From Steroidobacter agaridevorans (GTDB lineage: Bacteria; Pseudomonadota; Gammaproteobacteria; Steroidobacterales; Steroidobacteraceae), in the NCBI RefSeq assembly GCF_009932555.1, contig NZ_BLJO01000004.1:710428-763140 (forward strand): a stretch of 52,713 nt of DNA, given 5' to 3'. Both the position numbers and the translations under genes were made by a program. Under the pieces are notes generated by a model, which worked only from the letters and a program-made list of their open reading frames with translations, was not told where the DNA came from and did no database searches. Below, one piece after another: positions 1-52,713 of the stretch (position 1 is the first letter of the stretch; each line of letters opens with the position of its first letter).

Positions 1-1
1 C

Positions 2-274
2 TACACGCTGCTCGGTCTGCAAACGTATTTCACCGTGGGCCCGAAAGAAGCGCGTGCGTGGACTGTCCGCGTCGGCGCCACGGCTCCGCAAGCGGCCGGT
101 GTCATTCATACTGACTTCGAGAAAGGCTTCATCCGCGCCGAAGTCATGGCGTACGACGACTACGTGACTTACAAGGGCGAGCAGGGCGCGAAGGAAGCCG
201 GCAAGCTGCGCCTGGAAGGTAAGGAATACATCGTCCACGAAGGCGATGTCATGCACTTCCGCTTCAACGTCTGA
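2..274 (+). CDS. ychF: YchF/OLA1-family ATPase, C-terminal part
   Basis: The reading frame is open from the left edge of the window and ends at TGA 272-274, so only about the last 90 residues are present. The residues are those of the C-terminal TGS-like domain of Ych[10 protein letters not shown], then [30 protein letters not shown], and the ending [10 protein letters not shown]. YchF/OLA1 proteins are TRAFAC-class P-loop nucleotidases that prefer ATP, bind ribosomes and take part in stress responses. The G domain lies outside the window and cannot be checked. The fit to the family tail is nearly residue for residue, so the assignment is firm even though the gene is cut. Confidence 0.95.
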
Positions 275-394
275 GCCTGCGCGCCTCCGGCGCGCGCGGC
301 AATCTGCGTTGACGCGATTGGGCAAGCGCGTTGCATTTTTGCGTCTTCACCTCCACCTGCCGAATCCATAGCATGGCAGGCGAGAGGTGCAATC

Positions 395-1270
395 ATGAAA
401 GTCGGTTTGATCGGCCTGGGTTTGATGGGCCACGGCATGGGCGAGAGCCTGTTGCGTGGTGGGCATGAGCTGACGGTTTACAACCGGACAGCAAGCAAAG
501 CCGACGCGCTCGTCGCAAAAGGTGCACGACTCGCCAAGTCTCCCGCCGACGCGTGTCGGGGTGACCTGGTCGTCACGATGGTTGCGGACGATGCGGCGCT
601 GGAAGAAGTGACCTTCGGTGCGCACGGCATTCTCGAGAACCTCAGCGCCGGCGCAATCCATGTGTCTGCCAGCACCATCAGCGTCGCGCTGGCCGAGCGC
701 CTCACCGATGAGCACGCCAAGGCAGGACAACATTTCGTATCCGCGCCCGTGTTCGGCCGCCCGCAAGTTGCCGCCGCGGGTCAACTCAACATTCTGGCGG
801 CCGGCGCGGCCGATCCGGTCCAGCGCGCGATGCCGGTGCTGGAATCGATGGGGCAGAAGGTGTGGCCGTTCGGTGAGCGGCCGAGCGCTGCCAATCTGGT
901 CAAGCTCAGCGGCAATTTCATGATCTTCGCCGCCGTCGAAGCGCTCGCCGAAAGCATCGCGTTGTTGCGCAAAGCCGGCGTGGACGAACATGCGTTCGTC
1001 GACATGATGACCAACACGTTATTTGCCGCGCCGATCTACAAGATCTATGCGCCGTTGATCACGAAGCAGCAGTATCGACCGCCCGGGTTCGCGGCACCGC
1101 TCGGCGCCAAAGACACTCGGCTGGCCCTTGCCGCCGGCGAAAGTTTGAATGTGCCTCTGCCGCTGGCGAGCCTGGTTCGCGACAAATTTCTCGCGCTGCT
1201 GGCGCGCGGTGGCGAGGGCGACGATATCGCCGCGTTGGGAAAGGTCGCGGCGGAACAAGCGGGGATGTGA
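395..1270 (+). CDS. 3-hydroxyisobutyrate-dehydrogenase-family NAD(P)-dependent reductase
   Basis: This 291-residue protein has the usual length for beta-hydroxyacid dehydrogenases. A Rossmann dinucleotide motif GLGLMG lies at residues 7-12. The substrate loop SAPVFGRP is at 117-124, where classical members read DAPVSGG. KLSGNF at 170-175 carries the catalytic lysine (Lys170) and the conserved Asn174. The lysine argues against the imine-reductase branch. Such enzymes oxidise or reduce a beta-hydroxyacid/semialdehyde pair, for example 3-hydroxyisobutyrate, tartronate semialdehyde or succinic semialdehyde. The substrate cannot be read from the sequence, and the variant loop suggests it is not hydroxyisobutyrate itself. 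The ATG at 395 follows a purine-rich GCGAGAGG. The gene stands alone and ends just before a strong hairpin. Confidence 0.88.
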   Translation: MKVGLIGLGLMGHGMGESLLRGGHELTVYNRTASKADALVAKGARLAKSPADACRGDLVVTMVADDAALEEVTFGAHGILENLSAGAIHVSASTISVALAERLTDEHAKAGQHFVSAPVFGRPQVAAAGQLNILAAGAADPVQRAMPVLESMGQKVWPFGERPSAANLVKLSGNFMIFAAVEALAESIALLRKAGVDEHAFVDMMTNTLFAAPIYKIYAPLITKQQYRPPGFAAPLGAKDTRLALAAGESLNVPLPLASLVRDKFLALLARGGEGDDIAALGKVAAEQAGM

Positions 1271-1277
1271 GATTGCC

Positions 1278-1307
1278 GGTGGCGTGACGAAGCTGCGTCA
1301 CGCCACC
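1278..1307. terminator. Perfect 12-bp hairpin between convergent genes
   Basis: GGTGGCGTGACG (1278-1289) and CGTCACGCCACC (1296-1307) form a perfect inverted repeat around a 6-base loop. It starts 7 bp after the reductase stop and ends 14 bp before the stop of the opposing barrel gene, so it can serve both. No long T-run follows on either side, so the call rests on position and stem strength. Confidence 0.75.
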
Positions 1308-1321
1308 AGCCAACGAGCAGA

Positions 1322-1906
1322 TCAGAAGTTGAATCGGCCCTGCGCGCCGAACACGCTGGTGTCGCCGCCGACCGTGATCAACACGCCCGCCGAGAACTGC
1401 TGCGTGAAGTTGTAACGGCCTTCACCGATCAGGTACGTGTCGCCATCGATGCCGGCCACATCCACGGCCACGTGCTCGACACCGCCTTCGACTTCGATCT
1501 TGGGCGCGACCAGCGAGCGCAGGCGCACGCCGGCAAACAGGCCCGTGTCGTCATCGTCGAAGCGACCGGCGTCCACTTCGACATGCACCAGGCCGCCGCG
1601 CGCGATGATGTCCAGGTTCGGGCCGAGCGCCCAGTGGCCGCCGGCGCCCACCATGAAGCGTGTGGCGTCCACATCGAAGTCCAGGTCCAGAGACTGGAAT
1701 TCGGCCAGCGCGAAAATATTCTGATAGACGGGCAGCGAGCCGCGCAGCTGGATGCCGTCGCCGTCCACATCGACGTCGTCAGCGTCGATTTCCGCTTCGG
1801 GGAAATGCGCGACGTCCACATAGCGATAGCTCAGCTGCTCGGCGGAAGCCGCGAACGGCAGGGCCAGCGCAGCGGCACAGATCAGAGTTTTGGCGTTCAT
1901 CTTCAT
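1322..1906 (-). CDS. Ax21-like small outer-membrane beta-barrel protein
   Basis: This 194-residue protein begins with a clear signal peptide (MKMNAKTLICAAALALPFAA, cleavage near SA-EQ). The mature part opens with LSYRYVDVAHF and continues as alternating amphipathic strands ending in GAQGRFNF, with a terminal aromatic as in outer-membrane barrels. The overall pattern (YxYV start, acidic turns, GxGGHW repeat strands, final F) matches the Ax21/OmpX-like family of Xanthomonadales. It is unusually rich in Asp in predicted loops (DADDVDVDGDG, RFDDDDTG), which could bind cations. The start was set at ATG 1906 because upstream codons do not belong to a signal peptide; ATG 1900 is the alternative. A CRP-like site lies 165 bp upstream. 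The role is unknown; a structural or stress-related envelope function is most likely. Confidence 0.78.
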   Translation of the reverse strand: MKMNAKTLICAAALALPFAASAEQLSYRYVDVAHFPEAEIDADDVDVDGDGIQLRGSLPVYQNIFALAEFQSLDLDFDVDATRFMVGAGGHWALGPNLDIIARGGLVHVEVDAGRFDDDDTGLFAGVRLRSLVAPKIEVEGGVEHVAVDVAGIDGDTYLIGEGRYNFTQQFSAGVLITVGGDTSVFGAQGRFNF

Positions 1907-2419
1907 AGTTGATTCGTTCACTCTCACGAGGTAGCGCATCGGTGCGCCGACGGTATTCTACTGTTCTTGCGGAAGCGTCGCTCGGATTCACGCCACTGAC
2001 GTCGTCGCTTGGCGACAGGATCGTGGCTGAAATCTAACAAAGGGGCATTGGTTGTGGGGCCATGGTTTTTTGTGATCTCGATCACGGCGCTGCCGACCGC
2101 ATGCGAGGTTGCAACGATTCGCAAGAAAGACTTGTCGAGCTGCTCGGCCGGCCCTCGATAGGAAACATTCGACGCCGAATTGTGCACGCCATCGCGATGC
2201 AAACATTCCGGTCGCCGTATTCGGTTCGACGGTCCGCGTCTGCCAGGTTCTGGTCGGCTCTGGGGGCGGTGAAGGAATTTCGACAGTGGCCGGCGCCGCG
2301 GGCGATCAAGAGCGGTTGAGCATTGATCGATAGCGCCTTTGGTTTGGACCGGGGCGGTGTGCTACTCGTACGCTAGCGGCACATGGAGCAATCGCCGCTT
2401 CAGGAACTTGCCGCAACAA
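1907..2419. other. 513-bp divergent intergenic region
   Basis: This region separates the barrel gene (minus) from kdgD (plus) and must hold both promoters. Apart from the CRP-type box at 2071-2086 I see no convincing gene. Short ORFs here lack a ribosome-binding site and a protein-like composition. The only other structure is a loosely purine-rich segment before the kdgD start. Confidence 0.6.
2071..2086. promoter_or_regulatory. CRP/Clp-type binding site
   Basis: TGTGATCTCGATCACG matches TGTGA-N6-TCACA at 9 of 10 defined positions and is a good palindrome. It lies 165 bp upstream of the barrel gene start and about 335 bp upstream of kdgD, so the barrel gene is the likelier target. A CRP, Vfr or Clp-type regulator is inferred; no such gene is in the window. 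Confidence 0.45.
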
Positions 2420-3376
2420 ATGCCTCTCACCCCCACGGAAATGGCCGTAAGCGTCGGCCGCGGATTGCTGTCCTTCCCTGTCACGCATTTCGATGCGAAC
2501 AACCGCTTCGACGTCGAGCCCTATCGCGCCCACTGCGCGGCGATGATGAAGCACGACCTGGCAGGGCTGTTTGCTGCCGGCGGCACGGGCGAGTTCTTTT
2601 CCCTGACGTTCAAAGAAGTCGTCGATGTCGTGTCCGCGGCGGTGGCGGAGTGCGGTGGGCGATTGCCGGTGATTGCCGGCTGCGGCTATGGCACAGCGAT
2701 GGCCATAGAGCTGGCGCAAGCGACGCAGGCCGCCGGCGCCGATGGCGTGTTGTTGTTGCCGCCGTACCTGGTCAATGGCTCGCAGGAAGGGCTGGCCGCG
2801 CATATCGGGGCGGTTTGTAAAGCCGTCTCCATCGGCGTGATCGTCTACAACCGGGACAACGCCATCATCGACGACGTCACATTGGCGCGGCTGTGCGATC
2901 AGCATCCCAATCTGGTCGGCTTCAAGGACGGCGTCGGCGACATCGAATTGATGACGCGCATCTACACGCGCCTGGGCAACCGGCTGACATACATCGGCGG
3001 CCTGCCGACGGCCGAAACCTTTGCCGCTCCGTATCTGAAGATGGGCGTGACCACGTACTCCTCGGCCATATTCAACTTCATGCCGGGCTGGGCGTCTTCG
3101 TTCTACAAGGCGGTGCGCGCCGAGGATCAGGCGAAAGTGCTCGCGGGCTTGCGCGATTTCGTCATGCCGTACATTGCGCTTCGCAATCGAGGCAAGGGTT
3201 ATGCGGTCGCCATCGTCAAGGCGGGCATGCGAGTCGTCGGCAAGTCGGCCGGCCCCGTGCGTCCGCCACTGACCGATTTGAGCGAGCGCGAATTGGAGGA
3301 ATTGCGCGCCCTCATCGAGCGGGCCGAGGCGACCGCACCGGCGATTTTCGGAGGCCCCCTGGCACGCAGCGCCTGA
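2420..3376 (+). CDS. kdgD: 5-dehydro-4-deoxyglucarate dehydratase
   Basis: This 318-residue class-I lyase of the DHDPS/NAL superfamily resembles 5-keto-4-deoxyglucarate dehydratases (EC 4.2.1.41) throughout. These enzymes dehydrate and decarboxylate the sugar acid to 2,5-dioxopentanoate in the oxidative hexarate/hexuronate route. Visible landmarks are the carboxylate-binding GGTGE at 54-58, the proton-relay Tyr143 in VIVYNRDN, and the Schiff-base Lys169 in VGFKDGVGD. The family's [13 protein letters not shown]-terminus and [18 protein letters not shown]-terminal region are intact. ATG 2420 was chosen because [10 protein letters not shown] is the usual family start, whereas the frame extends upstream only to a TTG. 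A LysR regulator gene follows after 19 bp. Neither glucarate dehydratase nor dioxopentanoate dehydrogenase is in view, so the rest of the pathway must lie elsewhere. Confidence 0.93.
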
Positions 3377-3395
3377 GCACGCTATATGTCAGTGC

Positions 3396-4289
3396 ATGTT
3401 CGAACTGAGCCAGCTGCGTTGTTTCGTAGTCACCGCCGAGGAACTGCACTTCGGCCGGGCCGCTGTACGGCTAAACATGACCCAGCCGCCGCTCAGCCGG
3501 CAGATTCAATTGTTGGAGCGGGGGCTCGGTGTCCAGCTGTTGGAGCGCAGTAGCCGCCAGGTCAAGCTCACGCCGGCCGGCAGCACTTTTCTTCCCGAAG
3601 CCCGCCGCATCATCCGCCTGGCTGAAACGTCCGCGCTCGCGGCTCGTCGCGTCGCCAAGGGCGATACCGGACGAGTGGCGATCGGCTTCACCGCAGTATC
3701 TGGCTACAGCTTTCTGCCGCGCATCGTGGCTCGTGCGCGCGCGTCGCTGCCGCATTTCGAGTTAGAGCTGTTCGAGATGGTGACCTCGGATCAGTTCGAG
3801 GCGCTGATGACCGGTCAGATCGATATCGCTTTCGTGCGCCCGCCGGTCGAGCAGACGAGCTTCGAGTCGCGGCTGATTCTCAGAGAGCCGTTGATGGCGG
3901 CGTTGCCCGCCGGCGATCCGCGTGCCGACAATCCAGCGCTGACGCCGAGCGATTTCGACAATCAGCCGCTCATCATGTATTCGCGCATGGGCGCGGGCTA
4001 CTTCCACAACATGCTCACACGGCTGTTCGAAGCGGCGGGCGCGTTGCCCGAGTACGTGCAGCACGTGACGCAGATTCATTCGATGTTGGGATTGGTCCGC
4101 GCCGGGCTCGCTGCCGCCATCGTGCCGGCCTCGGCAATCGAGCTGCACATGGACGCGATTCAGTTCCGCAAGTTCGCGACCCAGCCGACGCAGCCGGTCG
4201 AGCTGCACATGGTGTGGCGTCGTGATAACGGCAATCCCGCGCTACAACCGATGTTGAATCTGTGCGGAGAGTTCGCCAGCGACGCTTAG
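3396..4289 (+). CDS. LysR-family transcriptional regulator
   Basis: This 297-residue protein has the normal LysR length. The N-terminal winged helix-turn-helix is plain: LSQLRCFVVTAEELHFGRAA then LNMTQPPLSRQIQLLERGLG. A linker helix and a type-2 periplasmic-binding-protein-like effector domain (about 90-297) follow. It resembles the BenM/CatM/CbbR-like branch, whose inducers are small organic acids. It lies 19 bp after kdgD on the same strand, which suggests cotranscription and control of the sugar-acid genes, including the opposed transporter/enzyme pair. That is inference from position. Its stop codon (4287-4289) overlaps the stop of the opposing gene (4286-4288), so the two transcripts converge with no room for a terminator between them. 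Confidence 0.9.
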   Translation: MFELSQLRCFVVTAEELHFGRAAVRLNMTQPPLSRQIQLLERGLGVQLLERSSRQVKLTPAGSTFLPEARRIIRLAETSALAARRVAKGDTGRVAIGFTAVSGYSFLPRIVARARASLPHFELELFEMVTSDQFEALMTGQIDIAFVRPPVEQTSFESRLILREPLMAALPAGDPRADNPALTPSDFDNQPLIMYSRMGAGYFHNMLTRLFEAAGALPEYVQHVTQIHSMLGLVRAGLAAAIVPASAIELHMDAIQFRKFATQPTQPVELHMVWRRDNGNPALQPMLNLCGEFASDA

Positions 4290-6115
4290 CGCAGCCAAGG
4301 GAACGCCAGCGTGGGCGCATTCGCATAGCGGCGCATGTTCAATTGCAGTCGCGCGCCGCAGCCTGGGCGCAGCTCGAGATCGAATGCAGAGCCGTCGATT
4401 GCAACGCGTCGTCCATCCAGCGTTGCCGACTCGATGCGATGTTCCGCGTACGCCCCGCCTTGCACGGTGATCGTGCGCGAGCTGGCGGGATTGAGATTCA
4501 CCAGCGTCACGCTCGTGCGGTCGGCGCCGAGCTCATCGACCAGCGCCGCGACATCTGAAGGCAAGCCTGCTCGCCGACGCTCTCGATCGAAATATCGCAA
4601 TCGACAATGCAGCGGTGCGCCGCCCTGATGAGGCGACGTGCTCGACCAGGGCGGGCGCGCGATGTGCAGGCCGCCCTGCGTCAGTTGAATCAATGCCGTC
4701 ACCGAAGCGGGATTGAAGTTGATCGCGTTGTCGGCGAGCCGCGTTTCGGGCGTGCTCGTGTCCGCTTGCATGCCGGCGATTCGTTCCCTGACGCGAATCA
4801 GCGCCTGGCGTTGCGCCTCGATCGGATAGGCCGCATTGCGCCCTTCGAGAAACGCAATCCACGGATGATCGCCTGCGAGCTCCCGGTCGCTGGCGCGCAT
4901 CGAGACATACCAGATCTCGAATACGTTGGTGCGATAGGGGCCCGGCGCGTAGCTATACCAGCCTTGCTCGCCATACATGCGCGGCGTGTGCAGCTTGCCG
5001 TCGATGGTGCGTGCCTGCTGATTGATCACTTCGTTCTGTCGCCGCCACAGCTGCATGTAACGGTCGTCACCCGTCAGCAGGCTGGCATTCATGAACGCGA
5101 CAATGGCGCGCGGCACCCGATTGCGATCCTCGCGCTCGCCGGTTTGCGGCACGATGGGGCTGAAGCCCCATCCGTACACGCCGCCGTACCATTTTCCAGC
5201 CGGACCGCCGATGCGGCCGTCAAGCCCGACGATGCTGGGCAGGATGCCGCCGTTCGCTTCGGCGCGCTCCACCCAGGCGTCCAGATACTCCAGTGCCCAG
5301 GTTCGATACTTGCGATCGCCCGTGAGCATGAAAGCATTCAAGGCCAGCGTGGTTGCGTGCAGGTTGAGCGGATTGTCACCGACGATATCGGTGTAGTCGC
5401 GATAGTGCGCGAGCGTCTCTTCATAGGTGCGCTCGCCATGCTCCATCTTGAACTTGGAAACATCGAAGGGATCGCCGGCCCAATCCAGCGCGGTCGCGGG
5501 CCGTAGCAGCGGGCCGGCGCTGCCGTTGAAGACGCTGCGGATGATGCGACGTTCGCGATCGTAGTTCGGCGCGGACTGATCCTCGCCGGTATAGAACCCA
5601 GCGAAGCGACGCGCGCGTTCGATGAGCTTGGGATCCTTCGGCGTCGACAAGCCCATCAGATTAAACGTCGTGAGCCCTTCGCTGATGTGTTGCCAATCCA
5701 TCTGCGGTGGAAATTCGCGGACATACATGCCGCGCCGGCCGAGCTCGACCTGCTTGGTGCGTACTCGCGAATACTGTTGCAGATGACCTTCCCACGCCTT
5801 GCGATACAGCTCGAGGATGCGATCCGACCCGCCGAGTGCATGCAACAGCGCCCAGTCATTCAAGTGCTCGATGGCGTCGTCGGGGCCGTCGTTCGCGCCC
5901 CAACGCTCGACGGCGCGCAAGTAACCGCGCTCGTCGAAATAACGAGCATAGAAAGCTTCGCACGCTTCGGTTTGAACGCGCAGCAGCTCTCGCTGGAGCA
6001 ACGCCCATTCCGGCGGCGCCATGGGCGTCGCGACGATCAGAGAGGGGTTCGTGCTGGCGCTCAGCGGCCATGCCGCGAGGGCAGATGCACTCGCGACGAA
6101 TTGGCGGCGATTCAC
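4286..6115 (-). CDS. Tat-exported alpha/alpha-toroid-like enzyme, probable carbohydrate-active
   Basis: This 609-residue protein starts at GTG 6115, whose bases overlap the stop of the upstream transporter (GTGA), so translation is coupled. The N-terminus NRRQFVASASALAAWPLSAS is a twin-arginine-type signal, implying export of a folded, perhaps cofactor-bearing protein. The body is mostly helical with repeated hairpins: HLNDWALLHALGG, DWQHISEGLTTFNLMGL, NLHATTLALNAFMLTGDRKY, and ASLLTGDDRYMQLW. This is the pattern of (alpha/alpha)n-toroid glycosidases and polysaccharide lyases. A beta-rich tail follows (about 500-609). I do not recognise a named family and see no unambiguous catalytic set. Coupling to an aldarate/hexuronate-type transporter and closeness to kdgD suggest release or processing of uronic-acid-containing sugars. 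A longer open frame to 6343 exists but lies inside the transporter gene and is not used. Confidence 0.72.
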   Translation of the reverse strand: MNRRQFVASASALAAWPLSASTNPSLIVATPMAPPEWALLQRELLRVQTEACEAFYARYFDERGYLRAVERWGANDGPDDAIEHLNDWALLHALGGSDRILELYRKAWEGHLQQYSRVRTKQVELGRRGMYVREFPPQMDWQHISEGLTTFNLMGLSTPKDPKLIERARRFAGFYTGEDQSAPNYDRERRIIRSVFNGSAGPLLRPATALDWAGDPFDVSKFKMEHGERTYEETLAHYRDYTDIVGDNPLNLHATTLALNAFMLTGDRKYRTWALEYLDAWVERAEANGGILPSIVGLDGRIGGPAGKWYGGVYGWGFSPIVPQTGEREDRNRVPRAIVAFMNASLLTGDDRYMQLWRRQNEVINQQARTIDGKLHTPRMYGEQGWYSYAPGPYRTNVFEIWYVSMRASDRELAGDHPWIAFLEGRNAAYPIEAQRQALIRVRERIAGMQADTSTPETRLADNAINFNPASVTALIQLTQGGLHIARPPWSSTSPHQGGAPLHCRLRYFDRERRRAGLPSDVAALVDELGADRTSVTLVNLNPASSRTITVQGGAYAEHRIESATLDGRRVAIDGSAFDLELRPGCGARLQLNMRRYANAPTLAFPWLR

Positions 6116-7431
6116 TGCAGCTCCACGCGGCGAATCGGTCCCACGATGACAAAGTAGGCGAAGATGGTCAGCAGACAGTGCACGCCGACAAAGATCAGCG
6201 CGCTGTCGAACGAGTCGGTGGCTGCGACCAGATAACCGATCACAATCGGTGTCACGATGCCCGCGCAATTGCCGAACATGTTGAACACGCCGCCGGTGAG
6301 CCCGGCAAACTGGCGAGGTGAGACATCGGAGATGATCGCCCATCCCAGCGACGCGATGCCCTTACCGAAGAACGCAATCGCCATGACCGTGACCACGAGC
6401 CATTCCTGCTCGATGTACACGCACGCGATGATCAGTGTCGCCAGGATCATGCCGATCAGCAGAGGGGTCTTGCGCGCGATGGTGAGCGATCCGGTGCGCT
6501 TCAACAGCCAGTCGGAGATATAGCCGCCGAGCACGCCGCCGATGAAACCGCACATCGCCGGCGCCGCGGCGGCAAAGCCCGCTTCGAGAATGTTCAGGCC
6601 GCGTTCTTTCACCAGGTAGATCGGGAACCAGGTGGCGAAAAAGTACGTGAGCACGTTGATGCAGTACTGGCCCAGATAGATGCCGAGCAGCATGCGATTG
6701 GTGAGCAATTGTTTGAGATTGTCCCAGCGAAACGTATTGCCCTTGCTGGCATTCGCTTGATCGAGTGCGACCAGGCCGCCGCCGCGTTCGATGTAGTCGA
6801 GCTCGGCCTGATTGATGTCCGGATGACGCACGGGGTCGTGGATGAAGCGGACGAAGGCCAGCGCTGCTAGCACGCCGAGGCCGCCCATCACATAGAACAC
6901 CGCCCGCCAACCGTGGTTGTGAACCACCCAGCCCATGAGCGGCGCGAACGCGACCAGGGAGAAGTACTGGGCCGAATTGAAGATGGCAGAGGCGGTGCCG
7001 CGCTCGCTGCTGGGAAACCAGGCCGCCACGATTCGTGCGTTACCGGGAAACGACGGCGCTTCGGACAGGCCGACCAGGAAGCGCAGCGCGAACAGCATGG
7101 TCACCGCCGACAATCCGGCGATGAAGCCCGCGAACCCCTGCAAGAACGTGAACACCGACCAGACCGCGATGGCGCCGGCGTAAATGCGCTTGGTGCCGAA
7201 TCGATCCAGCAGCGCGCCGCCGGGAATCTGCGCCAGCGCATAGGCCCAGGCGAAGGCGGAAAGGATGTAACCGGTGGCAATTGGCGACAGTCCCAGCTCG
7301 CGCGCCGCGTCGCTGCCGGCGATCGAGAACGTCGCACGATCCGCGTAATTGATGGAGGTGACGATGAAAATGAAGCCGATGATGAAGTAGCGCACCTGCG
7401 TGCGCCGCTCGGCGATGGCGGCGATCGACAT
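6112..7431 (-). CDS. MFS transporter of the anion:cation symporter type (glucarate/hexuronate-like)
   Basis: This 439-residue membrane protein has twelve likely helices. It closely follows the GudP/GarP/ExuT branch of the major facilitator superfamily: VTSINYADRATFSIAG in helix 1, AYALAQIPGGALLDRFGTKR at the helix 2-3 loop, and FLVGLSEAPSFPGNARIVAA with WFPSSERGTASAIFNSAQY. Members import glucarate, galactarate, galactonate or hexuronates with protons. The nearby kdgD supports a hexarate or hexuronate as substrate. The gene is first in a two-gene operon with the Tat-exported enzyme, with which it overlaps by 4 bp. The ATG at 7431 gives the normal N-terminus. Substrate identity remains inference. 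Confidence 0.9.
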   Translation of the reverse strand: MSIAAIAERRTQVRYFIIGFIFIVTSINYADRATFSIAGSDAARELGLSPIATGYILSAFAWAYALAQIPGGALLDRFGTKRIYAGAIAVWSVFTFLQGFAGFIAGLSAVTMLFALRFLVGLSEAPSFPGNARIVAAWFPSSERGTASAIFNSAQYFSLVAFAPLMGWVVHNHGWRAVFYVMGGLGVLAALAFVRFIHDPVRHPDINQAELDYIERGGGLVALDQANASKGNTFRWDNLKQLLTNRMLLGIYLGQYCINVLTYFFATWFPIYLVKERGLNILEAGFAAAAPAMCGFIGGVLGGYISDWLLKRTGSLTIARKTPLLIGMILATLIIACVYIEQEWLVVTVMAIAFFGKGIASLGWAIISDVSPRQFAGLTGGVFNMFGNCAGIVTPIVIGYLVAATDSFDSALIFVGVHCLLTIFAYFVIVGPIRRVELQ

Positions 7432-7501
7432 TCCCCCGCGTCCCCTCTCGTAGTGTTTGCCCGATGCTAGGCCGTGGGCGGTGGGGCGTCTAAGTCAAAA
7501 A

Positions 7502-7532
7502 ACCTATGGATCGATCCACAGGGAGCATAGGT
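7502..7532. promoter_or_regulatory. Nested palindromes ahead of the pyrophosphatase gene
   Basis: ACCTATG (7502-7508) and CATAGGT (7526-7532) are exact inverted repeats. Between them lies a perfect 12-bp palindrome, TGGATCGATCCA (7507-7518). The element ends 48 bp before the ppa-like start and lies 70 bp from the divergent transporter start. It could be an operator or an alternative RNA hairpin; I do not recognise it. Confidence 0.4.
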
Positions 7533-7580
7533 GCGGAACCGACCGCCCGGCTCGCCGCTTCAAGATCCAAGGAGGCCGCC

Positions 7581-8144
7581 ATGCCCAACGCATCTCCCAT
7601 GGAGCTGCCCGCGCTGGACCCGGACACCGGCCTGGTGCGCGTGGTCATCGACACGCCCAAGGGCAGTCGTAACAAATACAAGTTCGATTCCAAGCTCGGC
7701 CTGTTGAAGCTCAGCCGCATTCTGCCGGCCGGCATGTCGTTTCCCCATGACTTCGGCTCGATTCCGTCCACCTGCGCCGAGGATGGCGATGCATTGGATG
7801 TCATGGTGCTCGCCGACGCGCCGTTGTTTCCGGGCTGTCTGGTGCACGTTCACTTGATTGGCGTGATCCGGGCGGTTCAGAAAGAGCGTCGCAAGATGAT
7901 TCGCAACGATCGGCTGCTCGCGACGCTCGAGACCTCGGTGAACAAACCGTCGATCACCCAGCTCGATCAGGTAGACGGGCAGCAGCTGAAGGAGATCGAG
8001 CATTTCTTCCGCTCGTACAATCAGGCGCAGGGCCGCGAGTTCAGGATCACCGGGCGGGGCGGCGCACGGCAGGCGCAAAAAATGTTTCGCGACGCCGTCC
8101 GCGAATTCGATCGATCCAAAGCGAAGCCGGCCAAAGGCGCGTGA
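7581..8144 (+). CDS. Divergent family-I inorganic pyrophosphatase
   Basis: This 187-residue protein has the fold pattern of family-I pyrophosphatases: VVIDTPKGSRNKYKFD, LSRILPAGMSFPHDFGSIP, DGDALDVMVL and HFFRSYNQ. An excellent AAGGAGG site lies at 7569-7575, so ATG 7581 is secure. Against the E. coli enzyme by eye, Lys29, Arg43 and the Asp65/Asp67/Asp70 triad are kept, but Glu31 is Lys, both Tyr51 and Tyr55 are Phe, and Asp97 and Asp102 are replaced. Metal site M1 is therefore only partly present. It may be a low-activity PPase or act on another phosphoanhydride. The stop overlaps the GTG of the CHAD gene, so the two are cotranslated, and a polyphosphate-related role is a fair inference. Confidence 0.85.
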   Translation: MPNASPMELPALDPDTGLVRVVIDTPKGSRNKYKFDSKLGLLKLSRILPAGMSFPHDFGSIPSTCAEDGDALDVMVLADAPLFPGCLVHVHLIGVIRAVQKERRKMIRNDRLLATLETSVNKPSITQLDQVDGQQLKEIEHFFRSYNQAQGREFRITGRGGARQAQKMFRDAVREFDRSKAKPAKGA

Positions 8145-9037
8145 CGATGCACGAGTTGCAGTCCGACGAAGCCGGTCTGTCAGGGGTGCGGCGAATTCTG
8201 CAAGAGTGGCTGGCCGGGGCCGACGAGTCGCTGCGTAAGAAGAGAATCACGGATGCGAACATTCACGACGCGCGCAAGCAGCTGAAGAAATCCCGGGCGG
8301 CACTCCGATTGTTGCGAGGCTCGATGGGCGAGATTGCTTATCGACGTGAGAACAGCGCGCTGCGCGATGCTGCCCGTCCGTTGGGGGTGGCTCGCGATAG
8401 CAAAGTATTGATGGCCGCGCTGGACGACCTGGTCGAGCGTTACGACCCGGCGACTCGTTCGCTAAAACTGGACCGGTTTCGGCGCGTGCTGCGCCAGGAA
8501 AAAACATCGGCCCGGCAGGCTATCAACATCACCCTGGTCAACAGGCAGCGGAAGGCGTTGCGCGAAGTCAGGGCGCGCAGCCAGCGATGGACCCTGAAGG
8601 GCGGTGACTGGACGGTCATCGGCGGTGGCCTAAGGCGCATCTATCGCGGCGGCAAAAAAAGAATGAAAGCGGCCGAGAAATCGCGGGACAGCGCCGATCT
8701 GCACGACTGGCGCAAGCAGGTGAAATATCTGTGGCATCAGTTGCAGATCCTGCAGCCGGCCTGGCCCGGGCCGCTGCAAGAGCTGGCCGACCAGACCCAC
8801 AAACTGGCCGATCACCTTGGCGACGACCACGATCTGGCCGTGTTACGCGCCAGAATCGCATGCCATGCCGATGCCTTCGAGAGCAAAGACTACGAAGCAT
8901 TGGTTGCTGTGCTCGATCGGCGACGCAAGCGGTTGCAGGACAAGGCATTCGAGCTGGGAGCGAGAATCTTCCAGGAAAAGCCGCCGCGCTTTGTTGGACG
9001 CATCGGTCAGTACTGGCGGCTCTGGCGCAGCGAATGA
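8141..9037 (+). CDS. CHAD-domain protein (polyphosphate-binding type)
   Basis: This 298-residue helical protein shows the two CHAD half-motifs: NIHDARKQLKKSRAALRLLR at about 40-60, and DLHDWRKQVKYLWHQLQIL at about 186-204 followed by LADHLGDDHDLAVL. CHAD domains (conserved histidine alpha-helical) bind inorganic polyphosphate along a basic groove; the many Lys and Arg here fit. There is no fused CYTH or other enzymatic domain and no signal peptide, so it is a soluble cytoplasmic protein. GTG 8141 overlaps the stop of the pyrophosphatase gene; ATG 8147 is an equally good start. The shared transcript with a pyrophosphatase-like enzyme suggests binding and turnover of polyphosphate, which is inference. 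Confidence 0.88.
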   Translation: MTMHELQSDEAGLSGVRRILQEWLAGADESLRKKRITDANIHDARKQLKKSRAALRLLRGSMGEIAYRRENSALRDAARPLGVARDSKVLMAALDDLVERYDPATRSLKLDRFRRVLRQEKTSARQAINITLVNRQRKALREVRARSQRWTLKGGDWTVIGGGLRRIYRGGKKRMKAAEKSRDSADLHDWRKQVKYLWHQLQILQPAWPGPLQELADQTHKLADHLGDDHDLAVLRARIACHADAFESKDYEALVAVLDRRRKRLQDKAFELGARIFQEKPPRFVGRIGQYWRLWRSE

Positions 9038-9250
9038 CCTGCCCAACTGTCATGGCGTCATAACAAAGTGGCTCCGCCCTTGTTTCTTATTTAACGACAA
9101 CTGGCTCTTGGGTCACGAGCTGTAACCAACACCCTGTCGATTCCTGCTTATCCGGCACGAGTGAGTTTCGCTGCCCCCGATTGGTCCGCTGCCGGGCAAG
9201 GCATACCTTGCACGCCTGTCGCAGGATTTGGATCTTTAGGGGATCGGACG

Positions 9251-10396
9251 ATGAAGTCGCGTCAATGGATAGGGTCTTTGTTGCTCGTGGGCGCGGTAAT
9301 CGTGTCCGGCGTGCTGCTCAGTGCCTGGAAACGTTCCAGCATTGCTGAATCGGAAGCAGCGGCGGCCAATCAGCCGGAGCCTGCGGAATCGGTGGTTACC
9401 GCGGTGGCTCGCGAGCACGAACATATTCGGACCACAACGTCGATCGGCACGGTGGTCGCCTTGCGGTCCATCACGGTCCGCAATGAATTGCCCGGCACCG
9501 TGCGTCAGGTCGCGCTCGAGCCCGGCAAAATCGTCGAGGCCGGCACCGTGCTGGTGGCGCTCGATGTATCGGTAGAAGAGGCAGATCTGCAGGCGCTGCA
9601 AGCGCAGGCCGAGCTGGCCCGCACTCAGTTCGCCCGCATGCAACGCATGAGTCAGCATCGCGCGGCGTCGGAGATGGAAGTGGATGCCGCTCGCGCCGAA
9701 CAGGAAGTGGTGCAGGCGCAGGTCGCCCGTATCAAAGCGGTCATCAACCGTAAAATCATTCGCGCCCCGTTCCGGGCTCGCATCGGTATTTCCGACGTGC
9801 ATCCCGGCCAGTATTTGAACGAAGGCGCGCTGTTGACGACGCTGCAAGGCGTGGACGACTCCACCTATGTCGACTTCAGCGTCGCTCAGCAGGTCGCGGC
9901 CGAACTGCGTCCCGGCAGCAAGGTGGATGTGTTTGCTTCGGGCGATCCCAAAGGCGTGAAGGCCGAGATTCTCGCGATCGACGCACGGGTCGATCCGACG
10001 ACGCGTAACGCGGCGGTGCGCGCCAAGCTCAAGAATACGGCGCAAACGCCGGCGCCCGGCGCTTCAGTGCGAGTTCAAGTCGCAGTCGGCCAGCCACTGC
10101 TGGCAACTGCTGTCCCCGCGAGCGCGGTCCGCAAAGGTCCTGCCGGCGATCATGTATTCGTCGTGGTTGCGGACGAGCAGGGCAAGACTCGAGCCCGCCT
10201 GCGCGAAGTCGTGGTCGACGCAATGGCGGGCGACGAGGTTGTCATCACCAAAGGCCTGGAGCCCGGCGAACAAGTCGCGGCGTCCGGCTCGTTCAAGCTG
10301 CGTGAGGCGGCGCTGGTCGCGGTGAGCAACAAGCCCGAGTCGGTGGCGCTCAATGGCGGCGAGAGCCAGGCGCAGCCGAACGCCACCAGCATGTAA
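9251..10396 (+). CDS. RND efflux periplasmic adaptor (HlyD/MFP family)
   Basis: This 381-residue protein begins with an N-terminal membrane anchor (IGSLLLVGAVIVSGVLLSAW, residues 6-25). It then shows the adaptor order: first barrel strand, biotinyl-lipoyl half (NELPGTVRQVALEPGKIVEA), helical hairpin (LQALQAQAELARTQFARM onwards), second lipoyl half (KIIRAPFRARIGISDVHPGQ) and beta-barrel/MP domains. It links an inner-membrane RND pump to an outer-membrane channel. ATG 9251 follows TTAGGGGAT. The pump gene starts 12 bp downstream. In the 213-bp upstream gap an imperfect inverted repeat GGTCAC-N5-GTAACC (9111-9127) is a weak candidate operator for the nearby TetR protein. Confidence 0.93.
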   Translation: MKSRQWIGSLLLVGAVIVSGVLLSAWKRSSIAESEAAAANQPEPAESVVTAVAREHEHIRTTTSIGTVVALRSITVRNELPGTVRQVALEPGKIVEAGTVLVALDVSVEEADLQALQAQAELARTQFARMQRMSQHRAASEMEVDAARAEQEVVQAQVARIKAVINRKIIRAPFRARIGISDVHPGQYLNEGALLTTLQGVDDSTYVDFSVAQQVAAELRPGSKVDVFASGDPKGVKAEILAIDARVDPTTRNAAVRAKLKNTAQTPAPGASVRVQVAVGQPLLATAVPASAVRKGPAGDHVFVVVADEQGKTRARLREVVVDAMAGDEVVITKGLEPGEQVAASGSFKLREAALVAVSNKPESVALNGGESQAQPNATSM

Positions 10397-10408
10397 CGGA
10401 CTATAGTC

Positions 10409-13400
10409 ATGCGCTCATTCACAGACATATTCATCAAGCACCCGGTACTCGCGATCGTCGTGAACCTGGTCATCGTGCTGGTCGGCGCGCGGGCGCTGTT
10501 CAACCTGCCGGTGCAGCAGTTCCCGAGTGTCGAAAGCTCGTCGGTCATCATCACGACCTATTACACCGGCGCGAGCGCCGAGACCGTTCGCGGATTCCTG
10601 ACGACGCCGATCGAACGCGTGGTCTCGCAGATCAGTGGCGTCGATTACGTCGACTCCACCAGTCGCGCCGGCCAGAGCACGGTGACCGTGCACTTGAAGC
10701 TGGATCACAACAGCACCGATGCGCTGGCTGAAATCACCGCACGCCTGCAGCAGGTCCGTTCCGAATTGCCGGCCGATGCCGAGCCGCCGGTCGTCGACGT
10801 GCAACGCGCCGATCGTCCGTATGCGACGTTCTATCTCGGCTTCACTTCGCCGGACCGCACTGTCCCCGAGCTGACCGACTGGCTGTCGCGCACATTGCAG
10901 CCGCAGTTGTCGACCCTCACTGGCGTGCAGCGCGTGACTTACGAGGGTGCGCAGCCGTTGGCGATGCGCGTGTGGATCGATCCGGATCGGCTCGCGGCCC
11001 GCAATCTTGCGCCGGGTGACGTGCACGATGCCTTGCGCCGAAACAACTATCTGGCCGCTGTCGGTCAGACCAAGGGCAACCTGGTGCAGGTCAACCTGCT
11101 CGCCAACACCGATCTGCGCGCAGTCAAGGAATTCGAGAATCTGATCGTTGCCGACCGCGACGGCGCAATCGTGCGCTTGAGCGATGTGGCGCGGGTCGAG
11201 CTGGGCGCCGAAGAAGCGGCGATGGTCGCCAAGTACAACAACCAGCAGAGTGTGTACCTCGGCGTGTGGCCGTTGCCCGGCTCGAATGAAATCGAAGTCG
11301 AGAAACATTTGCGCGCCGAGATGGAGCGCATCGAGCCCACGCTGCCGGCTGACATCGAGATGCGGCTGGTGTGGGACGGCACCATGTTCATGCGCAGCGC
11401 CCTGGAAGAGATCACCAAGACGCTGGGCGAGACGGTGCTGATCGTGGCCATCGTCGTGTTCCTGTTCATGGGATCGGTCCGGACCGCGCTGGTGCCGCTG
11501 GTCGCGATGCCGGTGTCGCTGGTGGGCGCCGCCATCGTGATGATCGCGTTCGGCTTCAGTCTGAACCTGCTGACGATTCTCGCGATCGTGCTGTCGGTCG
11601 GCCTGGTCGTCGACGACGCCATCGTCGTAGTCGAAAACGTCGAGCGGCACGTGCGCGAAGGCAAGTCTCGCATCGACGCTGCGCTTGCGGGTGCGCGTGA
11701 GCTGGCCGGTCCCGTCGTTGCGATGACGATCACGCTCGCGACCGTGTACACGCCGATTGCGTTCCAAGGCGGCCTGACGGGCTCGTTGTTCCTCGAGTTT
11801 GCGATCACGCTCGCGGCCGCAGTTGTCGTGTCCGGTCTGGTCGCGCTGACGTTGTCGCCAGTGATGAGCTCGCGTTTCGTGCACGAGCACGGCCACGAGA
11901 CCAGGTTGACCGTCCTCGTGAATCGGGGATTCGACGCGGTCCGTCGCGGTTACGAGAAGCTGCTCGACGGCGCGCTCGGCATGCGGTGGGGCATCGTCGC
12001 CATGGCGGCGCTAGTAACGCTCGCGGCATGGCCGCTCTTCATGTACTCGCGTCAGGAACTGGCGCCGGTCGAAGATCAAAGTCATATCAGCTTGTTCTTC
12101 GAGGCGTCGCCGGATTCGTCGCTGGTGGCGACCGATCGCGATTCGCAGAACGTGGTGAAGGCGCTCACGGCCTTCCCCGAAGCGGACTTCATGTGGTCGC
12201 TGACGGCGGCCTGGGGCGGCTACGGCGGTCTGGTCGCGAAGAACTGGAAGGAGCGGGAGCGGTCGACCGAAGAGATGTTCGGCGAAGTTTATGGCGCCGT
12301 CTCTCAAGTGCCGGGAGTGCGCGTGTATCCGCGCCTCGATCCGCCGTTGCCGACACCGGGCCAGTATGACGTCGAGATGGTCGTGCAGAACGACCAGTCC
12401 ATCGAAGAATTGCTTGCGACCACGCAGGCGGTGCTCGATGCGGGCATGGCCAGCGGCAAGTTCCTGTATGTCGATACGGATCTGAAGATCGATCTGCCGC
12501 AGGCGCGGGTCGTGCTCGATCGCGAGCGGCTGGCCGATCTGGGGCTCGACCTTGCAGGCGTCGGTCGCGAGCTGGGCACGTTGCTGGGCGGCGCGTACGT
12601 GAATCGCTTCAACTATTTCGATCGCAGCTACAAGGTGATTCCGCAGATCGGCGACAAGGATCGCGCCACGCTCGATCCGCTGCTCGATCTGAAGATCAAG
12701 ACGCCGAGCGGCGCGCTGGTGCCGGTGTCCACCTTCATGCACATCGAATCGGAAACGGGGCCGCGCACGTTGAATCGATTCGCGCAACGTAATTCGGCGC
12801 GCATCTTCGGCGGCGTGCAGCCGGGGGTGACCAAGGACGAAGGATTGCGCGTGCTCGAAGCCGCTGCCAAGAAGGCCGGTGGCGAGAATGTGCTGATCGA
12901 CTACGCGGGCGAATCGCGACAGATTCGTCACGAGAGTGCAGCGTTGACGGCCACGCTGGGCTTCGCACTGATCATGATCTATCTCGTGCTGGCCGCGCAG
13001 TTCCAGAGCTTCCGCGATCCATTGATCGTGTTGCTCGGCTCGGTGCCGCTCGCGATCTCGGGTGCGCTGGTGTTCACGTTCCTCGACATGACCACCATCA
13101 ACATCTACTCACAAGTGGGCTTGATCACGCTGGTTGGCCTGATCGCGAAGAACGGCATTCTCATCGTCGAGTTCGCGAACACGCTGCAGGAGCGGGGCGT
13201 AGAAAAGATCGCGGCTTTGCGTGAGGCCTCGCTGACCCGGTTGCGTCCGGTTCTGATGACCTCCGCAGCGACCGTGTTCGGCCACTTCCCGCTGGTGCTG
13301 GTTTCGGGCCCAGGTGCCGAGGCGCGGAACAGCATCGGCATCGTGCTAGTGACGGGCATGATTGTCGGCACGCTGTTTACGCTGTTCGTGGTGCCGGTGT

Positions 13401-13498
13401 TCTATACGTTGATTGCTGCAGATCATCGCAAGCACGGCCCGCAGCAAGAAGAGACGAAGCCGCAGATCGCAGGAATACCGACCGCCCAGCCGGTTTAG
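10409..13498 (+). CDS. RND-family multidrug efflux permease
   Basis: This 1029-residue protein has the standard HAE-1 RND length and twelve helices with two large periplasmic loops. The N-terminus FTDIFIKHPVLAIVVNLVIV, the early PVQQFPSVESSSVIITTYY and GASAETV motifs, the helix-4 acidic pair in GLVVDDAIVVVENVERHV (proton relay), and the helix-10 lysine in LVGLIAKNGILIVEFAN are all present. It exports hydrophobic or amphiphilic compounds by proton antiport. It follows its adaptor by 12 bp. No outer-membrane TolC-type gene is in the cluster, so it must borrow one. A TetR gene downstream on the same strand is the likely regulator. Substrates cannot be read from the sequence. Confidence 0.95.
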   Translation: MRSFTDIFIKHPVLAIVVNLVIVLVGARALFNLPVQQFPSVESSSVIITTYYTGASAETVRGFLTTPIERVVSQISGVDYVDSTSRAGQSTVTVHLKLDHNSTDALAEITARLQQVRSELPADAEPPVVDVQRADRPYATFYLGFTSPDRTVPELTDWLSRTLQPQLSTLTGVQRVTYEGAQPLAMRVWIDPDRLAARNLAPGDVHDALRRNNYLAAVGQTKGNLVQVNLLANTDLRAVKEFENLIVADRDGAIVRLSDVARVELGAEEAAMVAKYNNQQSVYLGVWPLPGSNEIEVEKHLRAEMERIEPTLPADIEMRLVWDGTMFMRSALEEITKTLGETVLIVAIVVFLFMGSVRTALVPLVAMPVSLVGAAIVMIAFGFSLNLLTILAIVLSVGLVVDDAIVVVENVERHVREGKSRIDAALAGARELAGPVVAMTITLATVYTPIAFQGGLTGSLFLEFAITLAAAVVVSGLVALTLSPVMSSRFVHEHGHETRLTVLVNRGFDAVRRGYEKLLDGALGMRWGIVAMAALVTLAAWPLFMYSRQELAPVEDQSHISLFFEASPDSSLVATDRDSQNVVKALTAFPEADFMWSLTAAWGGYGGLVAKNWKERERSTEEMFGEVYGAVSQVPGVRVYPRLDPPLPTPGQYDVEMVVQNDQSIEELLATTQAVLDAGMASGKFLYVDTDLKIDLPQARVVLDRERLADLGLDLAGVGRELGTLLGGAYVNRFNYFDRSYKVIPQIGDKDRATLDPLLDLKIKTPSGALVPVSTFMHIESETGPRTLNRFAQRNSARIFGGVQPGVTKDEGLRVLEAAAKKAGGENVLIDYAGESRQIRHESAALTATLGFALIMIYLVLAAQFQSFRDPLIVLLGSVPLAISGALVFTFLDMTTINIYSQVGLITLVGLIAKNGILIVEFANTLQERGVEKIAALREASLTRLRPVLMTSAATVFGHFPLVLVSGPGAEARNSIGIVLVTGMIVGTLFTLFVVPVFYTLIAADHRKHGPQQEETKPQIAGIPTAQPV

Positions 13499-13637
13499 TT
13501 GGAACCGCGACGGGTGACGCCTGTCTAAATTCGCCATCTACGAGATCGGGCGCGAGCCTCAGGCATTCCCCCAAAGGAATTTGCCTGGCCTCGCGCCCGT
13601 CTTGATTCGCCAGGCAGCCGTCACAACCTTGGATCTG

Positions 13638-14180
13638 ATGAGCACCATTCCATCTATTCGTGCCCGCGCCGCAGGCCTTCGGCGGCAACAATTGTTGGAT
13701 GCCGCTGCGGCGCTGGTGCTGAAGAGAGGCACCGCCGCGTTGACGCTCGATGCGGTCGCCGAGGCCGCGCATGTCAGCAAGGGCGGGTTGTTGTATTACT
13801 TCGACTCGAAGAATTCCCTGCTGGAAGCGCTCGCCGACTATCTGGCCGAACAGCTGCAGATCGAAGTCGAGCGTGAGGCGGCGGGTGGCAGCCTCGCGAA
13901 AGCTTATCTGCAGGTTGTGTCGCGGATGGGACAGCTGCCCAAGGATCAGCAGGTGTTCAAAGCCCTGACCATCATCTGTACTGCGCAGCCCGAGCTGGCG
14001 GGGCGCGTGCGGGCACGCTTGCATCTGTCGCCGTCCGACAATCTATCGGGCGAGACCCCGCTCGAGGAACTGCATCTGCGATTGGTCGCCGATGGTATGT
14101 GGCTGGCCGATCTGTTCAGTTGTTATGAGATCAGCCCGGAGCAGCGCGCGGCGCTGCTACAAAAACTGGGCGCAGCCTGA
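13638..14180 (+). CDS. TetR-family regulator, probably of the RND pump
   Basis: This 180-residue protein has a canonical TetR helix-turn-helix: RRQQLLDAAAALVLKRGTAA, LTLDAVAEAAHVSKGGLLYY then FDSKNSLLEALADY (residues 15-65). The divergent ligand-binding half ends in EQRAALLQKLGAA. ATG 13638 was chosen because the upstream in-frame stretch is not helix-turn-helix-like and a normal N-terminal arm precedes the first helix. It lies 140 bp after the pump gene. Local control of the pump operon is inferred. Its stop is 4 bp from the stop of the opposing hydrolase gene. Confidence 0.9.
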   Translation: MSTIPSIRARAAGLRRQQLLDAAAALVLKRGTAALTLDAVAEAAHVSKGGLLYYFDSKNSLLEALADYLAEQLQIEVEREAAGGSLAKAYLQVVSRMGQLPKDQQVFKALTIICTAQPELAGRVRARLHLSPSDNLSGETPLEELHLRLVADGMWLADLFSCYEISPEQRAALLQKLGAA

Positions 14181-14181
14181 T

Positions 14182-15000
14182 CTAATCTTTTTCAGCCTGC
14201 GCAGCCGGCGGCGCCAGCTCGCCTTGCAGGAACTCGATCAAGGTGGCGTTGAATTCATCGGCGCGCTCGACGTTCGACAAGTGCGCGGCATCCAGCAGAA
14301 CCAGCTTTGCTTCCGGAATCGAGTTCGCCATGAACTCCGCGTGCGCGGGTGTCGTTCCCGCGTCATGCATGCCGCCGATGATCAGCGTCTTCGCAGTGAT
14401 GTTCTTGATGGACTCGCGCTGATCCATATCGCGAATGGCCGCGCAACAGGCCGCATAGCCCTGCGGCGATGTTTCCAAAAGTAACGCACGGATCCTGGCG
14501 ACCTTGTCGGGATGCGCTTGATGAAACTGCGGCGTGAACCATCGCCCCAGCGTGCCTTCGACCAGCACCGCCGGCCCTTGTGTCAGTGCGGTTTGAATTC
14601 TCGTATCCCAGGTTTCGCGAGGCGGCATGTGAGGCGTGGTATTACACAACGCCGCCTTGAGCACTCGATCCGGCCACTTGGCGGCGATATGCATCGCGAT
14701 CATTCCGCCTAAGGACAGCCCGCAAAGATGGGCGCGCGCGACCCCGCAGGCTTCGAGCACGTTGAGCGCGTCGGCGGCCAGCAAATCCAGGGTCGCTTCC
14801 GGGTGCGTGCCGATTGTAGATTTGCCATGGCCGCGCGCGTCGAAGCGGATCAGCTCGAAACGCTCGCTCAGCGCCTCGAACTGGTCGTCCCACATTTCCA
14901 GCGACGTGCCGAGCGCATTCAATAGCAACAGCGCCGGCGCACCCGGCCGGGGTGTGTGCTCGACTCGGAGTTGTACATCCTGTGAGGTGACTTGCTTCAT
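14182..15000 (-). CDS. Alpha/beta hydrolase, 3-oxoadipate enol-lactonase-like
   Basis: This 272-residue protein has a full alpha/beta-hydrolase set: oxyanion region LLLLNALGTSLEMWD, nucleophile Ser96 in CGLSLGGM, Asp213 in GGMHDAGTTP and His240 in LDAAHLSNVE. The NALGTSLEMWD and LLETSPQGYAACCAAIRDMD stretches are typical of PcaD, which opens 3-oxoadipate enol-lactone in the beta-ketoadipate pathway. No other protocatechuate or catechol genes are nearby, so the substrate could differ, and I leave the symbol blank. The ATG at 15000 opens a normal N-terminus, but the region upstream shows no clear ribosome-binding site. The gene stands alone, converging with the TetR gene. Confidence 0.85.
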   Translation of the reverse strand: MKQVTSQDVQLRVEHTPRPGAPALLLLNALGTSLEMWDDQFEALSERFELIRFDARGHGKSTIGTHPEATLDLLAADALNVLEACGVARAHLCGLSLGGMIAMHIAAKWPDRVLKAALCNTTPHMPPRETWDTRIQTALTQGPAVLVEGTLGRWFTPQFHQAHPDKVARIRALLLETSPQGYAACCAAIRDMDQRESIKNITAKTLIIGGMHDAGTTPAHAEFMANSIPEAKLVLLDAAHLSNVERADEFNATLIEFLQGELAPPAAQAEKD

Positions 15001-15080
15001 GAGAACGGTGCGTCCGCGCGAAAGACAACGGCCCTATCCTACAACAGTCCTCACCGCCATCGAGTTCAGGAGCGCCGGAT

Positions 15081-15107
15081 AAAAAGCGCCCCGCATGAAG
15101 CGGGGCG
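15081..15107 (-). terminator. Rho-independent terminator of the catalase gene
   Basis: On the minus strand CGCCCCGC, a 5-base loop, then GCGGGGCG form an 8-bp GC stem (15087-15107). It is followed directly by CTTTTT (to 15081). It lies about 30 bp after the catalase stop, a textbook position. Confidence 0.9.
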
Positions 15108-15138
15108 AGTGCAGGGAGGAGGATCGAGGGTCGAGAGA

Positions 15139-16686
15139 CTATGCGGGGATGCCGTCGCTTTCCTTGGCTTCATCGGTGGCGCTGGTGCCTTTGATGCGGT
15201 CGTCGCCGACCGGATCGAGCTTCAGCGCGCGACGTACGCCTTCGCCGTATGCGGGATCGCATTTCGTGAACAGCGCGAGCTGGCGACGGACGATGGACTC
15301 CGGCACGCCTTGCATGGCCGCGGCGATGTTGTCGAACAAGCGTTGCTTCTGGGCGGCGTCGAACAGACGGAACAGAGTGCCGGGCTGAATGAAGTCGTCG
15401 TTGCCCGAGCGATGATCGTAACGATCGGCCGCGCCATGCAGCGGCAATGGCGGCTCGGCGAAGCGCGCATCCTGCTTCGGGCCGTCCAACGAGTTCGGCT
15501 CGTAGTACGCATCGGCATTGCCGGTGTCGTTCTGGAAGAAACGCATCGAGCCATCCTTGTGATAATGATGCACCGGACACTTCGGCGCATTCACCGGCAA
15601 CGCTTCATAGTGCGTGCCCAGGCGATAACGATGCGCGTCGGCGTAGCTGAAGATCCGAGCCTGCAACACACGGTCGGGCGAGAAGCCGATGCCCGGCACG
15701 ATGTTCGACGGCGACATCGCGACTTGCTCGATTTCCGCGAAGTAGTTGCCCGGGTTCCGGTTCAGTTCGAGCACGCCGACATCGATGAGCGGGAAGTCAC
15801 GATGCGGCCACACTTTGGTGAGATCGAAAGGGTTCAATCCGGTCGCTTCCGACCACGCGGCCGCCTGAGCTTCGGTCATGATCTGCACCTGCAAAGTCCA
15901 GCGCGGGAAGTCGCCGTTGTCGATGGACGCGAACAAATCTTCCTGCGTGCTCTCGCGGGTGCGGCCGACGACCTGCGCCGCTTCGGCATTGGTCCAGTGA
16001 CGATGGCCCTGCCGGGTCTTGAAATGGAACTTCACCCAGACGCGTTCGCTCGCTTCGTTGATCAAGCTATAGGTGTGCGAGCCGTAACCATTCATATGTC
16101 GCACATCGGTCGGCAGGCCACGATCCGAAAACAGAATGGTGATCTGGTGGAGGCTCTCGGGGGAGAGCGACCAGAAATCCCATTGCGCGGCCGGCGAACG
16201 CAGGTTGGTGCGCGGATGGCGCTTCTGCGTGCGAATGAAATCCGGGAACTTGAGTGGATCGCGAATGAAGAACACCGGCGTGTTGTTGCCGACCAGGTCC
16301 CAATTGCCTTCGGGCGTATAGAACTTCACCGCAAAGCCACGCACGTCGCGTTCCGCATCGGCCGCGCCTAGTTCCCCGGCTACAGTCGAGAAACGCAGGA
16401 TCAGATCGGTCTTCGCGCCCGGCTGTAGCAACTTGGCTTTGGTGTATGCGGAGATATCGCCCGTCACTGTCAGAGTCCCGTAGGCACCCCAGCCTTTGGC
16501 GTGCACGACGCGCTCGGGAATACGCTCGCGGTTCTGATGAGCGAGCTTTTCGATCAGTTGATAGTCCTGGAGCAGCAGCGGTCCGCGCGGCCCCGCGCTC
16601 AGCGAGTTCTGATTGTCGGCAATGGGGTTGCCGGCAGTCGTCGTGAGTGTGACGTCGGTCGCGGATCTGATATCGGCTTTGCTCAT
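15139..16686 (-). CDS. Monofunctional haem catalase, small-subunit clade
   Basis: This 515-residue enzyme has all the landmarks of a clade-3-type catalase: distal His62 in [12 protein letters not shown], the conserved Asn in [14 protein letters not shown] (about 135), [12 protein letters not shown], and proximal haem ligand Tyr348 in [14 protein letters not shown]. It breaks hydrogen peroxide down to water and oxygen in the cytoplasm or periplasm. There is no signal peptide and no extra C-terminal flavodoxin-like domain, so it is not the large HPII type. The second residue after HAKG is Trp rather than the more usual small residue. Transcription ends at a strong terminator. The 304-bp region upstream should hold its promoter; I found no convincing OxyR box. 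Confidence 0.96.
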
Positions 16687-16990
16687 GGGCTGCGTCTGCT
16701 TCGGTTACTGGAGTACGCAGGGAAGGTACGCGACCGGCTTCGATCGCAGAAATCGATTGATCGGATCGGTGTCATAGACGAATTCGTTGCTCTGATTGCG
16801 CTGTCAACGCGAATCCGCACCAGAAGTGTGACTCCGCTTCGAGCCCTAAGGGTTGCCCCGCAGCGCCCCTACACCGTTTCCGGCAATGCGGCATCAGGAG
16901 AGATCAAATCAAGTCGTTGCAATGCGACGCCGATAGTGAGGGTGTCACGGGGCCAAGGCTCCGTCGCTACAAAACTTACGGAGTCAGCTC
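16687..16990. other. 304-bp divergent promoter region (catalase / porin)
   Basis: This region separates the divergent catalase and porin genes. I looked for OxyR (ATAG-type) and Pho (CTGTCAT-type) boxes and found only single weak half-sites (for example ATAGACGAATTC near 16777 and CTGTCAACG near 16801). No gene or strong hairpin is evident. Confidence 0.5.
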
Positions 16991-18202
16991 ATGTCCTCAC
17001 GTTTTTCGATCGTCGCGTTGGCGGTTGCGGCAGCGTTGCCGACCGTGGCATCGGCGGTGGATTTTTCATACAGCGGCTTTTCGACCGCTGCCTACTCGCA
17101 GTCGGACACCAATCTCGCCGACGTGGGTTACACCTCGCAGCCGGACAGCATCGACAAAGGTGGTTCGTTCGAGACCGACTCGAAGCTCGGCGTACAGCTG
17201 ACCGCGAAGTTCAACGATAATATTTCGGCGACCGTGCAGGGCGTGGCTTATACCGACCTGACCGGCGACTTCGAGCCGCATCTGGATTGGGCTTACGTTC
17301 GCGCCCAGGCCACGCAGAGCCTGAGCTTCCGTGGCGGCTACCTGCGCGCCCCGACCTTCATGTATTCGGACTCGGTGTTCGTCGGCTACGCCAACACCTG
17401 GGTGCGTCCGCCGCTGGAAGTTTATAACCTGTCGCCGGTGTATCAGCTGCTCGGCGTCGATGCGACGTACCGCGCGCAGCTCGGCGCGTTCACCGTCACC
17501 GTGAATCCTTACTTCGGCGAGAGCGAAGTCGACGTGTCGACCCTCAAGCTGGACGTGCCCGAGTGGAAAGGTCTCGCCACCACTGTGAACGTCGGTTCGT
17601 TCCAGGCGCGTGTCGGCTACGGCGTCATCGATCTGGAGACGGATTCCAACTCCGTCGCCGCATTGACCGATCCGTTGTTTGCGGTTCCTGCCGCCTTGTG
17701 CGGCAGCTGCGCGTCCGAAGCTCAGAAGCTGCTCATCGGAGGCGCCCGGATCGCCAACTTGAACGTCGGCGTGCAGTACGACGACGGCACCAACCTGATC
17801 GCCAGCGAATACGCCAGGTCCGATGCGGATGGCGGCGAATACTTCATGCCGGATCGCTACTCGGCGTATGTCACCTACGGTCGCCGCTTCGGCAACCTGA
17901 TGCCCTATGCCACGCTGGCCGGCACGCGCCGTGAGACCCCGCTGTCCACCAATGCCATTTCGATTCCCGCGCTGAGCGCCGCCGTGAACGGCGTGATCGC
18001 GAGCCAGGGCGCGACGGACCAGGATAGCTACAGCCTCGGTGTGCGTTACGAGCTGCCGTCGTTCTCGGTCGTCAAGGGCGCGCTGGTGAAGTTCCAGTAC
18101 GACCACATCGATGCTGACGGCCGCGGCAACCTCAACAACGTGCAGCCTGGCTTCGACGGCAAGATCGACATGGTCAGCGCATCGCTCGACTTTATTTTCT
18201 AA
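16991..18202 (+). CDS. Outer-membrane porin-like beta-barrel
   Basis: This 403-residue protein has a signal peptide (MSSRFSIVALAVAAALPTVA, cleavage at SA-VD). Many amphipathic strands follow, ending in KIDMVSASLDFIF with a C-terminal Phe as in porins. Strands such as LSFRGGYLRAPTFMYSD and YSLGVRYELPSFSVVKGALV alternate in the usual way, and periplasmic turns are short. It is likely a general or specific diffusion channel. One loop carries two cysteines (ALCGSCASEA) that may form a disulphide. It heads a gene set with a phosphate-binding-like protein (9 bp downstream) and a chemoreceptor, which suggests uptake and sensing of the same solute. Confidence 0.82.
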   Translation: MSSRFSIVALAVAAALPTVASAVDFSYSGFSTAAYSQSDTNLADVGYTSQPDSIDKGGSFETDSKLGVQLTAKFNDNISATVQGVAYTDLTGDFEPHLDWAYVRAQATQSLSFRGGYLRAPTFMYSDSVFVGYANTWVRPPLEVYNLSPVYQLLGVDATYRAQLGAFTVTVNPYFGESEVDVSTLKLDVPEWKGLATTVNVGSFQARVGYGVIDLETDSNSVAALTDPLFAVPAALCGSCASEAQKLLIGGARIANLNVGVQYDDGTNLIASEYARSDADGGEYFMPDRYSAYVTYGRRFGNLMPYATLAGTRRETPLSTNAISIPALSAAVNGVIASQGATDQDSYSLGVRYELPSFSVVKGALVKFQYDHIDADGRGNLNNVQPGFDGKIDMVSASLDFIF

Positions 18203-18211
18203 CGGTGTCTC

Positions 18212-18634
18212 ATGCGTAGTCTGAAATCGATTTTGAGTGTATGCGCGCTGACGCTGGCTGCGGCCGGCGCCAACGCCGAAGTGGTCGTGATCGTCAACCC
18301 GAAGAATCCGGCGGCGAGCCTGTCGGCGGAGCAGGTGGCGGCGCTGTACCTGGGCAACTCGAGCACGTTCCCGGAGGGCGGCGCGGCCACGCTGGCCGAC
18401 CAGCCGGAATCGGCGGCGGTTCGCGGCACGTTCTACGAAAAGGCGACGGGTCGCTCGGCCGCGCAGGCCAAAGCCACCTGGGCGCGCCTGACCTTCACCG
18501 GTAAGGGCACGCCGCCGAAAGAGCTGAAGAGCGACGCCGATGTGAAGGCGTTCGTGGCTTCGGATCCGAAGGCGATCGGCTACGTCGATTCGAGCGCGGT
18601 GGATGGCTCGGTCAAGGCCGTGTTGAAGCTGTGA
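18212..18634 (+). CDS. Single-lobe PstS-like periplasmic phosphate-binding protein
   Basis: This 140-residue secreted protein has a signal peptide ([20 protein letters not shown], cleavage NA-EV). The mature part matches the small proteins annotated as phosphate ABC transporter substrate-binding: [33 protein letters not shown], then [20 protein letters not shown] and [16 protein letters not shown]. It corresponds to only about half of PstS, lacks the second lobe, and has no PstCAB genes beside it. It therefore probably does not feed an ABC transporter. Its position between a porin and a chemoreceptor suggests a binding partner for a sensor. The porin gene is 9 bp upstream, and a very strong hairpin follows. 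Confidence 0.8.
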
Positions 18635-18643
18635 TGCTTGCCC

Positions 18644-18674
18644 GCTGGCGGCGTCTCAAGGAGACGCCGCCAGC
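18644..18674 (+). terminator. Perfect 14-bp hairpin after the phosphate-binding-like gene
   Basis: GCTGGCGGCGTCTC (18644-18657), loop AAG, then GAGACGCCGCCAGC (18661-18674) form a perfect stem 10 bp after the stop codon. The following TGCCGTTACTC is only mildly T-rich, so it may be a partial terminator or an mRNA-processing hairpin separating the chemoreceptor gene from the two upstream genes. Confidence 0.75.
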
Positions 18675-18731
18675 TGCCGTTACTCAATAGTCCGTTGCGG
18701 AATGCGGCCACGAAGGCCAGAAGTTAGTGCA

Positions 18732-20399
18732 ATGAAATTCAAACATCGAATCTGGATGCTGCCGATCATGACGGCAGTGATCATCATGATCGGCATCGCG
18801 GTCAGCTCGCAGATGACGTCCCAGACGTCGGCTGCGCTCGCGCGCGTGGAGAAGGTCCAATACCCGACCGTCGAAGCGTTGCGTGTGGTGCGCTCCGAAT
18901 TCACCGATGTGCAGGAATCGCTGCAGCGGGCGGTGGCGGAAGGCGACCAGGACGGCATTACCGCCGCGACCGAGCATGCCAATCGCGTGCGCGCCGCGTT
19001 GAAGGACCTGGCTGCTGTGGATCCCGATCGCAGCATCGCAAGCGACCTGGGCAGTGCTTTCGACGATTACTACTCCGCCGCCACCTCGGCGACGCGGATC
19101 ATGCTGGGTAGCGAGACCGGCGACGCCGCCAGCGCCATCGCCCGCATGCAGAAGACCAACGAGGCGATGACCGCGTTGGTGACCAAGTCGCAGGAAGATG
19201 CGATCGGTGAGTTTCGTTCCTTGCTCGCCGGCGGCACGGAGAACGTGCAGCGCAGCCTGATGGCGAGCCTGGTCACCGCGGTGGTGATGTTGCTGGTGTT
19301 GGGTGTGGGTTCGTGGTGGTTGATCGGCAACGTGTTCCGCAGCCTCGGTGGCGAGCCGGAATTCGCGGTGCAGATCGTGCGCTCGATCGCGAGCGGCGAC
19401 TTCACGACGGCGGTCACGCTGCGCCAGGACGATCAGTCCAGCCTGTTGCATGGAATCGAGACGCTGCGTCAGAAGCTGGGCAACCTGATTCAGGATGTGC
19501 GCACGACTTCCGGTGCGGTCGACTCGGCCGCCGCCGATATCAACTCTGGCATCGATCGTTTGAGCACTCGTACGTCGGATCAGGCCGCGAGCCTGGAAGA
19601 GACTGCGTCGAGCATGGAGGAAATGACGGTGACCGTGAAGCGCAATGCCGACAATGCGCGTCACGCCAACCAGCTCGCGTCCGAAGCTCGCGATCAGGCC
19701 GAACGCGGTGGCGCAGTCGCTGCCCGCGCGGTGAGCGCGATGGCCGAGATCAACAGCTCCAGCCGCAAGATCGCCGACATCATCGGCGTCATCGATGAAA
19801 TCGCGTTCCAGACCAACTTGCTGGCGTTGAACGCAGCCGTCGAAGCGGCGCGTGCCGGCGAACAGGGCCGGGGTTTCGCGGTCGTCGCGTCCGAAGTGCG
19901 CAGCCTCGCGCAGCGTAGCGCCACGGCGGCTCGCGAGATCAAAGAGCTGATTCAGGACTCGGTGTCCAAGGTGCAGGATGGCACCAAGCTGGTGGACGAA
20001 TCCGGCCAGCATCTGACCGACATCGTCTCCGCCGCGAAGAAGGTTGCCGACATCATCGGCGAGATTTCGTCGGCCAGTCAGCAGCAGGCCAGCGGCCTCG
20101 ATCAGGTCAACGGCGCGATCACGCAGATGGACGAGAGCACGCAGCAGAACGCGGCGATGGCCGAAGAAACGTCGGCGGTCGCGGCTTCGATGAGCGAGCA
20201 GGCCAAGAAGCTCACCGACATGATTTCGGTGTTCAAGATCCGCTCGAGCGGCGGTGGCTATCAGCAGCCGGTGGCGCGTACGCCTGTAGCCTCGGCGCCG
20301 CAGCCGGTGCGTGTTGCTAGCGCCAAGCCGGTCGCGGCTCCGGCTCCGCAGCCTCTGAAGAAAGCGGCGGGCTCGGATGTGGAGTGGCAGGAGTTCTAA
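18732..20399 (+). CDS. Methyl-accepting chemotaxis protein
   Basis: This 555-residue receptor has TM1 at about 8-26 and a periplasmic four-helix-bundle-like sensor at about 27-178. TM2 is at about 179-199 ([20 protein letters not shown]). A HAMP-like linker and the signalling hairpin follow, whose tip [20 protein letters not shown] and [20 protein letters not shown] is canonical. It ends in EWQEF after a flexible Pro/Ala-rich linker. That is an xWxxF pentapeptide of the kind that tethers CheR and CheB, so it is probably an active, high-abundance-type receptor. ATG 18732 was chosen since codons upstream are not part of the TM1 start. The ligand is unknown, but the two preceding genes point to phosphate or a phosphorylated solute. 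No che genes are in the window. Confidence 0.93.
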
Positions 20400-20404
20400 A
20401 CACG

Positions 20405-20442
20405 AACCGGCGAGCGCCGAACGGCTCAGCCGGTTTTCTTCT
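20405..20442 (+). terminator. Likely terminator of the chemoreceptor gene
   Basis: AACCGGC (20405-20411) pairs with GCCGGTT (20429-20435), with GAGC/GCTC pairing inside, followed by TTCTTCTC. The right arm overlaps the stop and last codons of the opposing response-regulator gene. Confidence 0.6.
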
Positions 20443-20797
20443 CGAGCACGAGCAATAGTTTGTCGCGTAGCTCGTTCAACACGAATGGCTTGGCGAGCGC
20501 AGGATAGTCGCTGAATTCCTGGGGAATGCCGGCGGTGCCGTAGCCCGTGCTGAACACGAACGGGACGGCGCGCTGGCGCAGGATCTCCGCAACCGGCGTC
20601 GCCGCGACGCCGGCGAGATTGAGGTCCAGCAGCGCGAAGTCGATCGGCGCGGTTCTGGCGAGCTCGCAGGCGGTGTCCAGGTCCGCCGCCGAGGCCGCGA
20701 TCTCGCAGCCCAGATCGAGGAGCATGTCCTCGATCATCAAGGCGACCGCGCCTTCGTCCTCGACGACAAGTGCCGCGAGACCGGCCAGATCAACCAT
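20426..20797 (-). CDS. Stand-alone response-regulator receiver domain
   Basis: This 123-residue protein consists of one CheY-like receiver domain with no output domain. Landmarks are the acidic pair VVEDE (Glu13, Asp14), phospho-acceptor Asp58 in FALLDLNLAG, the Thr/Ser-type switch FSTGYG and the conserved Lys in ALAKPF. It overlaps by 8 bp the 3' end of the upstream HWE kinase gene, so the two are translated together and this is the obvious phosphotransfer partner. Single-domain regulators paired with HWE/HisKA_2 kinases often pass signals to general stress or other phosphorelays; the downstream partner is not in view. Confidence 0.92.
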   Translation of the reverse strand: MVDLAGLAALVVEDEGAVALMIEDMLLDLGCEIAASAADLDTACELARTAPIDFALLDLNLAGVAATPVAEILRQRAVPFVFSTGYGTAGIPQEFSDYPALAKPFVLNELRDKLLLVLEKKTG

Positions 20798-22604
20798 GCG
20801 CGGCGCAACTCGCTAGCGGTACTGTTACGCGGCATTGAACGCCCTCGGGCTCGAACTTCAGATCGAGGTCGCCACGCAGGTCGGTTTCGATACAACGTTC
20901 CACCAGACGTGCGCCAAAGCCGCGCCGGGTCGGCGGGCTGACCGGCGGACCGCCGCGTTCCTGCCAGTCGATCTGCAACATCGCGGGCTGTCCTGGCTCA
21001 CGGCGGATATCCCATATCACGGTGAGTGTGCCTTCCTCGGCAGAGAGGGCGCCGTACTTCGCTGCATTCGTCGCAAGCTCGCCGAGCGCCATGGTGAGAC
21101 TGAGCGCGGCGCGCGGAGTGAGGTCGACGGACGGCCCCTGAATGGACACACGTCCCTGCGCCGCTCCCGCTACTGGCGCCAATATCTCCTTGGCGAGCGC
21201 ATCCAGCGGCGCATCTTCCCAATGACGTTTGGTCAACAGATCGTGCGCGCGCGCGAGCGCCATCAACCGTGCCTGGAACTTCACCACGAAATCCTGAGGA
21301 TTGTCGGCATGCCGCGCTGTTTGCGCCGACAACGATTGGACGGTGGCAAGCGTGTTCTTGACGCGATGATTCAGTTCGTCGATGAGCACCTTCTGGCGCG
21401 TCTCGGCCTGCTTGCGATCGGTGATATCGACCAGCATGTTGATCGCACCGATGAGCTTGCCATTGGCATCGTGCAAAGGCGTCGGATAGGGAACGAATGG
21501 GACTCGGGTGCCATCCGGTCGCTCTGCGACAGCCTCCACGCCACGCACGATCCTGTCCTCCTTCAGCGCGATCGCCATGGGACATTGATCATGCGGTAAT
21601 GGCACGCCATCAGGCGTGTACAGGCGCCAGGTCACGCACCACTCATCTCCGAACTGCGGCGTGCGGCCGGCCATTTCGACGGCGGCTTTGTTGTAGAAAT
21701 CGATTCGACCTGCGGCGTCGGTGGTGTACACGGCGGCGGGCAGCGCTTCGAGCAGTTCGCGCATCTTCTGCTCGCTGTGGCGACGCGCGTCTTCCGCCAG
21801 ATGCAGGTCGGTAACGTCGGTCGTAAAGCAGCGCGTGTTGAGCATCTGCCCATCTTGTTGAAAGCGGCAGTTGGAAGTGATGACCACGTGCTTGATCGAA
21901 CCATCCTTGGCTCGCAGCCGGGCCGGATGGCGCACCAACTGCTCGCCGCTGGAGAGTCGGCGAAGAATGTCGCCGATGACCGGCGCATCGGCATGAAATT
22001 CGGCGATGTGCCGGCCGATGTATTCCTCCGGCTTGTAGCCCAGCAACTCGAGCTCGGCGCGGTTGGCGCGCAGGATGATTCCATCGGCATTGACGATGTG
22101 CAGTCCGACGGCGCCGTTCTCGAAGAAATCTTCCAGCGCTTGACGCTGGCCACGCAGTTCTGCTTCGAGCGCCTTGCGCTCGGTGATGTCTTGCAAGCAG
22201 TTGATCGCGCCCTGGACCGCGCCGCGATGATCCTTGAGCGCGCGAATGTTCACCAGGACGCTGCGGTTCGATCCATCCGGCCGTTCGATCAGCACTTCGC
22301 CATTGCGCGTATCGACGCCGTCTTCGATGGCCTTGGCCATCGGAGCGTCTTCATGCGCTAGCGGCGTACCGTCCGGCAGATGCAGGCGATACGAGCCGCA
22401 GAAGCGCTCCTTCGGCTCTGTCAGGCTCGGCGTACGGCCCCACAGCGCGGCGGCTTCGGAATTGAAGCGTACGAGAAAGCCTTCGCGGTCGCAGACATAG
22501 ACGGCGCCTGGGATGGCGTCGAGCGTGGTCGCGCTGGCGGCGACGAGGGTTTCGTAGTCGGTAGGGCGCCGGGCGTTGAGGGGGAGGTCTGCGACGGTCG
22601 ACAT
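20790..22604 (-). CDS. PAS-domain HWE-family sensor histidine kinase
   Basis: This protein of about 604 residues has three PAS-like modules, each opening with a typical strand (LDAIPGAVYVCDREGFLVRF, FFENGAVGLHIVNADG, LLEALPAAVYTTDAAGRIDF) and linked by PAC-type segments ending in ITERK, VTDLH and ITDRK. The kinase core is of the HWE/HisKA_2 type: phospho-acceptor region IDELNHRVKNTLATVQSLSA, N-box ALGELATNAAKYGAL and the W-x-E hallmark in IDWQERGGP. No transmembrane helix is visible, so sensing is cytoplasmic. The start is uncertain: ATG 22604 (MSTVADLP) lies close to the first PAS, but the frame is open to an ATG at 22655, and neither has a good ribosome-binding site. It precedes and overlaps a receiver-domain gene. 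Confidence 0.92.
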   Translation of the reverse strand: MSTVADLPLNARRPTDYETLVAASATTLDAIPGAVYVCDREGFLVRFNSEAAALWGRTPSLTEPKERFCGSYRLHLPDGTPLAHEDAPMAKAIEDGVDTRNGEVLIERPDGSNRSVLVNIRALKDHRGAVQGAINCLQDITERKALEAELRGQRQALEDFFENGAVGLHIVNADGIILRANRAELELLGYKPEEYIGRHIAEFHADAPVIGDILRRLSSGEQLVRHPARLRAKDGSIKHVVITSNCRFQQDGQMLNTRCFTTDVTDLHLAEDARRHSEQKMRELLEALPAAVYTTDAAGRIDFYNKAAVEMAGRTPQFGDEWCVTWRLYTPDGVPLPHDQCPMAIALKEDRIVRGVEAVAERPDGTRVPFVPYPTPLHDANGKLIGAINMLVDITDRKQAETRQKVLIDELNHRVKNTLATVQSLSAQTARHADNPQDFVVKFQARLMALARAHDLLTKRHWEDAPLDALAKEILAPVAGAAQGRVSIQGPSVDLTPRAALSLTMALGELATNAAKYGALSAEEGTLTVIWDIRREPGQPAMLQIDWQERGGPPVSPPTRRGFGARLVERCIETDLRGDLDLKFEPEGVQCRVTVPLASCAAHG

Positions 22605-22713
22605 GGCTGTAACAATTACTCGGAGATCGATTTTGTTCCGCAAGGTGTCGGCCATGGTGAGATCCGGTCGTCTTCAACTCAGATCGCAGCAATCAACCGA
22701 CAGGAGCAGGAAC

Positions 22714-23151
22714 ATGCGCGTCATGGTAATGATCAAGGCCACCAAGAATTCTGAAGCCGGCGCTGCCCCCACCGAGGAGTTGGCGGCCGAGATGACCAAA
22801 TTCAACGAGGCGCTGGTGCAGGCCGGCATCATGCTCGGCGGCGACGGCCTCAAGCCGACCAGCAAGGGCAAGCGCGTGCGCTTCTCAGGCGATAAGCGCC
22901 TGGTGATCGACGGCCCGTTCGCCGAAACCAAGGAAGTGATCGCCGGCTATTGGGTCTGGCAGGTGAAGTCCATGGATGAAGCCATCGAATGGGTGCGTCG
23001 TTGCCCCCATCCAATGCCGGGCGAGGACACCGAGATCGAGATTCGTCCGTTCTATGAGCTGGAGGACTTCGGCGCCGAGTTCACGCCCGAGCTGCGCGAG
23101 CGGAACGAGGAGATGCGGGCCGAGATCGAGCGCCAGCAGCGCACGAAGTAA
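22714..23151 (+). CDS. YCII-family (DGPF-motif) protein
   Basis: This 145-residue protein of the YciI/YCII-related superfamily begins MRVMVMIKATKNSEAG. It carries the hallmark LVIDGPFAETKEVIAGYWVW with the conserved DGPF, and ends with RPFYELEDFG plus a charged helical tail. Such proteins form dimeric alpha/beta barrels; many are encoded beside ECF sigma factors, though none is here. The function is unknown and a small-molecule or redox role has been proposed for relatives. ATG 22714 is preceded by CAGGAGCAGG, a good ribosome-binding site. It is transcribed away from the HWE kinase and ends before a strong hairpin. Confidence 0.88.
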   Translation: MRVMVMIKATKNSEAGAAPTEELAAEMTKFNEALVQAGIMLGGDGLKPTSKGKRVRFSGDKRLVIDGPFAETKEVIAGYWVWQVKSMDEAIEWVRRCPHPMPGEDTEIEIRPFYELEDFGAEFTPELRERNEEMRAEIERQQRTK

Positions 23152-23236
23152 TCCGGCCGAAATATTGATTTGCTAGTGAGGCGGGGGGGCGGTGAGACCG
23201 GACAGAGGTTCTTGGTCGTCCCCGGTCCGGTCGCAG

Positions 23237-23264
23237 TGGCGCGCTCTCGAAACGAGGCGCGCCA
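23237..23264. terminator. 12-bp bulged hairpin between convergent genes
   Basis: TGGCGCGC (23237-23244) pairs with GCGCGCCA (23257-23264). Inside it CTCG and CGAG pair around an AAA loop with one bulged base. On the plus strand TGTTCTTTATAT follows, so it probably ends the YCII transcript. It lies 15 bp beyond the stop of the opposing 60-residue gene and could serve both. Confidence 0.65.
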
Positions 23265-23278
23265 TGTTCTTTATATGA

Positions 23279-23461
23279 TTAGAGCGGGCGCTGCCAGGTC
23301 GTCATCGAAGACGAGGCCTGCGCTTTCAACTGCTCCAGGGCCGGCGACTGGACGGCCGCCTCGGGCTTGGAGGCATTCGTTCCAGGGGCGACCGTGTTGG
23401 TGGCGACCGCTGTGGACATCAGACTGGCAGCAACCACCATAAGGATTGGGATGCGTTTCAT
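23279..23461 (-). CDS. Small secreted protein, 60 residues
   Basis: This 60-residue protein has a signal peptide (MKRIPILMVVAASLMSTAVA, cleavage likely near ATN or VAP). The short mature part is rich in Ala, Ser, Pro and Gln, contains the helix-like ALEQLKAQASSSM and ends in TTWQRPL. I do not recognise it. Its ATG (23461) has GGAGAA four bases upstream, the same sequence used by the repeat-protein gene 22 bp upstream, so both are real genes and probably one transcript. The tail RPL echoes the KRPLL of the neighbouring repeats, which may be chance. A partner, chaperone or second secreted factor for the repeat protein is possible, but nothing in the sequence proves it. Confidence 0.6.
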   Translation of the reverse strand: MKRIPILMVVAASLMSTAVATNTVAPGTNASKPEAAVQSPALEQLKAQASSSMTTWQRPL

Positions 23462-23483
23462 GGGGTTCTCCGGTGAGTGATGA

Positions 23484-23912
23484 TCAGGCGACGAGGGGGC
23501 GCTTGCCGCCAACCGTGCCATCAGCCAGGAGCGGACGCTTGCCGCCGACCGTGCCGTCAGCCAGGAGCGGGCGCTTGCCGCCAACCGTGCCATCGGCCAG
23601 GAGCGGACGCTTGCCGCCGACCGTGCCATCAGCCAGGAGCGGACGCTTGCCGCCGACCGTGCCATCAGCCAGGAGAGGGCGCTTGCCGCCAACCGTGCCG
23701 TCAGCCAGGAGCGGGCGCTTGCCGCCGACGGTGCCATCGGCCAGGAGCGGGCGCTTGCCGCCGACCGTGCCATCGACCAGGAGGGGGCGCTTGCCACCAA
23801 CCGTGCCGTCAGCCAGCAGCGGGCGCTTGCCGCCAACCGTGCCATCGGCCAGGGCGACGTTCGCCATCAGTGCAAAGGACACAGCGAACGCCGAAATAAT
23901 CTTGCTACGCAT
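23484..23912 (-). CDS. Secreted protein of ten tandem 12-residue repeats
   Basis: This 142-residue protein consists of a signal peptide (MRSKIISAFAVSFALMANVA) followed almost wholly by ten copies of ADGTVGGKRPLL. One copy has Val for the first Ala, and the last copy ends LVA. The copies differ at many third codon positions (Leu, Ala, Asp, Thr, Val, Gly, Arg and Pro codons all vary) but hardly at all in amino acids, so the peptide itself is under selection. Each unit has a dibasic KR next to GG, reminiscent of processed peptide precursors, and no cysteine. ATG 23912 has GGGAGAA nine bases upstream. A perfect CRP-type site lies 78 bp upstream of the start. I know no named family for it. Possible roles are a processed secreted peptide, an envelope-binding repeat or a beta-solenoid; all are inference. 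Confidence 0.8.
   Translation of the reverse strand: MRSKIISAFAVSFALMANVALADGTVGGKRPLLADGTVGGKRPLLVDGTVGGKRPLLADGTVGGKRPLLADGTVGGKRPLLADGTVGGKRPLLADGTVGGKRPLLADGTVGGKRPLLADGTVGGKRPLLADGTVGGKRPLVA
23490..23851 (-). repeat. Ten 36-bp tandem coding repeats
   Basis: These are the DNA units behind the repeat protein. Two adjacent copies are identical; the others differ at up to about seven of 36 positions, nearly all third codon positions. There are no spacers, and the frame is kept throughout. Confidence 0.95.
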
Positions 23913-24253
23913 ATCAACGTTTCTCCCGCAAACAATGTGCTAAGCCACCCGCTCGACAGGACGAATCATAGACATAACCGTTGTTTAATTGTGATCCTCG
24001 TCACACTGGAAATGTTCGATTATGTTATCTCCAATGCAAAATCAGGGTATTGCTTAAGCGGCACTGCATCCTGCGGCCCTAGGTGGTCGGCGTGAGAACC
24101 CGGACGAGAACCTCGAAACTGGAAAGTCCGACACGCAAACATCCTGTTTTTTACGGAGAATTGGCGCTCGTCCGAGGGTTGTTATTCGATGTGGCTTTGC
24201 ACATCCCTGGTCCGATCCGCCACTGACGTTTAGTAACTATCGATGCCGATCTA
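23913..24253. other. 341-bp divergent promoter region (repeat protein / kinase)
   Basis: This is the most AT-rich gap in the left half (around 23965-24055) and should hold both promoters. Besides the CRP-type site at 23990-24005 I see no gene. The kinase start has only a weak upstream purine stretch. Confidence 0.55.
23990..24005. promoter_or_regulatory. Perfect CRP/Clp-type binding site
   Basis: TGTGATCCTCGTCACA is an exact TGTGA-N6-TCACA. Its near edge is 78 bp upstream of the repeat-protein start and 249 bp from the kinase start. At that distance class-I or class-II activation of the repeat-protein gene is plausible. Confidence 0.65.
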
Positions 24254-27012
<2,759 letters not shown>

Positions 27013-27016
<4 letters not shown>

Positions 27017-28125
27017 TCGTCCGCGCGCAAATCGAACAATCCACGGAATCGCGCCGGCTGAGAACGCAAATATTGATCGGGCGCTTTCACACGAGCGCCG
27101 AAGTGAGCCGCGGCGTGCCACGGCCAGCGCGGGTTGTAGAGCATGGCGCGCGCAAGCGCGATGAAATCCGCATCGCCTGCAACGAGCACCGATTCCGCGT
27201 GCTCGAAATCGTTGATCAAGCCAACTGCGATGACCGGCATTTTCACGGCCGCTTTGACCGCTCGCGCTAGCGGCACTTGATAGCCGGGACCGACCGCAAT
27301 TTTCTGCGCCGGTGACAGTCCGCCGCTGGAAACATGAATGGCGTTGCAGCCACGCGCGTCGAGCGCTCGCGCGAATTCCACGGTTTGTTCGATGTCCCAC
27401 CCGTTCGGCGCCCAATCCGTTCCGGAGACGCGAATACTGACCGGCTTTTCGGACGGCACCGCGTCCCGGACCGCATCGAACACTTCGAGCGGAAAGCGCA
27501 TCCGATTCTCGAGCGAGCCGCCATATTCGTCATGGCGACGATTCGACAGCGGCGACAGAAACTGATGCAGCAAGTAACCGTGCGCGCCGTGTAGCTGGAT
27601 CGCGTCGAGACCGATGTTCACAGCGCGGCGAGCGGCGGCGACAAAAGCGTCGCGGACATCTTTCAAGCCATCGCGATCCAAGGCGATGGGCGGATGGTCG
27701 TTCTCGTGGAAGGCGAGCGAGGAGGGCGCTTCGGTCTGCCAGCCGTGTGCATGAGGGGGCGGTAGCTGCGCACCGCCTTTCCAAGGTACGTCGGTGGACG
27801 CCTTGCGGCCGGCATGCGCGAGCTGAATTGCAATCGGCATGTCCGACCAGCGGCGCACCGATTCCACCACCCCGTGCATCGCTCGCTCGCACTCATCGGA
27901 GTACAGGCCGACGTCGGCATAAGTGATGCGGCCTTCCGGCTTGACCGCGGTTGCTTCGATGGTCAGCAGGCCGGCGCCCGACACGGCGAGCTGCCCGAGA
28001 TGCATCGTGTGCCAGTCGGTCATGCAGCCGTTGTCGGCCGAATACTGGCACATGGGCGCGATCACGATGCGGTTCGCAAGCGTGAGAGGGCCGACCTGGG
28101 CCGGCGTGAACAAGTGGGATCGCAT
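27013..28125 (-). CDS. Old-yellow-enzyme-family NADH:flavin oxidoreductase
   Basis: This 370-residue (beta/alpha)8 flavoenzyme belongs to the YqjM/XenA-like class: Cys26 in VIAPMCQYSADNG (the redox-tuning cysteine of this class), AHAGRKAS, and the FMN/substrate motif IQLHGAHGYLLHQFLSPLSN followed by RHDEYGGSLENRMRF. The C-terminal phosphate-binding part reads DADFIALARAMLYNPRW. It reduces activated C=C bonds of enones, nitro compounds or quinones with NAD(P)H. The gene is on its own, and its stop codon overlaps the kinase stop by 4 bp. The ribosome-binding site GGAG lies in the arm of a small hairpin just upstream. Confidence 0.94.
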
Positions 28126-28131
28126 CGGTCG

Positions 28132-28148
28132 TCTCCGTCAAACGGAGA
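28132..28148 (-). promoter_or_regulatory. Hairpin overlapping the reductase ribosome-binding site
   Basis: TCTCCGT / ACGGAGA around a 3-base loop forms a 7-bp stem immediately before the oxidoreductase ATG. On the minus strand the downstream arm carries the GGAG that would bind the ribosome. It may modulate translation or mark the end of the nikR transcript. Confidence 0.35.
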
Positions 28149-28159
28149 TGATGGCGGCT

Positions 28160-28621
28160 TCAGCGGTGCGGTCGCAAGTGGACGTGGTGGTGTTGAGGGT
28201 GCGCGCGACCGTTGGTCTCCGATTCCACCGGGATCACGTTGAACTTGCCATGGCGCACGCCCTTCTCGGCGATCAAGGCTTCGGCAAACTGCACCACTTC
28301 CTGCGTGTGGCCGCGCAGGATCATGGTCTCGATGCAATTGTCGTGATCCAGATGCGCGTGCATGGTCGAGACCGTCACGTCGTGATGATCGTGCTGAAGC
28401 TGCGCGAGACGTCCGGCGAGTTGGCGCTCGTGATGGTTGTAGACGTAACTCAGCGCCGCCACGCAGTGGTGAGCACCGCCCTGGTCGACGCTGTCCCGAC
28501 CTAGTTCGCCACGCAACAGATCGCGAAAGGCCTCGGAGCGATTCTGGTAACCCTTCTGCTGCATGAACCGATCGAAGGTGTCGGCGAGCTCGTCGTCGAT
28601 GGAAATGGTGAGGCGTCGCAT
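28160..28621 (-). CDS. nikR: Nickel-responsive regulator NikR
   Basis: This 153-residue protein has the NikR architecture. A ribbon-helix-helix domain (MRRLTISIDDELADTFDRFM, then GYQNRSEAFRDLLRGEL) is followed by an ACT-like nickel-binding domain (LSYVYNHHERQLAGRLAQLQ onwards). The high-affinity nickel ligands are all visible: the first His in QHDHHD, both His of MHAHLDH and the Cys of DNCIE. Nickel-loaded tetramers repress nickel-uptake genes. A His-rich tail (HPQHHHVHLRPH) extends beyond the family's usual end and could hold metal. ATG 28621 was chosen because MRRLTISID is the family start. The gene is divergent from the nickel-type uptake operon, with a candidate operator between. Confidence 0.95.
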   Translation of the reverse strand: MRRLTISIDDELADTFDRFMQQKGYQNRSEAFRDLLRGELGRDSVDQGGAHHCVAALSYVYNHHERQLAGRLAQLQHDHHDVTVSTMHAHLDHDNCIETMILRGHTQEVVQFAEALIAEKGVRHGKFNVIPVESETNGRAHPQHHHVHLRPHR

Positions 28622-28717
28622 GGCGGTACTCGTGCTTCGAAGCGGGCAGCATAACTTACAGAAGCACGCATTCATGGATGAAGCCGGGGCCAATAAAAAA
28701 GTTGTGGCCTGAAACCT

Positions 28718-28744
28718 GTGTGAAATATTCTGAAATCATCATAC
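28718..28744. promoter_or_regulatory. Candidate NikR operator
   Basis: GTGTGA (28718-28723) and TCATAC (28739-28744) are separated by 15 bases. The classical enterobacterial operator is GTATGA-N16-TCATAC, so this has one mismatch and a spacing one shorter. It sits between nikR and the divergent hupE-like gene, as expected for autoregulation plus control of uptake. Confidence 0.5.
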
Positions 28745-28797
28745 GTCCCGCTCGCGCCTCGGACGGTTCGACGCGAATAACTCCATCGAGGGCGTGG

Positions 28798-29544
28798 GTG
28801 GCTGTGAGAAGTCGCTTTTCAGTGCAGTTGTCCGTTGTCTGTGGTGCGGCGAGCGTGCTGCTCGCCGCCGCCACGGCAATGGCGCATTCGGTCAGCGAAC
28901 AAGCACAACAGCGCATGTTGATCGGCGGATTCTCCGACGCCGCGTGGATCGGCGCCGAGCACATGCTCACTGGCTACGATCATCTGTTGTTCCTGCTGGG
29001 CGTGATGCTGTTTCTGACGCGCTTCAGCCAGATCGTCGTGTTCATCACGGCGTTCACAGCGGGCCACACGATCACGCTGCTGTTCGCGACGTTGGCGGGC
29101 ATCACTGCGAATCCCTATCTGGTCGATGCGGTGATCGCACTGACCGTGACTTACAAAGCCATCGAGAACATGGACCTGTTCCGTCGCTGGTTCGGCCGGC
29201 CCGCGCCGAATCTGCTGTTCATGGTGTTCGTGTTCGGCTTGATCCACGGCTTCGGCCTGTCGACCCGTCTGCAGCAGATGACGCTGGCGAAGGATCCGGA
29301 GCTGGTGACGAAGATCATCGCGTTCAACGTCGGCGTCGAGTTCGGTCAGATTGCCGCGCTGGCGTTGATGACTGCAGTCGTCAAAGTCTGGCGCACGAGC
29401 ACTGCTTTCCCGGCAATCACGCGCGTAACCAACGGCGCCTTGATCGCGGCAAGCGCCGTGTTGCTGGCTGTGCAAGTTCACGGTTACGTCACGTCGTCGC
29501 AGGACGTGACCGCAGTGTCTGAAAGGGCGACCTACCCGTCGTGA
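28798..29544 (+). CDS. HupE/UreJ-family nickel/cobalt permease
   Basis: This protein of about 248 residues starts with a signal-like segment (FSVQLSVVCGAASVLLAAAT, cleavage MA-HS). The HupE/UreJ hallmark SDAAWIGAEHMLTGYDHLLF (His and Asp in the first membrane segment) comes next, then LLGVMLFL, the second metal motif ITAFTAGHTITLLFA and VFGLIHGFGLSTRL. About six transmembrane helices are expected. These permeases carry nickel or cobalt across the inner membrane. The start is uncertain: GTG 28798 has GAGGG five bases upstream, and GTG 28804 is possible. It heads an operon with a TonB receptor and two NikK/L-type proteins, divergent from nikR. Confidence 0.88.
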   Translation: MAVRSRFSVQLSVVCGAASVLLAAATAMAHSVSEQAQQRMLIGGFSDAAWIGAEHMLTGYDHLLFLLGVMLFLTRFSQIVVFITAFTAGHTITLLFATLAGITANPYLVDAVIALTVTYKAIENMDLFRRWFGRPAPNLLFMVFVFGLIHGFGLSTRLQQMTLAKDPELVTKIIAFNVGVEFGQIAALALMTAVVKVWRTSTAFPAITRVTNGALIAASAVLLAVQVHGYVTSSQDVTAVSERATYPS

Positions 29545-29556
29545 TGGAGAGCGGCC

Positions 29557-31578
29557 ATGACAGTGCATAACCCGAATGAATCATTGCGGTGGGCGGTCGC
29601 GTGCGTGCTGGGAACTTTGTCGCTCGGCGCGGCGGCCGAGACGATCGATGAGGTCGTCGTCAAGGGTCAGCTGCTTCGGCCCGAGGAATCCGCGTTCAGC
29701 GCGACGGTATTGGACAACGTGGCGATTCGCGAGCAGGCGCTGGCCGACGTCGACGATCTGTTTCGTTTCGTGCCCGGCATGGTCGTGCGCGACCTGCAGC
29801 TCGGCTCGGTGGCCAGCAACATCGTGATTCGCGGCTTCGGCAACGGCGGTCACGGTGGCGATCTCGGCGCCGTCATCGACGGCATTCCGCTCAACGAAGC
29901 CATGTCGCATGCCGACGGTTATGTCGACCTGAACACGGTCGTGCCGCTCGAGATCGAGTCGTTCAGCGTTTTCAAAGGCCCGGTGTCGGCGCTGTACGGC
30001 AACTACAATCGTGGCGGTATGGTCGATATCCAGACGCGCAAGAGCGGCGACTATGCCGAAACGGATTTGTCGTTCGGCTCGTATGACACCGTGGATCTAC
30101 AAGCTGCATACGGCGCGGGGCTCGGCGACACCCAACAGATCAACCTTGCGGGGCAGCTGTTCCGCACTGACAGCTACCGGCCGCAGAGTGAGACTGAACG
30201 CAGCACGTTCTCCGGCCGCTGGTCGGCGGATGTCACGCCAGACCTGCAAGTTGCAGTGTCGTCGCGCTACTTGCAGTCGGAGAGTGACTCTGCGTCGTAT
30301 TTGACGCAGGCGCAGTTCCAGGCGGATCCCCGCGGCATCGATCCGAACACACAGAACGACGGCGCGGACAAGGAATTCCTGACGGTTCGCGGCGACGTGA
30401 ACTATCAGATCGACGATGACCTGAAGCTGCTGACGTTTGCGTACACGACCCAGCAGGACTTCACACGTTGGTTCTCGCGGCCCATCAATGCGACGACCTG
30501 GCGGCAGCGCGAAGAAACGTACGATCGCAGCGTTCTTGGCGCCGGCACCAGTTTGAATGGCGTGACGGCGCTGGCGTCCATTCCGGTGAGCTACATCGCT
30601 GGTGTCGAAACATTCCGCGAGTCCACCGAATACAAGTTCTTCGACGGCCTGGACCGTCGCCGTCGCGTGCTGCCCGCACAGTCGAATCGCGAGACCGATC
30701 TCAACAGCGTCTCGGCATTCACCGAAGTGCGGGCGAGCCTGCACCCGCTCGCACAGCTGTCGCTCGGGCTTCGCGCCGATCGTTTCACTGGTGGGTGCGA
30801 GCTGCGCGGCACAGAGACGGGCACCGACCCGTGCAGTGCTCTCAACAAGGCCGAGCATGCCAGCCCGAAGGTGGGATTGAATTCGCAAGTGACCGACTGG
30901 TTGCAGTTGCGCGCCAGCTGGGCTGAGGGCTTCGCGCTGCCGAACGGATTCGTGAAATACGCGATCGGTGGCCAGCCGCTCGATGAGAACGTGTTCCGTC
31001 AGACCGAGATCGGCATGCGCTTCGCGGCCGCCCACGCATTCGAGTTCGACATCGCCGGTTATCGTTTGAAGTCGACGGGCGAAGTGCGCACGGTGTCGCC
31101 CGGCGTTTACGAGAACTATGGCGCGACCATGCGTGAAGGCGTCGAGGCGAGCGCGAAATGGACGCCGGTCTCGAACTTCGAGCTGAGCGCGGTCTATGGC
31201 GTCACGGACACCGAAGTGGAGCAGAACGCGGATGCTCGACTCTTGGGCTTGACGGTGCCAGGTGTGCCCGAAACGTCCGGCAGCCTCGAAGCAACTTACC
31301 GTCCGTTCGCGGACTGGAGCATCAACGCGTTCTGGCGCTACGTCGGCGAGTACGAAGTCGATGCGCTCAACACGGTGCAGGCGGAGAGCTACGATCTCCT
31401 CGATCTGGGCGTCTCATACACGAACCGCAGCGCGCGCAACTATCGCGTCTACGCGCGGCTCGACAATGTTACAGACGAGAAGTACGCCACCTCGGTGTCG
31501 GTCATCGGCGGTCAGCTCCTGTTCGCGCCGGGATCGCCCCGCACCGTGCGCGCCGGCATTCAATTCGATTTCCAATGA
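29557..31578 (+). CDS. TonB-dependent outer-membrane receptor, probable nickel/cobalt uptake
   Basis: This 673-residue protein has a signal sequence (VACVLGTLSLGAAAE), a TonB-box-like ETIDEVVVKG, a plug domain (ADVDDLFRFVPGMVVRD through VFKGPVSALYGNYNRGG) and a 22-strand barrel ending in RTVRAGIQFDFQ with terminal aromatic. It would draw a metal chelate through the outer membrane using TonB energy. The substrate is inferred from neighbours: nikR opposite, a HupE permease 12 bp upstream and DUF4198/NikL-like genes downstream. Short His/Gly segments in the plug (GFGNGGHGGDLG and AMSHADGYVD) could contact metal. A GGAGAGC site precedes ATG 29557. Confidence 0.9.
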   Translation: MTVHNPNESLRWAVACVLGTLSLGAAAETIDEVVVKGQLLRPEESAFSATVLDNVAIREQALADVDDLFRFVPGMVVRDLQLGSVASNIVIRGFGNGGHGGDLGAVIDGIPLNEAMSHADGYVDLNTVVPLEIESFSVFKGPVSALYGNYNRGGMVDIQTRKSGDYAETDLSFGSYDTVDLQAAYGAGLGDTQQINLAGQLFRTDSYRPQSETERSTFSGRWSADVTPDLQVAVSSRYLQSESDSASYLTQAQFQADPRGIDPNTQNDGADKEFLTVRGDVNYQIDDDLKLLTFAYTTQQDFTRWFSRPINATTWRQREETYDRSVLGAGTSLNGVTALASIPVSYIAGVETFRESTEYKFFDGLDRRRRVLPAQSNRETDLNSVSAFTEVRASLHPLAQLSLGLRADRFTGGCELRGTETGTDPCSALNKAEHASPKVGLNSQVTDWLQLRASWAEGFALPNGFVKYAIGGQPLDENVFRQTEIGMRFAAAHAFEFDIAGYRLKSTGEVRTVSPGVYENYGATMREGVEASAKWTPVSNFELSAVYGVTDTEVEQNADARLLGLTVPGVPETSGSLEATYRPFADWSINAFWRYVGEYEVDALNTVQAESYDLLDLGVSYTNRSARNYRVYARLDNVTDEKYATSVSVIGGQLLFAPGSPRTVRAGIQFDFQ

Positions 31579-31587
31579 GATAGGGAT

Positions 31588-32304
31588 ATGTTCGCCAGAT
31601 CACGCCAGCTGATTTTCTCCGCGATGCTCACATGCTGCGCTTCGGGTGCCATGGCGCACACGGTCTGGCTCGAGTCCATGCCGCAGACTCAGGGCGACTT
31701 CCAGGTTTTGTTCGGCGGCCACGCCGGCAAGCTCGAGACTTACCAGCCGGAGAAGATCAAGCAGATCGATGCGGTCGACAAGCAGGGCAGGAAACTCGGC
31801 GTCAAGCAGGAGGTGACCGCCGACGGCGTGCGCCTGCATGTTTCGGGTGCGCCTGCTTTGATCTCCATGCACTTCGATAACGGCATTCACTCGCGGCCAC
31901 CGACGGGGCCAAGCGTCGAGAAGCCGATGAACGAAGTCGCTGGCGCCACGCGTGCGACCTACGCCGTCAAATATCACAAGACAGTGGTGGACTGGGCGCC
32001 GCTGGTGACCAAGGCGCTCGGTCAGCCGTTCGAGGTCGTCCCTTTGTCCGCGCAGCAGCCGGTGGCCGGTCAGCCGTTCCGCGTTCGTGTACTTCAGGAT
32101 GGCAAGCCTGTCGCCGGTGTGAAACTGGGCCATGGCGAGGAAGGCACGGCGGCGGATCCGGTGACCGATGCCGAGGGCGTCGCCGCTTTCGTGCCGAAGC
32201 AGGGTTTCAACCGGCTGTGGGCCGGCAAACGGATTCCGGTTGCAGGCAATCCCAAATATACGGAGCTGAGCTATGAATATTCCTTTGGGTTCGATGCGAA
32301 GTAA
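31588..32304 (+). CDS. DUF4198 (NikK/NikM-like) periplasmic protein
   Basis: This 238-residue secreted protein has a signal peptide (FSAMLTCCASGAMA-HTVW). The mature N-terminus HTVWLES is typical of DUF4198 proteins, in which an exposed N-terminal His binds nickel or cobalt. A middle region with YQPEKIKQIDAVDKQG and a beta-sandwich-like second half (QPFRVRVLQDGKPVAGVKLG, TDAEGVAAFVPKQG) complete the family pattern. It probably hands metal from the receptor to the inner-membrane permease. The start has AGGGAT just upstream and lies 9 bp after the receptor gene. Its last 32 bases overlap the next gene. Confidence 0.85.
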   Translation: MFARSRQLIFSAMLTCCASGAMAHTVWLESMPQTQGDFQVLFGGHAGKLETYQPEKIKQIDAVDKQGRKLGVKQEVTADGVRLHVSGAPALISMHFDNGIHSRPPTGPSVEKPMNEVAGATRATYAVKYHKTVVDWAPLVTKALGQPFEVVPLSAQQPVAGQPFRVRVLQDGKPVAGVKLGHGEEGTAADPVTDAEGVAAFVPKQGFNRLWAGKRIPVAGNPKYTELSYEYSFGFDAK

Positions 32305-32761
32305 GGTGTTCGCTTGCCTGATGTTCCTGCTGCCGGGCCTGGCGGCGGCGCACGGTCTGTTGCTCGACGCCAAGCATGTCGGCGACAAGATCGAAGGCAC
32401 GGTGTATTACTCGAATGGCGAGCTGGCGGTGCGCGAGTCCGTCGAGCTGCTCGATCTTTCGACGCCGGATGCGACTGCCGTGGCGGGCGAGACCGACGAT
32501 GCCGGCAAGTTCAATTTTCCGGTCGCGGACGGTCATCGCTATCGAGTGTCAGCCTACGCCGCGGAAGGGCACGGTGTAGACATCGAGATCGACGCCGTCG
32601 CCAACGCTCGCCCGAAACTCATCGAGACGGCAGCTGCGGCCGAAGAACAATCCTGGATGCCGCCGGCGTGGGCGGTCATCGGTTTGCTGTTGCTTGCATC
32701 GCTCGTGCCGGTCGTGGTCTCACGCCGGCGCGCGGCGGCCGGCCCGGCTGCGAATCGATAA
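32273..32761 (+). CDS. NikL/CbiL-like membrane-anchored periplasmic protein
   Basis: This 162-residue protein has a signal peptide with mature start HGLLLDAKHVGDKIEG, a beta-sandwich domain (VELLDLSTPDAT, DDAGKFNFPVADGHRYRVSA) and one C-terminal transmembrane helix (WAVIGLLLLASLVPVVV) followed by an Arg-rich cytoplasmic tail. This is the layout of the extra components of nickel/cobalt ECF transporters, with His as first mature residue for metal binding. ATG 32273 has CGGAG upstream and overlaps the preceding gene by 32 bp; ATG 32294 is an alternative. No ECF ATPase genes are present, so it presumably serves the HupE permease. Confidence 0.78.
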   Translation: MNIPLGSMRSKVFACLMFLLPGLAAAHGLLLDAKHVGDKIEGTVYYSNGELAVRESVELLDLSTPDATAVAGETDDAGKFNFPVADGHRYRVSAYAAEGHGVDIEIDAVANARPKLIETAAAAEEQSWMPPAWAVIGLLLLASLVPVVVSRRRAAAGPAANR

Positions 32762-32762
32762 C

Positions 32763-34820
32763 TCACTGCGTGCGCTTCGCGCCCAGCCATTCCCCGTTCC
32801 GGAACGAAAGATACACCGTGCTCCAGAGCTGAGCCGCGTTCGATTCGTCCGCATGCGTATTGTGTTGTCCGAACGCCTCGGCACGATACTGGCCGTTCGC
32901 AAACGACCACGTCCAAAGCTCCGAAGAGCGCAGCGCGTTGGTCGCATCGATGGCTTTCCAAAGTTGAGCGCGCGCCGCCTGCAATCGCGTGCGAAGTTCT
33001 GCTGACAAATCGCTTCGGGCGAGCTGACGACTGAGCCCCGCCGCAAGCACCGCCTGCTGCCACGACCAGACGACCGTTCCGTGATAGGCAGAGTTGCCGA
33101 AGCGAGCCTGCGTGTCTCGATCGGCAAACGCAGGATTGGCAACCAGCAAGCCGGCCGGCGTCATCAGCCCCGCGGGAAACGGACGCATGATCGCATCGAT
33201 CGAACGCTGCAGTTGTGCAGCGCTCGGCTGAGTGAACAGCAGCGCGAAGCCATCGTCGGAGTGCATGATGGGAATCGGCTTGCCATTGGCGTCGAGCGAC
33301 AGGGCATTGAACGTCAATGACTGCTCACGCAGGCCGCTGTCGAGCGCGGCGAGCGGCTGCTTGGCATCCACACCGATTGTTGCGGCATAAGCTGATACCT
33401 GATCTCGCGCCTGCTTCGCGGGCAAGGTCACGACGAACATCGGTGGCGCCTTGCGGGACCAGGCGTCACGTTGGTTGCCTGCTCGCTGCAAGCTGCGACG
33501 CTGGGCATCCGTCAGATAACTATCGATCAATCCACTCTTTAGCAGACGATCGATCGCGTCGAGCGCAGCCGGAACGAAGACTGCGTTCACGTCGTAAGCG
33601 TAAAGACCGCGGCCTAGGCCTTCCTCGCTATCTCGCCATTGCCCTGTCATGCGACCTTCCTTGATGCCAACGAGGTTCGCGGGCTTGGGATTTGCCACGA
33701 ACGCGGCGGTACGCTCCACCACCCACGTCAAGTTCTTCACGAGCGCATCGCCTTGTCGCTGGCCGGCGGCGTTCTTCTCGGAGAGGAACTTCGGCGCACG
33801 CGTCCTGCCTTCGTTGTCCAGCAGCCAGTCGGCGGCGAGGGGCGCGAGCATGAAGTCGTCGTCGACCATTCCGTAGTCGTAGATCGGTGCGTCGATCTTT
33901 CCGCGACCTTCTCTGAAGTTGCGAAGTACGGCGAACTCACCGATATCTTCTTCATGCGCGACCTCGCCGTTCGGCGCGAGCCGAGTCAGAACCGCTCCGA
34001 TGCCGCTCTCGATGGCCAGGTGCTGCAGGACTGGAGCGAGCAGCGTGAGTGACATCAAGCTGTCGCGGCCAAAGTAAGTATCGAAGCGCCACGAGCCGGC
34101 GAGGTACTTCTCGCGATAACTCAGAAAGGTGAGCACGTCGCGTGCGCGAGTGTCGCGAGCGGCCGTCGCAGTCAGCAGCGACGTGTTGTCGATGGGTGTG
34201 AGAGGAGTCTCGCCGGTCAACGCGACGACTTTCAGCCTGAGCTTGCCGTTCGCGCCAGTAATGGATTCTGTCGATACTCGCGCGCCGTCGAGCGCTTCGA
34301 TGGACAGCCGATAGCCCGCCGCACCATCGAGCCTGCCGCGGTCCCAAACGATGCGATTGGCTGTGACATCCGGCTTCGCCGCGACTTCATTCGGAATCGT
34401 ACCGAGGGCTTGATAGTCACGCAGCACGCGTACGGATGACAGCACCGCTTCTTGGATACGGAGATTGTCAGTGTCGAGGGTGACTTCCGCTTCGACGCCA
34501 TGCAGCGGCCGACCTTTCGAGTCTTTTTCGTGCGCCGGCATCGGTTGACGAGCGAGCTGCCATTCCACCGGTTGCTCGCTCCTGCCGAACCAGAGGCCGA
34601 CGCCGCTGTTGCCAGCAGGGAAGGCGACGAGGATGCGCGGGTCCGTGCCTGATCGTAGTAACAAGTGCGCAGCTACGGGCCCTTCGCGCAAGAAGCTGTT
34701 GATGTTACGCCCCTCGTCGATCTGGAAGCGCAAGGACGGTGGCGAGGCGGGCTGTGTTTGAGCCGTCGCGCAGTGGGCGGTCGCGAGCAGGCCGACAACA
34801 AATACAGTGAGGCGAAGCAT
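32763..34820 (-). CDS. Exported GDE-like six-hairpin glycosidase
   Basis: This 685-residue protein has a signal peptide (MLRLTVFVVGLLATAHCATA-QT). A beta-rich N-terminal half (about 20-230) precedes a helical toroid. The motif WRFDTYFGRDSLMSLTLLAP (about 266) closely resembles the WxxDTxFGRD signature of amylo-alpha-1,6-glucosidase/GDE C-terminal and related (alpha/alpha)6 enzymes. Later segments QWRDSEEGLGRGLYAYDVNA and AYHGTVVWSWQQAVLAAGL fit the same fold and supply acidic residues for catalysis. It is therefore probably a periplasmic glucosidase-type enzyme; the substrate is unknown. It stands alone, ending 1 bp from the stop of the NikL-like gene on the other strand. Confidence 0.75.
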   Translation of the reverse strand: MLRLTVFVVGLLATAHCATAQTQPASPPSLRFQIDEGRNINSFLREGPVAAHLLLRSGTDPRILVAFPAGNSGVGLWFGRSEQPVEWQLARQPMPAHEKDSKGRPLHGVEAEVTLDTDNLRIQEAVLSSVRVLRDYQALGTIPNEVAAKPDVTANRIVWDRGRLDGAAGYRLSIEALDGARVSTESITGANGKLRLKVVALTGETPLTPIDNTSLLTATAARDTRARDVLTFLSYREKYLAGSWRFDTYFGRDSLMSLTLLAPVLQHLAIESGIGAVLTRLAPNGEVAHEEDIGEFAVLRNFREGRGKIDAPIYDYGMVDDDFMLAPLAADWLLDNEGRTRAPKFLSEKNAAGQRQGDALVKNLTWVVERTAAFVANPKPANLVGIKEGRMTGQWRDSEEGLGRGLYAYDVNAVFVPAALDAIDRLLKSGLIDSYLTDAQRRSLQRAGNQRDAWSRKAPPMFVVTLPAKQARDQVSAYAATIGVDAKQPLAALDSGLREQSLTFNALSLDANGKPIPIMHSDDGFALLFTQPSAAQLQRSIDAIMRPFPAGLMTPAGLLVANPAFADRDTQARFGNSAYHGTVVWSWQQAVLAAGLSRQLARSDLSAELRTRLQAARAQLWKAIDATNALRSSELWTWSFANGQYRAEAFGQHNTHADESNAAQLWSTVYLSFRNGEWLGAKRTQ

Positions 34821-34887
34821 GCAGCCGATGATGCGCCGGCTCGCGATCCGGCGCTATACGTTGCTGGTCGTTCTCGCGCTATGAAAT

Positions 34888-35586
34888 TTATTCAAGCAGC
34901 CAGCGACGCAGCAACGTCGATGTCTCCTCCGGCGCTTCCATCGGCGGCAAATGGCCGCACGCAGCGAACACGTAATAGGTCGAGCCTGCGATCTGCCGAT
35001 GCATCTCCTCGGCATCGCGAGGCGGCGTGAGAATGTCCGAGTCGCCAACGGCGATCAGCGTGGGAACATCGATCGAAGCCAGCAAGGGGCGCGAGTCGGG
35101 CCGATTCAAGATGGCGTTCTGTTGGCGCAGGAAAGCGTCACCGCCGACGCGCTTCGCCATGGCCTGTACTTCCGCGCCGACGGGGCCGTGTACATGCTTG
35201 GTGTGAACCAGTTGCGGCAGCATGCGAGTCGTGACGCCGAAGAAGCGCCCGTGCTTGAGTGACTGGATGCCGGCCAATCGTTGCGTCACTCGTTGTGGCG
35301 AGTCGAGCGCTGCGCTCGTGTCCAGCATGGCCAGACGCGTCACGCGTTGAGGCTGCTGACGCAGGATTTCAAACGCGACGTAGCCGCCCATCGAGAGCGC
35401 GGCCAACGCGAAACGCTCGGGCGCGGCATCGAGCACGCGTTTGGCCATCGCGCTCAAGTTGTCGTCGAGCGTGAGGTCGGGGAGAGTCGGCTCGGCAATG
35501 TCTTCGAGATCCCGAGCTTGATCGCGCCACAGCCGGTGATCGCACAACAGGCCGGGCAACAATACGAGAGGCAGTCGTTCTGGCAC
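34888..35586 (-). CDS. Alpha/beta hydrolase
   Basis: This 232-residue protein has the alpha/beta-hydrolase catalytic set: oxyanion segment LVLLPGLLCDHRLW, nucleophile Ser65 in ALSMGGYVAFE, Asp184 in AVGDSDILTPP and His212 in CGHLPPMEAPEE. It lacks a signal peptide and a large cap. The gene is on its own between the exported glycosidase and a secreted protein. Substrate unknown; the PGLLCDHRLW opening is common in small esterase-like members. Confidence 0.85.
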   Translation of the reverse strand: MPERLPLVLLPGLLCDHRLWRDQARDLEDIAEPTLPDLTLDDNLSAMAKRVLDAAPERFALAALSMGGYVAFEILRQQPQRVTRLAMLDTSAALDSPQRVTQRLAGIQSLKHGRFFGVTTRMLPQLVHTKHVHGPVGAEVQAMAKRVGGDAFLRQQNAILNRPDSRPLLASIDVPTLIAVGDSDILTPPRDAEEMHRQIAGSTYYVFAACGHLPPMEAPEETSTLLRRWLLE

Positions 35587-35881
35587 GATGAGTTTCCTTT
35601 GACTCAGCGTAACGAAATGAGCTTCGGCCGAGCAACTGTTGACTCATTCGCCGTGCGTGCAATCGTCACAGTTATCTGCTATTAAACCTCGCGAATCTGC
35701 AACCGTGGCCTCGATGGGTGTGAGGCCAGCAGCAGGGAATGACCAGGGATCGGGTAAGAGCTGCGACCGTCGCGGCGCCATTCGCGCGCCGCTGCCACAA
35801 TACCTTGCTCCCTGGCGATCCACCGTTGCGCGCGGCGGATTCGCGCTTGCATTATTTTCGCAAACTACGTTAGGGAGAACC

Positions 35882-36772
35882 ATGAAAAAGGCAGCATTGT
35901 TTGTCAGCGGTCTGTTGTTGACCGCGTTGGCGTCCGCACCGGCGGTGGCGGAGGTCGTGCGGGTGAAGGTCACGGCTCGAGTCGTCGATGTTTACGATCC
36001 GGGCACCATGCTCCACGGCAAGATCCTCGCAGGCAGCCGGTTGACCGGCACGTATGTTTACAACACGAACACGCCCAATACCTCGGACGATCCCGAGGGG
36101 TATGGCAGGTATGTGCCCTATGCCAATGAGGCGCGCATGCGTTTCGTGTCTGGCGGCATCGTGTTCGAGAACAATCAACCGACTCAGGGCATCGAAATTG
36201 AGGTCGACCCGCAGGGTGAGTTCGGGTCGGGAATGTTCGAGATGACCAGTCGCGACAACAAGCCGCTGGCGAGCACCGCGCAGGTCGATGAGATCACGGT
36301 TCGCTTCAATGGCCGGGGCAACATGACGCAGTCCGTGGCGCTGCCGGCAGCCGTGCCCACTCTGACTGAGTACGACCCGAAGGAAGTCGTTATCAGCAGC
36401 AACTTTGGTCAGTCGTTCATGGTGGTCGCAAACATCGAGAGCGCCGAGCCCGTCGTTGTCGACGCTGTCGTCGTGTCGCCGGCGGCGGGCAGTTTCCTGT
36501 CGACCCAGCAGTTCGATGCAGCGCTGGCTCTGCCTCGTAACAGCAGCGTCGTGAGCGTGATCGCGGAGGCCAACGGTGCGCCGTTGCCGATCGGCTATCC
36601 GGGCTCTTGCACACTGGTGCCGCCGCCGACCAGCGCCGCTCAGCCCGCGGTGCTGTGCCCGAACGCCGATTCGCTGCTGCCGCTGGCGGGCGGTGCGCCG
36701 ATCGAGTGGACGGTCGAGCTGTCGAACGGCTCGATACTCACCGAGACGTCGAACTGGACTTTTCTGCACTAA
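35882..36772 (+). CDS. Secreted protein of unknown function
   Basis: This 296-residue protein has a signal peptide (MKKAALFVSGLLLTALASAP, cleavage VA-EV) and an all-beta-looking mature part: VRVKVTARVVDVYDPGTMLH, GSRLTGTYVYNTNTPNTSDD, then FENNQPTQGIEIEVDPQGEF. The early G-x-x-L-x-G-T-Y-x-Y-x-T motif is common in secreted beta-sandwich proteins of proteobacteria, often beside PEP-CTERM systems, but no PEP-CTERM anchor is present. Two Cys near the end (GSCTLVPPP and VLCPNAD) may pair. ATG 35882 follows TAGGGAGA, which fixes the start. I do not recognise a function. A strong hairpin ends the gene. Confidence 0.7.
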   Translation: MKKAALFVSGLLLTALASAPAVAEVVRVKVTARVVDVYDPGTMLHGKILAGSRLTGTYVYNTNTPNTSDDPEGYGRYVPYANEARMRFVSGGIVFENNQPTQGIEIEVDPQGEFGSGMFEMTSRDNKPLASTAQVDEITVRFNGRGNMTQSVALPAAVPTLTEYDPKEVVISSNFGQSFMVVANIESAEPVVVDAVVVSPAAGSFLSTQQFDAALALPRNSSVVSVIAEANGAPLPIGYPGSCTLVPPPTSAAQPAVLCPNADSLLPLAGGAPIEWTVELSNGSILTETSNWTFLH

Positions 36773-36782
36773 GTGCGTAACA

Positions 36783-36810
36783 CGCGCGCGCTCGTTCCAG
36801 AGCGCGCGCG
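36783..36810 (+). terminator. Hairpin terminator of the secreted-protein gene
   Basis: CGCGCGCGCTC (36783-36793) and GAGCGCGCGCG (36800-36810) form a perfect 11-bp stem 10 bp after the stop, followed by TCTTC. Confidence 0.8.
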
Positions 36811-36933
36811 TCTTCAACAAACTCGGACGCAGTTCTTGCCTTCGAGCAGTCGCGACCGCGGCGCCATTCGTCCCCTGATTCTTCCGTTATAGCCAAGCGC
36901 TCGAGTCATCCGGTGAAGTTGACAAGCCGGAAT

Positions 36934-36977
36934 CTGTGATACACAGTGTTTCTCAAAGAAACAGTGTGTTTCATAAG
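36934..36977. promoter_or_regulatory. Palindromic operator A (TonB-receptor promoter)
   Basis: The segment carries CTGTGATACACAG followed by CACAGTGTTTCT (36942-36953), a 3-base loop and AGAAACAGTGTG (36957-36968). The last two are inverted repeats with one mismatch in 12. TGTTTCATA follows. The same order of motifs occurs upstream of the P450 gene (40288-40335), so a common repressor, probably the TetR protein encoded between the two targets, is inferred. Confidence 0.65.
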
Positions 36978-37025
36978 TGCAATGACGGGGTTCGCTTAAA
37001 ACAGAACGGAAAAGGGGGGAGTGCC

Positions 37026-39614
37026 ATGAAGGCGGAGTTGCACAAGCGTCCGTTGGTGATCGGCGCCGCGCTGGCGGCGGGTCTCGGTGTGAGCGCACCG
37101 GCGCTCTCTCAGACACCGCCCGTCAATGCCGCCGGCGGCGATGCAGCGATCGACGAGCTGAACGAAATCATCGTCACCGCCCGTCGCACCGAGGAACGGC
37201 TGCAGGACGTTCCGATCTCCATCACCGTGTTCAATCAGGAGCAGCTCGCGAACCGCAATGTGACCAACGCGGTCGATCTCGCGAACTACACGCCGTCGCT
37301 CTCGGCAAACAGCAACTTCGGCATCGAGAATACGAGCTTCGCCATCCGCGGCTTCGTGCAAGAGCTCGGCACTCAGCCGTCGGTCGGCACTTACTTTGCC
37401 GATGTGGTCGCGGCGCGCGGCCCGACTCAAGGCACGCAGGCCGGCGATGGTGTGGGTCCTGGCAGTTTCTTCGACCTGCAGAACGTGCAGGTGTTGAAGG
37501 GGCCGCAGGGCACGCTCTTTGGGCGCAATACCACCGGCGGCGCCGTGCTGCTCGTGCCACAAAAGCCGACTGGCGACTTCGAGGGTTACCTCGAAGGGTC
37601 GTACGGCAACTTCGATATGTATCGGCTGCAGGCGGCGCTCAATGTTCCTTTCGGCGAGGGCGCGCGCTTTCGGCTTGCGGCGGATCATCAGGGGCGCGAA
37701 GGGTATCTGAACAATATTTCGGGCATCGGGCCGAAGGATTACAACGACGTCAATTACAGCGCCGTGCGCGCCAGTCTGGTGCTGGATCTCACCCCCAATC
37801 TCGAGAATTACACCATCGCTTCCTGGAGCAAGTCGGACACCAACGGCAGCGTCGAGAAATTGATCGCCTGCAATCCGACCGGCTTCAATCCGCCCGATCC
37901 GCAGCTGGGATTGCGCAACTTCGTCGGCATTCTTTCCTGCGGACAGCTTGCGGACGAGCAGGCTCGCGGCACGGACTTCCATGATGTGCAGGCAGCCGTC
38001 ACCGATCCGATCTCTCTCATCGAGCAGTGGCAGCTGATCAATACGACGACCTGGCATGTCTCCGACACGGTCACGCTGAAGAACATTGCGAGCTATGCGG
38101 AGTTCACCAACGAGCAGCGCGCGCAGCTGTTCGCCACGAATTGGCAGACGAGCACGCTGCCGATGCCTTATCCAATGGTGTTCTTTCGTGGCGTGCCGGC
38201 CGTGTTCACGGGCGTGTTCGCGATTCCCGGCCACAACACGGCGGATCAGTCCACTTACACCGAAGAGCTGCAACTGCAGGGATCGAGCGAGGATGGCAAG
38301 TTGCGCTATCAGCTGGGCGGATATTTGGAGTGGAGCGATCCGCTCAGCACGGTGGGCAACCAGTCTTCACAGCTGGCGTCGTGCACTGACCTGGCTACCC
38401 TCGACTGCACCGATCCCATCGGCAGCGTGTTCAGTGTGGCGCTGAGTCAGCAGCTCGGATTCCCGGTGCCGGTCAACGTAGGAGCGGTCAATTACACGGC
38501 TGGCAGAACGGCGTATCGAAGCCGCGGCGTCTATGCGCAATCGAGCTACGACCTGGCCGAGCGGTTCACTTTGACGGGCGGCCTGCGTTACACGTGGGAT
38601 GAGCAAACGAACAGCGCCCAGCGCATCACATACAGCTTCCCCGTGTTGCCGCCGTTCATCGGCGGGCCATCGCAGCGCTGCACCGATCCGTCGAGCGCGC
38701 CGTCGTGCGGTCAGTTCCTGAAGCAGGAGTCCGACAAGCCCACCTGGCTGCTGGGCCTGGATTACAAGCCCGGAGACGACGTGCTGGTGTACGGCAAGTA
38801 CGCTCGCGGCTATCGCGCGGGTGGCGTGTTCACGAATGCGCCCATCGACCATCGCACGTTCGATCCGGAGAAGGTCGATAACTTCGAACTCGGTTTGAAG
38901 ACCAGCTTCCGCTCGGCAGTGCGTGGCGTATTCAATATCGCCGCGTTCTACAACGACTTCACCGATCAGCAGCTGCAGTTCGGGTTCGATGCTCGCGTCG
39001 ATCCGGTGACAGGAGCGACGGCGCCGGTGTCGCCGACGACAGCCGTCATCAACGCCGGCAAGTCACGCATCTATGGTGCGGAGGTCGAGGTGTCGATCAC
39101 GCCGATCGAAGGGCTGACGTTCGATGCCAACTATACTTACCTCAATGCCGAGATCCGGAGCATCGATCAGGTCACGACGCTCGATCCGAACTATCAGGTG
39201 CAGACTTCGCAGATCGAAAGCGGCGCGCCGCTCGCCTTGTCGCCGAAGAACAAATATGCGCTGTCGGCGAATTACACCTGGCGCCTGCCCGAGACGGTGG
39301 GCTTGATCACGTTCGGCGCGACCTTCGTGCACACGGATGAGCAGCTCACCAGCTACAGCTACCAGGATCCGGCGATCCTGGCGCTGTTCGGCAAGAATTA
39401 CGGCGTGATCGACAGTCGCGACCTGCTCAATCTGAATGTGACTTGGGAGGGCATCGCAGGCAGCCCGGTGGATCTGTCGGCGTTCGCCACCAACGTGACC
39501 GATGAAGAATATTTCCAGTACGTGCCGGGGCTGCCGACCTCAGGCAGCGACTATGCAGCGCTCGGCGAGCCTCGCATGTATGGCTTCCGGTTGCGCTATC
39601 GATTTGGCGAGTGA
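37026..39614 (+). CDS. TonB-dependent receptor paired with a P450
   Basis: This 862-residue protein has a signal peptide (VIGAALAAGLGVSAPALSQ), a TonB box (LNEIIVTARR), a plug (RLQDVPISITVFNQEQLANR through VQVLKGPQGTLFGRNTTGGA) and a barrel ending in YGFRLRYRFGE. It belongs to the large class of receptors in sphingomonads and Steroidobacter-like bacteria, many of which import hydrophobic organics rather than siderophores. ATG 37026 follows AAAAGGGGGGA. A palindromic operator lies 49-92 bp upstream, and a near copy stands before the P450 gene, so the two are likely co-regulated. That suggests the receptor brings in the P450's substrate. Confidence 0.92.
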   Translation: MKAELHKRPLVIGAALAAGLGVSAPALSQTPPVNAAGGDAAIDELNEIIVTARRTEERLQDVPISITVFNQEQLANRNVTNAVDLANYTPSLSANSNFGIENTSFAIRGFVQELGTQPSVGTYFADVVAARGPTQGTQAGDGVGPGSFFDLQNVQVLKGPQGTLFGRNTTGGAVLLVPQKPTGDFEGYLEGSYGNFDMYRLQAALNVPFGEGARFRLAADHQGREGYLNNISGIGPKDYNDVNYSAVRASLVLDLTPNLENYTIASWSKSDTNGSVEKLIACNPTGFNPPDPQLGLRNFVGILSCGQLADEQARGTDFHDVQAAVTDPISLIEQWQLINTTTWHVSDTVTLKNIASYAEFTNEQRAQLFATNWQTSTLPMPYPMVFFRGVPAVFTGVFAIPGHNTADQSTYTEELQLQGSSEDGKLRYQLGGYLEWSDPLSTVGNQSSQLASCTDLATLDCTDPIGSVFSVALSQQLGFPVPVNVGAVNYTAGRTAYRSRGVYAQSSYDLAERFTLTGGLRYTWDEQTNSAQRITYSFPVLPPFIGGPSQRCTDPSSAPSCGQFLKQESDKPTWLLGLDYKPGDDVLVYGKYARGYRAGGVFTNAPIDHRTFDPEKVDNFELGLKTSFRSAVRGVFNIAAFYNDFTDQQLQFGFDARVDPVTGATAPVSPTTAVINAGKSRIYGAEVEVSITPIEGLTFDANYTYLNAEIRSIDQVTTLDPNYQVQTSQIESGAPLALSPKNKYALSANYTWRLPETVGLITFGATFVHTDEQLTSYSYQDPAILALFGKNYGVIDSRDLLNLNVTWEGIAGSPVDLSAFATNVTDEEYFQYVPGLPTSGSDYAALGEPRMYGFRLRYRFGE

Positions 39615-39619
39615 TCGGC

Positions 39620-40243
39620 TCAGGATCGCCTGGCGCGCTTGGTCTTGGCGCGCTGAGCCCAGTTCCTGTCAGCCGCGACCGTCGGATTGATGATGATGCG
39701 CTCCTGGATCTCGGCCACGCGCTCGATGGACACCGGGCGCTTCTGCCGCAGCCACCAGCTGAGCAGCTCGATCGTGCAAGTCACATTGAAAGTCACGGCC
39801 AGTTCGGGCGGTAGCCAGTTGTCCGGGTTCGAGCGGCTGGAGGCTACATCGCTGGCCTGTTTCAGCAGCTCTTCGCGCAACACCGCAGCGGCGCCGCCCG
39901 TTAGCAGCGTGGACCAAAGCTTGCGGTGAGAGTCGACGTACGTGCACAGATTGACGGAAGCGGTGCGCGTGTCGTCCGCCTCCAGCGCAGGCAGCATCAG
40001 CTCGGACAGCCGGCGCACCTGGTCCGCCGCTATCGCATGCAGCAGCGATTCCTTCGTCGGGTGGTGACGGAAGAAAGTGACGTAACTGATGCCAGCCCGG
40101 GCGGCGATGTCGCGAATGCTGATCTGATCCAGCGGCTTCTCTTCGAGCAGCTTCAGGAAGGCGGTGCGCATCGCCTCGCGCGTGTGGACTGCGCGCGGAT
40201 CCTGGGCCGCTGACAAATGAGGTCGGTGCGTTCTCGATGCCAT
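39620..40243 (-). CDS. TetR-family regulator of the receptor/P450 pair
   Basis: This 207-residue protein has the TetR DNA-binding domain REAMRTAFLKLLEEKPLDQI, SIRDIAARAGISYVTFFRHH then TKESLLHAIAADQ (about 20-70) and a helical ligand domain containing STLLTGGAAAVLREELLKQ. ATG 40243 was preferred to the upstream codon at 40288, because the region between would overlap the palindrome. The gene is transcribed divergently from the P450 and convergently with the receptor. It lies between two promoters carrying the same palindromes and is the natural candidate to bind them, releasing them when ligand is present. It ends 5 bp after the receptor stop on the opposite strand. Confidence 0.9.
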   Translation of the reverse strand: MASRTHRPHLSAAQDPRAVHTREAMRTAFLKLLEEKPLDQISIRDIAARAGISYVTFFRHHPTKESLLHAIAADQVRRLSELMLPALEADDTRTASVNLCTYVDSHRKLWSTLLTGGAAAVLREELLKQASDVASSRSNPDNWLPPELAVTFNVTCTIELLSWWLRQKRPVSIERVAEIQERIIINPTVAADRNWAQRAKTKRARRS

Positions 40244-40287
40244 GGGTGCGAGTGATCGGGTTCGGTCGCCGCATTGTAGCCGAGACA

Positions 40288-40335
40288 ACTGTGATTCACA
40301 GTGTTGCTTATCTAAGCAATATGGTGTTTCATAGT
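40288..40335. promoter_or_regulatory. Palindromic operator B (P450/TetR promoter)
   Basis: ACTGTGATTCACAGT (40288-40302) is a perfect 7+1+7 palindrome. It is followed by GTTGCTTA / TAAGCAA arms (about 40302-40318) and TGTTTCATA. Motif order and spacing match operator A. It lies between the divergent TetR and P450 starts. Confidence 0.65.
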
Positions 40336-40358
40336 TTCATCTGCGGGGGGAGTCAGCC

Positions 40359-41624
40359 ATGCGAATGGAAGAGCGCGATTACTTCACCGACTATGCGGTG
40401 CTGAAAGAGCCGTACGAATACTTCGAAGCGGTGCGCGCCAAGGGGCCGGTGCATACGCTGCCGGATCGGGGTGTGGTCGTCGTCACCGGCTACGCCGAAG
40501 CACTCGAGGTGTTGAACAACACCAGGGATTTCTCCTCGGCGATCGCGCCTCAGGGGCCGGCGATGCCGTTGCCCTTCGCGCCCCAGGGCGACGACCTCAC
40601 GCCCCAGATCGAGGCGCATCGCAATCGATTCATCGGTGGCGATCTGCTGGTGGCTTATGACGACCGGCAGCACTCGATGTCTCGCTCCATCCTCAGCCGT
40701 TTGTTTACGCCGTCGCGCCTGAGGGCCAACGAGGCTTTCATTCGCGAGTACGCCGGCGAGCTGGTGAGCGATGCAGTGGCGCGCGGCGGCTGCGAGTTGA
40801 TCAATGAGATTTCGACGCCGTTCGTCACACTCGTCATCGCCGATCTGCTCGGCGTGCCGGCGGACGATCGCAAGCTGTTCATGGAAGTGATCGCCGCGGG
40901 GCCGCCGCCAGGGAACATCGAGACGGAAAATCAGCAGGCTCAGAACGGTCCGCTGGAGTTTATGGGCCGGTACTTCGCGCAGTACGTGATGGACCGCCGG
41001 GCCAACCCTCGCTCCGACGTGTTGTCCGAGCTGGCCAATGCGACCTATCCCGACGGCTCGACGCCGGATCTGATGGAGATCGTCCGGCTCGCGACCTTCC
41101 TGTTCGGCGCGGGACAGGATACGAGCGCCAAGCTGCTCGGCAATTCGATGCGCTACATCGTCGATGTGCCCGGGCTGCAGGACAAACTGCGCGCTGATCC
41201 CTCGCTGATCCCTCAGCTCATCGAAGAAGTCCTGCGCCTGGAAGGCTCAACCAAGATGACGTCTCGCCTGGCCCGCAAGAACACGCGCATTGGCGGTGTG
41301 GAGATTGCAGCGGGCACGAAGATCTTCCTCGCGCTTGCCGCGGCCAATCGCGATCCGCGTCGTTGGCCGGAGCCGAAGGAGTTCCAGCTCAATCGCGAAA
41401 AGATCAAAGAGCACCTCGCATTCGGCCGCGGCCCGCATGTCTGCGCCGGCGCGCCGCTCGCACGAGTGGAAGTACGGGTCATCCTCGAACGCTTTCTCGA
41501 ACAGACATCGCAGATCGAGCTGTCCGCGGACAAACATGGTCCGCGCGGCAACCGGAATCTCGACTTCGAGCCGAGCTTCATCATTCGGGGACTGGCAGCG
41601 TTGCATCTGAAGCTCGTTGGGTGA
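40359..41624 (+). CDS. Cytochrome P450
   Basis: This 421-residue soluble bacterial P450 shows the I-helix oxygen-activation motif FGAGQDTSAKL (about 249-259), the K-helix ExxR in IEEVLRLEG, the NRDPRRWPEPKEFQLNR region and the haem loop AFGRGPHVCAGAPLAR with Cys362 as iron ligand. No membrane anchor or reductase domain is present, so it needs separate ferredoxin and reductase, which are not nearby. Related bacterial P450s hydroxylate terpenoids, steroids or fatty compounds. Its promoter shares a palindromic operator with the TonB receptor gene. The upstream GGGGGG stretch may help ribosome binding. Confidence 0.95.
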   Translation: MRMEERDYFTDYAVLKEPYEYFEAVRAKGPVHTLPDRGVVVVTGYAEALEVLNNTRDFSSAIAPQGPAMPLPFAPQGDDLTPQIEAHRNRFIGGDLLVAYDDRQHSMSRSILSRLFTPSRLRANEAFIREYAGELVSDAVARGGCELINEISTPFVTLVIADLLGVPADDRKLFMEVIAAGPPPGNIETENQQAQNGPLEFMGRYFAQYVMDRRANPRSDVLSELANATYPDGSTPDLMEIVRLATFLFGAGQDTSAKLLGNSMRYIVDVPGLQDKLRADPSLIPQLIEEVLRLEGSTKMTSRLARKNTRIGGVEIAAGTKIFLALAAANRDPRRWPEPKEFQLNREKIKEHLAFGRGPHVCAGAPLARVEVRVILERFLEQTSQIELSADKHGPRGNRNLDFEPSFIIRGLAALHLKLVG

Positions 41625-41904
41625 AACCCTGATTCCACTTTCCCCAGTGTCAAGGCTGTTGACAGCACTGAGTTGCGCTTGCAACTTATGTGCAACGGCG
41701 GTGAAGGGTAACCGCACGAAAGCAGCTAGGGATGGCGAATAACAAAAGTCGCCGCGAACCCCGGCAAGAACAAAGTTTCATCGGCGCGTCGCATGGCGAC
41801 GCGATGGGATGCTTTTGGGGTGACGTATGACGACATCAAGAACAATCGGCGTCATGGGTTCGTGTCCGGCGTGGCCTATCTGAAGCAGCATCGCGCTATT
41901 GATC
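41625..41904. other. 280-bp gap before the toxin locus
   Basis: This gap holds a 7-bp hairpin GCGTCGC-ATG-GCGACGC (41786-41802) and an imperfect inverted repeat AGTGTCAA...TTGACAGCACT (about 41645-41668). Neither is followed by a T-run. No gene is supported; a short open frame from 41793 overlaps the next gene in another frame and lacks a ribosome-binding site. Confidence 0.45.
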
Positions 41905-42753
41905 ATGCCGGGCATGAATCGATATCAACGCGAAGTCGCCGAGATGGATCGGCGACATCGGTGGCTGATGCGCACGTTCTGCGTGGCGGCATCGTCAGTG
42001 GTCGTCGCGGTGTTCTTATGGGCTGCGGATATCTCTCCGAAGCGCTGGTTTGGAGATTCGTCGGAGACGGCGCAGAGCGCGGCAGTCGCACCGGCGCCCA
42101 CGGCGTCCGTGCAGCCGGCCAACACAAATCAACAAAGCGCACCCGACGCTTCCGATCCGCAACGGTTGATTCTGGTCAGCACTTCCCCTGGACGAACCCC
42201 ATACGAAGGTACGGCGCGACTCGGGCCTGATCCCGCCGAACCGCAAACATATGTCGCCGGCGCTGTGCTGGCCAATGGTGCGGAACTGGTCGAGATTCAT
42301 GCAGATCGCGTGCTGCTCAAGCGAGGCACTGAAACGGCCACGTTGTATGTCGCAGGCGGCGGCGCGGGCGCGGCCGCCGCATTGACTAGCTTGCGCGCAA
42401 CTGACGTTCCGGCGCGAAGTGCGAAGCGCGCGGCCTATTCGATCACGAACATCATCAGATCGGCTCCCCATTACGAGAACGGATTGATGGATGGGCTGGA
42501 GATTTTCCCGGGCAAGGACCGTGGCGCATTCGCGCAGCTCGGTCTGCAGTCGGGCGACGTCATTTTTGCCATCGACGGTGCTGTTGCAAACGACGTGCTG
42601 CGGGCGAGGGAGCAGCTGAGCGTGCTCGCCAAAGGCGAAGTCGTCACGGTCACGATCCGACGTGGCGATGTCGTCACGGATCTCGCGCTCGATGGCTCCG
42701 TCATTGCGAACGATAGGGCAGCAACGCCCGGGTCGCCACTGTCCGCCTCGTAG
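41905..42753 (+). CDS. GspC-like type II secretion protein (TM, HR and PDZ regions)
   Basis: This protein of about 282 residues shows a single transmembrane helix (FCVAASSVVVAVFLWAADI, about 25-45) followed by PKRWFG and a Ser/Pro/Ala linker. A small beta domain resembling the GspC HR region (YVAGAVLANGAELVEIHADR, VLLKRGTETATLYV, about 115-155) comes next. A PDZ domain follows (DGLEIFPGKDRGAFAQLGLQ, SGDVIFAIDGAVANDVLRAR, about 197-265). GspC links the inner-membrane platform and the outer-membrane secretin of type II systems and helps select substrates. No other gsp genes are here. It stands 44 bp before a giant Sec-exported RHS protein, so it may be a dedicated adaptor for that cargo. The start could be ATG 41905 or 41914. 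Confidence 0.72.
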   Translation: MPGMNRYQREVAEMDRRHRWLMRTFCVAASSVVVAVFLWAADISPKRWFGDSSETAQSAAVAPAPTASVQPANTNQQSAPDASDPQRLILVSTSPGRTPYEGTARLGPDPAEPQTYVAGAVLANGAELVEIHADRVLLKRGTETATLYVAGGGAGAAAALTSLRATDVPARSAKRAAYSITNIIRSAPHYENGLMDGLEIFPGKDRGAFAQLGLQSGDVIFAIDGAVANDVLRAREQLSVLAKGEVVTVTIRRGDVVTDLALDGSVIANDRAATPGSPLSAS

Positions 42754-42797
42754 CGAATCACGAATCAATCGAAGTCACGTGCTCAATGGAAGAAGGC

Positions 42798-45700
42798 ATG
42801 AACTACTTCACTCGACTGTTGTACCTGCTGTTGGCTCTGGTCGCGACACCGCAGGTGTTGGCGCAAACCTCGATGAGCGCGCAGGACTACGCGTTCATAG
42901 GAGTCGAATACAAGCCGACGCCGAGCCTGCTGTACATCGGGCGCGATGCCAGCAAGCTCAGCGGTACAGCGGCGCTGGACAACGGCTTCTTAACGGAAAA
43001 TGTCATTTATAGCCGGCAGTCCTGGGCCAGCAACTACCTCGGACTGCAATGGTCGCTGGAGGTATATAACTTCATCTACGCCGACTTCGACGGTAAGAAC
43101 GGCCCCGACATTCTGATGCAGAGCAAGGCCGGCGGCGCGAGCTACCTGCTGCTGGCCGACAGTAACCAGAACTTCACCGGCGCAAGCCAGAGCTTCGCCA
43201 ACCCGGCCTTCGGCCTGGACTGGTCCGAGGCGAAGCACAAGATCATTCCCGGCGACTTCAACGGCGACGGTCGCGCGGACTTGTTTTTCCAGGCGACTTC
43301 CGCCGCGGGCGACAGCGCAATCCTGTTCGCCGCATCCTCGGGTGCGCCTTTCAGCAGCTCGGCATGGGTCTATAGCTGGTCGGACAACGGCAATCCGGTC
43401 GAGGGATTGAACTGGTCGACGCAGGCGGCCGTGGTGCATGCCGCCGATTTCAACGGCGATCAGAAGACCGACTTCTTCGTCCAGGCGAAGCCGAAGTTCG
43501 TCACGATCGATTTCGATGTGCCCTTCCCGGTGCCGACGTACCCGGCCGAAATGAGCGGCATCGTCCTGTCGTATTCGACGGGTTCGGCGCCGGTGTTCGC
43601 GACCGCGGATCTGTTGAGCCGGCACGAGCGCGGAGTCGATTGGTCCCCGAACAACGCCAACGTGATCGTCGGTTATTTCAACGGCGACAATCGAGCCGAC
43701 ATCCTGCTGCAGGCAAGGCGCTCGGGAGGTACGACGTATCTTCTGACCACCGACGGCAACACGCAGCTGACGAATGGCGTTGCCATGCCTGGCTCGCAAT
43801 GGTCGTCGACCAGCTCGCAACTCATCCCGATGGGTTTCCCCAACGGCAGCGGCTACAGCAGCGGTCTGATTTTCCAGACGCTGGATGCAGGGGGAATCAA
43901 CCAGCAGGCGACCTCGATCGCCGCTGGCGTGAGCCCCTCGTTCCAACGGATGTACGACACGACCGGCACTTACCCTGGCATGGCCGGAGTCCGGCTCGGC
44001 GGACAGCCGAATATCTCGATCGATGGCGAGGCGCAGTACACGATTCCGCTGGACCTGCCGGCGGGCATCAATGGCGTAGCGCCGCGGCTCGCCATCTCGT
44101 ACAACCACAACAGCAAGGCTGGGCAGCTCGGGCCGCGCTGGGACATCACCGGCCTGTCCAACATCACTCGCTGCCCGAAAACGTTTGCGCAGGATGGTGT
44201 CACGACCGGGATGACGCTGACTGCCAACGATGCCTATTGCCTGGACGGCAGGCGCCTGCGTCATGTGTCGGGCCCCTATGCGCAGACCAACTCCACGTAT
44301 CGCACCGAGATCGAGACCTATTCGCTGGTGAAGGTGACCGGGCACAACAGCTACGGTCCGACGGCCTTCGAGGTGCGAGGCAAGGATGGTTACATTTACG
44401 AGTACGGCAACACGGAACAGTCGCGAATTGCGACGACTCTCGGCGGCGCGACTATCACGAATACCTGGGCGCTCAATCGCGTCAGCGACCGCGCCGGCAA
44501 TGCCATGGAAGTCACCTATGACATCGAGAGCGGCCATGCCTATCCGGCGCGTATCACTTACGGCGGAAATCAGAGTCGTGGTATCCAGCCGCAGGTATGG
44601 ATCGAGTTCAACGATGACCCGACGCTGGGCTCGGATTTGCCGCCGAGCGATGTCTCCTGGTGGTTCGGCGGCCTGGCGAAATATCACTATTATCTGACTT
44701 CGATCCACATCTCCATCGAGGGTTCGCAGCAGAGCCTGCCATGGCGCACTTATAACTTTCAGTACGCAACTCGCGGCAATGGCCCCGACGGCCGGCCGTT
44801 GCTGAGCTCCATTCAGGAGTGCGTGTATTCCGGCTACGAATCCCGGCTGGGCTGCGGGTCGCCGACCAGCGTGGAATGGAACGTCAGCAGCAAGGGCTGG
44901 GGGCAGACCGACGCAAGCTACAGCAGTGGCCCCTGGGAGGCTGGTGTCGCAGGAGATATCAACGGCGACGGCTACGAAGATACCTACTACGTCGAGATGA
45001 CCGGCCCGACGGAGTGGGGCGACTATAGCCGGTTCCTGCGCGTGAGGTGGGGCTCCGCCACCGGCCCTGGAGCTTCCGAGCTGGTGCTGCCGACCGATTA
45101 CGGCTCGGGCGGCCTGATGTTCCTGCCGACCGATCTGGACTCGGACGGTCGCACCGACCTGCTGATAATGAACTACGGCACGTGGTACTGGCTGCGTTAT
45201 CACAACGGCGCATTCGTTTTCACCGATACCGGCGTACCCACCTCCGGGGCGATCCCGTCCGGACCGTGGGGCATCTGGGAAATGACCGATGTGGACGGCG
45301 ACGGTTACGAGGACCTGGTCAATATCGGCGCCAACCAGAACCAGCTGCGGATTCGCTATCACAATCACGACGGCTCGGCGGGCTTCGAGGGCGGCACGAC
45401 CACTTACAACGTCGGCTTCAACATGGTCCGCATCGGCGCCGGCCAAAGCATGCGCGCGTTCGGCGGGATCGATGTCGACGGCAACGGCCGCGGTGACCTG
45501 ATCGCACAGGCCAGTGCAACCAACTACACCGCTCGCGTTCTCTACTCCACGACCAGTGGTTTCACGGTAGGCGAGACGCTGAACTCAGTGGCGGTCGACA
45601 TCGACGCCAACTCCGATCACTGCACGGACCTGGTAAGCAACACGCAGCTCTGGATCAGCAAGTGCATGCTCTCGGGCGCTTCGGCGCTCAATGCGCCTGT

Positions 45701-48700
45701 GACAGTGCCCGGCCTGTATGCCACTCCGCTCATCCACGATTGGGATGGCGATGGCTTCGAGGACCGGCTCTACAGCAACGGCGGCACCTTGTTCGTCAGC
45801 CGCTCGACCGGCACGTCGTTCGAGCAACCTGTTTCCACCGGCGTTCCCTACTACGGCGATCAGCCGGTGAATGCCACCGTGCTGGACATGGACGGCAATG
45901 GCCGTCGGGACATCATTTACCTGGATACCGGCGGCCAACTCCGGCACCAGAGCAATCCGAACGGCCGCTCCGAGCTGGTCACGGCCATCACCGATGGATT
46001 CGGCAACTTCGCGCGCTTCAATTACAAGTCGACCGCGGCGGGCAACTGCTACACCGGATCCTCGACACCTCCGGCGGCGAACACGCATCTGCGCGCAGTG
46101 AGCATCGGCATGCTCGTAGCGTGCGGCGTGGAGATCAGCGATGGCAATGGCAGCTCTTATAACTTGAGCTTCGCTTACGAGAACGCCAGGTTGAACGTAC
46201 AAAGACGCGACTTCGCGGGATTCTCGCGCAGAACCGTCACGGACAGCCGCAACAGCGTTGCCACTCGCGTGGATCTGCACCAGCAGTTTCCTTATCGAGG
46301 CATGGTGAGCTCGAGCCGTGTCAGTCAAGGCGGCAGCATCGTCAGCGAGACCACCAACTCGCCCACTAGCCTGACGTACTCCAGTCCGACCACGGGTCAG
46401 CAAACGAGCTATCCGTATGTCTGGCAGGCCGTGACCAATCTGCGCGAGGTCACGGGCGTGCTCGCCAATTCAGTGGTTGCAAGAAAGACCATCACGGTGG
46501 GGCTCGACAGCTACGGCAATCCGACCTCGACCAGCATGTCGCTATTGGATCTGCAGACGGACTCGCCGCTCTACAACGTCACTTTGTCACGAAGCACAGC
46601 CGAAACGATCCATAACGATGCGGCCACCTGGTGCCTGGGTCGTTCCAATCGCACGACGTTCACCGAATCGCTCGGTTCGTCATCCAGATCTCACGTCACC
46701 TCGCGCACCGTCGACTATGCGGCGTGCCGCGTGGAAGACGAGACCATCGAACCGGATTCGGTCGCTACAGCGGCGGAGAGGCTGTTCATCGATTACACGT
46801 ACGATCCCGAGGACTGCGGCAACCTCAGCTCGGTGCGCGTGGACGGCTTGTATGCCGACGGTACGGCCATGCCGTCGCGAACCACGCAGATCGGTTACAA
46901 CACCGCTTCGTGCCGCTTCCCGACCAGTGTCACCAATCCCCTGAACCAGACGGAGTCGTTCGGCTTCGACGATCTTCTGGGTGTGCCGCGGACCCATACC
47001 GATGCGAATCAGTTGCAGACGGTTTGGGACTACGATGCCTTCGGGCGTCTCAAGTCCGAGACGCGTCCCGATCAGACGTCCACGCACATCACTTACGGAA
47101 GCTGTGCCAATGGCCAGTGCGGAGTCACGGGCGCTCGCTGGCAGCAAACAACTGCAGAAAGGGATCGCGACGGCCTGGAGATCGTGCGCCGGATGCAGGC
47201 GCTCGATAGTTTCGATCGTCCCATCTTCGAGCAGGCGCAGCGGGCCACCGGTCCCTCGTCCGGATCGTTGAGCAACGTCCGCAAGACTTACGACGCTTTC
47301 GGCCGGCTCTCGACCGAGAGCGTTCCGTACAGCGCCGGCGGCAACGGCGCTCAGCGCTATCTCTACGATCTGCTCGGTCGCGTGACTCGCTCCGAGTTGC
47401 TTCGGGCCGATAACACGATCGATCGCTACACCGAGCTTACTTACGCGGGACACAAAGTCAGCATCCGCAACCCGCGCGGACACACCACGCAGCGTTTCTT
47501 CGATCTGTTTGGTCAACTGCGTAAAGTCGTCGATCCCTCGCCGGGAGGAACGACCGAGTATTCCTATTCATTCGACAGCGCCGGTCTGTTGGCGACGTCG
47601 GCCATCGACAATGCCGGCAACGTGTTGACGAGCAAAACCAATCGGCGCGGCTTCAAGCTCGAGCAGAGCGACCCGGATGCCGGCGTGTGGCAGTACAGAT
47701 ACACGTCGTTCGGCGAGCTGACCCGGCAGATCGACGCCAAGAATCAGCAGGTCGATTTCACGTACGACCCGCTGTCGAGGATGAAGACTCGTACCGAGCC
47801 GGAAACGCCGGGCGTGCTGACGCAGTGGAATTGGGGCGCGTCCGCGGCGTTCAAGAACATCGGTCAGATGGAATCCGTGACGGCGGCCGGCGGCTACATC
47901 GAATCGTACACTTACGACGGGTATGGTCGACCCAATCACGTCACGTACAACTACGGCGCGGACGGCTCTTACGATATCGATGTGGGGTACAACGCGGCGG
48001 GACTGCTCGACACACTGACCTATCCCGCGAGCAGCGGCGCCAATCGGTTCCGCGCGAAGTACTCATATCTGTATGGCCAGCAGGTCCAGGTCAAGGACGA
48101 CTACGCCAACACGACGCTGTGGACCCTGGCGAATACCAACGACCGCGGCCAGGTCACGCAGGAAACCTTCGGCAACGGCCAGCAGATCGTGACCGGCTTC
48201 GACGCGCTGACGGGCCTGGTCAGCAGCGTCAGCTCGGGTGTTGCCGGTTCGACCACGAATCGGCAGAACCTCAGTTATCAGTGGGATCCGAACGGCAATC
48301 TGGAGTCGCGCACCGATCTCAATCGCTCGAATCTGAACGAGACCTTCACGTACGACGCGCTCGACCGGCTGCAGAACGTGTACCGGCTCGGCGTGCAGAC
48401 GCTGTCGCTCTCCGTCAATGCGATTGGAAACATCACGCAGAAGTCGGATTTCAGCGCGTCGACGTACGACTATTCGACCGCTCAGGCTGGCTGCAACTAC
48501 TACTCGCATAGCCAGCCGCACGCCGTGCGCCGCGTAGGCACGGCGTCGTACTGCTACGACCAGAACGGCAACATGACGTCGCGCGCCGGCAGTGCGATCA
48601 GCTGGACGTCCTTCAACATGCCGAATGTGATCAACGGCTCGGGCGGCGCCTCCAGCACCTTCACATACGCACCGGATCGAAGCCGTCGCAAGCAGGTGGC

Positions 48701-50045
48701 CACTTACTCCGGCGGCGGCGAGACCACGATCTATGTGGCCGGCTTGTTCGAGAAGGTGACTTCGGGAACGACCACCTACTTCCGCCACCACGTCGCGGCA
48801 GGTCGCGGCACGGTCATACATTCGCGCCTCGCGAACGGGACGTCGCAGAACTACTACGTTTCGCCGGACCACTTGGGCAGTTCCAGCCTGATCACGGATG
48901 CGAGCGGGAATGTCATCGTCGATCAGTCCTTCGACGCGTTCGGCAAGCGCCGCAGTGCTGACTGGCTCAGCGCTCTGACCACCTCCGAGTTGCAATCGAT
49001 GGCCAACGCCACGCGGCACGGATTCACCGGCCACGAGCACTTGGACAATCTCGGCCTGATCCACATGAACGGCCGCGTCCAGGATCCGGGGCTCGGCCGC
49101 TTCATCTCCGCCGATCCATTCATCTTCTCGCCCGGCAGCAGCCAGGGCCTGAATCGCTACAGCTACGTGGGGAATAACCCGCTGTCGATGATCGACCCGA
49201 GCGGTTTTGCGGAGGTGTGCGTTTCGACTGACGTCGAGGTAACGGTCTGCGCGCCTGGCTTCAACGATCAACCGGTGAACTCAGCGATCTTCGGTGGGGG
49301 CGGCGGCGGCGGCGGCGATGGCATGTCGGCCGGGCAGGCGGCCGCTGCGATTCTCGAGACCGTGGTAGTGCATGCAAACGTCAAGCTCACTAATGTCAGC
49401 GCCTACTCGATCGCTGCCGACGGTCGGATGTCGAGCGTGACGGTGACGGAACTAGGTTGGATCGACCGGCCCGCGCCACGCAGTTCAAACCCATTCACAC
49501 GCTTCGGCGAGCCAGGCTCATTCGCTGCGAGCGGCGCGTACGAGTTTGTCAGCGATCCGGACATCTCCGATCAGGCCAAGGTAAGCACTGCCGCGGTCGC
49601 ACTGACTGTGGCAACACTGGGTCTGACTGCCGAGCTCATGCCGCTTGCGGCAGCCCCCTTGGCATTCGGGTTGGAAGTGCAAGGGATTGCCGATGGCATG
49701 CCGGCCCGGTTTGGCCCTCGGATAGTTTTCCCGCGCGGCCCGGGCGCAGCAACTGGCCCCATTCCGCCTGGTCACACATCAGTCAGCAGATGGGCGTCCG
49801 CGGAGGAAGCCGAGATTTGGATTGCTAATGGCGGCACAGCGATACCAGCCGGCATAGGAGCCGAGGGGCGTGTTTACGTCACAGCCTTCGGCGCGGCCAA
49901 ACCTGGCGGAACTGACGCTGTGCGCATAGATTTTGCAATTGACTCACGGGCGCTGCTCGGTGCCGGAAAACCAGAGTGGTTTCAGATACTTCAACCCATG
50001 CAGCGTGTGCCGATCTATAACATGTCGGTCACCTACCCGCCTTGA
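42798..50045 (+). CDS. Giant secreted RHS/YD-repeat polymorphic toxin
   Basis: This 2415-residue protein starts with a signal peptide (MNYFTRLLYLLLALVATPQV-LAQ). Domains follow in order. Four FG-GAP/VCBS-like calcium-type repeats lie at about 93-300 (GDFNGDGRADLFFQ and similar). An SpvB-like segment at about 405-470 contains YTIPLDLPAGINGVAPRLAI. A second FG-GAP set lies at about 715-1040. YD repeats at about 1390-1935 (YDAFGRLSTES, YDLLGRVTRS, YDALDRLQNV) precede the RHS core at about 2010-2137, ending RYSYVGNNPLSMIDPSGF. A variable tip of about 278 residues follows, with a Gly run and a terminal domain starting near GHTSVSRWASAEEAEIWI. That domain has a loose ADP-ribosyltransferase-like layout (SRW strand, helix, VYVT strand), but I cannot confirm it. 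ATG 42798 gives the cleaner signal peptide; 42786 is the alternative. An immunity candidate follows within 17 bp. Confidence 0.9.
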   Translation: MNYFTRLLYLLLALVATPQVLAQTSMSAQDYAFIGVEYKPTPSLLYIGRDASKLSGTAALDNGFLTENVIYSRQSWASNYLGLQWSLEVYNFIYADFDGKNGPDILMQSKAGGASYLLLADSNQNFTGASQSFANPAFGLDWSEAKHKIIPGDFNGDGRADLFFQATSAAGDSAILFAASSGAPFSSSAWVYSWSDNGNPVEGLNWSTQAAVVHAADFNGDQKTDFFVQAKPKFVTIDFDVPFPVPTYPAEMSGIVLSYSTGSAPVFATADLLSRHERGVDWSPNNANVIVGYFNGDNRADILLQARRSGGTTYLLTTDGNTQLTNGVAMPGSQWSSTSSQLIPMGFPNGSGYSSGLIFQTLDAGGINQQATSIAAGVSPSFQRMYDTTGTYPGMAGVRLGGQPNISIDGEAQYTIPLDLPAGINGVAPRLAISYNHNSKAGQLGPRWDITGLSNITRCPKTFAQDGVTTGMTLTANDAYCLDGRRLRHVSGPYAQTNSTYRTEIETYSLVKVTGHNSYGPTAFEVRGKDGYIYEYGNTEQSRIATTLGGATITNTWALNRVSDRAGNAMEVTYDIESGHAYPARITYGGNQSRGIQPQVWIEFNDDPTLGSDLPPSDVSWWFGGLAKYHYYLTSIHISIEGSQQSLPWRTYNFQYATRGNGPDGRPLLSSIQECVYSGYESRLGCGSPTSVEWNVSSKGWGQTDASYSSGPWEAGVAGDINGDGYEDTYYVEMTGPTEWGDYSRFLRVRWGSATGPGASELVLPTDYGSGGLMFLPTDLDSDGRTDLLIMNYGTWYWLRYHNGAFVFTDTGVPTSGAIPSGPWGIWEMTDVDGDGYEDLVNIGANQNQLRIRYHNHDGSAGFEGGTTTYNVGFNMVRIGAGQSMRAFGGIDVDGNGRGDLIAQASATNYTARVLYSTTSGFTVGETLNSVAVDIDANSDHCTDLVSNTQLWISKCMLSGASALNAPVTVPGLYATPLIHDWDGDGFEDRLYSNGGTLFVSRSTGTSFEQPVSTGVPYYGDQPVNATVLDMDGNGRRDIIYLDTGGQLRHQSNPNGRSELVTAITDGFGNFARFNYKSTAAGNCYTGSSTPPAANTHLRAVSIGMLVACGVEISDGNGSSYNLSFAYENARLNVQRRDFAGFSRRTVTDSRNSVATRVDLHQQFPYRGMVSSSRVSQGGSIVSETTNSPTSLTYSSPTTGQQTSYPYVWQAVTNLREVTGVLANSVVARKTITVGLDSYGNPTSTSMSLLDLQTDSPLYNVTLSRSTAETIHNDAATWCLGRSNRTTFTESLGSSSRSHVTSRTVDYAACRVEDETIEPDSVATAAERLFIDYTYDPEDCGNLSSVRVDGLYADGTAMPSRTTQIGYNTASCRFPTSVTNPLNQTESFGFDDLLGVPRTHTDANQLQTVWDYDAFGRLKSETRPDQTSTHITYGSCANGQCGVTGARWQQTTAERDRDGLEIVRRMQALDSFDRPIFEQAQRATGPSSGSLSNVRKTYDAFGRLSTESVPYSAGGNGAQRYLYDLLGRVTRSELLRADNTIDRYTELTYAGHKVSIRNPRGHTTQRFFDLFGQLRKVVDPSPGGTTEYSYSFDSAGLLATSAIDNAGNVLTSKTNRRGFKLEQSDPDAGVWQYRYTSFGELTRQIDAKNQQVDFTYDPLSRMKTRTEPETPGVLTQWNWGASAAFKNIGQMESVTAAGGYIESYTYDGYGRPNHVTYNYGADGSYDIDVGYNAAGLLDTLTYPASSGANRFRAKYSYLYGQQVQVKDDYANTTLWTLANTNDRGQVTQETFGNGQQIVTGFDALTGLVSSVSSGVAGSTTNRQNLSYQWDPNGNLESRTDLNRSNLNETFTYDALDRLQNVYRLGVQTLSLSVNAIGNITQKSDFSASTYDYSTAQAGCNYYSHSQPHAVRRVGTASYCYDQNGNMTSRAGSAISWTSFNMPNVINGSGGASSTFTYAPDRSRRKQVATYSGGGETTIYVAGLFEKVTSGTTTYFRHHVAAGRGTVIHSRLANGTSQNYYVSPDHLGSSSLITDASGNVIVDQSFDAFGKRRSADWLSALTTSELQSMANATRHGFTGHEHLDNLGLIHMNGRVQDPGLGRFISADPFIFSPGSSQGLNRYSYVGNNPLSMIDPSGFAEVCVSTDVEVTVCAPGFNDQPVNSAIFGGGGGGGGDGMSAGQAAAAILETVVVHANVKLTNVSAYSIAADGRMSSVTVTELGWIDRPAPRSSNPFTRFGEPGSFAASGAYEFVSDPDISDQAKVSTAAVALTVATLGLTAELMPLAAAPLAFGLEVQGIADGMPARFGPRIVFPRGPGAATGPIPPGHTSVSRWASAEEAEIWIANGGTAIPAGIGAEGRVYVTAFGAAKPGGTDAVRIDFAIDSRALLGAGKPEWFQILQPMQRVPIYNMSVTYPP

Positions 50046-50062
50046 CTAGAGGAGGATCAACC

Positions 50063-50344
50063 ATGGCATCGGTCGTCATCAGTGCCGAAAATGGAATCGT
50101 CGTGCGATTGGCAGCGCTGCGCGCGAAAGGAATTCAGTTCAAGCGGGTGCTCGATGCCATGGAGGTGGACAAGCCGTTGGACAAAAACGAAGACATTGCT
50201 TCGTTCGGTCCTCACTTTGGGCGCGAGGCAGCCGACGAGTTCCAGCGCAGACTGGAGAGTCTTGGCCTCGTCTACATCGACGACTTCTTCATCTTCTCAG
50301 GAGATTTTCCCGATTGGACTGCTTTCCAAATGGAGTTGCGTTAG
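50063..50344 (+). CDS. Candidate immunity protein for the main RHS tip
   Basis: This 93-residue soluble protein starts at ATG 50063 with an excellent AGAGGAGGATC site, 17 bp after the toxin stop. It is acidic with alternating strands and helices (VVISAENGIVVRLAALRAKG, then AADEFQRRLESLGLVYIDDF, ending FPDWTAFQMELR). I do not recognise the family. Its size, tight spacing and position directly behind a polymorphic-toxin tip are those of a cognate immunity protein, which is inference from context. Confidence 0.7.
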   Translation: MASVVISAENGIVVRLAALRAKGIQFKRVLDAMEVDKPLDKNEDIASFGPHFGREAADEFQRRLESLGLVYIDDFFIFSGDFPDWTAFQMELR

Positions 50345-50350
50345 CCAGCA

Positions 50351-50656
50351 ATGTCCGGTGACGATCTCAAGGAATTGCTGGAATCGATGCGGAGCTTCGT
50401 CGATGGCCGCCTTCCTGCAGAGGAGTTCGCGGATCGCTACCAGGTGCTGTGGAAGCGCCTGCGCGACTCGCGCTCCATGGAGAGCCTGAATCCATATCTG
50501 CAGCGCGCGATCGATGTCGTGTTCACGGCCATAGACGATGCCGATAGCCCTATTCACGGCCGATCGCTCAATAGTTGCGAAGCCCAACTACGGCAGGACG
50601 TTTCTGTGGTTCTGAGCGTGATCGATGGAGTGGAGCCGGACCAGTCACGGATGTAG
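50351..50656 (+). CDS. Colicin-immunity-like small helical protein
   Basis: This 101-residue all-helical protein begins MSGDDLKELLESMRSFVDGR and continues LPAEEFADRYQVLWKRL, then AIDVVFTAIDDADSP and a C-terminal helix. The order (helix, short xLxAEEFxxR turn, helix, acidic middle) resembles the colicin D immunity/self-protective colicin-like immunity family. It starts 6 bp after the first immunity candidate, so a shared transcript is likely. It may be a second or leftover immunity protein from a previous tip. Family assignment is by eye only. Confidence 0.6.
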   Translation: MSGDDLKELLESMRSFVDGRLPAEEFADRYQVLWKRLRDSRSMESLNPYLQRAIDVVFTAIDDADSPIHGRSLNSCEAQLRQDVSVVLSVIDGVEPDQSRM

Positions 50657-50675
50657 TACGACACGGAGTATGACT

Positions 50676-51011
50676 ATGAGCAAGAAAATCGTCAGAGGCG
50701 CGATCGTCACTGCCATCGTCGGCCTGGGAGTCAGCCAAGTCGCCAGTGCCGGCCCCAACTATCAGGATGGTCGGGTGATCGACATCACGATGGCGGGCGG
50801 CGAGGTGATGATCCGGCTCGATACCGGCCTTCCCGACAATTGCGCGGGCGCGCCTTACGGTTGGATGTCCATACCCGCGACAGGCAAACCGATGCAGGCT
50901 TACATACTCGGGTTGCAGTTACGCGGCGATCTCGGTGACGTGCAGATGCGTGTGTTCACTGCTGGTCTGGTGAACGGCAGCTGCAGCGTCAATCAGATCG
51001 ATCCGACGTAG
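50676..51011 (+). CDS. Small secreted protein in the toxin operon
   Basis: This 111-residue protein has a signal peptide (MSKKIVRGAIVTAIVGLGVS, cleavage ASA-GP) and a beta-rich mature part (YQDGRVIDITMAGGEVMIRL, WMSIPATGKPMQAYILGLQL). Two Cys (DNCAG and NGSCSV) could form a disulphide. GGAG seven bases upstream favours ATG 50676 over 50670. Similar small secreted proteins accompany RHS loci in other bacteria, but the role is unknown. It is followed by a strong hairpin that probably ends the operon. Confidence 0.65.
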   Translation: MSKKIVRGAIVTAIVGLGVSQVASAGPNYQDGRVIDITMAGGEVMIRLDTGLPDNCAGAPYGWMSIPATGKPMQAYILGLQLRGDLGDVQMRVFTAGLVNGSCSVNQIDPT

Positions 51012-51025
51012 CCAATTGCCAGCGT

Positions 51026-51054
51026 TGGCATCGGCGTGTTAGATGCCGATGCCA
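51026..51054 (+). terminator. Hairpin after the toxin/immunity operon
   Basis: TGGCATCGGC (51026-51035) and GCCGATGCCA (51045-51054) form a perfect 10-bp stem with a 9-base loop, 15 bp after the preceding stop. No T-run follows. Confidence 0.6.
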
Positions 51055-51096
51055 TGAATGGCACAATCCTGGATCGCTGGCTGCTCTAGCGGGCGG

Positions 51097-51108
51097 CCTG
51101 GACACCCA
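51097..51108 (+). repeat. 12-bp direct repeat, left copy
   Basis: CCTGGACACCCA occurs here and again at 52621-52632, bracketing the orphan tip, its membrane partner and the tip scrap. It could be a recombination scar or part of a dispersed repeat; two copies alone do not settle it. Confidence 0.4.
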
Positions 51109-51228
51109 TCGACCTGAATATCTATCGCATGCGCGGCTTACGGCGAGCCGTGCCGTGCTGGGAGTGGACATCTCTGGATACCCACTGAGGGAGGCCCGAA
51201 TAGGGAAGAAGGCGACGGCGCAAAGTAT

Positions 51229-52179
51229 GTGGAAAAGTATGTGGATGTCCAAAGAGGAGCTACGCAGGGATGGAATCGCTACGCGTACGTGGGCAACAAT
51301 CCGCTCAGCATTACAGATCCGAGCGGTTTCGGTGGCTGTCGTATAACAATCTGCCATCCCGACGGTCAGGAGAGTCTGAACGACGCGATCTTTGGCCACC
51401 TGGATACTGGAACGTGGGATCCGGGCGGGCCCGACTTCAATGACCTCGGCCTTGGCGTCAGCGCCGCGGACTATATGTTTAACTCGCTGCTCTCGTGGAC
51501 CAGCATGGATCGGCATGACATGCTGTCGAGGATCCAGCGGCTATCGACCACGCCCCACATAACCGCTTACAGTATCCCTCGCACTCACCAGCGCGAGCCG
51601 TTCAATCTGCCTCACCAGCCGCGGGATGCGGGGACGTCGAAGGGGAGCACAGTCGGTGGGGCAAGCGGCACGCGCTTGGCATGGGCATCTCAAAAGGGCT
51701 TTTACGTTCATCAGAACGTCACACGCGATGTGATCGGGCGTACTCTATCGTCCCGTGAGCGCGCGATTCTTGATAGGGCGCAGGTATTTGCTGATGGCGT
51801 GCAGTTTCAAGACGCCGCCTCGTCGTTCCGGCATGCAATGAGAAATCCAGATCAGACCGCGGATGAAGCAAGAGCGCTTGCGAACGAGTTTGTCAGAGCA
51901 CACTTCGCGCGAGCGTGGGCAGCGTCGACACGAGACGAAGCACTCTTCAGATTTGGGGTTGCACTTCACACGCTTCAGGACGCCACGTCACCGTCGCACG
52001 CGGGGTTCCAGCTTTGGTCTGGAAACGAAACCTTTGGAGAGCAGGCGACACACGTGCGAGCCGAAGTCTTTGACCCGGGTGCTGGCAGCGCTCTTCACAG
52101 AGCGACGGAAGCTGCGTGGCAATGGTTCCAACGCGGGGAGTTACCTCAAGGTGATCTGTTTATCTTCGGGCACGACTGA
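51229..52179 (+). CDS. Orphan RHS toxin tip, zinc-phospholipase/nuclease-like
   Basis: This 316-residue frame begins at GTG 51229 with no good ribosome-binding site and no ATG nearby. After 17 residues it enters the RHS junction NRYAYVGNNPLSITDPSGF, matching the main toxin's junction. The tip that follows first parallels the main tip (ITICHPDGQ...NDAIFG against VTVCAPGFN...NSAIFG). It then carries a helical domain with VHQNVTRDVI and FGVALHTLQDATSPSHAGFQ. The H-x3-D-x3-P-x-H spacing is like the metal site of zinc-dependent phospholipase C and S1/P1 nucleases. It is therefore probably a displaced tip, silent until recombined onto a complete RHS gene. A membrane protein gene follows within 8 bp. 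Enzyme type is by motif only. Confidence 0.75.
   Translation: MEKYVDVQRGATQGWNRYAYVGNNPLSITDPSGFGGCRITICHPDGQESLNDAIFGHLDTGTWDPGGPDFNDLGLGVSAADYMFNSLLSWTSMDRHDMLSRIQRLSTTPHITAYSIPRTHQREPFNLPHQPRDAGTSKGSTVGGASGTRLAWASQKGFYVHQNVTRDVIGRTLSSRERAILDRAQVFADGVQFQDAASSFRHAMRNPDQTADEARALANEFVRAHFARAWAASTRDEALFRFGVALHTLQDATSPSHAGFQLWSGNETFGEQATHVRAEVFDPGAGSALHRATEAAWQWFQRGELPQGDLFIFGHD
51645..51661 (+). repeat. 17-bp direct repeat, copy 1
   Basis: GAGCACAGTCGGTGGGG occurs here inside the orphan tip, encoding STVGG, and exactly again at 52540-52556 just after the membrane-protein gene. It marks a conserved seam within RHS tips. Confidence 0.7.
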
Positions 52180-52187
52180 GGACTGCA

Positions 52188-52541
52188 ATGAAAGCGAGAC
52201 TTGTCTCTGTACTATACGGCTGCTTTCTTCTCTTGCAGGGAACTGCGGCGCATGCAAGCGGTGATCCAATCGTTATCTATTTGGCTGCGGGTGGTGGAAT
52301 CGTTCAGGTCACGCTCCTCGTCTTCATATTCATTGCTCAATCCTTTCGAGCAGCGAGGGCGCCAACAGTTGCAGCTTACTTGCTCTACTTGGTGGTCGTT
52401 TGGGCATGGGTTTGGCAGTCGAGGCAATCTGCGACAATGCTGGGGGCAAGCTTAGTAGTGCTTCCGTCTCTCATCGTTGCTGCACTTCTCTGGATGGCAT
52501 CCGCCATTGGCCGTCGATCACACACAATCGCGCAGCGCTGA
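52188..52541 (+). CDS. Membrane protein, candidate immunity for the orphan tip
   Basis: This 117-residue protein has a signal-like first helix (LVSVLYGCFLLLQGTAAHAS) and about three further hydrophobic helices (IVIYLAAGGGIVQVTLLVFI, VAAYLLYLVVVWAWVW, ASLVVLPSLIVAALLWMA). ATG 52188 lies 8 bp after the orphan tip stop. Its ribosome-binding site TGAGGA overlaps that stop, so the two are coupled. A membrane location is what one would expect for protection against a toxin that attacks lipids from the periplasm. The immunity role is inferred from position. I do not recognise the family. Confidence 0.68.
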   Translation: MKARLVSVLYGCFLLLQGTAAHASGDPIVIYLAAGGGIVQVTLLVFIFIAQSFRAARAPTVAAYLLYLVVVWAWVWQSRQSATMLGASLVVLPSLIVAALLWMASAIGRRSHTIAQR

Positions 52542-52651
52542 GCACAGTCGGTGGGGGTTTCAGCTCGATCGCGCAAACATCTGGCCTGGGTAATGGGAGG
52601 GACATCCTGGGGAGGGACATCCTGGACACCCACCACGCCATCTGTGTCTGA
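52540..52651 (+). pseudogene. Scrap of a further RHS tip
   Basis: Directly after the membrane gene the frame reads STVGGGFSSIAQTSGLGNGR and runs to a stop at 52649-52651. It begins with the 17-bp sequence shared with the orphan tip (STVGG there too) and has no start codon or ribosome-binding site of its own. It looks like the remains of another displaced tip. The match is short, so this is tentative. Confidence 0.4.
52596..52632. repeat. Two tandem 15-bp repeats plus right copy of the 12-bp repeat
   Basis: GGAGGGACATCCTGG occurs twice in tandem (52596-52610, 52611-52625), running into CCTGGACACCCA (52621-52632), which is also at 51097. It may be part of a dispersed extragenic repeat; that needs the whole genome to tell. 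Confidence 0.55.
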
Positions 52652-52713
52652 GGCCCTGTTCGTCGAATTTCTAGCGAATCGCCCAATTAATCGCCATCGG
52701 CCGGCGCGACCCA

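Follow-up and report, generated by a model that had tools for sequence, protein, structure and literature searches.

A secreted tandem-repeat protein of Steroidobacter agaridevorans and its relatives as a candidate ligand of the neighbouring TPR receptor kinase

The locus raises the question of what a soil bacterium does with a secreted protein that consists almost wholly of one short peptide in ten copies, whose codons vary from copy to copy while the peptide hardly changes. The window, that is, the whole stretch of Steroidobacter agaridevorans DNA that was analysed (52,713 nucleotides), was compared with the genomes of relatives, and the repeat module was found to be real, conserved and unusual.

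The repeat gene in the window

The minus-strand ORF at 23484-23912 encodes 142 residues, of which residues 1-21 were assigned by eye as the signal peptide and the following ten 12-residue units read ADGTVGGKRPLL.

23484..23912, minus strand: secreted tandem-repeat protein of 142 aa (signal peptide 23850-23912; ten 12-residue units 23490-23849; then the last residue and the stop)
23923..23927, minus strand: GGGAG, likely ribosome-binding site of the repeat gene (from sequence)

ORF calls and TRF (36-nt period, 10.0 copies, score 568; the window's two other TRF rows score 53 and 62) confirmed the secreted ORF of ten near-identical units that a sequence-only reading had described. That reading was also correct that codons vary for eight residues (of the twelve positions, these are A, D, T, V, the first G of GG, R, P and the first L) and that the units hardly differ in residues: copy 3 has Val in place of Ala, copy 10 has Val in place of its last Leu, and no other residue is changed. 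The internal divergence of the array amounts to pS 0.28-0.29 and pN 0.008-0.009. The opposite strand is likewise open; the minus strand was taken as coding because it carries the signal peptide and the GGGAG ribosome site and because both the silent-site pattern and the conservation belong to it. The array was regarded as more than a chance feature, given that a relative is 92% identical, that the genome holds another such gene, and that 9 of 14 genus genomes contain members.

A Pfam and NCBIfam scan gave no match over cut-off for the repeat protein or for the tail protein described below, in agreement with the earlier remark that a described bacterial family with this unit is not known. PGRS repeats (PF21526) scored 17.9 bits, below the Pfam gathering cut-off of 27, an Rfam scan of the window found no RNA family, and structure prediction returned no confident fold for the repeat chain. 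Elsewhere in the window, a 15-nt tandem GGGAGGGACATCCTG is present in 2.1 perfect copies at 52595-52625.

Related loci and the kinase beside them

The second repeat gene of the same genome carries DGDTGGKRPVFNIV / DGDTGGKRPVLA units (paralogous locus L007). A search of 98 relatives gave matches in 10 genomes, including G036, which was later dropped as chance (4 internal stops). With a three-unit profile (A2), members were found in the 9 of 14 genus genomes mentioned above; three weak matches in 203 genomes of the family's other genera were dropped as probably chance (L053 and L054 inspected), and of 369 genomes sampled from the class, the own genome alone gave a match. A plasmid search with the repeat matched 1543 records, every one at less than 60% identity. 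These were rejected as relatives and read as compositional matches (H3 inspected; H2 by annotation only), because H3 sits between repE and parA, a position that we take to be typical of iteron DNA.

In the D-x-x4-K-R-P-like units, the x4 part is uniform or nearly so within a protein and differs between proteins. Core pN is 0 in 8 of 14 KRP-type arrays and at most 0.056 (the maximum, at L041) in the rest, at pS values of 0.14-0.66. All 12 cores of L007 are identical and are written in 12 DNA versions, and all 20 nine-residue cores of L037 read DGDSGGKRP in 18 different DNA versions (pS 0.66, pN 0). The silent divergence inside arrays supports the earlier claim that the repeats are old, and the claim that selection holds the peptide is borne out for the core.

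The repeat gene diverges from the gene of a receptor kinase.

24254..27016, plus strand: divergent Hanks-type Ser/Thr receptor kinase of 920 aa (PF00069 at residues 91-310; TPR families PF13424 and PF13374)
25496..25561, plus strand: single hydrophobic (transmembrane) segment of the kinase, residues about 415-436 (from hydropathy and sequence)
25604..27013, plus strand: periplasmic TPR superhelix of the kinase, residues 451-920, the proposed peptide-binding part (from a structure model)

Since RFIRRNR precedes the transmembrane segment, the kinase domain is predicted to lie inside and the C-terminus outside. Among solved folds, APPBP2 with its RxxGP peptide comes closest to the TPR model; the Rap/NprR pheromone receptors are next, and further TPR proteins rank only slightly lower. 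APPBP2 is the human CRL2 receptor of RxxGP degrons and part of a eukaryotic ubiquitin ligase; at 17% identity the likeness is a fold analogy only.

A kinase of about 920 residues with TPRs adjoins the repeat gene in 16 of the 17 stretches around KRP repeat genes, while the 17th (L039) begins within the array and its probable other half (L040) carries the kinase. The two repeat-adjacent kinases of the own genome are 49% identical over nearly their full length, and the next best match is 38% identical, from residue 72 on. The own genome has 21 other kinase matches, and the stretches of 10-12.5 kb examined around them yielded no secreted tandem-repeat ORF; nor does a signal-peptide array adjoin any of 14 sister or distant kinases, so that none of the 35 other kinases checked faces a secreted repeat gene. 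Two low-complexity ORFs at the edges of L224 and L239, neither adjoining the kinase, score 14-16 of 24, as against 22-24 of 24 for arrays of three or more copies. An ECF sigma gene adjoins the kinase in 8 of the 17 stretches and is absent beside the window kinase; the one at L007 passes TIGR02999 and carries QATA. Other neighbours were noted as well. Conserved genes follow the repeat and tail genes in L007 (10554-16533) and in loci related to it; they encode two TPR proteins, a thioredoxin of TlpA type and a protein of 197 residues that has no match in Pfam. In six stretches, a Ysc84-family protein is encoded on the far side of the kinase.

The same kinase subfamily was also found in genomes without the KRP repeat, there divergent from secreted tandem-repeat genes with other units. 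Units beside subfamily kinases include QVAVSLPPSRPPA and FAAENNPPMRPLAQ in G013, LADNIxVRPPVLQ in G012, LASSPGGIRPPQV in G029, a VTKLPRV-type unit in G028, AGGRIPHADVKL in G195, MDGTTVPLPPKF in G023, QDAHPANPPRFAV in G015, VLDSAPTLPPRAG in G167, LDLPPTVPPHLAS in G164 and FEVRDSIGTHPPQ in G156. They are uniform within a gene and wholly different between genes (KRPLL, SRPPA, MRPLA, IRPPQ, LPPRA). Among the hosts are Peristeroidobacter agariperforans (nearest to the window genome), P. soli, Steroidobacter gossypii and Povalibacter uvarum; P. agariperforans and Povalibacter uvarum belong to Steroidobacteraceae, Pseudomonadota.

A profile of the periplasmic part was run against 396 genomes from the order, four candidates being scored in each. 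It marked 34 places down to 316 bits, all in Steroidobacteraceae, and others from 307 bits down; no clean gap between the subfamily and its sisters was found (366, 316, then 307 bits), and the two weakest of the 34 places (366 and 316 bits) are cut by contig ends, the subfamily border being drawn without their gene context. In 369 genomes of the class, none of the matches listed from outside the family exceeded 262 bits. With two further places in G005, 36 subfamily kinases were counted in Steroidobacteraceae, 6 of them cut by contig ends and 30 readable. An array of 3-20 copies faces the kinase in 27 of the 30 readable loci (three arrays run off contigs), and in the other 3 it is a short secreted ORF with two, partly degenerate, copies (G005:C37, G047 and G159); many loci have two to five copies. 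At L111, L132 and L136 the kinases begin 51-311 bases from a contig end, at about the expected array start, which would fit assemblies breaking at repeats; at G168:C31, L196 and L197 the contig begins within the kinase gene.

The composition of these proteins bears on whether they are multi-core RiPP precursors, whose units would be modified and released as bioactive or antimicrobial peptides. A signal peptide followed by identical cores would suit such a precursor, some chains are cationic (net +10 in the window), and P0002 weakly matches the chryseobasin precursor model (13.4 bits vs a cut-off of 50). However, the net charge runs from -5 to +10 across 30 proteins, a range that is not consistently cationic and led to the rejection of a cationic antimicrobial peptide, and of the 27 proteins that have at least three copies, 26 lack Cys beyond residue 21. 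Furthermore, no maturation enzyme was found among nine conserved-neighbour proteins scanned with Pfam, one neighbour (cluster 4, 6 loci) being without Pfam match. A RiPP precursor is considered highly improbable.

Cleavage at GGKR had been proposed from the sequence as a way to release the peptides. Such dibasic release is disfavoured, because the KR of every unit is followed by Pro, which blocks most dibasic proteases, and because related loci have SR, VR, MR, IR, LPPR or HPPQ in place of KR. A protease-fed pheromone might instead be freed at the unit boundary and sensed by other cells. Most KRP-family units repeat a hydrophobic-x-A-D-like junction that is also present at the signal-peptide end, and RRNPPA systems offer a precedent in duplicated propeptides, with up to 8 copies according to the available text of PMC11343458. 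Against this, the junction is not conserved beyond the KRP type, no shared protease gene was seen at the loci, and the Pro after KR counts here too; a pheromone of this kind is thought very unlikely.

Tail protein, upstream region and evolution of the arrays

Downstream of the repeat gene lies a second small secreted protein.

23279..23461, minus strand: small secreted "tail" protein of 60 aa, which begins 22 nt past the repeat gene, ends ...WQRPL and has counterparts in related loci

In 27 of 29 loci examined, a counterpart 57-81 residues long was seen at about 5 to 93 nt past the repeat gene, where the nearest ORF was taken if several were listed and three further arrays run off contigs; none was found at L139 and L140. 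The C-terminus is P-[LIRQF] in 27 of 27 tails, vs 5 of 228 mechanically called ORFs of at least 100 aa from 17 stretches. By inspection, the tail often resembles the unit of its own locus (KRPLL/QRPL, KRPLF/RRPF, LPPRA/APPR, HPPQF/APPQ), with L033 (KRPLL/KAPI) as an exception.

Ahead of the repeat gene a possible regulatory site is present.

23990..24005, minus strand: perfect CRP-type site TGTGACGAGGATCACA (TGTGA-N6-TCACA), 93 nt ahead of the repeat gene ATG (from sequence)

TGTGA-N6-TCACA stands 81-140 nt ahead of the start codon without mismatch in 14 of 30 loci, with one mismatch in 6 and with at least two in the other 10, counts that are not independent because the loci are related. Nine places with a Crp-type HTH in the own genome make a reader of the site plausible. 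Compared with G011 (L029), window positions 23847-24060 are almost identical over about 145 upstream bases and the signal-peptide codons (0 of 66 coding bases differ). Such identity, despite a silent difference of 0.287 between the kinases, suggests that the nucleotide sequence itself is constrained here, and not at the CRP-type site alone. Three related loci (L032, L035 and L036) share, between their genes and upstream of the CRP-type site, the inverted repeat TTCAGGGTTCYCCTGAA, which is not intact in the window.

In a tree of the TPR part (37 rows, including four sister kinases), the units change along the receptor tree, so that close receptors have close units, and KRP units fall in clades that also hold non-KRP units. 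Between the window genome (G000) and G011, its nearest relative, Thr is changed to Val in 10 of 10 copies, and the silent diversity inside the two arrays (0.29 and 0.34) is at least as large as the silent divergence between the kinases (0.287). For DGDTGG (G000) and DGDSGG (P. soli), silent diversity is 0.435 and 0.518 inside and 0.345 between. Every copy has thus acquired the residue change, yet the copies have kept, or have since recovered, their silent differences; the protein is a striking example of concerted evolution in which the copies still differ silently. A permutation test did not establish which copy of G000 corresponds to which copy of G011 (P 0.08, or 0.21 once the Ala/Val change is left out), so ten parallel changes are indistinguishable from array replacement. 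Freely changing repeats in homologues had been named beforehand as a finding that would speak against selection on the peptide. The unit does differ between genes, but it does so in concert in every copy of an array, a pattern that speaks for the unit being a matched ligand and not for an absence of selection.

An array of P. soli alternates between two codon versions of a single peptide and so forms a higher-order repeat. Higher-order repeats of alternating codon versions with the same core were seen at L034 (8876-9613, period 2) and L037 (3261-4190, period 3). A systematic excess of silent differences between adjacent copies, present in L034 and L036 (with a period of three in L037), was rejected as a general property over 10 arrays.

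The array could also be an output of the kinase rather than its input, namely a disordered matrix or surface polymer under the control of a kinase that senses something else. Such a polymer would agree with the repeat chain having no confident fold, with mature chains in which Gly and Pro together make up a fraction as high as 0.38 (window protein: 0.33), and with a CRP-type site that suggests regulated expression; in addition, divergent regulator-target pairs are common. Yet the core is frozen in up to 20 copies despite wide silent variation, which is stricter than a bulk polymer would need, and Gly+Pro falls to only 0.10-0.16 in some members. The polymer also fits poorly with a unit that tracks the receptor tree, with the two to five copies that suffice in many loci and with a tail protein carrying a C-terminal Pro motif, and it is held to be doubtful.

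The repeat as a candidate ligand of the TPR kinase

Purifying selection on the core, the near-fixed pairing with kinase and tail, units that follow the receptor tree and a TPR model near peptide-gripping folds lead us to lean towards the multi-copy secreted peptide being the cognate ligand of the neighbouring TPR receptor kinase. The gene product would then be an exported, unfolded chain of identical short peptides, whose units (ADGTVGGKRPLLADGTVGGKRPLL), as a chain or as released peptides, may sit in the groove of the periplasmic TPR superhelix. Occupancy of the groove would turn the kinase domain in the cytoplasm either on or off, the tail protein might use the same groove through its C-terminus, and the output may go to an ECF43-type sigma factor where one is adjacent, for example at the paralogous locus of the own genome. 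More tentatively, each receptor of this Gram-negative kinase family may have a private multi-copy ligand, the unit being a recognition code that shifts in every copy at once and diverges in step with the TPR groove, with one to three such channels per genome.

Peptide signalling via TPR receptors is known from Bacillota, where the receptors are intracellular. The candidate peptide-and-receptor pair is best read as an analogue of RRNPPA signalling with a periplasmic receptor; mechanistically, this would amount to a variant of TPR-peptide signalling. The nearest known logic is that of RRNPPA (Rap-Phr, NprR-NprX), especially Phr propeptides with a duplicated pheromone (Phr105 carries ERPVGT twice); RRNPPA propeptides carry two to eight pheromone copies in the portion of PMC11343458 available. 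As in RRNPPA, a TPR receptor gene stands beside a small exported propeptide gene; of the 30 readable loci, this holds for the 27 that have arrays, export being assigned by eye. RRNPPA receptors are cytoplasmic and belong to Bacillota, and RRNPP_detector takes an intracellular receptor of 250-500 aa as its criterion (PMC10075063, accessible text), whereas here the TPR is the periplasmic end of a 920-aa Ser/Thr kinase with one TM in a gammaproteobacterium. Most loci here, unlike RRNPPA, have 3-20 copies and an extra tail protein.

TPR proteins paired with small proteins that have a conserved C-terminus are also known from the FxSxx-COOH system. The FxSxx-COOH TPR protein model (NF040586) gave 87.9 bits, below the NCBIfam cut-off of 300, and the tail sequence differs. 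An open-access literature search returned no description of a module of repeat peptide, tail protein and receptor kinase, and we know of no described family for it.

The kinase resembles the PknS-EcfK and PknT-EcfP pairs, since PknS has an N-terminal Hanks kinase, one TM and a periplasmic TPR part; for the Xanthomonas citri protein, the available text of PMC13147305 gives 833 aa and three TPRs. ECF43 members carry QTTA, as far as the accessible parts of PMC13147305 and PMC8999054 go, and the paralogous locus likewise has an adjacent ECF sigma with a QxTA motif (QATA vs QTTA), while the window locus is without an adjacent ECF. For PknS, no ligand, tandem-repeat gene or tail gene is mentioned in the available text of PMC13147305. 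According to the same text, PknS without its periplasmic part was phosphorylated unstimulated and the full-length protein was not, so that the TPR part can restrain its kinase. This would fit a ligand of opposite sign, a periplasmic array that keeps the kinase inactive until envelope damage or predation frees the array and turns the kinase on, and many copies would raise avidity. PknS is only a distant analogue, however, and its truncated forms did not restore function (PMC13147305, same portion), and a resting-state ligand is regarded as unlikely. If the repeat and the kinase are a true ligand-receptor pair, PknS-like kinases gain a candidate ligand type, and about thirty natural unit-receptor combinations are available for specificity. 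To our knowledge, few ligands are known for bacterial Hanks-type receptor kinases.

Small genes were also observed near TPR kinases outside the subfamily. Sister TPR kinases have a divergent short Lys-rich gene (L198 4732-5085, L200 2809-3117; upstream in L202, L204, L205 and L078), which begins MATKKK... or MATRKK..., has no evident signal peptide, and ends in or contains ASIVRPPQ, ASIVRIPE, TSIIRLPQ, ASVVRPPQ or ATVVRTPQ, so that an R-x-P/R-P-P motif again occurs beside a TPR kinase. Upstream of distant TPR kinases (L207, L208, L209 and L211), small ORFs carry an LPPQ motif just ahead of a hydrophobic segment.
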